DNA from: Deltaproteobacteria bacterium
GTDB lineage: Bacteria; Myxococcota_A; UBA796; JAFGLY01
Length of the DNA: 37,922 nucleotides
Direction: 5' to 3'
Assembly: GCA_016927815.1 (NCBI GenBank)
Contig: JAFGLY010000088.1
Span: 1 to 37,922, forward strand
In this document: piece by piece, positions 1-37,922 of the stretch
Layout: the number at the start of each line of letters is the position of its first letter
Numbering within the stretch: position 1 is the first letter of the stretch
Program-made: the position numbers and the translations under genes
Notes under the pieces: model-generated
Seen by the model: only the letters and a program-made list of their open reading frames with translations
What the model was told of the DNA's origin: nothing
Database searches by the model: none

Positions 1-1
1 G

Positions 2-691
2 ATCCGGAATCGAGGCCCTGTCATCGAGCGGATCGACCTCGAGCCCGCCCTGCCCACCACGGCCACGGATCTCACGGTCGCGGTCGTGGCACGGGATCCC
101 GACGAGGACCACGTGTCCATCACGCTCCAGTGGCTCCTGGACGGCCGGCCCCTCGAGGCCGCGCGGCAGCACACCCTCCCGAGTGGACGCGTTCGGAGAG
201 GCGACGTGGTCCAGGTGGCGGTGGAGGCGAGCGACGGCCGCGTGACTACCCTGGGCCGCTCCCGGGCGGTCCGGATCCGGAACGCCCCCCCCACCATCCT
301 GTACCGGCCCGGCGATCTCTCGCGCCTGGACGGCTACCGCGTGCGGGCGTCCGACCCGGACGGCGACGCCCTGGTGTTCCGGCTCCAAGACGGCCCGCCG
401 AGCCTCTCCGTCGACCCCCGAAGCGGGGTCTTGAGGTGGAGGGGGTCCGAGGCCGAGGGCGAGGGCACCTACCGCGTCGGGGTGCAGGTGGAGGATCCGG
501 AGGGAGCCTTCGCCTTTTGGACCTTCGGGCTCGAGGTGGAGGCAGGCAGTGGTGTACCTGTCCAGACGGGCGTGGGGAACCCCCCGGAGCCTCCAAGACC
601 CGTCTCCGAGGAGGAGCCCCCGGTTCGAGCCGCCGCACACGTGGAGACCTGGCAGCCGCCCAGCCCGTGGGAGAGGCTCCTCGATCCCTGA
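2..691 (+). CDS. Ig/cadherin-like repeat protein, C-terminal part (5' end outside window)
   Basis: The reading frame is open from base 2, so the gene starts upstream of the window; the GTG at 86 is internal. The visible part carries at least two beta-sandwich type repeats. The first has ARDPDEDHVSI and a later QVAVEASDGR. The second has RVRASDPDGDALVF, DPRSGVLRW and YRVGVQVEDPEGAFAFW. The D-P-D-G-D and V-x-D-P-x-G patterns are those of putative Ig (He_PIG) or cadherin-like domains of secreted or surface proteins, where the Asp residues often bind calcium. A Pro/Glu-rich tail without a membrane segment ends the protein. The role is probably extracellular structure or adhesion, but the exported N-terminus cannot be seen. 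It lies 171 bases before the NTPase gene on the same strand, with no evidence of a functional link. Confidence 0.7.
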   Translation: MRNRGPVIERIDLEPALPTTATDLTVAVVARDPDEDHVSITLQWLLDGRPLEAARQHTLPSGRVRRGDVVQVAVEASDGRVTTLGRSRAVRIRNAPPTILYRPGDLSRLDGYRVRASDPDGDALVFRLQDGPPSLSVDPRSGVLRWRGSEAEGEGTYRVGVQVEDPEGAFAFWTFGLEVEAGSGVPVQTGVGNPPEPPRPVSEEEPPVRAAAHVETWQPPSPWERLLDP

Positions 692-862
692 CCGGATCCC
701 ACGAACGCACGGACCGCCCCCACCGCGGCTCCGAAGGCTGCGGGGCGTCGCTTGCCGTGGACCTTTCCCCGTGCTAATCGGCAAAGTCACGGTTCCCGGC
801 GGCTTCCTCGAAAAGAGGGGTGCCGGTGGCCTCGCGGTGAGAGCCCGCCCGAGGACGCGCGG
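692..862 (+). promoter_or_regulatory. Structured leader upstream of the NTPase/oxidoreductase operon
   Basis: This 171-base gap holds no convincing gene. Its last 70 bases can form two strong hairpins. The first pairs CCGGC (796-800) with GCCGG (822-826) and, inside it, CCTC (806-809) with GAGG (815-818) around a GAAAA loop. The second pairs CCTC (830-833) with GAGG (851-854) and GCGG (834-837) with CCGC (845-848). The GAGG at 851-854 is the only Shine-Dalgarno-like site at a sensible distance from the ATG at 863, so the second hairpin would hide it. I compared it by eye with common riboswitch consensus elements and matched none. A weak TTGCCG at 752 and GCTAAT at 773 are only 15 bases apart, so the promoter is not assigned. 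Confidence 0.4.
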
Positions 863-1660
863 ATGGATGCACGGGTCCGGATCTTCGTCGGAGCGTACGG
901 AAGCGGCAAGAGCGAGGTCGCCGTCCACGTGGCCTTCGACCTGGCCGCTGCCGGATCGCGGGTGGCCATCGCCGATCTCGACATCGTGAACCCCTTCTTC
1001 CGGTCCCGGGAGCTCCGTGCCGACCTCGAGGCCGCCGGCGTCTGGGTGATCGCGCCCGAGGGGGAGCTCGCCCAGGCGGATCTTCCCATCATCACCCCGG
1101 AGGTCCGCAGCGCCCTCGGCGAAACCGACCTCGCCCTGGTCCTCGACGTGGGCGGTGACGATGCCGGCGCTCGCGCGCTCTCCCAGTTCCGGCCCTTCAT
1201 CCCGGAGGGCCAGACGAGCATGGCGATGGTGGTGAACGACCGGCGGCCCTGGACCGACTCGATCGCGGGCATCGAGAGGACCCTCCGCCGCGTGGAGGCC
1301 AACGCCCGCTTTCGGGTGACCTGCCTCGTCTCCAACCCCAACCTCGGCGAGGAGACCACGCTCGAGGTGGTGATGCGGGGGCACGCCCTCATCTGCGAGG
1401 CGGGCCGCGCCCTGGGCCTTCCCGTGGACGTCCTGGTGGTCACGGAGGCCATCGCCGACATCCTCCCACCGGAAGCCACGCTCGGAGTGCCCGTTCTTCG
1501 GCTCCGTCGCCGTCTCCTGCCTCCTTGGCAGGGAGATCCCTTCCGGTTGGCGCCCCCGCGCGACCGGCGTACCCACATGATGCGCCTCGAGAACGAGGAA
1601 CAGAGAGCTCGGAACGCCGTCCGGGCTCATGGAGGAAAGCCGAATGGCGAACCACATTGA
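863..1660 (+). CDS. P-loop NTPase of the CobQ/CobB/MinD/ParA type, in a 2-oxoacid:ferredoxin oxidoreductase operon
   Basis: The 265-residue protein begins with a Walker A loop, GAYGSGKS at residues 10-17. Next comes a MinD-like switch segment (ADLDIVNPFFRSREL), and around residue 97 a Walker-B-like strand (LALVLDVGGDDAGA). I chose the ATG at 863 because the Walker A strand starts six residues later and GAGG lies at 851-854; the longer frame from 752 has low-complexity, unrelated residues. The gene overlaps the ferredoxin gene by 17 bases, which implies translational coupling to the oxidoreductase operon. The fold is that of SIMIBI-class NTPases such as CobB, MinD and NifH-like maturases, which act in insertion, assembly or regulation. 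What it acts on here is unknown. A role in assembling or regulating the iron-sulfur enzyme is inference from position only. Confidence 0.75.
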   Translation: MDARVRIFVGAYGSGKSEVAVHVAFDLAAAGSRVAIADLDIVNPFFRSRELRADLEAAGVWVIAPEGELAQADLPIITPEVRSALGETDLALVLDVGGDDAGARALSQFRPFIPEGQTSMAMVVNDRRPWTDSIAGIERTLRRVEANARFRVTCLVSNPNLGEETTLEVVMRGHALICEAGRALGLPVDVLVVTEAIADILPPEATLGVPVLRLRRRLLPPWQGDPFRLAPPRDRRTHMMRLENEEQRARNAVRAHGGKPNGEPH

Positions 1661-1859
1661 GATCGATCGGGACCGCTGCAAGGGCTGCGGCCTCTGCGTG
1701 GCCTCCTGCCCCCGCCAGATCATCGAGCTGGGGCGCGATATCAACGCGAAGGGCTACCACTTCGCCGTCCAGGTGGATCCGTCGCGGTGCATCGCCTGCC
1801 AGATGTGCGCGGTGAGCTGCCCGGACGTGGCCATCACCGTCTACCGCGGACGGAAGTGA
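1644..1859 (+). CDS. 2-oxoacid:ferredoxin oxidoreductase, ferredoxin (delta) subunit, 2x[4Fe-4S]
   Basis: A 71-residue bacterial-type ferredoxin with two CxxCxxCxxxCP clusters: Cys 12, 15, 18 and 22 in CKGCGLCVASCP, and Cys 49, 52, 55 and 59 in CIACQMCAVSCP. This is the small electron-transfer subunit that passes electrons from the thiamine-diphosphate enzyme to soluble ferredoxin. The ATG at 1644 is preferred over the ATG at 1629 because GGAGGAAAG at 1631-1639 is well placed before 1644. The gene overlaps the NTPase gene and is followed after 7 bases by the alpha subunit, whose Shine-Dalgarno GAGGGA overlaps the stop of this gene. The order delta-alpha-beta-gamma is typical of four-subunit KOR/VOR enzymes. 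Confidence 0.93.
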   Translation: MANHIEIDRDRCKGCGLCVASCPRQIIELGRDINAKGYHFAVQVDPSRCIACQMCAVSCPDVAITVYRGRK

Positions 1860-1866
1860 GGGACCG

Positions 1867-2916
1867 ATGGGCGAGAAAATCCTGATGAAGGGCTCCGAGG
1901 CCATCGCCGAGGCTGCCGTGCGGGCGGGATGCAAGCTGTTCTTCGGCTACCCGATCACGCCTCAGAACGAGGTCCCGGAGTACATGTCCAAGCGCCTCTT
2001 CGAGGTGGGCGGCCAGTTCGTCCAGGCGGAGAGCGAGGTGGCGGCTTCCAACATGTGCTACGGTGCGGCCGCCGTCGGGCACCGGGTCATGACCTCCTCG
2101 TCGTCCCCGGGCGTCACGCTCAAGCAGGAGGGCCTGTCCTACTGCGCGGGGTCCGAGCTGCCCGTCGTGGTCGTGAACGTCATGCGGGGGGGTCCGGGGC
2201 TCGGGGGCATCCAGCCCGCCCAGAGCGACTACTTCCAGGCCACCCGCCCTGGCCATGGCGACTTCCGGTACATCGTGATCGCGCCTGCGACGATCCAGGA
2301 GGCCGTCGATCTGATGATGGACGCCTTCGACCTCGCGGATCGGTATCGCAACCCGGTCATGGTCCTCGCCGACGGTCTCATCGGCCAGATGATGGAGCCG
2401 GTGGTCTTCCGGGAGGATCCGCCCAAGGAGTACGACAAGTCCTGGGCCTGCACAGGCTGCGCGGGCCGCGAGAAGAACATCGTCAACTCGTTGTACCTGG
2501 ACCCCAAGGACCTCGAGGATCACAACTTCCACCTCTTCCGAAAGTACGACGAGGTCGAGAAGAACGAGATCCGGGTGGAGGAGTACCTCATGGAGGACGC
2601 CGAGGTGGCGCTCGCTGCCTACGGCACCACGGCCCGGATCTGCAAGACCGCCATCGGCCTCTTGAGGGCCCAGGGCTTCAAGGTCGGACTCGTCCGCCCG
2701 ATCACGCTCTGGCCGTTTCCCTACCGAACCTTCCGGAAGGTGGCCGATCGGGTCCGGTTCGTGCTCGACGTCGAGATGAGCATGGGCCAGATGATCCAGG
2801 ACGTCCGTCTCGGGGTGGTCGAGCGGTGCCCCGTCCACTTCTACGGCCGCGTGGGCGGGATGGTCCCGGCCCCCGTGGAAATCGTCCAGCAGGTCCAGCG
2901 CCTGCTCGCGGAGTGA
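1867..2916 (+). CDS. vorB: 2-oxoacid:ferredoxin oxidoreductase, alpha subunit (VorB/KorA type)
   Basis: The 349-residue protein opens with KGSEAIAEAAVRAGCKLFFGYPITPQNEVPEYM, the pyrimidine-side domain of the thiamine-diphosphate oxidoreductases (GYPITPQNE at residues 27-35). The conserved AESEVAASNMCYGAA and TSSSSPGVTLKQEG segments follow, and then a C-terminal domain II (ALAAYGTTARICKTAI). Its length and wording fit the VorB-type alpha subunit often annotated as 3-methyl-2-oxobutanoate dehydrogenase. The same subfamily includes 2-oxoglutarate enzymes, so the substrate (branched 2-oxoacid or 2-oxoglutarate) cannot be settled by eye. With the beta subunit it decarboxylates a 2-oxoacid onto coenzyme A and reduces ferredoxin, in the cytoplasm. 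It is the third gene of the operon; the beta gene starts 4 bases after its stop. Confidence 0.92.
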   Translation: MGEKILMKGSEAIAEAAVRAGCKLFFGYPITPQNEVPEYMSKRLFEVGGQFVQAESEVAASNMCYGAAAVGHRVMTSSSSPGVTLKQEGLSYCAGSELPVVVVNVMRGGPGLGGIQPAQSDYFQATRPGHGDFRYIVIAPATIQEAVDLMMDAFDLADRYRNPVMVLADGLIGQMMEPVVFREDPPKEYDKSWACTGCAGREKNIVNSLYLDPKDLEDHNFHLFRKYDEVEKNEIRVEEYLMEDAEVALAAYGTTARICKTAIGLLRAQGFKVGLVRPITLWPFPYRTFRKVADRVRFVLDVEMSMGQMIQDVRLGVVERCPVHFYGRVGGMVPAPVEIVQQVQRLLAE

Positions 2917-2920
2917 CGCC

Positions 2921-3706
2921 ATGGACGCCAACGACACCGCCGTCTTCACCTATCCCCGCAGCCTCTCCCGAACGCCCACGCACTACTGTCCGGGGTGTCT
3001 CCACGGCGTGGCTCACCGCCTCGTGGCAGAGGCCATCGATGCGCTCGGCGTCCGTGAGAAGACCGTGGGCATCTGCCCGGTGGGCTGCTCGGTGCTGGCG
3101 TACAAGTACTTCGACTGCGACATGATCGAGGCCTCTCACGGTCGCGCACCCGCGGTGGCCACGGGGGTGAAGCGGGCTCGTCCGGATCTCGTCTGCTTCA
3201 CCTACCAGGGCGACGGAGACCTCGCGTCCATCGGCATGGCCGAGATCATCCACGCAGCCAACCGCAACGAGCCCATCACCGTCATCTTCTACAACAACGC
3301 CATCTACGGAATGACCGGTGGCCAGATGGCCCCGACCACGCTCGTGGGGATGAAGACCAGCACCTCGCCCACCGGCCGGGATCCGATCGACCGGGGAGCC
3401 GGATATCCGATCCGCATGGTCGAACTCCTGAACACGCTCGAGGGCCCGGTCTACCTCGCTCGGCAGTCCCTGCTTTCCTCGGCGGACATCTTCCGGGCCA
3501 GGCGGGTGGTTCAGCGGGCGTTCTCGCTCCAGTCCAAGGGGTTCACGTTCGTGGAGTTCGTCGGCACGTGTCCGACCAACTGGGGCATGGCGCCCGTGGA
3601 GGCCCGTGAGTGGGCCCAGAAGCGCATGATCGAGGTGTTCCCGATCGGGGTGTTCCGGGACCGCGAGGCCGAGGCCGCCAAGGCCAGCGCTGCGAAGGAG
3701 GCTTGA
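2921..3706 (+). CDS. 2-oxoacid:ferredoxin oxidoreductase, beta subunit (thiamine-diphosphate binding)
   Basis: A 261-residue subunit that carries the thiamine-diphosphate pyrophosphate site: GDGD at residues 97-100 and NNAIYGMTGGQ at 125-135, the classical GDG-(about 25)-NN arrangement. Cysteines at 23, 26 and 52 (HYCPGC and GICPVGC), and probably one further along, are in the positions used by family members to hold the proximal [4Fe-4S] cluster. The MTGGQMAPTT motif is highly conserved. A Lys/Ala/Glu-rich tail (AEAAKASAAKEA) follows the enzyme core. The gene uses an ATG with GGAG just upstream, inside the end of the alpha gene. It works as a heterotetramer with the neighbouring alpha, gamma and ferredoxin subunits. 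Confidence 0.93.
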   Translation: MDANDTAVFTYPRSLSRTPTHYCPGCLHGVAHRLVAEAIDALGVREKTVGICPVGCSVLAYKYFDCDMIEASHGRAPAVATGVKRARPDLVCFTYQGDGDLASIGMAEIIHAANRNEPITVIFYNNAIYGMTGGQMAPTTLVGMKTSTSPTGRDPIDRGAGYPIRMVELLNTLEGPVYLARQSLLSSADIFRARRVVQRAFSLQSKGFTFVEFVGTCPTNWGMAPVEAREWAQKRMIEVFPIGVFRDREAEAAKASAAKEA

Positions 3707-3711
3707 GGACC

Positions 3712-4260
3712 ATGCAGTACGAGGTCATCATCGCGGGGTTCGGCGGCCAGGGGGTCATGCTCATCGGCCAGCTGCTGGCCAACGCCGCCATGCTCCAGGG
3801 TTCCAAGACCGTCTGGATGCCCTCCTACGGGCCCGAGATGCGGGGAGGCACGGCCAACTGCACGGTGGTCGTCTCGGACGAGGACATCGGGTCGCCGGTG
3901 GTGCCCCGCCCGGGCGCTGCCATCGTCATGAACCTGCCGTCCATGGACAAGTTCGAGCCCCTCGTGGTGCCCGGAGGACTTCTCGTGGTCAACGCCTCGC
4001 TCGTGGCTCGGAAGGCGGAGCGGACCGACCTGGACGTGGTGTACGTGGAGTGCAACCGCCTGGCCGAGGAGCAGGTGAAGTCGCCCAGGTCCGCCAACAT
4101 GATCGCGCTCGGTGCCTACATCGGAAAGACCGGTGCCGCCACGCCGGAGATCGTCAAGTACGCCATGGCCAAGAAGATGGTCGGCAAGGAACGCTTCCTC
4201 GAAGCCAACAAGGCGGCGCTCGACCTGGGCATCCGCCTGGCGCAGGGAGAAGCGGGATAG
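3712..4260 (+). CDS. 2-oxoacid:ferredoxin oxidoreductase, gamma subunit
   Basis: A 182-residue subunit starting MQYEVIIAGFGGQGVMLIGQLLANAAM, the hallmark of the catalytic gamma domain (GFGGQGV at residues 9-15). SYGPEMRGGTANCTVVVSDEDIGSPVV follows, the part that packs against coenzyme A in relatives. The frame extends upstream to 3610, but that part is a shadow of the beta gene. I chose the ATG at 3712 because the domain starts directly there, and AAGGAGG (3695-3701) and GAGGA lie before it. It is the last gene of the operon. The convergent dgt gene ends 15 bases after the stop, with an inverted repeat between them. Confidence 0.93.
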   Translation: MQYEVIIAGFGGQGVMLIGQLLANAAMLQGSKTVWMPSYGPEMRGGTANCTVVVSDEDIGSPVVPRPGAAIVMNLPSMDKFEPLVVPGGLLVVNASLVARKAERTDLDVVYVECNRLAEEQVKSPRSANMIALGAYIGKTGAATPEIVKYAMAKKMVGKERFLEANKAALDLGIRLAQGEAG

Positions 4261-4274
4261 GCCGCGCCCGCGGC
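4261..4274. terminator. Inverted repeat between convergent genes (possible terminator without a T run)
   Basis: GCCGCG-CC-CGCGGC fills the 15-base gap between the gamma subunit gene (+) and dgt (-). It is a perfect 6-base-pair repeat. No T tract follows on either strand, so it is not a standard intrinsic terminator; Rho or read-through blocking may finish the transcripts. In such GC-rich DNA a short GC repeat can also arise by chance. Confidence 0.3.
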
Positions 4275-4275
4275 G

Positions 4276-5454
4276 CTACACCAGCGGGTGGGGCAGCGCG
4301 ATGCTGTGGAACATGCGGAACGCCCATCCGTCGCTCATGAGCGAGATCCAGTCGCACACCACCCGGACCGGATCGGGAGGATCGGGGTATCCGACACCGC
4401 CGATGAAGTGAGCGAGGCTGGCGAAGTGCTCGGGTGCAGCGGGATCCGCCGTGGCCCACCGATCCTGAGGGCGTGCCCGGAGCCAGGCGAGCGAGACCTC
4501 GAAGATCCGCACGAGGATCGCGTCGGCCTGGGCGTGGTACGCCTCGAGGCGCGGATGCAGGTAGATGTGCGCGTAGTTGAAGGCCCGGAGCGCCATCGCC
4601 GCCTCGTGGATCTCGTCGGAGAACCCGATGGTGTCGGGGTGAGCCTGGTTCACTGCTACGAGGTCACGCACGAGCACGTTGATGACGTCGCGATTGTCCG
4701 TGCCCAGCACCGTGCGGATCGCCCGAGGCAGAGGGGGGAGGTCCAGACCCGCGGCGAGCTGGGCATCCTCGTAGTCGCGGCCGAGGTAGGCGATGCGGTC
4801 CGCCATGCGGACCACGCACCCCTCGAGCGTGATCGGAAGCGTGCCCCGGCCGAGGAAGGTGGCCGGATCGCGGGCGTCCAGAGGATCGCGAGGCCGGATG
4901 GCGGCCTCCGTGGACTCGCCGCAGTGGCAGCGGATCCCGTCTCGCACCTCGTAGGTGAGGTTCAACCCCGGGTTCGTCCGCCCGGCCATGCGTGCCAGCA
5001 GATCCACCACGCGCAGGCTCTGGGCCTCGTGGGTGTAGGGGTCTTCCGCCGCTTCGGGGGGCAACTCGCGGGCCAGGAGCCCGGCGAGCAGCCGCTCGCC
5101 CGAATGCCCGAAGGGGGCGTGGCCGAGGTCGTGCCCCAGCGCCACGGCGAAGGCGAGATCGTCGTTCAGGCCCAGCGCCCGGCAGATCGTGGAGGCGATG
5201 GTGGCCACGTACAGCGAGTGGTCCATTCGGGTCGTGACGTGATCGTTCTCGGGGGAGAAGAAGACCTGGGTCTTGCGTCGGAGGCGCCGGAAGGGCCGGG
5301 CATGGAGGATCCGGTGGGCGTCCCGCTCGAAGCAGGTGCGAATCCCGTCGTCCGGTTCAGGCACCGCACGACCTCGCGTGGCCGCACTGGGGCAGGCGAG
5401 GGGGTGGACCAGGCGTGCACGCTCCTCGGCAGCCCGGAGGGCTCCGATGTCCAT
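4276..5454 (-). CDS. dgt: dGTP triphosphohydrolase-like HD-domain protein
   Basis: A 392-residue HD-family nucleotidase. The N-terminal segment FERDAHRILHARPFRRLRRKTQVF (residues 42-65) is the conserved entry of the Dgt/SAMHD1-like family. The metal-binding residues follow as His79 in RMDHS and the His-Asp pair in GHDLGH (107-112). Another segment, VVRMADRIAYLGRDYEDA, contains the late Asp ligand. Family members split dNTPs, typically dGTP, into the deoxynucleoside and triphosphate and so limit dNTP pools. The true substrate of this one is unknown, since many Dgt-like proteins act on several dNTPs. Length fits the shorter Dgt-like branch. The start at 5454 precedes the conserved region by about 40 residues. 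The GGDEF gene lies 47 bases upstream on the same strand. Confidence 0.9.
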   Translation of the reverse strand: MDIGALRAAEERARLVHPLACPSAATRGRAVPEPDDGIRTCFERDAHRILHARPFRRLRRKTQVFFSPENDHVTTRMDHSLYVATIASTICRALGLNDDLAFAVALGHDLGHAPFGHSGERLLAGLLARELPPEAAEDPYTHEAQSLRVVDLLARMAGRTNPGLNLTYEVRDGIRCHCGESTEAAIRPRDPLDARDPATFLGRGTLPITLEGCVVRMADRIAYLGRDYEDAQLAAGLDLPPLPRAIRTVLGTDNRDVINVLVRDLVAVNQAHPDTIGFSDEIHEAAMALRAFNYAHIYLHPRLEAYHAQADAILVRIFEVSLAWLRARPQDRWATADPAAPEHFASLAHFIGGVGYPDPPDPVRVVCDWISLMSDGWAFRMFHSIALPHPLV

Positions 5455-5501
5455 GGAGGGATCCTCCCACGAGACGTGGCGCTCTTCCTAACGGACGGGC
5501 C

Positions 5502-6509
5502 TCAACCCGCCACGAGATCGCTTTCGCCCGAAACGTCGCCCGCGACGACGACACGATTGCGACCCCGGGCCTTGGCCCGGAAGAGCGCGGCGTCGGCTGC
5601 GGCGAGCACCTCGGACGGCTGCTGCTCGGCCGAGGCGGAGGCTACCCCCACCGACACGGTGACCGGAGGGAGGAGGCCTTTCGGCGTTTGGATGGGAGGG
5701 GCTTCCTTGACCGAGGTGCGCACCCGGTCTGCGACGGACCGCGCCTCGTCGGCGTCGAGGCCCGGAAGGAGCACGACGAACTCGTCGCCGCCGTAGCGGG
5801 CCACGAGCTCCGAGGGGCGGAGGGCCTCCACGACGACCAGGGCCACCTGCTGGAGCACGCTGTCCCCGATGAGGTGGCCGAAGCGCCGGTTGAGACGCCG
5901 AAAGCGGTCCACGTCGAGGAAGAGGATCGAGAATGGAGATCCGGTCTCGGCCTGTCGGGCCGCCACGCGATCGAGCGTACGGTCCAGCCAGGCCCGATTG
6001 TGGAGCCCGGTCAGCGGGTCCACGGACCCGGTCCGCCGGTAGAGCGGCTCCACGGCCACGCCGCCGCAGAGAACCTCGTCCGCGTGGCGCAGGCGGCGCG
6101 TCACCGTGAGCAGGAGGTTGCACGCTACCGTGTGGGACGACTGCGCCAACGACCAGAGCACCTCCTCGCTCATCTCGAGCAGACGCGAGGGTTGTTCGGC
6201 CACCACCCAGACCGATGCGGGCTGGTGGTCGATGAGCGCCATCTCGCCGACGCTCTCCCCGGGGTCGACCAGGGCCAGGACCGTGTCCGCGGGGCCGGCC
6301 CGGTGGACGGTGAGGCGGCCGGAGAGGAGGAACCAGGCACTTCGGTGGATCTCGCCCGAGCGCGCCAGCACCTCTCCCGGCTCCAGGATCCGCAACGTGC
6401 AGGATTCGAGGACGCCTTCCAGGGAACCGGGATCCAGGCCGCGGAACAGGTGGAGTTGCGCCAGCTCTTCCTCGGACCAGCGGCCATGCGGAGGACCAGG
6501 GGATCGCAC
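5502..6509 (-). CDS. Diguanylate cyclase with N-terminal cyclic-nucleotide-binding domain
   Basis: A 335-residue protein. A cNMP-binding (CAP effector) domain covers about residues 15-140 (LHLFRGLDPGSLEGVLES, ILEPGEVLARSGE, GESVGEMALID), and a GGDEF domain about 160-320 (DPLTGLHNRAWLDR, FLDVDRFRRLNRRFGH, RYGGDEF with GGDEF at 240-244). The intact active site predicts synthesis of c-di-GMP. The inhibitory I-site reads RPSE instead of RxxD, so product inhibition may be weakened. The open frame continues up to 6698, but that part overlaps the PFK gene. I chose the GTG at 6509, which has GGAG eight bases upstream and lies 61 bases after the PFK stop. A cyclic nucleotide or another small ligand probably controls the cyclase. 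No membrane segment is visible. Confidence 0.9.
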   Translation of the reverse strand: MRSPGPPHGRWSEEELAQLHLFRGLDPGSLEGVLESCTLRILEPGEVLARSGEIHRSAWFLLSGRLTVHRAGPADTVLALVDPGESVGEMALIDHQPASVWVVAEQPSRLLEMSEEVLWSLAQSSHTVACNLLLTVTRRLRHADEVLCGGVAVEPLYRRTGSVDPLTGLHNRAWLDRTLDRVAARQAETGSPFSILFLDVDRFRRLNRRFGHLIGDSVLQQVALVVVEALRPSELVARYGGDEFVVLLPGLDADEARSVADRVRTSVKEAPPIQTPKGLLPPVTVSVGVASASAEQQPSEVLAAADAALFRAKARGRNRVVVAGDVSGESDLVAG

Positions 6510-6570
6510 GGGAGGCGCTCCTGCTCCCAGGATAACGGAATCCGCGACCCGCAGGGAACGTCTGCTGCGT

Positions 6571-7962
6571 CTACCGCTGGGAGCCGTCCACCTTCCAGTG
6601 GGGGGTGGCTGCGGCGCGGGTCTCCAGGAAGCGCGCGAGGCGATGGAAATCCGACCCTGGAGTGATGTAGCGCACCCGCGTGCGCAGGGTGCAGGCATCC
6701 ACCAGCTCTTCGAAGGGGACGTAGTGGAGATCGAGCTGCCCGGACACCGAGACCATGTGGCCGTCGAGGCCCTCCTCCACGAGGGCGCGGTAGGCTCCGA
6801 TGCCGAGCTGGGACCCCAGCATCACGTCGAAGGCGTGGGGGGGCGCGCACCGGGACTCGTACCCGAGCTGGACGCTGGTGACCTTCTTCTCCCGGCCGGT
6901 GCGCTCGTGGTAGCGTGTCTTGACCGCCTCGGAGACCATGCGGCCAAGGTCGAGCTTGCCGAGCGAGATGTGTCCGTGGGGATCGCGAGGCACGTCGGCG
7001 AGAAGGGACGACGGCAGCATCTCGGCCACGCCCTCTGCCAGGACCACGATGCCGTACGCCTTGTGCACCTGCTGCTCCCGCTGGAGCATGAGGTCCACGA
7101 TGCGCTCGACCAGGAGATCCGGATCCAGGCATCGCACGGTGCGTGTCCCCCCGGTGTCGGGGTCGGGCACCTCCTCCTCGCCCGAGAGGCCATCCTCGAC
7201 GTCTTCGGTGGCCACCACGAGGTTGGCCTCGCCCGCGATGGCGGTGCCGTAGGACAGCCATCCGGCCTTGCGACCCATGGTCTCGACGATGAACCAGGAT
7301 CCCGAGGACTGCGCGTCGGCCCTCAGGTTGAGCAGCTCCTTGGCCATCACGTCCACGGAGGTGAAGAAGCCGAAGGTGAAGTCGATGCCCCAGTAGTCGT
7401 TGTCGATGGTCTTGGGGAGATGGACGATGCGGATCCGCCTGGCCCCCTCGGGCAGCCGGCGTTGGAACAGGTAGAGGTAGTTGGCGGTCTTCAGCGTGTC
7501 GTCGCCGCCGATCGAGATGAGCGCATCGATCTCGAGGTCTACCAGGGCGCTGTAGACCGCGGCGAGCCGCCCGGTCTTTGCCGGATCCTGGAGGTCCTGC
7601 TCGCACTCGATGCCCCTGCCCGGGTTGGCCCGGGCGGTGCCGATGAGAATGCCGCGTCGGTTGCGGATCCCGAGGACGTCCCTGTCCGTGAGGATCCGGT
7701 AGTGCCGCTCCACCTGGAGGCGGTGGGTGATCGGGTGGTACTCCTGCAGGTGCGTGTACCCGTCGAAAAAGCCGATGACCTCGCGACCGTCGTCGAGAAG
7801 CGAGATGGCGGCTGCGGCGATGACGGCATTGGCCGCCGGTGCCGGTCCCCCAGAAAAGACGATGCCCACGCGGCGGATGTCGTCGCCTTTCTGCCGGACG
7901 GGGGAGCGCCTCTCGTCGGGCTCCTGGGCGCTGCCTGAGGATCCTCTGGGTACGTCGAGCAT
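6571..7962 (-). CDS. 6-phosphofructokinase, probably pyrophosphate-dependent
   Basis: A 463-residue PfkA-superfamily enzyme for the fructose-6-phosphate to fructose-1,6-bisphosphate step. Visible motifs are GIVFSGGPAPAANAVI (33-48), ISIGGDDTLKTAN (149-161), LPKTIDNDYWGIDFTFGF (182-199) and VETMGRKAGWL. Two positions separate ATP from PPi enzymes: the residue after GGD and the one before TIDND. Here they are Asp155 and Lys184, the pyrophosphate-type pair, whereas ATP enzymes usually have Gly at both. The N-terminal region is longer than in the 320-residue ATP form. The start at 7962 has a strong GAGGAGA five bases upstream; the ATG at 7995 does not. It follows rsmG after 64 bases. The family is certain; phosphoryl donor by motif is likely. 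Confidence 0.88.
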   Translation of the reverse strand: MLDVPRGSSGSAQEPDERRSPVRQKGDDIRRVGIVFSGGPAPAANAVIAAAAISLLDDGREVIGFFDGYTHLQEYHPITHRLQVERHYRILTDRDVLGIRNRRGILIGTARANPGRGIECEQDLQDPAKTGRLAAVYSALVDLEIDALISIGGDDTLKTANYLYLFQRRLPEGARRIRIVHLPKTIDNDYWGIDFTFGFFTSVDVMAKELLNLRADAQSSGSWFIVETMGRKAGWLSYGTAIAGEANLVVATEDVEDGLSGEEEVPDPDTGGTRTVRCLDPDLLVERIVDLMLQREQQVHKAYGIVVLAEGVAEMLPSSLLADVPRDPHGHISLGKLDLGRMVSEAVKTRYHERTGREKKVTSVQLGYESRCAPPHAFDVMLGSQLGIGAYRALVEEGLDGHMVSVSGQLDLHYVPFEELVDACTLRTRVRYITPGSDFHRLARFLETRAAATPHWKVDGSQR

Positions 7963-8026
7963 GGGATTCTCCTCGGTGGGCTTCCCTTCGTCCATCGCCT
8001 CGGCCTGAGGTTGACCCGAGCGCGAA

Positions 8027-8617
8027 TCAGGGGGAGGTCTCGGCTTCCTGGATCCGCTCGTACACCACGAGGTTCCGTGCGTGGTCCCTGCGAGAGTAGG
8101 CCTCCTGCCGGACCTTGCGGAACCCTCGGACCTCCGGTGGAACCTCCTTGGCGATGAGCAGCACGGCCTGGCCCCCCGGAACGAGCAGGGGGAGTGCGGT
8201 CTCGAGGGTCTGGGCCGGGGGTGCGAACGCACGAGCGATCACGCCGTCGAAGGCGGCACGCGGGAGATCTTCCACGCGGCCGCAGAGGACCGAGGCGTTG
8301 GGCAGCCCGGCCTCCCGGACGACCTGCTCGAGAAAAGCCGCCCGCTTCTGGCGACTCTCCACGAGGGTGAGGGTGACCTCCGGGTGCCAGGCCGCGAACG
8401 CGATCCCCGGGAAACCGGCGCCGCTGCCGAGGTCCGCCCATCGACCCCGAGGGTCCAGGCGCCGGACCGCGGCTTCGCAGTCGTCGAAGTGGGGGTCCAC
8501 CGGGCCGGGCCCGACCAGGTTCATGGCAGTGCGCCATTCCTCGAGAAGGCGGAAGTGTACGAGGCGGACCGCTTCGGGGGAGACGAGGTACTCAACGGCA
8601 GGCAACGGGCCTCCCAT
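8027..8617 (-). CDS. rsmG: 16S rRNA (guanine527-N7)-methyltransferase RsmG
   Basis: A Rossmann-fold S-adenosylmethionine methyltransferase of about 196 residues, with motif I WADLGSGAGFPGIAFA, then LTLVESRQKRAAFLEQVVRE, VLCGRVEDLP and FDGVIARAFAPPAQTLETALPLLVPGGQAVLL. These match RsmG (GidB), which makes m7G527 in 16S rRNA. The neighbouring mnmG (gidA) on the same strand is the classical gidA-gidB pairing and supports the call. The start is open: the ATG at 8617 overlaps the mnmG end by 26 bases and has no good Shine-Dalgarno. A TTG at 8605 follows GGGAGG at a good distance and may be the real start. Confidence 0.92.
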   Translation of the reverse strand: MGGPLPAVEYLVSPEAVRLVHFRLLEEWRTAMNLVGPGPVDPHFDDCEAAVRRLDPRGRWADLGSGAGFPGIAFAAWHPEVTLTLVESRQKRAAFLEQVVREAGLPNASVLCGRVEDLPRAAFDGVIARAFAPPAQTLETALPLLVPGGQAVLLIAKEVPPEVRGFRKVRQEAYSRRDHARNLVVYERIQEAETSP

Positions 8618-10442
8618 CTCGACGGGAGAGGTGGACGGCGAGGAGGTGGACGGCGGCCGGGGTGATCCCGGGGAGGTTCGCGGCCTCGCCAAGGGTGGCC
8701 GGACGGATCGCCCGCAGCCGCTCCCGAACCTCCGTCGAGAGGCCGGGAACGTCGGCATCCAACAGGTCGGCGGGGAGGCGGGTGCGGGCGAGCCGGGTGG
8801 CCTCCTCGGCACGCCGCGCATCCCGTGCAATGTATCCCGCGTAGCGGAGGGCCGTGAGGACCTGCTCGGCGACGTCGAGAGGGACGTCCGAGAGATCCGG
8901 GGCGGCCCGGGCCGCGATCGCCCAAGGCGTTCCGGGGCGGCGCAGCAGCGCCTCGAGGGTCGTCCCGGGCCCCGGAGAGAAGCCCAGGGTGGACAGGGTC
9001 CCGGGATCGATCCGGACCGCGGCGACGCGTTCCCGGGTGCGTTCGATGGCGTCTCGACGAGCCTCGAAACGCGCCCATGCCGCGTCGTCCACGAGGCCCA
9101 GCGCGCGTCCCCGAGGCGTGAGGCGGAGGTCCGCGTTGTCCTCCCTCAAGGTGAGCCGGAACTCGGCCCGGCTCGTGAACATGCGGTAGGGCTCCCCGCC
9201 CACGCCCCGATGGATCAAGTCGTCCACCAGGACGCCGATGTAGGCCTCGTGGCGCGCGAGGACGAGCGGTTCGCCCAGGGCGGCCGAAACCCCGGCCACG
9301 AGGCCCTGGGCCGCGGCCTCCTCGTATCCACTGGTGCCGTTGACCTGGCCGGCGAAGAACAGGCCGGGCACGGCCCGGTGCTCCAGGCCGGGCCCCAGGT
9401 CGCGTGGATCCGTGAAATCGTACTCCACGGCGTAGCCGTACTGGACGATGCGCGCGTGCTCGAGGCCCGGGACGGCGGCCACCATGGCGTCCTGGACGTC
9501 GGGCGGCAGCGAGGTGGAGAGGCCGTTCACGTAGATGCGGTCGTCCTCGATGGATTCGGGCTCCAGGAACAGGTGGTGGGAGGTGCGCTCGGGGAAGCGC
9601 ACGACCTTGTCCTCGATGGAGGGGCAGTACCGTGGCCCCCGCCCCGCGATGGCGCCCGTGAAGAGCGGTGCCCGCGGCAGGGCCGCCCGGATGATCCCGT
9701 GGACCCGCTCGTTGGTGGCGGCCAGGTAGCAGTCGCGACGGGGCAGGTGGACGTCGCTGGGTGTGAAGGAGAACCTGCCATTCTCCTCCACGTCGGTCTG
9801 CCGGACCAGGCGCGACCAGTCGACCGTGCGCCCGTCGAGACGGGGCGTGGTGCCGGTCTTGAGCCGGCCGAGGCGCAGGCCGAGGGCCGACAGCGAGGCA
9901 GAGAGACCGTGCGAGGGTGGGTCCCCGATCCGTCCGCCCCGAGTGCGCGCGTCCCCGCAGTGCATCACCGCCTCGAGGAAGGTCCCCGTGGTGAGGATGA
10001 CGACCGGCGCCGCCACGCGGGTGCCGCAGGCGAGCGTGACCCCGGCCACGCGCCCGCCCACGAGGTCGAGCCCGGTGACCTCTCCCTGGACGAGGACGAG
10101 GCCGGGCTGGGACGCGAGCGCTGCCGCCATCTCCCGCGGGTAGCGGTGGATGTCCACCTGGGCGCGGCTGGACCGGACCGCGAGGCCCTTCCGGGTGTTG
10201 AGGACGCGGAACTGGAGCGTGCATCGATCGGCCACCCGTGCCATGAGGCCGCCCAGCGCGTCGACCTCCCGGACGAGGTGGCCCTTGCCGAGCCCCCCGA
10301 TGGCGGGATTGCACGAGAGGCGTGCGATCGCATCGGCACGGAGCGTGACCAGGAGGACGCGTCGGCCGAGGCGGGCCGCCAGGGCCGCGGCCTCGCAGCC
10401 CGCGTGTCCGGCGCCGGCCACGATGACGTCGAAGGACTGCAT
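8592..10442 (-). CDS. mnmG: tRNA uridine-5-carboxymethylaminomethyl synthesis enzyme MnmG (GidA)
   Basis: A 616-residue FAD enzyme. It starts MQSFDVIVAGAGHAGCEAAALAARLG, with the dinucleotide fold GAGHAGCEAA at residues 10-19, followed by SCNPAIGGLGKGHLVREVDALGG. GRGPRYCPSIEDKVVRFPER and FFAGQVNGTSGYEEAAAQGL are further family signatures. With MnmE it modifies wobble U34 in tRNAs that read split codon boxes. Length is normal for the family. The frame runs on upstream to 10712, but that part is antisense to the Asp-rich lipoprotein. The ATG at 10442 is the family start; no strong Shine-Dalgarno is visible. The gene overlaps rsmG at its 3' end and is divergent from the lipoprotein gene across 106 bases. 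Confidence 0.95.
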   Translation of the reverse strand: MQSFDVIVAGAGHAGCEAAALAARLGRRVLLVTLRADAIARLSCNPAIGGLGKGHLVREVDALGGLMARVADRCTLQFRVLNTRKGLAVRSSRAQVDIHRYPREMAAALASQPGLVLVQGEVTGLDLVGGRVAGVTLACGTRVAAPVVILTTGTFLEAVMHCGDARTRGGRIGDPPSHGLSASLSALGLRLGRLKTGTTPRLDGRTVDWSRLVRQTDVEENGRFSFTPSDVHLPRRDCYLAATNERVHGIIRAALPRAPLFTGAIAGRGPRYCPSIEDKVVRFPERTSHHLFLEPESIEDDRIYVNGLSTSLPPDVQDAMVAAVPGLEHARIVQYGYAVEYDFTDPRDLGPGLEHRAVPGLFFAGQVNGTSGYEEAAAQGLVAGVSAALGEPLVLARHEAYIGVLVDDLIHRGVGGEPYRMFTSRAEFRLTLREDNADLRLTPRGRALGLVDDAAWARFEARRDAIERTRERVAAVRIDPGTLSTLGFSPGPGTTLEALLRRPGTPWAIAARAAPDLSDVPLDVAEQVLTALRYAGYIARDARRAEEATRLARTRLPADLLDADVPGLSTEVRERLRAIRPATLGEAANLPGITPAAVHLLAVHLSRRDGRPVACR

Positions 10443-10474
10443 GGGATCGATGGTCGGGTTCTCTAACACGGCGG

Positions 10475-10494
10475 CCGCCGGGGATCCCCGGCGG
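10475..10494. promoter_or_regulatory. Perfect 20-base palindrome in a divergent intergenic region
   Basis: CCGCCGGGGATCCCCGGCGG reads identically on both strands. It sits near the middle of the 106-base gap between the divergent mnmG and lipoprotein genes. It could be an operator for a dimeric regulator or form a hairpin in either transcript. A weak -10-like TAGGAT at 10519-10524 for the lipoprotein gene lacks a good -35 partner. Confidence 0.4.
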
Positions 10495-10548
10495 GTGGCG
10501 GATGGCGATCCTTGGGCATAGGATGGGACGGAGTACTCGGAGGACACC

Positions 10549-11829
10549 ATGGACCGCATCCTCGCCCTTTCCACGCTTCTCTTCCTCTCCCTCCCCGCCT
10601 GCGACAGCGACGACGACACGTCCGACAGCAACGAGGCCGACACCGACACCGACACGGACAGCGACAGCGACGCCGATGCCGACGCCGACTCCGACTCCGA
10701 TACGGACAGCATGATCTACAAGGTCCAGACCGGTGTCTACGAGCCGGGCGACGAGGTCACGGTCCTCGGGATCGTACCCGTGAACGAGGTCGGCAGCGGG
10801 TTCTTCCTCCTCGACGGTGTGCCCGGCCCCTGGCACGGCATCTGGATCGAGACCGGCGGCACGGTCAAGTCGGATGCCGAGCGGGGCGAGGAGTTCGAGA
10901 TCACGGGCGAGGTGGCCGAGATCGCCAGTGGCAGCGGATCGCTCACCGCCGTCCTGCTGACCTCCGAGGAGGACTTCGAGGTCAAGAGCCGCGGCAACAA
11001 CATCCCGCTCCCCGAGGTCATCGAGGTCACCGCCTTCGAGGACGACGATCTGGTCGAGCCCTACGAGTCCACGCTCATCAGCCTCAAGAACGTCACCATC
11101 ACCGATCCGGACCTGGGCAACGGGGAGTGGATGCTCAACGATCGAGCCCGGGTGGACGACCTCTACTACTCCTTCGGGCCCGTGGCACAGGGCGACACCA
11201 TCGGGCTGCTCATCGGCCTCCTCTACTACTCGGACGGCGCCTTCAAGGTCGAGCCGCGAAACGAGAGCGACATCCGTGACTACGAGCCCTACAAGACCGA
11301 GTGCAAGGCCGACCTCTGCGTCGCGGACATGTCGCCGGGAGACCTCGTGATCACGGAGATCATGTTCGATCCCGGGGTGTGCACGGACGACTACTGCGAG
11401 TGGATCGAGATCTACAATGCCACCCCCGGCACCGTCGAACTGAACACGCTGGTGGTGACGGACAGCGGCACGGACTCGGGGTCGATCGGTGGATCCGTGA
11501 TCGTGGATCCCTGGGGGTACGCGGTGCTCGCCATCTCCGATGGCGCCCGGTGGGGCTACGTGGACTTCACGCCGGACGGGTACTACGGCCGGGTCGTCCT
11601 CGGAAACACGGGAGACCAGGTGACCATCCAGCGTCCCGATGGCACCCTCATCGACACCGCCGCCGCGTACGTGGACGACCAGACGGAGCAGGGCGTGGCG
11701 TGGTCTCTGGGTGGATCGCCCAGCCACACCGCGAACGACGAGCCGAGCGCCTGGTGCGCGGCCACGGACCGGATCGGCTCCTCCAAGGACTTCGGGTCTC
11801 CGGGATCCCCCAACCTCGACTGCCCGTAG
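10549..11829 (+). CDS. Lipoprotein with Asp-rich linker and C-terminal lamin-tail domain
   Basis: A 426-residue secreted lipoprotein. The signal MDRILALSTLLFLSLPAC ends in an LPAC lipobox, so Cys18 is the likely lipidated residue. Residues 19-54 are an acidic linker made almost only of Asp, Ser, Thr and Ala. The next part (about 55-245: YKVQTGVYEPGDEVTVLGIV, GSGFFLLDG, FEITGEVAEI) resembles an OB-fold nucleic-acid or ligand-binding domain such as those in DUF5689-like proteins. The C-terminal part (about 260-400: GDLVITEIMFDPG, EWIEIYNATPGTVEL, GYAVLAISDGARWG, GNTGDQVTIQRPDG) is a lamin-tail domain, an Ig-like fold common in bacterial surface proteins. GGAGG lies seven bases before the ATG. 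The function is unknown; cell-surface binding is plausible. Confidence 0.85.
   Translation: MDRILALSTLLFLSLPACDSDDDTSDSNEADTDTDTDSDSDADADADSDSDTDSMIYKVQTGVYEPGDEVTVLGIVPVNEVGSGFFLLDGVPGPWHGIWIETGGTVKSDAERGEEFEITGEVAEIASGSGSLTAVLLTSEEDFEVKSRGNNIPLPEVIEVTAFEDDDLVEPYESTLISLKNVTITDPDLGNGEWMLNDRARVDDLYYSFGPVAQGDTIGLLIGLLYYSDGAFKVEPRNESDIRDYEPYKTECKADLCVADMSPGDLVITEIMFDPGVCTDDYCEWIEIYNATPGTVELNTLVVTDSGTDSGSIGGSVIVDPWGYAVLAISDGARWGYVDFTPDGYYGRVVLGNTGDQVTIQRPDGTLIDTAAAYVDDQTEQGVAWSLGGSPSHTANDEPSAWCAATDRIGSSKDFGSPGSPNLDCP
10603..10710 (+). repeat. Asp-Ser/Thr/Ala low-complexity coding repeat
   Basis: These 36 codons are built on repeating GAC/GAT codons alternating with Ser, Thr and Ala codons, and form the acidic linker directly after the lipidated Cys. 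Such six-base-period tracts expand and contract easily, so linker length may vary between strains. Similar tails are frequent in lipoproteins of deltaproteobacterial genomes. Confidence 0.8.
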
Positions 11830-11856
11830 GGCCCGCTCCGCATCGCGCCCGCCACC

Positions 11857-12618
11857 TTGGACGGCTTGGGGCCAGGTGCGTTTCTGTGCCTCGCCATCTT
11901 CGTGGGGGGGATGGTCGACGCCATCGCCGGCGGTGGCGGGCTCATCAGTCTGCCCGCGTACCTCGCTGCCGGCCTGCCACCCCACGTGGCCCTGGCCACG
12001 AACAAGTTCTCCTCCACGGTCGGCACTCTGGGTGCCGCCCTGCGCTACCTGCGCGCGGGCCAGGTCCACCCGTCCAGCGCCCTGGCCGCAGCGGCCGGCG
12101 CCCTGGCCGGAGCGGCCCTCGGAGCGCGTCTCGTGCTCCTCGTCCCCGACCGGATCGTCCACCTGGTCGTGCTGGTGCTCGTTCCATCGGCGGCCGCCGT
12201 CCTCCTCGGACGGGACCGCCTGCTGGCCCGCTGGAGGCCCCGGCCCGGCCTCGGGATCGGTGGCGCGCTGGGCATGGGCCTGGCGGTCGGGCTCTACGAC
12301 GGCTTCTTCGGACCCGGAACCGGGACGTTCCTCACGATTGGCTTCCATGTACTGGTCGGACTTCCGCTTCTCGTGGCCGCGGGCAACGCCCGCCTCGTGA
12401 ACCTCGCCAGCAACGTGGGCGCGCTCGTCGTGTTCCTGCTGGAAGGCCGGGTGGCGTTCCCGCTCGCATGGGCGGTGGGGCTCGCCGGCATTCTCGGAAA
12501 CCAGGTTGGATCCTCCCTGGCTTTGCGGAAGGGGGAACGCGTGGTGCGCGGGTTCCTCGTGGTGGTGCTGGTGCTGCTCCTCGCCGAGGTCCTGCGCCGC
12601 CGCGTGGCAGGAGCGTAG
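11857..12618 (+). CDS. Sulfite exporter TauE/SafE family membrane protein
   Basis: A roughly 253-residue integral membrane protein with about seven to eight hydrophobic segments. The two family repeats are visible. The first is GAFLCLAIFVGGMVDAIAGGGGLISLPAYLAAGLPPHVALATNKFSS. The second is GLAVGLYDGFFGPGTGTFLTIGFHVLVGLPLLVAAGNARLVNLASN. The G-x-D-A-I-A-G-G-G-G and G-x-Y-D-G-F-F-G-P-G-T-G motifs are diagnostic. Family members move sulfite, sulfoacetate or other organosulfur anions, but substrates are rarely known. The start is uncertain: no ATG is available near the N-terminus, and a TTG at 11857 or 11866 must be used. It lies 27 bases after the lipoprotein gene. Confidence 0.88.
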   Translation: MDGLGPGAFLCLAIFVGGMVDAIAGGGGLISLPAYLAAGLPPHVALATNKFSSTVGTLGAALRYLRAGQVHPSSALAAAAGALAGAALGARLVLLVPDRIVHLVVLVLVPSAAAVLLGRDRLLARWRPRPGLGIGGALGMGLAVGLYDGFFGPGTGTFLTIGFHVLVGLPLLVAAGNARLVNLASNVGALVVFLLEGRVAFPLAWAVGLAGILGNQVGSSLALRKGERVVRGFLVVVLVLLLAEVLRRRVAGA

Positions 12619-12696
12619 GCTGCGGGCTGCAGCCTCCTGACGGGCCGATGACCGCGATGCGGCCGCGTGGTAGGCTGCCCTTCTTCCGGAGGTCCC

Positions 12697-13941
12697 ATGA
12701 TGTACGAGCACGTGCGGGTGCCGTTGGAGCAGACCCTGTCCGAAGACCTGTACCGCCTGTTCTCGGGCGACATCATCCACCGCCTCCTGAGGGAGGGCAG
12801 GGTCGAGAGCGGGCCCGACGAGTTGATGGGCCTGTTGGAGGGGCACTCGTTCCGCATCAGCGAACGCCTGGCGCCCCGGCTCGACAAGATCTGCAGGAGC
12901 GTCCAGAAGTCCCTCGCATTCGAGGAGCCGCTGGAGTTCTTCGTCGTCTCCTCGTCGGAGATGAACTGCTCGGCCGTCCCCCGCGTGGAGGACGATCGGA
13001 ACCACCTGGTCCTCATCAACTCGGAGCTGCTCGAACGCTTCGACGAAGGGGAGCTCAGGTTCGTCCTGGGCCACGAGATCGGGCATCTGTTGAGCCGCAG
13101 CGCCGATCTCCAGCGCATCATCTCGTTCGTGTTCCCCGAGGGCTCGGAGCTGCCCCAGGTCTTCTCGAACAAGGTCGAGCTCTGGCACAAGCTCGCGGAG
13201 CTGTCCGCCGACCGGTTCGGGTTCATCGCCTCCCCGGACCTGGGCACCTGCGTGCGGGCGTTCATCAAGATGGCCTCGGGCCTCGACGCCACCCGGCTCA
13301 CGTTCGACCCCGCGGCCTACATCGAGGAGATGGAAAGGATCATCCAGTACTTCCACGATCAGCCCGCTACGATTCACTCGGCGCATCCCATCAATCCGAT
13401 CCGGGTCAAGGCCCTCCAGCACTTCTCGGATTCGGCGCTCTACCGATCGGTGGCCGAGGGAGGACCGCTTGCCGAGGACACCGAGCTCAAGACCAAGGTG
13501 GACGCCCTGCTCGATCTCCTCCTCCAGGTCGGGCACTCGGAACTGGACACCTGGCGCAAGCAGTTCATCGCCTCGGGCGGCCTCCTCGTCGCCGGGATGG
13601 ACGGTGCGCTCAACCTCGACGAAATGGACCGGATCGTGGGCCCGCTCGCCTACTTCACGTCCGAGCCCCAGGCGTACCTCCGCGAGGTGTTGGAGGGGGG
13701 GAAGGTCCAGGAGCGGTTCGTCGAGGCCGTCGAACGGATCCTCGAACTGAACCCCAGCGAGCGCTACCAGATGTTCGGGTTCCTCATCGATCTCGTCCTC
13801 GCCGATCAGGACATCGACCCCCGCGAGGTGGACGTGCTCTTCCAGATCGGCGAGGCCGCCTTCGGCCTGGCTGGGAAGGAGATCGCCCAGCAGATCGGCG
13901 AGGCGGTCCAGAAGAACTTCGTTCCTCGCCTGTCCCGGTGA
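12697..13941 (+). CDS. M48-family metallopeptidase with C-terminal TerB-like domain
   Basis: A 414-residue protein. The peptidase part spans about residues 20-260 and holds the zinc motif HEIGH at 126-130 (LRFVLGHEIGHLL). A downstream ELSADRFGF segment supplies the third ligand region, and a PAAYIEEMERI to TIHSAHPINPIRVKAL segment closes the domain. The HPINPIR motif is the usual M48 ending. The last 140 residues (DALLDLLLQVGHSELDTWRKQFIASGGLLVAGMDGALNLDEMDRI and later LADQDIDPREVDVL) are alpha-helical and look like a TerB/tellurite-resistance type region. No signal peptide or membrane segment is visible, unlike membrane HtpX/Ste24 enzymes. GGAGG lies before a double ATG (12697 and 12700); either could be used. 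Confidence 0.85.
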   Translation: MMYEHVRVPLEQTLSEDLYRLFSGDIIHRLLREGRVESGPDELMGLLEGHSFRISERLAPRLDKICRSVQKSLAFEEPLEFFVVSSSEMNCSAVPRVEDDRNHLVLINSELLERFDEGELRFVLGHEIGHLLSRSADLQRIISFVFPEGSELPQVFSNKVELWHKLAELSADRFGFIASPDLGTCVRAFIKMASGLDATRLTFDPAAYIEEMERIIQYFHDQPATIHSAHPINPIRVKALQHFSDSALYRSVAEGGPLAEDTELKTKVDALLDLLLQVGHSELDTWRKQFIASGGLLVAGMDGALNLDEMDRIVGPLAYFTSEPQAYLREVLEGGKVQERFVEAVERILELNPSERYQMFGFLIDLVLADQDIDPREVDVLFQIGEAAFGLAGKEIAQQIGEAVQKNFVPRLSR

Positions 13942-13949
13942 CGCCTCCC

Positions 13950-14447
13950 ATGGATGTCATCCTCACGCGCCGCAGCGTCCGCAGTTTCCTCCCCGATCCG
14001 GTCCCGTTCGACCTCAGGGAGGCCCTTCTGAGGGCCGCCATGTCCGCGCCCTCCGGCAAGGGCCTCCGACCCTGGGTGTTCGTGGTCATCGACGACCGCG
14101 CCGTCCTCGACGCGATCCCCGAGTTCCACCCGGCTGCACGCATGCTCCTCGAGGCCCCGCTCGCCATCGTCGTGTGCGGAGACCTCGAGCGCGATGCGGG
14201 CGGCTACTGGGTCCAGGACTGCTCGGCCGCGGCGGAGAACCTCCTTCTCGCCGCCCATGCGCTGGGTCTCGGGGGGGTCTGGCTCGGGGTCCACACCCGG
14301 CCCGAACGGGAGCGGAGCGTCCGCGACCTCCTGCACCTGCCGTCGCACGTCGAGCCGCTGTGCATCCTGGCCCTCGGCTACCCGGCCGAGGTCCTTCCGG
14401 CGGAGGATCGGTACGATCCGGCCCGCGTGCACCACAATCGCTGGTAG
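13950..14447 (+). CDS. Nitroreductase family protein
   Basis: A 165-residue flavin oxidoreductase. It starts MDVILTRRSVRSFLPDPVP, the usual RRSVRxF opening that binds FMN phosphate. APSGKGLRPWVFVVIDD and DCSAAAENLLLAAHALGLGGVWLG follow, both typical of nitroreductases, and the protein ends with ALGYPAEV. It should reduce a nitro-aromatic, quinone or related acceptor with NAD(P)H; the natural substrate is not predictable. The same frame is open far upstream (to 11301), but that stretch is antisense-like shadow of other genes. A GTG at 13938 that overlaps the peptidase stop is an alternative start. It is followed by mltG after 3 bases. Confidence 0.87.
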   Translation: MDVILTRRSVRSFLPDPVPFDLREALLRAAMSAPSGKGLRPWVFVVIDDRAVLDAIPEFHPAARMLLEAPLAIVVCGDLERDAGGYWVQDCSAAAENLLLAAHALGLGGVWLGVHTRPERERSVRDLLHLPSHVEPLCILALGYPAEVLPAEDRYDPARVHHNRW

Positions 14448-14450
14448 CGC

Positions 14451-15428
14451 ATGCTCCGCGCCTTGCTCGCCCTGTTGCCCGCCTGCGTCGTTCCGGACGT
14501 GCTCTACGCGCCCGTCGATCCGGCCGATCCGGAGCCGGTCCGCTTCACGGTTCCCCTGGGCACGACCGCGCGTGAGGTGGGGCCGCTCCTCGTACAGGCA
14601 GGGCTCGCAGAGAGCAGCCTGCGCTGGCGGATCCTCCTCGAGTTCGCGGCGGACGGAGACTGCGTAAAGGCCGGTGAGTTCGAGCTCCGACGCGACATGT
14701 CCCTGCCGCAGATCCACGCGGTCCTCTGCGGGCCGCCCTTGCCGGACGACGTACCGTTCACCGTGGTCGAGGGCTGGCGCGTCCGGGACATCGATGCCGC
14801 GCTCGCGGCCGCCGGCTTCGGCACGCCGGGCGCCTATGCGGCCCTGGCCAGCGATCCGGCCAGGTTTCAGACGCCGTTCCCACTTCCCGAGGACACCCTC
14901 GAGGGCTACCTCTTCCCCGACACGTATCAGGTATCGCCCTCCCGGTACGACGCCCGGGCGTTCGTCGCCCGGCAGCTCGAGGCCTTCGCCACGCGCTTCT
15001 GGTCGGGCGCGAAGGACGATCTCGGCACGCGCTCCCTCCACGAGGTAGTGATCGTGGCGTCCATGGTGGAGCGCGAAGAACCCACGCCCGCACGGCGGCC
15101 CCTCGTGGCGGGGGTCATCTGGAAGCGGCTCGACAACGGATGGGAGCTCGGGGTCGATGCCACCAGCCGGTACACGCTTCCTGACTGGAACCACCGCGAG
15201 GCCTTCCTGAGCAGGCTGCGCGACCCGAAAGACCCCTACAATACGCGACTTCGAAGGGGCCTTCCCCCGACGCCCATCGGGAACCCGGGTCTCGCGGCGC
15301 TCGAAGCGGCGGTCCACCCGGAGGACAGCCCCTACTGGTACTACCTCCACGATGCCCGATGTGTCACGCACTTCGCGCGGACCGGAGCCGAGCACGAGGC
15401 CAACCGACGCCGGTACGACGTGTGGTAG
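14451..15428 (+). CDS. mltG: Endolytic murein transglycosylase MltG, apparently lipid-anchored
   Basis: A 325-residue YceG/MltG protein that cuts nascent peptidoglycan strands. Family motifs in order are VPLGTTAREVGPLLVQAGL (LysM-like N-domain), VVEGWRV, TLEGYLFPDTYQV, the catalytic IVASMVEREE (Glu by homology with the E. coli ASIVEKE site), RPLVAGVIWKRL, YNTRLRRGLPPTPIGNPG and YWYYLHD. The N-terminus is odd: MLRALLALLPAC is a very short hydrophobic stretch ending in an LPAC lipobox. Standard MltG instead has an uncleaved transmembrane helix. The upstream lipoprotein at 10549 uses the same LPAC, which supports lipidation. No clear Shine-Dalgarno is seen 3 bases after the nitroreductase stop, so translation is probably coupled. 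Confidence 0.9.
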   Translation: MLRALLALLPACVVPDVLYAPVDPADPEPVRFTVPLGTTAREVGPLLVQAGLAESSLRWRILLEFAADGDCVKAGEFELRRDMSLPQIHAVLCGPPLPDDVPFTVVEGWRVRDIDAALAAAGFGTPGAYAALASDPARFQTPFPLPEDTLEGYLFPDTYQVSPSRYDARAFVARQLEAFATRFWSGAKDDLGTRSLHEVVIVASMVEREEPTPARRPLVAGVIWKRLDNGWELGVDATSRYTLPDWNHREAFLSRLRDPKDPYNTRLRRGLPPTPIGNPGLAALEAAVHPEDSPYWYYLHDARCVTHFARTGAEHEANRRRYDVW

Positions 15429-15446
15429 GGCAGGACCCGGAAGGGC

Positions 15447-15469
15447 GGGGTCGGCCTCGGGCGAGCCCC
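15447..15469. terminator. Hairpin at convergent mltG / radical SAM gene ends
   Basis: GGGG-TCG (15447-15453) can pair with CGA (15462-15464) and CCCC (15466-15469) with one bulged G, giving a 7-pair stem in the 40-base gap between the two convergent genes. There is no T run on either side. It is a weak candidate for a two-way terminator. Confidence 0.3.
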
Positions 15470-17013
15470 TACTGGTTGATCATCTTGCGGAGGTTGGCAT
15501 ACTCTCGAACCTTCTGGAACGACAACTCTCCCCTCGCGAGCATTCCCGTGGCGATCCGGAGCATGCGCACGAGGTTGGCCGCCCCCGCGATCTCCAGGAG
15601 CGTCCTCGGGTGCTGGCGCCAGAAGGGCGCGTCGTGGAAGTGCCACACCAGGGCCCTCGGGACGAACCGCTTGTTGGCCAGCATGTAGAGGGCGAGCCAC
15701 CAGGTGTCCTCGTCGCTGCGGGGCCAGTCGATGCTCACGCGGAACTGGTGGAACGACTTGGTGGCATGGCCCTCGACGTCCTCCTGAGTGGCGAGGCCGG
15801 ACTCGATCATCTTTTCGGTCACGGCGCTCTTGGGGAAGAGCGTGAGCGAGTAGAGGTAGATCTTGTACGGGCTCTCGAGGTCCATGAGGAGACGGAAGAG
15901 CGCCTCCTTGTCGCTGGACAGCGCGAGCGGGTTGTCGATGATGACATCGTACTTGGTGTCGAGCTTGAGCTCGAGGTTCGCACGGTCGAAGGCCAGGACC
16001 TGTTCGACGGTGCTGGTGCGCTCGTAGACCTCTCTCTGCTCTCGATCGCTGCCCGCCTCGATGCCCAGCTGGACCCCCCGCAACCCGGCGTCCTTGAGCA
16101 GGCGCAGGTTGTCCACCCGGGCTACCTCGGGTGTGATGAGGATGTCGAAGGGGAGATCCGAGAACTCGGCCTTGTAGCGAGCTGCGAACGCCTCGAGCCA
16201 GGGTCGCGGAAACACGAACGTGTCGTCGTCGAACTTGACCCAGCGCATCCGAGGGATCTTCTTCCGGGACTCTCTGAGTTCGTCCAGCACGGCGTCCACT
16301 GATCGACGGCGATGGAGGTTGCCACCCGGGTACACGTTCCGGAGCGACGAGTTGTAGCAGTATGCGCAACGGAATGGGCACCCGCGGCTGGCGAAGATGC
16401 GGAACTCCCGGACCTGGAGCAACGGATCGCCGGGCGTCATCCGGTCCCGATCGATGAACCAGATCCCATCGCCGCCCAGAACCCGGAACGGCAAGGTGTC
16501 GAGATCCTGGATCAACGGAGCCAGCGGGTTGGTCCTCAACACCCCGTCGGGGTCCTTCATCCAGACGCTCGGGGATTCCCAGAGCGTTCGCCCGTCGTCC
16601 AGCCGCTCGGCGAACTCGAGGAGGGACAGTTCACCTTCGCCGAGGATGACCGCGTCCGCGTAATCCACGCACTCCTCGGGCACGAGCGTCGTGTGCAGCC
16701 CGCCCCAGAGCACGAACACGGCGTCGCCGAGGGCCGCCTTCAGGCGGCGTGTGAGCTCGATGGCGGCCTTCCAGTAGGGCGATCCGAACGACAGCCCCAC
16801 CAGCCCGTACCCCTGACGACGGATGTGGTCGACCAGGAGCCGGTACTCGGTGTCCGTGGGCCAGTCCACCTGGTTGTTGCGCCAGTCCTTGAAGAACACG
16901 ATATCGCACGAAAACCCCCCGCGCTCCCGGAGCATGGACGCCAGGTGGCGGACCCCGCTGTTCTCGATTCCGTAGAACCCGACGAGGAGGATCCGCGTGG
17001 AACGATCTGACAT
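15469..17013 (-). CDS. B12-binding-domain radical SAM protein (second of a tandem pair)
   Basis: A 514-residue protein. Residues 1-140 form a cobalamin-binding-like Rossmann domain (ILLVGFYGIENSGVRHLASML, GYGLVGLSFGS, VLWGGLHTTLVPEECVDYADAVILGEGE). The usual DxHxxG cobalamin-ligand motif is not evident. The radical SAM domain carries CxxxCxxC as Cys212, Cys216 and Cys219 in SRGCPFRCAYCYNS, then WVKFDDDTFVF and GVQLGIEAGSDREQREVYER. The family performs methylations, ring rearrangements and other radical reactions; the substrate here is unknown. The gene follows the other radical SAM gene with only 2 bases between stop and ATG, so the two are surely co-transcribed. The frame upstream of 17013 is a shadow of that gene. 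Confidence 0.88.
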   Translation of the reverse strand: MSDRSTRILLVGFYGIENSGVRHLASMLRERGGFSCDIVFFKDWRNNQVDWPTDTEYRLLVDHIRRQGYGLVGLSFGSPYWKAAIELTRRLKAALGDAVFVLWGGLHTTLVPEECVDYADAVILGEGELSLLEFAERLDDGRTLWESPSVWMKDPDGVLRTNPLAPLIQDLDTLPFRVLGGDGIWFIDRDRMTPGDPLLQVREFRIFASRGCPFRCAYCYNSSLRNVYPGGNLHRRRSVDAVLDELRESRKKIPRMRWVKFDDDTFVFPRPWLEAFAARYKAEFSDLPFDILITPEVARVDNLRLLKDAGLRGVQLGIEAGSDREQREVYERTSTVEQVLAFDRANLELKLDTKYDVIIDNPLALSSDKEALFRLLMDLESPYKIYLYSLTLFPKSAVTEKMIESGLATQEDVEGHATKSFHQFRVSIDWPRSDEDTWWLALYMLANKRFVPRALVWHFHDAPFWRQHPRTLLEIAGAANLVRMLRIATGMLARGELSFQKVREYANLRKMINQ

Positions 17014-17015
17014 CG

Positions 17016-18422
17016 CTACCTTTCCAGGAGGAGGCGCAGGCCGGCGCGCGCCTTGCGCTCCAGGTCCGCGGCCGAACGGATCTGGAGGAGATTGCGTGCC
17101 AGGAACCGGGGTCGGCCGTAGAACACCCGGTAGGCGAGCCGATGGAACCGCTCGAGGTCGTCGGCCGAGAAGTGCCGGTCCCAGGTCTGGGCACGGAACT
17201 CGGGGGTCGGACTCCGCAGGAACGCCCGCCACGCGTCGTCCCGGATGACCCCCTCCTCCACGCCCTCGTCGTACAGGCGGGTGCCGGGGAAGGGCGTGAG
17301 GATGTTGTACAGGGCGAAGTCCGGGTCCAGCCGGATCGAGAAGAGGATCGTGCGCAGCACGTCCCGGCGGGTGCGCTCGGTGGGCGTACCCAGCAGGAAG
17401 TAGGCCACGGTGCGGATCCCGACCTTCCTCGACAGCCGGAAGGCCGTGCGGATCTCCTCCAAGGTGACGTCCTTCTGGAGTCGCTGGAGGCCCTCCTCGG
17501 TGCCCTGCTCGACGCCGTACTGGATGCGTGTGCATCCCGCGGCCTTCATCTTCTCGAGGAGCGGGCGGTCCACACCGTTCACCCGCATTCGAACGGTCCA
17601 GGTGAATCGCTGACCACGGGCCAGCACCTCGTCGCACATCTCGTGGACCCGCCGGTTCGTGATGTTGAAGGTGTCGTCCACGAAGTAGATGTCGGTGATC
17701 CCGAGGTCCAGGCAGGCCTGGATCTCGTCGCAGGTGCGGCTGGCCGACATGGAGCGGAACCGGTGCCTGGGCGTGTTGCAGAAGGTGCACCGATAGGGGC
17801 ACCCTCGGCTGGTGACCACCGTGGAGAAGGGCGCGCCGTTGCCGAGCACGTCGTAGTACCGCCGGGAATCCACCAGCGTCCGGTCGGGCACGGGGAGTTC
17901 GTCGAGGTCGTCGGTGGTGGTGACCAGGGCGGGCTCCGGATCGTCCGGATGCACGAGCACGCCCGGGATGCCACGCCCGTCGCCCCCGGCACTCCAGGCC
18001 TCCAGGAGCGCGGTGAGTGGAACCTGGCCCTCGCCGCGCACCACGGCGTCCACCCCCGGCAGGGCGCGTGCCTCCAGCGGGAAGTCGTTGACGTGGGGAC
18101 CCCCCAGCACGACCCAGCGGACCGACGGACAGGCCCGGACGGCTTCCACCACGGCCACGAGATCGACCAGGTAGACCGTGAACGCCGAGATCCCGACCAC
18201 GTCGGGGGCGTACCGGCGGACCCGGTCGGCAACGGCTGGGGCGTCGAGACCCTCGGCCTGGGCGTCGAGCACAGCCACCTCGTGTCGGCCCCTGTCCCGG
18301 ATCCACGTGGCCAGGTGCAGAAGCCCGAGGGGAGGGTAGGCGGTGGCCTCGGCCTTGACCGCCTCAGGCACCTCGTGCTCCACCGAGTGAACGGCTGGGG
18401 GTCGGACGAGCAACACGCGCAT
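17016..18422 (-). CDS. B12-binding-domain radical SAM protein (first of a tandem pair)
   Basis: A 468-residue protein. The N-terminal cobalamin-type domain covers about residues 1-150 (MRVLLVRPPA, PPLGLLHLATWIRD, VVGISAFTVYLVDLVAVVEAV, VVLGGPHVNDFP, VDAVVRGEGQ). The radical SAM core has Cys208, Cys212 and Cys215 in SRGCPYRCTFCNTP, then DIYFVDDTFNI, GCTRIQYGVEQGTEEGLQRLQK and NILTPFPGTRLYDEG. This is the common YP-rich class that modifies lipids, tetrapyrroles, natural products or other metabolites; nothing in the sequence fixes the target. GGAG lies eight bases before the ATG at 18422. The DapF-like gene ends 49 bases upstream. A TATATG (revcomp of 18445-18450) in that gap could be a -10 element, but it has no -35 partner. 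Confidence 0.88.
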   Translation of the reverse strand: MRVLLVRPPAVHSVEHEVPEAVKAEATAYPPLGLLHLATWIRDRGRHEVAVLDAQAEGLDAPAVADRVRRYAPDVVGISAFTVYLVDLVAVVEAVRACPSVRWVVLGGPHVNDFPLEARALPGVDAVVRGEGQVPLTALLEAWSAGGDGRGIPGVLVHPDDPEPALVTTTDDLDELPVPDRTLVDSRRYYDVLGNGAPFSTVVTSRGCPYRCTFCNTPRHRFRSMSASRTCDEIQACLDLGITDIYFVDDTFNITNRRVHEMCDEVLARGQRFTWTVRMRVNGVDRPLLEKMKAAGCTRIQYGVEQGTEEGLQRLQKDVTLEEIRTAFRLSRKVGIRTVAYFLLGTPTERTRRDVLRTILFSIRLDPDFALYNILTPFPGTRLYDEGVEEGVIRDDAWRAFLRSPTPEFRAQTWDRHFSADDLERFHRLAYRVFYGRPRFLARNLLQIRSAADLERKARAGLRLLLER

Positions 18423-18471
18423 GGAGGACTCCGGATCGGCGCAGCATATACCGCCCGGCCCCGGTCCGCGC

Positions 18472-19302
18472 CTACCCACCTGGCAGAGCCGCCTCCAGCC
18501 AGCCGGGATGCGGGAAGAACTCGCCCACGGGCGAAACCGGGCCAGCGAGGTGGAGGTCGAACCCGGGGTCCACCCGGACCCGAACCACGCCACCGGGACT
18601 GCGCACCGATACCACGGGGTCGAGGCGACCCGTCCGCACACCAGCGGCGGCCACGGCACACGCCGACGATCCCGAGGCCTGGGTGACGCCCGCGCCTCGC
18701 TCCCAGATCCGGATCTCGACACGGCTGCGGTTCGTGATGCGGGCGAACTGGACGTTGGTCCGATGGGGGAAGCAGGGATGTCGTTCCAGCGCCCGCCCGA
18801 TGTCGTGCCAGGGCAGCGCTTCGAAGGCCCCGAAGACGACACAGTGGGGATTGCCCAGACCCACGGCCGTGCAGGTCAGGGTGCGGCCCTCCACCGCGAG
18901 TGGCACGTCCAGCGCCTCGGGCCCAGGCAGGAGGCAGGGGACCTGTTCGGGCCGAAAGGAGGCCCGGCCCATGGACGCCTCGACGTCTCCGCCCCGGACC
19001 GCGCATGCCACCACCCGGTCGCCCACGGATACGTCGAACGTGTCGGGGACCTGGTGCTCCTCGTACAGGAACCGGGCGAAGATGCGGATGCCGTTGCCGC
19101 TGGTCTCGGCCTCCGAGCCGTCGGGATTGAAGATGCGCACGCGACAGGCGACGCCCGGTACGGGCACGAGCAGACCGTCGGCGCCCGGACCGCGGTGCCG
19201 GTCGCAGAGGGCCACGGCGAGCCGGGGCAGATCGCCAGTCGGCAGAGGACCGGCGAGCACGAGGTAGTCGTTGCCCAGGGCGTGAGCCTTCCAGAGACGC
19301 AC
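18472..19302 (-). CDS. Diaminopimelate epimerase-like protein with both catalytic Cys replaced by Ser
   Basis: A 276-residue DapF-fold protein: LWKAHALGNDYLVL at the start, then RIFNPDGSEAETSGNGIRIFARF, VGLGNPHCVVF, RTNVQFARI and IWERGAGVTQASGSSACAVAAAG. In true DapF the two acid/base residues are Cys in CGNG and in QACGTG/QACGSG. Here both are Ser: Ser68 (codon AGC) and Ser210 (codon TCG). The rest of the site, including NPDGSEA, ERGAG and GNPH, is kept, so the protein is probably functional but may not be a normal LL/meso-DAP epimerase. I believe similar Ser variants annotated as DapF exist elsewhere, but cannot check. The start is GTG at 19302, with AAGGAG seven bases upstream. Two radical SAM genes follow on the same strand. 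Confidence 0.82.
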   Translation of the reverse strand: MRLWKAHALGNDYLVLAGPLPTGDLPRLAVALCDRHRGPGADGLLVPVPGVACRVRIFNPDGSEAETSGNGIRIFARFLYEEHQVPDTFDVSVGDRVVACAVRGGDVEASMGRASFRPEQVPCLLPGPEALDVPLAVEGRTLTCTAVGLGNPHCVVFGAFEALPWHDIGRALERHPCFPHRTNVQFARITNRSRVEIRIWERGAGVTQASGSSACAVAAAGVRTGRLDPVVSVRSPGGVVRVRVDPGFDLHLAGPVSPVGEFFPHPGWLEAALPGG

Positions 19303-19429
19303 AATCGGGCTCCTTCCCGGGCCCGCTATCCCCCACGGTGCGACACGCCACCCATCGCGATCGCCCCCTGGCGGAGGCGGCGTCCTGGCGAATAGGGTCC
19401 GAAACGTCCCCCTCCCGCCGGATGGCACC

Positions 19430-19822
19430 ATGCAGAGCCTCCTCCACCTCCTGGGTCGTCTCCTCCTCGCCCTGCCCTTCCTCGTGTTCGGGGTCGGCCA
19501 CTTCCAGCACGCCGACCGAATGGTGGGCCTGGTCCCGTCCTGGCTGCCCGACGATCGGGCCTGGGTCTTCGCGACGGGGGCCTGCCTGGTGGCGGCCGGC
19601 GTCGCCTTCGTGCTGAGGAGGTTCGACCGCCTGGCCGGCTTCCTGCTCGCCGTGTTGCTCCTCGCGTTCGTGTTCACCGTCCACCTGCCCGCCTGGCGCG
19701 CCCCGGTCTCCGACACCGTCTCGGGTGCGCTCCTCAAGAACATGGCCTTCGCAGGCATGCTCAAGGACGCCGGCCTCGCGGGCGCGGCGCTGATCGTGGC
19801 CACGATGCCCCGCCGGAGGTGA
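19430..19822 (+). CDS. Small DoxX-like membrane protein
   Basis: A 130-residue protein with four predicted membrane helices: LLHLLGRLLLALPFLVFGVGHF, WVFATGACLVAAGVAFVL, LAGFLLAVLLLAFVFTVHLPAW and a C-terminal GMLKDAGLAGAALIVA. The FGVGHF opening, a long second helix and the VHLP segment are those of the DoxX/DoxD-like superfamily. Substrates are mostly unknown, and roles in quinone- or thiol-linked redox processes have been proposed for some members. The gene is divergent from the DapF-like gene (127-base gap) and ends 15 bases before the convergent M48 gene. A second DoxX protein is encoded at 23029. Confidence 0.8.
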   Translation: MQSLLHLLGRLLLALPFLVFGVGHFQHADRMVGLVPSWLPDDRAWVFATGACLVAAGVAFVLRRFDRLAGFLLAVLLLAFVFTVHLPAWRAPVSDTVSGALLKNMAFAGMLKDAGLAGAALIVATMPRRR

Positions 19823-19837
19823 CGCCGTGCGTCGTCC

Positions 19838-20893
19838 TCACGCAAGGGCCGGTTCGCCCAGGACGTCCCCCGCGGCACCGGAGTCCACGCGGGGATAGTC
19901 GCCGGCGAGCACGTCGAGGAACGAGCCCTTCTCTACCCACTGGACGAGGTGCATGGCGCGCCACGCCGCGAAGGGGTGGGTGCGGCCCGCGGTGAAGAGC
20001 GTCACCAGGACGTTGTCGAGCAGCGATCCGGCCTCGGCGGTCTCCAGCTCCCGGGCCTGGGCCAGGAAGGGAGCGAGCGCCAGCCTCGTGCGGGCCCGCG
20101 TGCCGGGGCGGAATCCACCGGCCATCTTGAGATGCACGCGGAGGCACGCGGCGAGATCCCTCGAGGCCAACAGCGCCGCGCGGTCACAGGTGAGCTCGGC
20201 GCAGCGGGACCAACGCAGGAGCGCGAGCTCGAGCGGCCAGGAGAGGAGAAGGCCGCCGCGGAGCGCACCCGCCCGGACGAGCAGGCGGGCCAGGGTCTGG
20301 TACAGGACGTGGTCCGAGTGGAGGTGCCCCAGCTCGTGGCCGAGCACCGCCACCACCTCGTCGTCGTCCAGCGTGTCGAGGAGGGCGGAGTGGACGATGA
20401 GAACGGGCCGATCCACGCCCATGGTGCGTGCGTTCACGAAGGGGGATTCTCCCAGGAACAGAGCAGGCTCCCAGGACAGGTCGAGGGCGCGCCGTGCGCG
20501 GTCCAACAGGGCCACCAACTCGGGGAACTGGGCGCGATCGCACCGCACCGCGCCGGACATGGCCTGGAGCCATGCCGCCCGCTCGTTGGCGTGCTTCATG
20601 GCCCAGCGCAGGAAGGCCGGAAAGCCCGGAACGGCCTGCAGCGCGTCGAGGGTGCGGCGATCCAGAGGATGCTCGTAGGCGGCCGGGGCGATGGACTCGA
20701 GCGGCTCGTCCGGGGACAGGAAGAGCCTGCCTCCACAGGATCCGCACCGGCACGACGTGGGTTCGAGCACGGCCACACCGACCGCTACCCGGTTGCGGGT
20801 GCCGCAGTGCCGGCAGCGCACCACCCGGGGTGGCACGGCCTCGGGATCGGGCCAGAGGGCCTCAGCGATTTCCCGGCGTTCGACGGTGGTCAA
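19838..20893 (-). CDS. M48-family metallopeptidase with N-terminal zinc ribbon
   Basis: A 351-residue protein. Residues 27-53 hold a zinc ribbon (RCRHCGTRN and CRCGSCGGRL; CxxC pairs at Cys27/Cys30 and Cys50/Cys53). The peptidase domain follows, with VVAVLGHELGHLHSDHVLYQTL (HELGH at 186-190), then RCAELTCDRAALLA with the third zinc ligand region, and HPFAAWRAMHLVQW near the end. The middle includes short hydrophobic stretches, but no clear membrane anchor. The start is a TTG at 20893 that overlaps the stop of the EcsC-like gene (TTGA), so translation is coupled. The coupling implies a shared job with that gene. Confidence 0.85.
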   Translation of the reverse strand: MTTVERREIAEALWPDPEAVPPRVVRCRHCGTRNRVAVGVAVLEPTSCRCGSCGGRLFLSPDEPLESIAPAAYEHPLDRRTLDALQAVPGFPAFLRWAMKHANERAAWLQAMSGAVRCDRAQFPELVALLDRARRALDLSWEPALFLGESPFVNARTMGVDRPVLIVHSALLDTLDDDEVVAVLGHELGHLHSDHVLYQTLARLLVRAGALRGGLLLSWPLELALLRWSRCAELTCDRAALLASRDLAACLRVHLKMAGGFRPGTRARTRLALAPFLAQARELETAEAGSLLDNVLVTLFTAGRTHPFAAWRAMHLVQWVEKGSFLDVLAGDYPRVDSGAAGDVLGEPALA

Positions 20894-21627
20894 GGGGCCA
20901 CCCCCTTCCGCCTCTTCCGAGCGCCCGCGACCACGGCGTCCACCACGTCGTCCTGCGGTACGGTCGCGCTCTCGGCTCGCCGCTGGCGCAGGGACTCGGT
21001 GCAGCGGCGGCCCACGCGCTCCGTGAGAATCCGGTCGGTCGCGGCCCCCACCGCGATACCCGCCACGGGCAGGATCCGCCCCCCCACGACCGTCCGCCGG
21101 GCGAGGCGGGCGGCCACCTGCAGGAGCAGTCTGGGCACCTGTCGCGGTCCCAAGCGCCACAGGGCCTCGGACTCGGCCCGGGCCACATCCCGGAGGAAGT
21201 CGCCCCCCGTGTGCGCGTCGTGCACGGACACGGAGGCCAGCAGCAGCGCCCGGCGCCGTTCGTCCTCCTGCCGGATGTCGAATCCGTACACCCAGGAGAG
21301 CGCCAGGGCCATCTCCACCTCGAACCTGAGCACGAGGGCCACGTCCACCAGCGCACCCCCCGCCAGGGCGAGCAGGGTCCCCGCGCCGGGCAGGAGCGCC
21401 GGCAGGCCCGTCGCCCCGCCCGACCACATCGCCCGCGTGGCGAAGTGGTGGACGATACGCCCTGCGGCGAGATCCCTCCGGGCCTCGTCCTCGGCCGTCG
21501 GCGCGGCGTCGTACGCCTCTTGAGCCAGGCGGTCGGCCAGGGCGATGACCTGCTCCGGGTCGTCGAGGATCCGCTCCACGGCATGGATCCACCGACGCCC
21601 CTGCTGTCGGTCCTCGCTGTCTTTCAT
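20890..21627 (-). CDS. EcsC-family protein
   Basis: A 245-residue protein with the Gly/Pro/Ala-rich, weakly hydrophobic segments that mark the EcsC family: GATGLPALLPGAGTLLALAGGALVDVALVLRFEVEMALALSWVYGFDI (about 90-140) and GGRILPVAGIAVGAATDRILTERVGRRC (about 185-210). Family members are peripheral membrane proteins first described next to ABC transporter genes in Bacillus; their biochemical role is unknown. The ATG at 21627 has AAGGAGG five bases upstream, one of the best ribosome-binding sites in the window. The stop is shared with the TTG start of the M48 peptidase. The 91-base gap to the upstream hydrolase gene shows no clear promoter. Confidence 0.75.
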   Translation of the reverse strand: MKDSEDRQQGRRWIHAVERILDDPEQVIALADRLAQEAYDAAPTAEDEARRDLAAGRIVHHFATRAMWSGGATGLPALLPGAGTLLALAGGALVDVALVLRFEVEMALALSWVYGFDIRQEDERRRALLLASVSVHDAHTGGDFLRDVARAESEALWRLGPRQVPRLLLQVAARLARRTVVGGRILPVAGIAVGAATDRILTERVGRRCTESLRQRRAESATVPQDDVVDAVVAGARKRRKGVAP

Positions 21628-21718
21628 GGCGCCCTCCTTGCCGGCTTTCGGGCTCGCTTTGGACTCTACGTAAGAGGCCTCGGGGTTCCTGCACCGTCCC
21701 CGGCCGGACCCGAGCGGA

Positions 21719-22972
21719 TCAGGTGTGCCAGGGCAGCGCGGCTCCCACCATCTGGCCAGGCGCAAGGCGGCCCGCGAGCAGGTTGGAAACCTCCCAGGGC
21801 CTCAAGAATGGCGGCAGGCGACCCGCGCTGTCCATGACGAATCCACAGGACTGCTCCGCGTGGAGGGCACCGTGCGTGGACATCATGCCCCCCACGAGCG
21901 TCGCACCTGCGTGGATGGCGACCGGCCCGTAGGTCCACCCCGTCTCCATGGCGAAGATCACCGTGGCGGGCACCCGGCAGATCCCCCCCTCCAGGGCATC
22001 GCGGATGCGCCGCCATGCGTCCGGGTACTTGAGGTGAGCGGTCTGCTCGAAGGACTCGGTGTCGGTCCACCAGCGTCCCTCGAGCGCGGCGCACTCGAGG
22101 GGATCGCCGTTGATGGGCTCGTACCGGTATCGATCGCCCTCCCAGTGGATCCGTGCCCGAGCCATGCCGCCCATCCGCACCCCGCACACGACGGCGCCGT
22201 CGGGCACCTTCGCCACGGCCAGGTCTACCCCCGAGGCCTGTGCCACCAGCTCGGCGACCGCGGGGGCCCGATCGGGATGCGTGTGCAGCACCCCACTGCC
22301 CACCATGCCCAGAGAGGCCGTCGCGACGCCGTCGGGTGCGCCCCAGATGCCGTGGTACCCACCCAGAGCGAGGAACCGGAGGAGCTCGTCCTCCGAGAGG
22401 TGGAAGCGGGTTCCGCACTCGAGGCCATGGTCGGAAGCCAGCACCACGCGGGGGAGGGTGCCGTGGATCCGGGTGTACTCCTCGCGAACGAGCGCGATCT
22501 TGCGTGCCACCGATTCGAACGCCCTGGCCAGGGCGGCACGACCCTTGAAGTGCCCGAGCGCATCGGTGGCGGAGATCCAACCCATCCAGGGCTCGTCCGC
22601 GTGTTGGAGGGCCTGCTGGGTGATCCACCGCGTCTGGGAGAACGTGAAGCCGCGGGGCAGGGCGTACAGGAAGCCCTCCTGGACGAGTCCCATCCTGGGC
22701 CAGCTCTCCAGGCCACTCGGGGTCATGTGCTCGAAGTCCCGCACGAGCACCCCCCGCTCGGGGTCGAACCAGACGGCCTCGTAGCCTTTCGGCTTGAAGG
22801 GGTGGATCCCGCGGATGAGGGCTGGGATGGCCACGTAGGTCAGGGAAGGGAAGGTGGAGACCATCCTCGACGGAGGGGGAAAGCCGGGGAAGGCGCCCGC
22901 CATCCACGCCCGGCGGGCGATGTCGTAGGGCACGGCGTCCACGAGGACGAACAGGAAGGGGGTCTGGGGCAC
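21719..22972 (-). CDS. Alkaline-phosphatase-superfamily phosphodiesterase/pyrophosphatase
   Basis: A 417-residue hydrolase of the type I phosphodiesterase/nucleotide pyrophosphatase group (PF01663-like). The first metal Asp is in FLFVLVDAVPYDIA, and the nucleophilic Thr sits in STFPSLTYVAIPALIRGIHP. Later metal residues are in ISATDALGHFKG (Asp and His) and LASDHGLECG (Asp-His). LHTHP may contribute another His. This is the full ligand set of a functional two-metal enzyme. The substrate is not predictable; nucleotides, phospholipid head groups or phosphonates are common in the family. The GTG at 22972 opens the enzyme core directly. A TTG at 23023 would overlap the divergent DoxX gene, so the start is uncertain. 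No signal peptide is seen, which suggests a cytoplasmic site. Confidence 0.8.
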   Translation of the reverse strand: MPQTPFLFVLVDAVPYDIARRAWMAGAFPGFPPPSRMVSTFPSLTYVAIPALIRGIHPFKPKGYEAVWFDPERGVLVRDFEHMTPSGLESWPRMGLVQEGFLYALPRGFTFSQTRWITQQALQHADEPWMGWISATDALGHFKGRAALARAFESVARKIALVREEYTRIHGTLPRVVLASDHGLECGTRFHLSEDELLRFLALGGYHGIWGAPDGVATASLGMVGSGVLHTHPDRAPAVAELVAQASGVDLAVAKVPDGAVVCGVRMGGMARARIHWEGDRYRYEPINGDPLECAALEGRWWTDTESFEQTAHLKYPDAWRRIRDALEGGICRVPATVIFAMETGWTYGPVAIHAGATLVGGMMSTHGALHAEQSCGFVMDSAGRLPPFLRPWEVSNLLAGRLAPGQMVGAALPWHT

Positions 22973-23028
22973 GCGAACGGGTTGGCGAGGAGGTTGGGGA
23001 AGGATACCCTGCCAAGGTGGCAAACGTC

Positions 23029-23436
23029 ATGCGCTCGCGGCTCGCGGCCGTCGTCGGCCCCTTCGCCCTCCTCCCCGTGCGACTCGCGGTGGGACTCGCC
23101 GGGATCCTGCACGGCTGGCCGCTCGTCGGCCAGACGCCCGAGGTGACGCGAACGCTCGCCCAGGCCGGGTTGCCCTGGCCCGGAGGGCTGGCCTGGCTGG
23201 GCGCCGGCTCCCTGCTCGTGGGGGGCATCCTGGTCCTGGTGGGGTTCCTGACCCGGCTGGCCGCCCTCGCCATCGTCTGTACGGCCGGCCTCGTGGCCTT
23301 CCGCCTCCGGTTCGCGAACGGCTGCTTCGGAGACCAAGGGTTCGAGGGGCCGCTGCTGCTCGCCCTCGCCGCGCTCACGCTGGTCCTCGGCGGGCCGGGC
23401 CGGGCCAGCATCGACGCGTTCCGGGGCCGGGCCTGA
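23029..23436 (+). CDS. DoxX family membrane protein
   Basis: A 135-residue protein with four membrane helices: LLPVRLAVGLAGILHGWPLVG, GGLAWLGAGSLLVGGILVLVGFL, TRLAALAIVCTAGLVAFRL and GPLLLALAALTLVLGGPG. The R-x-x-x-G-x-x-G/H pattern of helix 1 and the G-x-x-x-x-x-G-F/L-x-T-R-x-A turn between helices 2 and 3 are typical DoxX features. The ATG at 23029 has AAGGTGG eight bases upstream, so it is preferred over the GTG at 23017. Its stop TGA (23434-23436) touches the stop of the convergent aldehyde dehydrogenase homologue with no base between. The function is unknown; a redox link is possible from family knowledge. Confidence 0.83.
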   Translation: MRSRLAAVVGPFALLPVRLAVGLAGILHGWPLVGQTPEVTRTLAQAGLPWPGGLAWLGAGSLLVGGILVLVGFLTRLAALAIVCTAGLVAFRLRFANGCFGDQGFEGPLLLALAALTLVLGGPGRASIDAFRGRA

Positions 23437-25050
23437 TCACCGAGAACGAAGGACGGAAGGCGTGCCCGATCCGGAGGGCTCTCCTGCGCTCGTCTCCTCT
23501 GCTGCCTCGAAGGTGGAGCCGGAGGGCGGACGCCGGGCGCCCCCGGTCCAGTGGACCCCGGGCAGCAGCCTGCGGGCGTCGAACGGCCGGTGCTCCGTGA
23601 GGCTGGCGCGTGGGTAGGCGAGGCTGCGGAGAAGCTGCAGCCCTTCGGCGTGGCCGTTGCTGGATCGGCCCAGGCCCACCCGTGGGAGCCGGAGGTAGGC
23701 TCCGAGCGTGCTCCGGTTGACGTTCAGGCTGCCCGTACGGAGGCGATCCCGGAGTTCTGCCAGGGCGAGATCGTCCGGCCGTGCGAAGACGCTGGTGACC
23801 GAGCGGTAGAAGGCCTGGTTGTGGAGCGCCGCGGCCTCCTCCCACTGTGAGACGCGGTAGACGAGGAGGATGGGTCCGGGCGGCTCCTCGTTGAGGACGG
23901 TGGGACCGTCCTGCCAACGGATCTCGTAGGCAGCGGGCCGCACGTAGAACCCGCGCCGCCCCTCCACATGCTCGTTGCCGGCCGCGTTCAGGCACGCGTG
24001 CCCCTCGCCTTCCAGCGAGCGTGCGTAGCGCCGATAGCGGGTCCGGCGGCTCTCCGAGACCAGAGGTCCCATGAACACGTCCGGGTCGAATCCGTAGCCG
24101 ATCCGCAGGCGAGCGGCCTGCTCGCCGAGGCGCCGGACGAAGCGGTCGAAGAGGCTCGCGACGACGAGGACGCGGCCCGTGGAGTTGTGCCTCTGGCCTG
24201 CCGTGAGGAAGGCTCCGACGAGGACCTCGTAGACGGTGCGGTTCAGGTCCGCACCCTCGAGGACCAGAGCGAGCCCCTTTCCGCCACACTGGTAGATCGC
24301 GGGCAGCTCGGGCCGATCGAACAGGGCACGGCGGATCGTGGTGGCGGTCTCGAAGGAACCCGTGAAGAGGATCTGGTCCACGCCGGGATGCAGCACCAAC
24401 CGCTGTCCGGTGACCGAGCCGGCGCCCTGGACCATGTTGAAGACCCCGCGCGGAAGCCGACAACGATCCCACAGTTCGGCCACGGCCTGGCCGGTGGCGG
24501 GCGTGAACTTGCTGGGTTTCAGCACCACGCAGTTCCCGGCGAGCACGGCCATGGCCGAGTGGGTGATCGGCACGAGGAGCGGGAGGTTGAAGGGCGTGAT
24601 CAGGGCCACGACGCCCCTCGGCACGTGGTCCATCCGGGCGCCGACCTCCTCCACCACCTGGGGGGAGAGCATGGTGACGCCGTCGCCCAGGAGGACGTCC
24701 ACCATGCGGACGCTGGCAGCCACCTCCTGGCGGGTCTCCCACAGCGGCTTGCCGGTCTCCCGGGTGATCAGGACAGCCAGCTGCTCCTGGAGCGCGATGA
24801 GCGACTCCCGCAGCCGCTGGAGCGCCATGGCCCGCTCGCCCACGGGCACTCGCCTCCAGGTCCGCACCGCGCCGGATGCCGACAGGACCGCATCATCGAC
24901 GTCGCCTTCGCACAAGCAGAACCGTCCGAGGACATCCGACCGATCCCCGGGATTGACGGAGTTGACGTAGCCGTCCACCACCTCGGGCTTGAGGAACGAG
25001 CCGTGGATGTAGTCGCCCTTGCGCAGGAGACGGTCATGCGTGAATGGCAC
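23437..25050 (-). CDS. Aldehyde dehydrogenase homologue lacking catalytic Cys and Glu (probable pseudoenzyme)
   Basis: A 537-residue ALDH-fold protein closest by eye to succinylglutamate-semialdehyde dehydrogenase (AstD): GVVALITPFNLPLLVPITHSAMAVLAGNCVVLKPSKFTP, LPRGVFNMVQGAGSVTGQ, ILFTGSFETATTIRR and NEEPPGPILLVYRV. The NAD-site Lys179 (KPSK) and the GS motif are kept. The two residues every active ALDH needs are not. The catalytic Cys of AGQRC is His288 (AGQRHNS, codon CAC). The general-base Glu of LELGGK is Gln254 (YQCGGK, codon CAG). The frame is intact and long, so this is not decay. A Ser/Gly/Glu-rich 50-residue tail is extra. The start is GTG at 25050, with GGAGA five bases before it. 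It is divergent from the glycosyltransferase gene. Confidence 0.85.
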   Translation of the reverse strand: MPFTHDRLLRKGDYIHGSFLKPEVVDGYVNSVNPGDRSDVLGRFCLCEGDVDDAVLSASGAVRTWRRVPVGERAMALQRLRESLIALQEQLAVLITRETGKPLWETRQEVAASVRMVDVLLGDGVTMLSPQVVEEVGARMDHVPRGVVALITPFNLPLLVPITHSAMAVLAGNCVVLKPSKFTPATGQAVAELWDRCRLPRGVFNMVQGAGSVTGQRLVLHPGVDQILFTGSFETATTIRRALFDRPELPAIYQCGGKGLALVLEGADLNRTVYEVLVGAFLTAGQRHNSTGRVLVVASLFDRFVRRLGEQAARLRIGYGFDPDVFMGPLVSESRRTRYRRYARSLEGEGHACLNAAGNEHVEGRRGFYVRPAAYEIRWQDGPTVLNEEPPGPILLVYRVSQWEEAAALHNQAFYRSVTSVFARPDDLALAELRDRLRTGSLNVNRSTLGAYLRLPRVGLGRSSNGHAEGLQLLRSLAYPRASLTEHRPFDARRLLPGVHWTGGARRPPSGSTFEAAEETSAGEPSGSGTPSVLRSR

Positions 25051-25121
25051 GGGTTCTCCGGATCCGATCCCGTAGCCGAGCCTTGGAGCCGTGCAAGGGG
25101 GGGAGCGGATAGGGCCGTCCG

Positions 25122-26267
25122 ATGCCGCTCCGGATCGTCTACCTCCTCCCGGCGCCGGGCATCCCGGTGCGCGGGGTGGGAGGGGCTTCCTCCCACGTGC
25201 GGGGCCTCACGGAAGGATTCGTGGACCTGGGGTGTGCCGTGCACCTCGTCGCGGTCCGCGCGCTCGGCCGCGAGGGCGCGCCCGAAGGCCCGAGGGGAGT
25301 GACCTGGGAGGCGGTGGGGGCACCGAGCAGGCCCTCCTGGCTGCCGAGGCACCTTTCCGAAGTGCGTGCGGCCCGCCGGGTGGCCCGACGAGCCGTTGCC
25401 GAGGCACGCGTGCGTGGGGCCGATCTCCTCCTGGAGCGTCATGCCCTCTTCTCGGACGCGGGTCTGTGCGCAGCAGGGCGCTTGAGCCTACCCTGGGTGC
25501 TCGAGGTCAACGCGCCCCAGGTGATCGAACGGTGTCGCTTCGAGGACCCTCCCGCACCGGGCCCGGCCCGCGCCTGGGAGCGACGCGTGCTCAAAGCCGC
25601 GCCCCGGGTGGCCGCGGTGAGCCGCTGGCTCGCCGAGTGGCTGGTGAACGAGGTGGGCTGCGAGCGCACGCGGGTTCGTCACGTGCCCAACGGCGTCTCG
25701 GCCATTGCGGGGGATCGATCCCGGGGCCGCCTGCGGGCCGCCCTGCCCGAGGACGTGTTCGTGATCGGCTTCCTCGGTGCCATCCGACCCTGGCACGGCG
25801 TCGAGGCCCTGGCCGCGTTGCTGGACCGGCTCCCGGAGGCTCGCCTGCTGATGGTGGGCGCGGACCGGGAGGGGCACGTCCCGGTGCCGGACCGCCACGT
25901 GCATCGGGTGGTGGCCACCGGCCGCGTGGATCCCTTTGAGGTGCCCGATCTCGTCGCGGCCATGGACGTGGGCCTGGCGCCCTACCCGGCGGATGCACCC
26001 CCCTGGTTCTGCCCGCTCAAGGTGCTGGAGTACCGTGCCCAGGGCACGCCGGTAGTGGGATCGGACGTGGGGGACGTGCGTTTCTTGACCGGAGACGGTG
26101 GCACCGTCGTCGCACCGGGCGACCTCGACGGCCTCGCCATGGCGGTCCAGGCCTGGCGGGGCCGGCGGACCGTGCCCTGGGTACGATCCTGGGGTCAGGT
26201 AGCCGGAGAGATCCTGGATCTCGCAGGGCTCACGGGCTCGGTTGGCAACGCGCGCGGGCCCGGGTAG
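25122..26267 (+). CDS. Glycosyltransferase family 4 (GT-B) protein
   Basis: A 381-residue glycosyltransferase. The N-terminal domain begins RIVYLLPAPGIPVRGVGGASSHVRGLTEGFVDLG, the acceptor-side pattern of GT4. The C-terminal domain has VRHVPNGVSAIA, VIGFLGAIRPWHGVEALAALLDRLPEARLLMVG and CPLKVLEYRAQGTPVVGSDVGDVRFL. The last replaces the usual E-x7-E nucleotide-sugar motif with K-V-L-E. It probably adds a sugar to a lipid, polysaccharide or protein; donor and acceptor are unknown. A GGGGGGAG ribosome-binding site lies upstream of the ATG. A 71-base gap separates it from the divergent ALDH-like gene. The next gene, a small lipoprotein, starts 10 bases after the stop. Confidence 0.87.
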   Translation: MPLRIVYLLPAPGIPVRGVGGASSHVRGLTEGFVDLGCAVHLVAVRALGREGAPEGPRGVTWEAVGAPSRPSWLPRHLSEVRAARRVARRAVAEARVRGADLLLERHALFSDAGLCAAGRLSLPWVLEVNAPQVIERCRFEDPPAPGPARAWERRVLKAAPRVAAVSRWLAEWLVNEVGCERTRVRHVPNGVSAIAGDRSRGRLRAALPEDVFVIGFLGAIRPWHGVEALAALLDRLPEARLLMVGADREGHVPVPDRHVHRVVATGRVDPFEVPDLVAAMDVGLAPYPADAPPWFCPLKVLEYRAQGTPVVGSDVGDVRFLTGDGGTVVAPGDLDGLAMAVQAWRGRRTVPWVRSWGQVAGEILDLAGLTGSVGNARGPG

Positions 26268-26277
26268 GGGACGGGCC

Positions 26278-26571
26278 ATGCGAGCCTCCTGCGTCCTCCC
26301 CTGGTGCGTCTTCGCCACCGCCTGCGACGCATGGCGTCCGGACTTCCTGGAAGTTGCGCCGCGCGCCTGCGATCCCCGGACCGCCTTCTACCCCGATGCG
26401 GACGGCGACGGCGTGGGGTCCACGGCTTCGGTGTACATCGGATGCGAGGCCCCCCCGGGCTACGTGACCGTCACCGGCGACTGCGCGGACGACGACCCCA
26501 CCACGACCGCTTGTCCCGACACGGGCCTGGACACGGGCCTGGACACGGGCCTGGCCGGAAGCGAGAGGTAG
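26278..26571 (+). CDS. Small lipoprotein with calcium-loop-like segment and DTGL repeats
   Basis: A 97-residue secreted protein. The signal MRASCVLPWCVFATAC ends in an ATAC lipobox (Cys16). YPDADGDGVGS and DCADDDP resemble thrombospondin type-3 or dockerin-like calcium loops, seen in many deltaproteobacterial lipoproteins as DADGDG...GDCDDxDP. The last residues are three copies of DTGL. The ATG at 26278 follows AGGGGAC and is preferred over 26242, which overlaps the glycosyltransferase end. The stop TAG is 2 bases before the plsB ATG, so the genes are probably co-transcribed. The function is unknown. Confidence 0.75.
   Translation: MRASCVLPWCVFATACDAWRPDFLEVAPRACDPRTAFYPDADGDGVGSTASVYIGCEAPPGYVTVTGDCADDDPTTTACPDTGLDTGLDTGLAGSER
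26518..26553 (+). repeat. Three tandem 12-base repeats GACACGGGCCTG
   Basis: Three perfect copies lie end to end and encode Asp-Thr-Gly-Leu three times at the C-terminus of the small lipoprotein. The number of copies may vary by slippage. Such DTG-type tails are common in surface proteins of this bacterial group. Confidence 0.9.
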
Positions 26572-26573
26572 AG

Positions 26574-29195
26574 ATGGACCCGATCGTCCACCGCCAGGCG
26601 GAGGGCGTTCCGGTGGATCTCGGCCTCGCGCTCCACGCCAGCGGGATGCGGCGGCACTTCGGGATCCTGTTCCACCTCCTGGGCCTGGGTCTCCTGTTCC
26701 GTCCCTTCCGGCTCGAGCCCCACTCGGAGGAGCGCATCCGTCGGGCCGTGGAGGCGGGCCCGGTGGTCTACGCGCTCTACAACCGCAACCTGCTCGACTG
26801 GCTCGCGCTCAACGTGGCGCTCAACGGCCGGGACCTCCCGCTCGCCTCCTTCACCCCGGGCCTGGGGGTCTTGTGGCTGCTGCCCCTTGGGGAGATCGCC
26901 CGCACCTTGCTCTTACGTCTCCAGTGGCGCCGGGAGCGGGGTCCCGTGCCCGATCCGGTGGCGTCCGGCTGGTTGTCCCGACTGCTCGGCACCGGTCGGA
27001 ACGCCTGCATCTTCATGGTCCCGCCCGACCGCGGGACCTCCCGTCCGGCGCCTGACGTGGCCGAGGCCCTTCTCGAGGGCCAGGAGCGATCTGAGCGGCC
27101 GCTCCAGGTCGTGCCGGTGGCCGTGGTCTGGGACCGGGCCCCCCCGCCAGCCCGCACCGAGATCGCCCGGATCGTGCGCGGCAGCTCCGAGACCCCCGGC
27201 CCGATCGCGCGCCTGTACAACCTGATGCGGCAGGGGGCGGACGCCATCGTCCAGGCGGGAGAGCCCATCGATCTCCACCGCTTCGTCGAGCATTACCAGG
27301 GTGAGACCCCGTCCCGACGGGTCCGCATCCTCCGGGTGGCGCTGCGACGCCACCTCTATCGGGAGCAGTCCGTCGTCCGTGGGCCCCGGGTCCGCTCCCG
27401 CGCCTGGATGCGGCGCCTCGTGCTCTCGAGCAAGCCCGTCCAGGACCTCATCCGGCACGAGGTGGCGATCACCGGTCAGAGCGTGGAGAAGGTGCAGAGG
27501 CGGGTGGCGGCGACCTACGACCGGATCGCCGCTCAGCTTTCCTTTTCCGTGATGCACGTGGCCTACCGCGCGAGTCGCCTGCTCTTCACCCGGCTCTACA
27601 GCGGCGTGGACATCCGGCCGGCGGACTTCGACATCGTCCGCCAGGCTCAGCGCAGGGGCACGCCCATCCTGGTGCCCTGCCACCGATCCCACCTCGACTA
27701 CCTCCTGATGTCCACCACCCTCTACCAGCACGACCTGGCCATCCCCTACATCGCGGCGGGGCTCAATCTCTCGTTCTGGCCGGTCGGCCCCCTGGTCCGC
27801 CGCCTGGGTGCCTTCTTCGTGAAGCGCACCTTCAAGGGCGACCGCCTCTTCGGCACCGTGTTCGCCCAGTACGTACGCCAGCTCGTCCGGGAAGCCTACC
27901 CCGTGGAGTTCTTCATCGAGGGGACACGCTCCCGCACCGGGAAGCTGTTGCCGCCCAAGCTCGGTATGGTCGGAATGGTGATGGACGCGGCAGCGAACCT
28001 CGCGCGCAAGGACTTCGACGTCACGTTCCTCCCGATCAACATCTCCTACGAACAGATCGCCGAGGAGAAGGCGTACGCTCGCGAGCTGGCCGGGGAGCGG
28101 AAGAAGGACGAGTCGCTCGGCGACGTGGCGCGGGCGAGCAAGGTGCTTCGCCACCGTTTCGGTCGCGTCTACCTCCGGTTCGGAACGCCGATCCTGGCGT
28201 CCGAGGTGCTGGAGGGCCTGGATCGCCCGTGGGAGGGGCTCTCCAAGGAGCGGCGGAACGAGATCCTCCAGTTCCTGGGCGAGCGGATCCTGCACCGCAT
28301 CAACCAGCAGGCGGTGGTGCTGCCCACCTCGCTGGTGGCCATGGCGCTCCTCTCACATCGCAAGCGCGGGATCCGCAGGGAGGCGCTGCTGGGTCGCGTC
28401 GAGCGCCTGAGAGGGTTTCTCAAGGAGGCGGGTGCCGAGACCAGCGCCACCCTCGCCCATCCGGCGTGGGCCGTGGATCAGGCGCTGCATCGCTTCCTCT
28501 CAGGCCGGAAGGTGGTCGCCTTCGAGGACGAGGCGGGCCCGATCTACCGGGTGTCCGACGAGTCCCGCATCACGCTCGACTTCTACAAGAACACGTTGGT
28601 CCACTGGTTCGTGCCGGCCTCGCTCCTGGCCCTGGTCCTGCGCTGGCAGGTGCGGCGAGCCGGTGGATCCCTGGAGCACACGCCCGACGGGGGACTGCCC
28701 GTGGATCAGGAGGAAGCCGAGCGAACGTTTCGCTTCCTCGCATGGCTCTTCCGGTACGAGTTCGTGTTCGACCCCGAGAGCACGGCCGAGGCGACGCTCG
28801 ACCAGGCGACGCATCGGCTGGCCGCCTACGGTGCCACGTCGGGAGGGCGCGAGGATCTTCGGATCGCAGATGTGCAGCGGGTTTCCGAAATTGCCTCCCT
28901 GCTGTCGAACTTCGTCGAGTCGTACTGGATCACGCTCAAGGCCGCGCACGGGCTGCGCCACCAGGACTTCGACGGATCCACCCTGGTGGCCGCCATCCGG
29001 AAGATCGGCATGGGCATGTACCAGATGGAGGAAGTCCGCCGGAGCGAGTCCCTCTCGGTGCTCAACCTGACCAACGCGGTCCGTGCCTTCAAGGAGGAGG
29101 GCGTGTTCCGCATGAGGTCGGGGGGAGGGGGCCTGGAGTTCGAGCCCCACGCCTACGACGAGACGCTTCGCCTGCTCGGCGAGCTCATGGAGTAG
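26574..29195 (+). CDS. plsB: Glycerol-3-phosphate 1-O-acyltransferase PlsB
   Basis: An 873-residue protein, a little longer than E. coli PlsB. The catalytic core is clear. HX4D is His370 to Asp375 in PCHRSHLDYLLMSTTLYQ. IAAGLNLSFWPVGPLVRRLGAFFVKRTFKGDRLF, FFIEGTRSRTGKLLPPKLGM and the LPINISYEQIAEEKAYARELAGERK segment follow. It acylates glycerol-3-phosphate at position 1, the first step of phospholipid synthesis, at the inner membrane. A degenerate copy of the fold lies near the N-terminus (YALYNRNLLDWLALN), with Asn70 in place of His; a similar inert region occurs in E. coli PlsB. The ATG at 26574 follows GAGGTAGAG. The frame further upstream is a shadow of the lipoprotein gene. The convergent TPR gene ends 6 bases after the stop. 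Confidence 0.94.
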   Translation: MDPIVHRQAEGVPVDLGLALHASGMRRHFGILFHLLGLGLLFRPFRLEPHSEERIRRAVEAGPVVYALYNRNLLDWLALNVALNGRDLPLASFTPGLGVLWLLPLGEIARTLLLRLQWRRERGPVPDPVASGWLSRLLGTGRNACIFMVPPDRGTSRPAPDVAEALLEGQERSERPLQVVPVAVVWDRAPPPARTEIARIVRGSSETPGPIARLYNLMRQGADAIVQAGEPIDLHRFVEHYQGETPSRRVRILRVALRRHLYREQSVVRGPRVRSRAWMRRLVLSSKPVQDLIRHEVAITGQSVEKVQRRVAATYDRIAAQLSFSVMHVAYRASRLLFTRLYSGVDIRPADFDIVRQAQRRGTPILVPCHRSHLDYLLMSTTLYQHDLAIPYIAAGLNLSFWPVGPLVRRLGAFFVKRTFKGDRLFGTVFAQYVRQLVREAYPVEFFIEGTRSRTGKLLPPKLGMVGMVMDAAANLARKDFDVTFLPINISYEQIAEEKAYARELAGERKKDESLGDVARASKVLRHRFGRVYLRFGTPILASEVLEGLDRPWEGLSKERRNEILQFLGERILHRINQQAVVLPTSLVAMALLSHRKRGIRREALLGRVERLRGFLKEAGAETSATLAHPAWAVDQALHRFLSGRKVVAFEDEAGPIYRVSDESRITLDFYKNTLVHWFVPASLLALVLRWQVRRAGGSLEHTPDGGLPVDQEEAERTFRFLAWLFRYEFVFDPESTAEATLDQATHRLAAYGATSGGREDLRIADVQRVSEIASLLSNFVESYWITLKAAHGLRHQDFDGSTLVAAIRKIGMGMYQMEEVRRSESLSVLNLTNAVRAFKEEGVFRMRSGGGGLEFEPHAYDETLRLLGELME

Positions 29196-29201
29196 GGCGG
29201 T

Positions 29202-31400
29202 CTACTTCTTCGGGCCGCTCTCGGGTACCGCAGCCGGAGGGGCCGCCGGGGAAGGCGGCGCGGGCTTCTCGAGAGACGAGAACAGAACGTTGGAAACCCC
29301 GAAGGCCCGTGCCTTCTCCCAGGCTCGGGTCGCGGCGTCCAGGTTCCCGCACGCAGCCTCGACGCGGGCGAGGGCGGCCCACGCATACTCGTTGGAGGGC
29401 TTCGTCTCGAGGGCCCGGGTCGCGGCCTTGCGGGCCTCGTCCAGCCGACCCGCGGAGGCCTCGGTCCAGGCCAGGTACGCCCAGGCCTGGCCCAGTCGGG
29501 GCTGGAGACGGGTCTCCCGGACCAGGAGGCTCCGGGCCTCCTGGAGGGCGGCAGTGGCCTCGTCGGGCTTGCCCCCTCGGGACGACAGTTCGGCGAGCGC
29601 CAGCCGTGCAGGGGCGCTGTCCGGGAAATTCCGGGCGAGTGCCCTCAGACCTTGGGTGGCTGCGGGCAGGCCCTCGGAAGCCTCGAGCAGCCGGCCGTAG
29701 AACGCGGTGGCAAGGGGATCGTAGGCGAACGTCCCCACCTCGCGGTTCCAGAGATCGAGGGCCGTGGGGAAATCTCCGGCCTGCTCGTAGACCACCGCGA
29801 GGGCCAGGCGCGCGGCTGCGCTGGCGTCGGCGGCGCCAGCGGGCGCGGCCAGGTTGAGCGCCTGGCGCAGCGGGCCCTGGGCTTCGTCGAAGCGGGCTTC
29901 GCGAATGAGGCCGATGCCGGTCTGGAGCGGAAGGGCCCAGTCGAGGTCGGCATGGGCCTCGTACAGGCGCGACGCCTCGGCGGCCCGTCCGCCAAGGATG
30001 TGGATCTGGGCGAGCCAGGCGGCCACGTCCATGCAGGCGTCCAGGTCCTGGGGCTGCACGGAGGCACCGGCCCGTTCCTCCTCGTCCATGGCCTGGATCT
30101 CTTCGCGCTGTTCCTTGGGGAGGGCCGTCCAGGCGGCGTACCGATCCAGGCCCTTCTGGAAGGCCTGGCCGGCCTCCTCGAACTGCGCGTCCGTCGTCAG
30201 GGCCTGTCCGAGGTGCTTCCAGTAGGAGCAGGGATCGGGATCCAGGCTCGTGGCCTCCTGGGCTGCGGCCACGGCCTCCTTGACCTGCCCACCCGCGAGG
30301 AGCAGCGTCGCCTTGCGGTCGAGGGTGGCCGCCTTGCCCTTGCGGGCTGCCTTCTCGGCTTTTTCGTCCTTGGGAGGCTCCTTCTCGGCCTCGGCCTGCT
30401 TCTTGGCGAGGGTGTCGAGCACCACGGGTTCGCCCGGCGTCTCCTTGACGTCGGTAATGCGGGCCAGCGCGATGCGGCCGCCCGTGGGATCCACGGCGAT
30501 GTCGAACTCACGCAGGATGTTGTACCCGATGGACCCGTGCCAGTCCTCGGGCGGGACGAAGCTCAGGCCCTGGTGGCGGTACCAACCCTCGGGAAGCTCT
30601 ACGGATCCGAGGGAGACGGGTACCCACACCACATCCACGTCGCCCTCGTGCCATCGCGGCACGTCCCCCACGGGGAGGGCCGACGAGAGGGTTCCCATGG
30701 ACCGGGCGGTGGAGATGCCCAGCGCCGCATCCTGGCCGGCCACCTTGGCGGTGACCACGCCGGCCCACCCTCGGTGGAACTGCTTGCCCATGTAGGTCTT
30801 GACGATCCGGGACTCGACCCTCGGGAAGGGCAGGATCGTGCCTCCCGGGACGTCACCGAGCAGGGCGTCGGCCTTGTCTGCCGGCGCGAAGCGCACCACC
30901 CCGGCCGAAGGCAGCACGGCGGTCGGGATCCCCAGGGCGCCCACCCCGAGCACCCCCGCTGGGGTGAGCGTGGGGTCCTGCTCGATGGCCCTCACCTCGA
31001 CGACCACGTCGTCGAGCGTGAGGCCACCGACGACGAGCGTGTCGATGCGGCTGGTCTCCACCTTGCCGCCGGCCTTCCACTTGATCTTGTCGCCTTTGCG
31101 CCCGAACGAGATCCAGCGATTCTTGTTCCGGGTCTTCTTGGAGAGGCCCAGATCCTTCACGACGTCGGGCGACACCTGGATGCCGTTGGATCCGAGGTCG
31201 AGACGAAAGAGGTACTCCTTCTCGCTGTCCGCCGCGAACTTCACCTTCACGCAGGGATAGTCGAGGCGGTACATGGTGAGCGGGACCTCGACCACGTCCG
31301 CGATACGCGCCTCGCCCACGGCCCCCGTCCACTTGTCGAGCCGAGAACCGGCAGTTGCCGTGGAGGGAAGGCAAAGGGCCAGGATCATGAGAGCGTTCAT
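29202..31400 (-). CDS. Secreted aspartic-protease-like domain protein with C-terminal TPR repeats
   Basis: A 732-residue exported protein. MNALMILALCLPSTATAG is a signal peptide. Residues about 40-310 resemble a retropepsin/aspartic protease fold: EYLFRLDLGSNGIQVSPDVVKDLGL holds the active-site-like Asp68 as DLGS instead of DTGS. VVGGLTLDDVVVEV and GVLGVGALG follow, with GSIGYNILREFDIAVDPTGGRIAL at the end. A possible second, degenerate lobe (GQDAALGISTARSM near residue 230) lacks the Asp. A Lys/Glu/Ala-rich linker (about 325-365) leads to at least six TPR-like helical pairs to residue 715, then a Pro/Ala-rich tail. GGAGG lies seven bases before the ATG at 31400. It is divergent from eno. Proteolytic activity is uncertain; periplasmic binding or processing is inferred. 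Confidence 0.75.
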   Translation of the reverse strand: MNALMILALCLPSTATAGSRLDKWTGAVGEARIADVVEVPLTMYRLDYPCVKVKFAADSEKEYLFRLDLGSNGIQVSPDVVKDLGLSKKTRNKNRWISFGRKGDKIKWKAGGKVETSRIDTLVVGGLTLDDVVVEVRAIEQDPTLTPAGVLGVGALGIPTAVLPSAGVVRFAPADKADALLGDVPGGTILPFPRVESRIVKTYMGKQFHRGWAGVVTAKVAGQDAALGISTARSMGTLSSALPVGDVPRWHEGDVDVVWVPVSLGSVELPEGWYRHQGLSFVPPEDWHGSIGYNILREFDIAVDPTGGRIALARITDVKETPGEPVVLDTLAKKQAEAEKEPPKDEKAEKAARKGKAATLDRKATLLLAGGQVKEAVAAAQEATSLDPDPCSYWKHLGQALTTDAQFEEAGQAFQKGLDRYAAWTALPKEQREEIQAMDEEERAGASVQPQDLDACMDVAAWLAQIHILGGRAAEASRLYEAHADLDWALPLQTGIGLIREARFDEAQGPLRQALNLAAPAGAADASAAARLALAVVYEQAGDFPTALDLWNREVGTFAYDPLATAFYGRLLEASEGLPAATQGLRALARNFPDSAPARLALAELSSRGGKPDEATAALQEARSLLVRETRLQPRLGQAWAYLAWTEASAGRLDEARKAATRALETKPSNEYAWAALARVEAACGNLDAATRAWEKARAFGVSNVLFSSLEKPAPPSPAAPPAAVPESGPKK

Positions 31401-32882
<1,482 letters not shown>

Positions 32883-32940
32883 CGCGGATCCGTTCTGGGG
32901 GAGAGGTGGATCGGACCGGAGGGGTGCTGGGGGAGTCGCA

Positions 32941-32970
32941 CGGGAGAGCAGGATCGGGCATCCTCTCCCG
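32941..32970 (+). terminator. Bulged hairpin downstream of eno
   Basis: CGGGAGA (32941-32947) pairs with TCTCCCG (32964-32970), and GGAT (32951-32954) with ATCC (32960-32963), with a 3-base bulge GCA and a 5-base loop. This 11-pair stem lies between the convergent eno and small membrane-protein genes. No T run follows, so it may be a Rho-dependent or two-way structure rather than a standard intrinsic terminator. Confidence 0.4.
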
Positions 32971-32991
32971 GACTTGCGCTGCGGCGCCAGG

Positions 32992-33507
32992 CTACCGCGG
33001 CGCCTCGAGCGAGGCGCCGGTCACCGGCGAGAACTCCTTGGGAGGGCGCTCCTCGAGCACGACCCAGTCCTCGGCGAAGGTGTACCCGAGCGTCTCGAAG
33101 GCCTCGATGACGTTGGTGGCCACGCGCCTGCGCGTGGGCTTCCGGGGCCAGCCGACGATGGACCGCATCTCGAAGGACAGGATCGGGTCGGGTTCGGTGT
33201 AGCAGAGCACGAGGATCCGGATCTCGCGCCCGAGCGTGTTGCCAGGCTGGAAGAGAGGGAAGATCCAGACGATCTGGCTGGTGGGCGGAAGGAACGAAGG
33301 TCGGTAGTCCTGGGCCACGCGAACGGGGTAGTGCGCGGTCCCCCGGACCTCCACGAGCCCCTGGCCGGGCGCGAGGTCCTCGACGCTCACCTGCTGGGGC
33401 TTGGTGGCACAGCCCCGTACACCGACCCAGGATCCCAGCATGGCGAGGGCGATCCCGATGGCGACGACCGGCGCGATCCACCATAGGAGGTGCTTCCTCG
33501 AACCCAT
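32992..33507 (-). CDS. Small membrane-anchored protein of unknown function
   Basis: A 171-residue protein I do not recognise. After MGSRKHLLW comes one hydrophobic helix (WIAPVVAIGIALAMLGSWVGV), followed by a roughly 135-residue soluble part (EDLAPGQGLVEVRGTAHYPV, SQIVWIFPLFQPGNTLGREIRILVLC, AFETLGYTFAEDWVVLEERPP). The topology suggests an N-terminal anchor with the domain outside the cytoplasm. The ATG at 33507 is the first that opens with a clean anchor. Its only Shine-Dalgarno-like GGAG is rather far away. It is divergent from the DUF2325-like gene and convergent with eno. The last codons contain a perfect inverted repeat. Confidence 0.65.
   Translation of the reverse strand: MGSRKHLLWWIAPVVAIGIALAMLGSWVGVRGCATKPQQVSVEDLAPGQGLVEVRGTAHYPVRVAQDYRPSFLPPTSQIVWIFPLFQPGNTLGREIRILVLCYTEPDPILSFEMRSIVGWPRKPTRRRVATNVIEAFETLGYTFAEDWVVLEERPPKEFSPVTGASLEAPR
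32999..33018. repeat. Perfect inverted repeat in the 3' end of the small membrane-protein gene
   Basis: GGCGCCTCG-AG-CGAGGCGCC has 9-base arms and a 2-base centre. It lies inside the final codons (ASLEAPR) of the minus-strand gene, just past the eno hairpin. It may act with that hairpin to end transcription from both sides. Confidence 0.5.
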
Positions 33508-33820
33508 GTCGTCGCGTGCTCCACGAGGACGGGGTCTAGCCCGAAACGATGAGCGGTGCAGCCTGGGACGGGCCCTTGTCCTCCACCGGTCCTGAGGACG
33601 GTGGGCGCCCGACGGCATAGGACGGAGGTGTGGCGTGTTGCCCCTGAGGTCGGGCCGTCTTGAAGCCCGTCCTCGATCCCTCTTTTCGAAAAGGAGACCT
33701 TACAAATTCCATCATCTGCGGGTGCCCTGCGGCATGCCGCTTGTTGCCCCGGCGGAGCGCCCCACGAAGGCCCGCTGGGGGCATCCCCTCGCCGACCATT
33801 GCGTTGAAAGGCAGGGCCCA
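33508..33820. promoter_or_regulatory. Divergent leader region with hairpin, palindrome and AT-rich island
   Basis: About 313 bases without a convincing gene. A strong hairpin lies at 33583-33604: CCACC and GTCC pair with GGAC and GGTGG around a TGA loop, with one bulged G. A perfect 12-base palindrome, CTTTTCGAAAAG, lies at 33682-33693. Next to it is the only AT-rich patch of the area (33682-33712), which includes AAGGAG at 33692 and TTACAAATTCC. TTGAAG at 33660-33665 is 17 bases before TTTTCG, a poor -10. The patch may hold a promoter or operator of the DUF2325-like gene. If that gene started at 33734 or 33722, part of this region would be coding. Confidence 0.4.
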
Positions 33821-35329
33821 TTGACCTCCTCCTCCGCCTCTCCCGAAACCCCGGATTTCCACCCCTCCGACCCAGCCGACCTCTCCACAGCCCTTTCCAC
33901 CCTGGCCGCGGACCAGACGCGCCACCTCGGAGAACTCATCGCCCGAGCACGGCGCGCGGCGGAGATCGCCGCTGCCCTGGATCCGGGGCCCCTGAAGACC
34001 GACGCCGAGTCTCGCCATTCCGGACTGGCCCGGGCCATCGCCACGCTCCTGGGCTTCTGGCACTCCCTGGGCGGCACCGTGCACCTCGACCCGCCTCCCG
34101 TGGTGGAGGAGCCGTTGCCCCCGGCCCCGCCCCTTCGGCTCCCGGTCGCGGCGCCTGCGGCAGCGCAGCCCGCTCTCCAACCCGTCGAACCGACCCGACC
34201 CCCGGCCCCACCCCATCCGGCCGTGGAGACCCCCGCCCGGCGGTCGCCTCCGGCTCCCCGGCCCGAGAAGCCACCCGAGCCCACCGCGGGCGGCGACGCA
34301 TGGGTCGTGGACCTCGGGTCGATTTTGCGGGAGATCCCCCTGTCCTCCAATACCCAGGAGGAGATGGACGCCATCCTCCGCGCGGCCAATGCATCCTTCA
34401 CACGGTGGGCCTCCTTCCCCCGGCCCGTGCAGCGGGCCCTGGTGGGGAACCTGGCCTGCCGGTTGCGACACCTCCAGGATCACCTGGGCGTGTCCGGGAC
34501 GCGCCTGGACACGGCCTTTCGAAGCCTCACGCGGTTCTCCAAGTCCTTCCAGCCGGGCTGGGTCAACGGGCTCACGCGCGGTCGGGGTCCCGCCGCCGAC
34601 TCGTGGGCCGACGAGGGTCGCACGTGGTGGGACCAGCTCAGGCTCTCCACCGAGACCCCGAAACAGGACGCGGTCGTCCCGCAAACACCTCCCACCGCAG
34701 AGGAGCACCTGGAGGGTGTCCGCCGGTGGATCCAGGAGTGGCGCGAGGCCCCTCCCGTCGCCAAGGGCATGTGCCTGGACAAGAGCCTCGACGCAATCCG
34801 CAAGGCCCGGGACGCCGGCCTGCCCCCCACGCATCCAGAGCTCTGTGCGCTAGCAGGGGAGATCTACGACCACCTCGACGTGAGCCTCTTCCGCGCGCTG
34901 CGACAGGCCATCCGCGATCTCGAGATGGCCGACAAAGAGGAGCGGACCGGGGAGGCACCCAAGCCCATCCCCTCGACCTGGCCCTGGTGGAGCCACACCG
35001 TGGGTCGACGTGCGCTCCTGTCCGGAGGCGCACCCGAGGAGGGCCACCGGGTGGCTATCGAGGAGGCCTTCGGGTTCGCCGCCCTGCAGTGGGCTCCGCT
35101 GGCCACCCCCGAGGACGTCCTGTCGGTCCGGGAGCGGGTCCTGGCGGGCGACACCGACCTCGTCATCGTGCTGGCCAGCCGGATCTCCCCCGACGCGGAT
35201 CGGCCCATCGTCCGAGCCGCCCAGGAGGCCGGGATTCCCTGGGTCCACGTGGAGCAGGGCCAGGGGGTCACGCGGATCCGCATGGCCATCGAGCGCTACC
35301 TCCAGCCCGACAGCCAGCCCGAGCCCTGA
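33821..35329 (+). CDS. Protein with C-terminal DUF2325-like domain
   Basis: A 502-residue protein (from TTG at 33821). Residues 1-90 are helical (LSTLAADQTRHLGELIARARRAAEIAAAL). Residues 91-155 are a Pro/Ala-rich linker, and 160-385 a helical middle region with many Trp residues. The last 105 residues (LLSGGAPEEGHRVAIEEAFGFAALQWAPL, DTDLVIVLASRISPDADRPIVRAAQEAGIPWVHVEQGQGVTRIRMAIERYL) resemble DUF2325, a small Rossmann-like domain seen next to diverse stress and mobile functions. The start is not certain: the frame is open to 33635, with GTG 33722 and ATG 33734 also possible. TTG 33821 is chosen because of the preceding AAAGGCAGGG and because the residues before it look non-coding. The function is unknown. 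Confidence 0.65.
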   Translation: MTSSSASPETPDFHPSDPADLSTALSTLAADQTRHLGELIARARRAAEIAAALDPGPLKTDAESRHSGLARAIATLLGFWHSLGGTVHLDPPPVVEEPLPPAPPLRLPVAAPAAAQPALQPVEPTRPPAPPHPAVETPARRSPPAPRPEKPPEPTAGGDAWVVDLGSILREIPLSSNTQEEMDAILRAANASFTRWASFPRPVQRALVGNLACRLRHLQDHLGVSGTRLDTAFRSLTRFSKSFQPGWVNGLTRGRGPAADSWADEGRTWWDQLRLSTETPKQDAVVPQTPPTAEEHLEGVRRWIQEWREAPPVAKGMCLDKSLDAIRKARDAGLPPTHPELCALAGEIYDHLDVSLFRALRQAIRDLEMADKEERTGEAPKPIPSTWPWWSHTVGRRALLSGGAPEEGHRVAIEEAFGFAALQWAPLATPEDVLSVRERVLAGDTDLVIVLASRISPDADRPIVRAAQEAGIPWVHVEQGQGVTRIRMAIERYLQPDSQPEP

Positions 35330-35340
35330 CGCAGCGCGCG

Positions 35341-35369
35341 TTGACACCCTCCGGGCGCCCCCGTATGTT
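35341..35369 (+). promoter_or_regulatory. Sigma70-type promoter of the tdh-kbl operon
   Basis: A perfect -35 hexamer TTGACA (35341-35346) is separated by exactly 17 bases from TATGTT (35364-35369), which matches the -10 consensus at four of six bases. Transcription would start about 35376, leaving a short leader of some 55 bases before the ATG at 35431. This is the clearest promoter in the window. Confidence 0.75.
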
Positions 35370-35430
35370 GCCCCGCCACGCCGACCCGAGACCCGGTTCG
35401 GCTTCCGTTCCCCTCGTCCCAGGAATGCGC

Positions 35431-36474
35431 ATGGCAACCCAGAAATGCATCGTGAAGTCCAGACCCGAGGTGGGTGGGCTCTCCTTCGAGGACCGGGAGA
35501 TCCCGAAGCCCGGCATCGGAGAGATCCTCATCCGGAACCGCGCCACGGCCATCTGCGGAACCGACTCCCACATCTACAACTGGGATGCCTGGTCCCAGCG
35601 CCGGGTCCAACTGCCCCGCATCATCGGCCACGAGTTCGCGGGAGACGTCGTCGAGGTGGGTCCCGGCGTGCGCCACATCAAGGTGGGCGACTTCGTCACG
35701 GGCGAGGGTCACATCACGTGCGGCTTCTGCCGGAACTGCCGCATGGGCCAGGGCCACGTCTGCGAGTCCTGGAAGGGCATCGGCTACGACATCGACGGTT
35801 GCTTCCGGGAGTACCTCTGCCACCCGGAGGCCAACACCGTCATCAACGACAAGAACCTCGACCCCCGCGTGGCAGCCATCCAGGATCCGCTGGGGAACGC
35901 AATCCACGTGGTCTTCGCCGCCGACTGCGTGGCCAACCGTGTCGCGGTCTTCGGACTCGGACCCGTCGGGATGCTCGCGGTGGCCGTGCTCAAGGCCATC
36001 AGCGCGGCCGAGATCTTCGCGGTGGGCCGCAAGAACCCCTACCGACTCGACATGGCCAGGCGGCTCGGTGCCCACCACGTGATCGCTTCCAACGACGTGG
36101 ACGTGGTCCAGTACATCAAGGACCACACCGATGGGAAGGGTGTGGACGTGGTGCTCGAGATCTCGGGAAACCCCAAGGCGGTGCAGGACGGTCTGAAGAG
36201 CCTGCGCATGGGCGGGGACCTGGTCCTCATCGGGACCTCCAACGAGAGCAGCACCATCGACCTCGCCGGGGACGTGGTGTTCCGATCCACCCGCATCCAC
36301 GGGGTCACCGGCAGGAAGCTGTGGGACACCTGGTACAAGATGAAGGGCCTGCTCGCGTCCGGGAACCTCGACGTCGAACCCATCATCACCCATACCCTGC
36401 CCTTCGCCGAGTACGAGAAGGGCTTCGCGCTCATGAACTCCGGCAACTGCGGAAAGGTCGTCCTGACCTTCTAG
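35431..36474 (+). CDS. tdh: L-threonine 3-dehydrogenase
   Basis: A 347-residue zinc-dependent medium-chain dehydrogenase that oxidises L-threonine to 2-amino-3-ketobutyrate with NAD. The catalytic-zinc Cys is in [15 protein letters not shown] and the His-Glu in [14 protein letters not shown]. Four structural-zinc Cys lie in [17 protein letters not shown]. The NAD fold is [19 protein letters not shown]. GTDxHIY and WDxWxQ are typical of Tdh rather than of sorbitol dehydrogenases. I chose the ATG at 35431 because AGGA lies six bases before it; an ATG at 35425 is also possible. The kbl gene 31 bases downstream encodes the next enzyme of the pathway, which makes the assignment firm. Confidence 0.95.
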
Positions 36475-36505
36475 GCTTCGCTCCTTTACTTCCAGAGGAT
36501 TCTCC

Positions 36506-37699
<1,194 letters not shown>

Positions 37700-37727
37700 G
37701 GAGGCGGGTGCGTCCGGGGTACGGCGC

Positions 37728-37922
37728 TCACCACACCCCGGGCACGAGGCGCCAGCGGACCCGCGACGCGTAGTCCGCGTAGCCGGGCAGGTGTCCGTGC
37801 AGGAAGCGATCCTCGGCAGCCGTGCGCACGAAGACGAGGACGAGCACGACGAGCGCGGGCACGAACGCGGCCGAGGCGCCCAGGAGCAGCGGGAACCCGG
37901 GCACGGCCAGAAGGCTGCCGGC
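37728..37922 (-). CDS. Isoprenylcysteine carboxyl methyltransferase-like membrane protein, C-terminal part
   Basis: The last 64 residues of a minus-strand gene whose start lies beyond the window. A hydrophobic helix (FPLLLGASAAFVPALVVLVLVFV) is followed by RTAAEDRFLHGHLPGYADYASRVRWRLVPGVW. The sequence E-x-x-L-x-x-x-x-x-G-Y-x-x-Y-x-x-x-V-R-x-R-x-x-P-G-x-W is the conserved end of the ICMT/PEMT-type membrane methyltransferases. In bacteria these methylate unknown, often lipid, substrates with S-adenosylmethionine. The frame is open to the window edge. Confidence 0.8.
   Translation of the reverse strand, partial: AGSLLAVPGFPLLLGASAAFVPALVVLVLVFVRTAAEDRFLHGHLPGYADYASRVRWRLVPGVW

Follow-up and report, generated by a model that had tools for sequence, protein, structure and literature searches.

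Aldehyde dehydrogenases (ALDHs) that have lost their catalytic residues are hardly known outside ALDH16A1. Catalysis in the superfamily requires the cysteine, while a lysine (Lys192) contacts the adenine ribose of the cofactor and an acidic residue disfavours a 2'-phosphate (PMC8160307). Human ALDH16A1, a known ALDH pseudoenzyme, is a conserved protein that has the ALDH fold without the catalytic residues and is thought to act by binding (PMC8160307; PMC10650815); a bacterial ALDH16, that of Loktanella, has been described with catalytic domains (PMC8160307). An inactive, dominant-negative variant of ALDH2 inhibits the wild-type protein in heterotetramers, a known case in which an ALDH without catalysis exerts its effect by way of oligomer formation (PMC10211241). 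Literature searches returned no described bacterial pseudoenzyme of the type of AstD, the N-succinylglutamate 5-semialdehyde dehydrogenase of the arginine succinyltransferase (AST) pathway, nor any catalytically dead bacterial ALDH that an entire order retains among its core genes.

The window analysed here, a stretch of 37,922 nucleotides of deltaproteobacterial DNA, encodes an AstD-like protein of this kind (hereafter pseudo-AstD; Table 1). Its frame runs from 25050 to 23437, with the plus strand closed there; the 537 codons of the original prediction, which had given no strand, are thus found on the minus strand, and the GTG start is backed by homologues beginning V..TR[DE]RLLRKGD. Pfam assigns residues 29-475 to the Aldedh family (E = 2e-94) in a single match, and AstD provides the best profile (TIGR03240, PRK09457) and solved-sequence matches (4kna, 5u0l). 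Like AstD, the protein keeps the GQR motif, KPS, E109, GGK and the C-terminal PG, but it scores below the AstD cut-offs (247.7 vs 579.3 bits for TIGR03240; 253.5 vs 514 bits for PRK09457), a cut-off also missed, at 422-458 bits, by intact members from the phylum and from the Bdellovibrionota. In the alignment to 4kna and 5u0l, the Glu of LEMGGNN corresponds to Q254 and the Cys of AGQRC to H288, the window protein reading YQCGGK (Q254, C255) and AGQRH (H288) at a spacing of 34 residues. This alignment and a check of the codons bear out the original prediction that His and Gln occupy the catalytic Cys and general-base Glu positions, so that the Cys302, Glu268 and Asn169 of a catalytic ALDH do not occur together in the window protein. 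Two further changes had not been predicted, the replacement of the Glu195 equivalent by Lys181 (59/59 order sequences) and of the Phe401 equivalent by Pro391 (54/59, with Val in 5). Unlike AstD, pseudo-AstD has also lost Lys116, His159 and the F457-G458 substrate loop. The resemblance to ALDH16A1 lies in a conserved ALDH fold devoid of catalytic residues; whereas ALDH16 has a second C-terminal ALDH-like domain, itself non-functional, pseudo-AstD consists of one module of 537 aa, belongs to the AstD lineage and lost the residues independently. Unlike the inactive ALDH2, a point variant within one protein, it represents an ancient separate family.

Table 1. Features of the pseudo-AstD locus (positions in the window; residue equivalents in ALDH2 numbering)
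Feature	Position	Strand	Remarks
434-aa protein	21719-23023	-	No Pfam or NCBIfam match
DoxX-family membrane protein	23017..23436	+	Convergent; ends at pseudo-AstD stop
pseudo-AstD, ALDH-fold protein without catalytic Cys and Glu	23437..25050	-	537 aa, GTG start
Pro391, in place of Phe401	23878..23880	-	P54, V5 in order; Phe in 42/42 intact relatives
Glu389, Glu399 equivalent (nicotinamide end)	23884..23886	-	56/59 in order
His288, at catalytic Cys302 position	24187..24189	-	Codon CAC; Cys in 42/42 intact AstD-type relatives
Cys255	24286..24288	-	Codon TGT; not conserved in order
Gln254, at general-base Glu268 position	24289..24291	-	Codon CAG; Glu in 42/42 intact AstD-type relatives
Lys181, in place of Glu195	24508..24510	-	Lys in 59/59 in order; Glu/Asp in 41/42 intact relatives
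Lys178, Lys192 equivalent (adenine-ribose contact)	24517..24519	-	59/59 in order; contact role from PMC8160307
Asn155, at oxyanion Asn169 position	24586..24588	-	Kept in window protein; lost in 20/59 order relatives and all f7-f9 rows
Family 4 glycosyltransferase	25122..26267	+	Divergent neighbour; frame begins 71 bp upstream of pseudo-AstD
PlsB-like acyltransferase	26304..29195	+	Same conserved neighbourhood in f1, f3-f6, f9

Pseudo-AstD is present as a single-copy orthologue in 57 of the 58 genomes searched in the order, spanning 32 genera, the sole genome without it (G056) being 79% complete, and every genome of the class that was searched yields a match (71/71). Residues were counted in 59 distinct sequences of the order and compared with those of 42 intact AstD-type relatives, every one of which retains Cys, Glu, Asn, Lys192 and Phe401. 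In the order the Cys position is occupied by His (40), Pro (8, as in L161), Ala (7, as in L184) and single instances of Phe, Asn, Ser and Gly, and never by Cys, while the Glu position holds Gln (46), Asn (4), two each of Met, His and Leu, and one each of Ala, Ser and Glu. Relatives at 44-70% identity all lack the Cys, and Cys and Glu appear together only in AstDs at ~30-39% identity; no close homologue with Cys and Glu, which would have counted against the original prediction, was thus found. Estimates of dN/dS (NG86) for 14 close pairs lie at ~0.04-0.2, rough values owing to saturation and base composition. The AlphaFold model predicts a confident fold (pLDDT 92.7, pTM 0.89) with a tail disordered after about residue 512, and Foldseek returns AstD 3ju8 as the best AstD match (target TM 0.95), among the best fold matches overall, so that membership of the ALDH superfamily (PF00171) is indicated by both profile and modelled fold. 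In some matches (from a set that includes L105, L114, L116 and L133) the C-terminal tail, whose length varies, contains a stop past residue ~505; L133, from a fragmented genome, shows an early break (196 aa read).

A sequencing error or private mutation is ruled out by a loss common to 59 distinct orthologues, and a pseudogene by order-wide presence, low dN/dS and a confident predicted fold. The absence of the catalytic residues and of AstA from the class might be taken to indicate a recently decaying relic, kept by chance in the window genome, but single-copy conservation across 32 genera, low dN/dS, an undamaged frame and the confident fold refute this reading, which retains next to no chance. 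The original prediction of a maintained protein, most likely with a non-dehydrogenase role, rather than a recent pseudogene, is upheld by the same evidence: the catalytic motif is absent and the gene has been maintained by selection.

The residues that took the place of the catalytic ones have not themselves been fixed. A specific catalytic His/Gln pair found no support in the comparison with the order, where His288 is replaced by Pro, Ala, Phe, Asn, Ser or Gly in 19 of 59 sequences and Gln254 by Asn, Met, His, Leu, Ala, Ser or Glu in 13; nor did the proposal of Cys255 as a new active thiol, this position holding Cys in 28 sequences, Thr in 19, Ser in 8 and Ala, Asn, Met or Leu in one each. 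That the enzyme is active, with His288 or Cys255 doing the work of the catalytic Cys, would agree with the presence of both residues in the window protein and in about one half to two thirds of the sequences from the order, but the loss of His in 19/59 and of Cys255 in 31/59, on several branches, makes it very improbable. The three catalytic positions fall between the 54th and 63rd percentiles of column entropy in the order, an ordinary variability, and the Cys position has switched between His and other residues at least five times within 27 order rows, on several branches. The oxyanion Asn is retained in 39/59 sequences. The frequencies of His (40/59) and Gln (46/59) may exceed what drift alone would leave, and these residues may therefore matter in part of the clade.

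Histidinol dehydrogenase apparently dispenses with its Cys, and a remodelled pocket (His288, Gln254, Pro391, Arg115, Arg416) might likewise run another reaction, NAD(P)-linked or hydrolytic, for which no thiohemiacetal is needed. Such a new activity would account for residues whose invariance is peculiar to the order, namely R416 (59/59, against Gly in 42/42 intact relatives), R115 (57/59), Y398 and H410, and for the retention of the pocket residues E109 and R287 and of E389 (56/59). The residues at the catalytic positions nevertheless vary, with the repeated His/non-His changes noted above, and neither Phe401 nor the Phe457-Gly458 substrate loop has been retained, which renders this possibility unlikely.

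The phylogeny, computed with the trait columns masked, recovers the order as one clade (100/99), and the order together with the class families f7-f9 as another (100/99), which nests among AstDs of the phylum with intact sites, the Bdellovibrionota AstDs falling outside. The pseudo-AstD lineage is ancient, maintained and descended from AstD. In f8 and f9 the Glu has been lost (Gln or Arg) and the Asn is Pro, with the Cys kept in five of six rows (L149-L152, L154) and replaced by Ser in L153, while in f7 (L148) the Cys position is Arg. The absence of Glu from f8 and f9, in which the Cys is mostly kept, implies that the Glu was lost first and the Cys later, on more than one branch. Relatives range from intact AstDs through half-inactivated proteins, which retain Cys but neither Glu nor Asn, to ones inactivated completely, making the path from enzyme to pseudoenzyme directly testable. 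An apparent loss of Glu in the paralogues L155 and L157 proved to be a tblastn gap artefact, MAFFT reading PVQCELGGKN in L155 with the Glu kept. At position 181, f8 and f9 (L149-L154) have Ser, neither Lys nor Glu, and in f9 EEIFGP is replaced by EEIEGP or EEVEGP, which suggests a different use of ligand in that sister group (f8-f9).

Intact AstD has AstA as a neighbour at several of the loci examined in the phylum and, in the Bdellovibrionota, at 9 of the 10 loci with intact sites (L011-L020); mostly an AstC-like aminotransferase or an M20 deacylase is present as well. None of the 71 class genomes searched contains AstA, with positive controls in E. coli and Caulobacter. No AstA was found in the genome of L011, a Bdellovibrionota locus with an intact AstD, and loss of AstA alone therefore does not force the inactivation of AstD. 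In L011-L019, mltG (YceG) lies downstream of the AST operon that contains the intact AstD. Beside mltG in L021 (5905-7512), a Lac Pavin MAG placed next to the Bdellovibrionota AstDs and likewise with no AstA found in its genome, lies a second protein of the AstD lineage in which both Cys (GQRS) and Glu (MGTGGKN) are gone. Unlike pseudo-AstD, it keeps EIFGP and the MltG neighbour of the Bdellovibrionota and has no Lys at 181. It lost Cys and Glu independently of the order clade, although it sits on a long branch; the case suggests that AstD can take the route to inactivation more than once.

These observations are best explained, with a probability of about 0.6, by a vertically inherited, non-catalytic pseudoenzyme of the AstD lineage that would bind an adenine nucleotide, perhaps NADP(H), in a regulatory role. 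The ancestor of the class would have had an AstD that was kept for another purpose when the AST pathway was lost; its chemistry would then have disappeared in steps, first the Glu, with the oxyanion Asn in some lines, and then the Cys, independently in several, the protein presumably staying under strong purifying selection throughout. Pseudo-AstD should have no dehydrogenase activity, since ALDH chemistry needs the Cys (PMC8160307). On its adenosine side the Rossmann site is conserved (K178, K181, G215, G231), and an adenine nucleotide is probably bound there: K178, K181 and G231 are each present in 59/59 order sequences and among the most fixed columns of the alignment, K178 being the NAD-binding Lys whose retention in an intact ALDH fold had been predicted. 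A preference for NADP(H) may be inferred because Glu195, the acidic residue that disfavours a 2'-phosphate, became the invariant Lys181 (PMC8160307); it is this change, together with the retained Lys192 equivalent, that points to such a ligand at the level of sequence. The nucleotide site is partly eroded, with T230 in only 30/59 sequences, S232 in 45/59 and position 152 (the I166 equivalent) variable, so that binding may be weak or the ligand other than NAD(P). CoA was set aside as a ligand of the NAD adenine site, as in a solved CoA-acylating ALDH the CoA adenine occupies a pocket distinct from it (PMC4762007).

The non-catalytic role might instead be that of a regulatory or structural subunit that assembles into mixed oligomers together with one of the cell's canonical ALDHs. 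The full ALDH fold with its C-terminal PG element, the four other full-length ALDHs with intact motifs in the window's own genome (G000) and the inhibition of wild-type ALDH2 by its inactive variant (PMC10211241) would all suit such an arrangement. Yet no intact AstD paralogue is co-encoded, and the other ALDHs share ~26-32% identity and are unlinked, except that L183, L191 and L194 have a distantly related ALDH at 4-8 kb; mixed oligomers are accordingly regarded as rather unlikely. In the preferred reading, a partner would respond to the state of the ligand or to the quaternary assembly of the pseudoenzyme; the neighbouring genes might indicate that this partner belongs to sulfur-amino-acid or arginine metabolism.

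In f1 and f3-f6, cystathionine beta-synthase (CBS) immediately adjoins pseudo-AstD in 32 genomes, nearly always divergently (G018, with both genes on one strand, is an exception), and after it often come cystathionine gamma-lyase/synthase (CGL), the family 4 glycosyltransferase and the PlsB-like acyltransferase; CBS and CGL sit between glycosyltransferase and pseudo-AstD in most families of the order. In f2, a rhodanese-domain gene lies upstream and, in most loci, an arginase downstream. CBS and CGL are missing from the corresponding interval of the window (25051-25121), and G000 has no CBS match at 1e-100. An obligate partnership with CBS is weakened by the fact that the window genome and some others keep pseudo-AstD without such a match, and the repeated neighbourhood, being circumstantial, is only suggestive of a link to sulfur metabolism. 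It is a tentative, less probable extension of the preferred reading that the order holds a core family of ALDH-fold nucleotide sensors, derived from AstD after the loss of AST, that regulate transsulfuration or arginine metabolism and have living intermediates in which Glu is lost and Cys kept. Automatic annotation as 'aldehyde dehydrogenase' or AstD would mislead for this gene in genomes of the order.

On the other side of the gene, the family sister G001 alone showed a DoxX homologue in the corresponding position. The VDAVPYD and SDHGLE motifs of the 434-aa protein look, by eye, like those of an alkaline-phosphatase-superfamily phosphodiesterase. Among the intact relatives, four frames of ~1,720 aa (L216:2814-7958, L217:4749-9908, L023:2628-7808 and L024:5986-11169) join an N-terminal intact AstD-like ALDH to class-III aminotransferase domains (Pfam on L216 and L024). 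This rare arrangement is shared by L023 and L024, from MAGs named Myxococcota, with the same-phylum loci L216 and L217, which suggests that the phylum is Myxococcota. The frames represent a natural fusion, in Myxococcota-type genomes, of activities that are probably arginine-catabolic.
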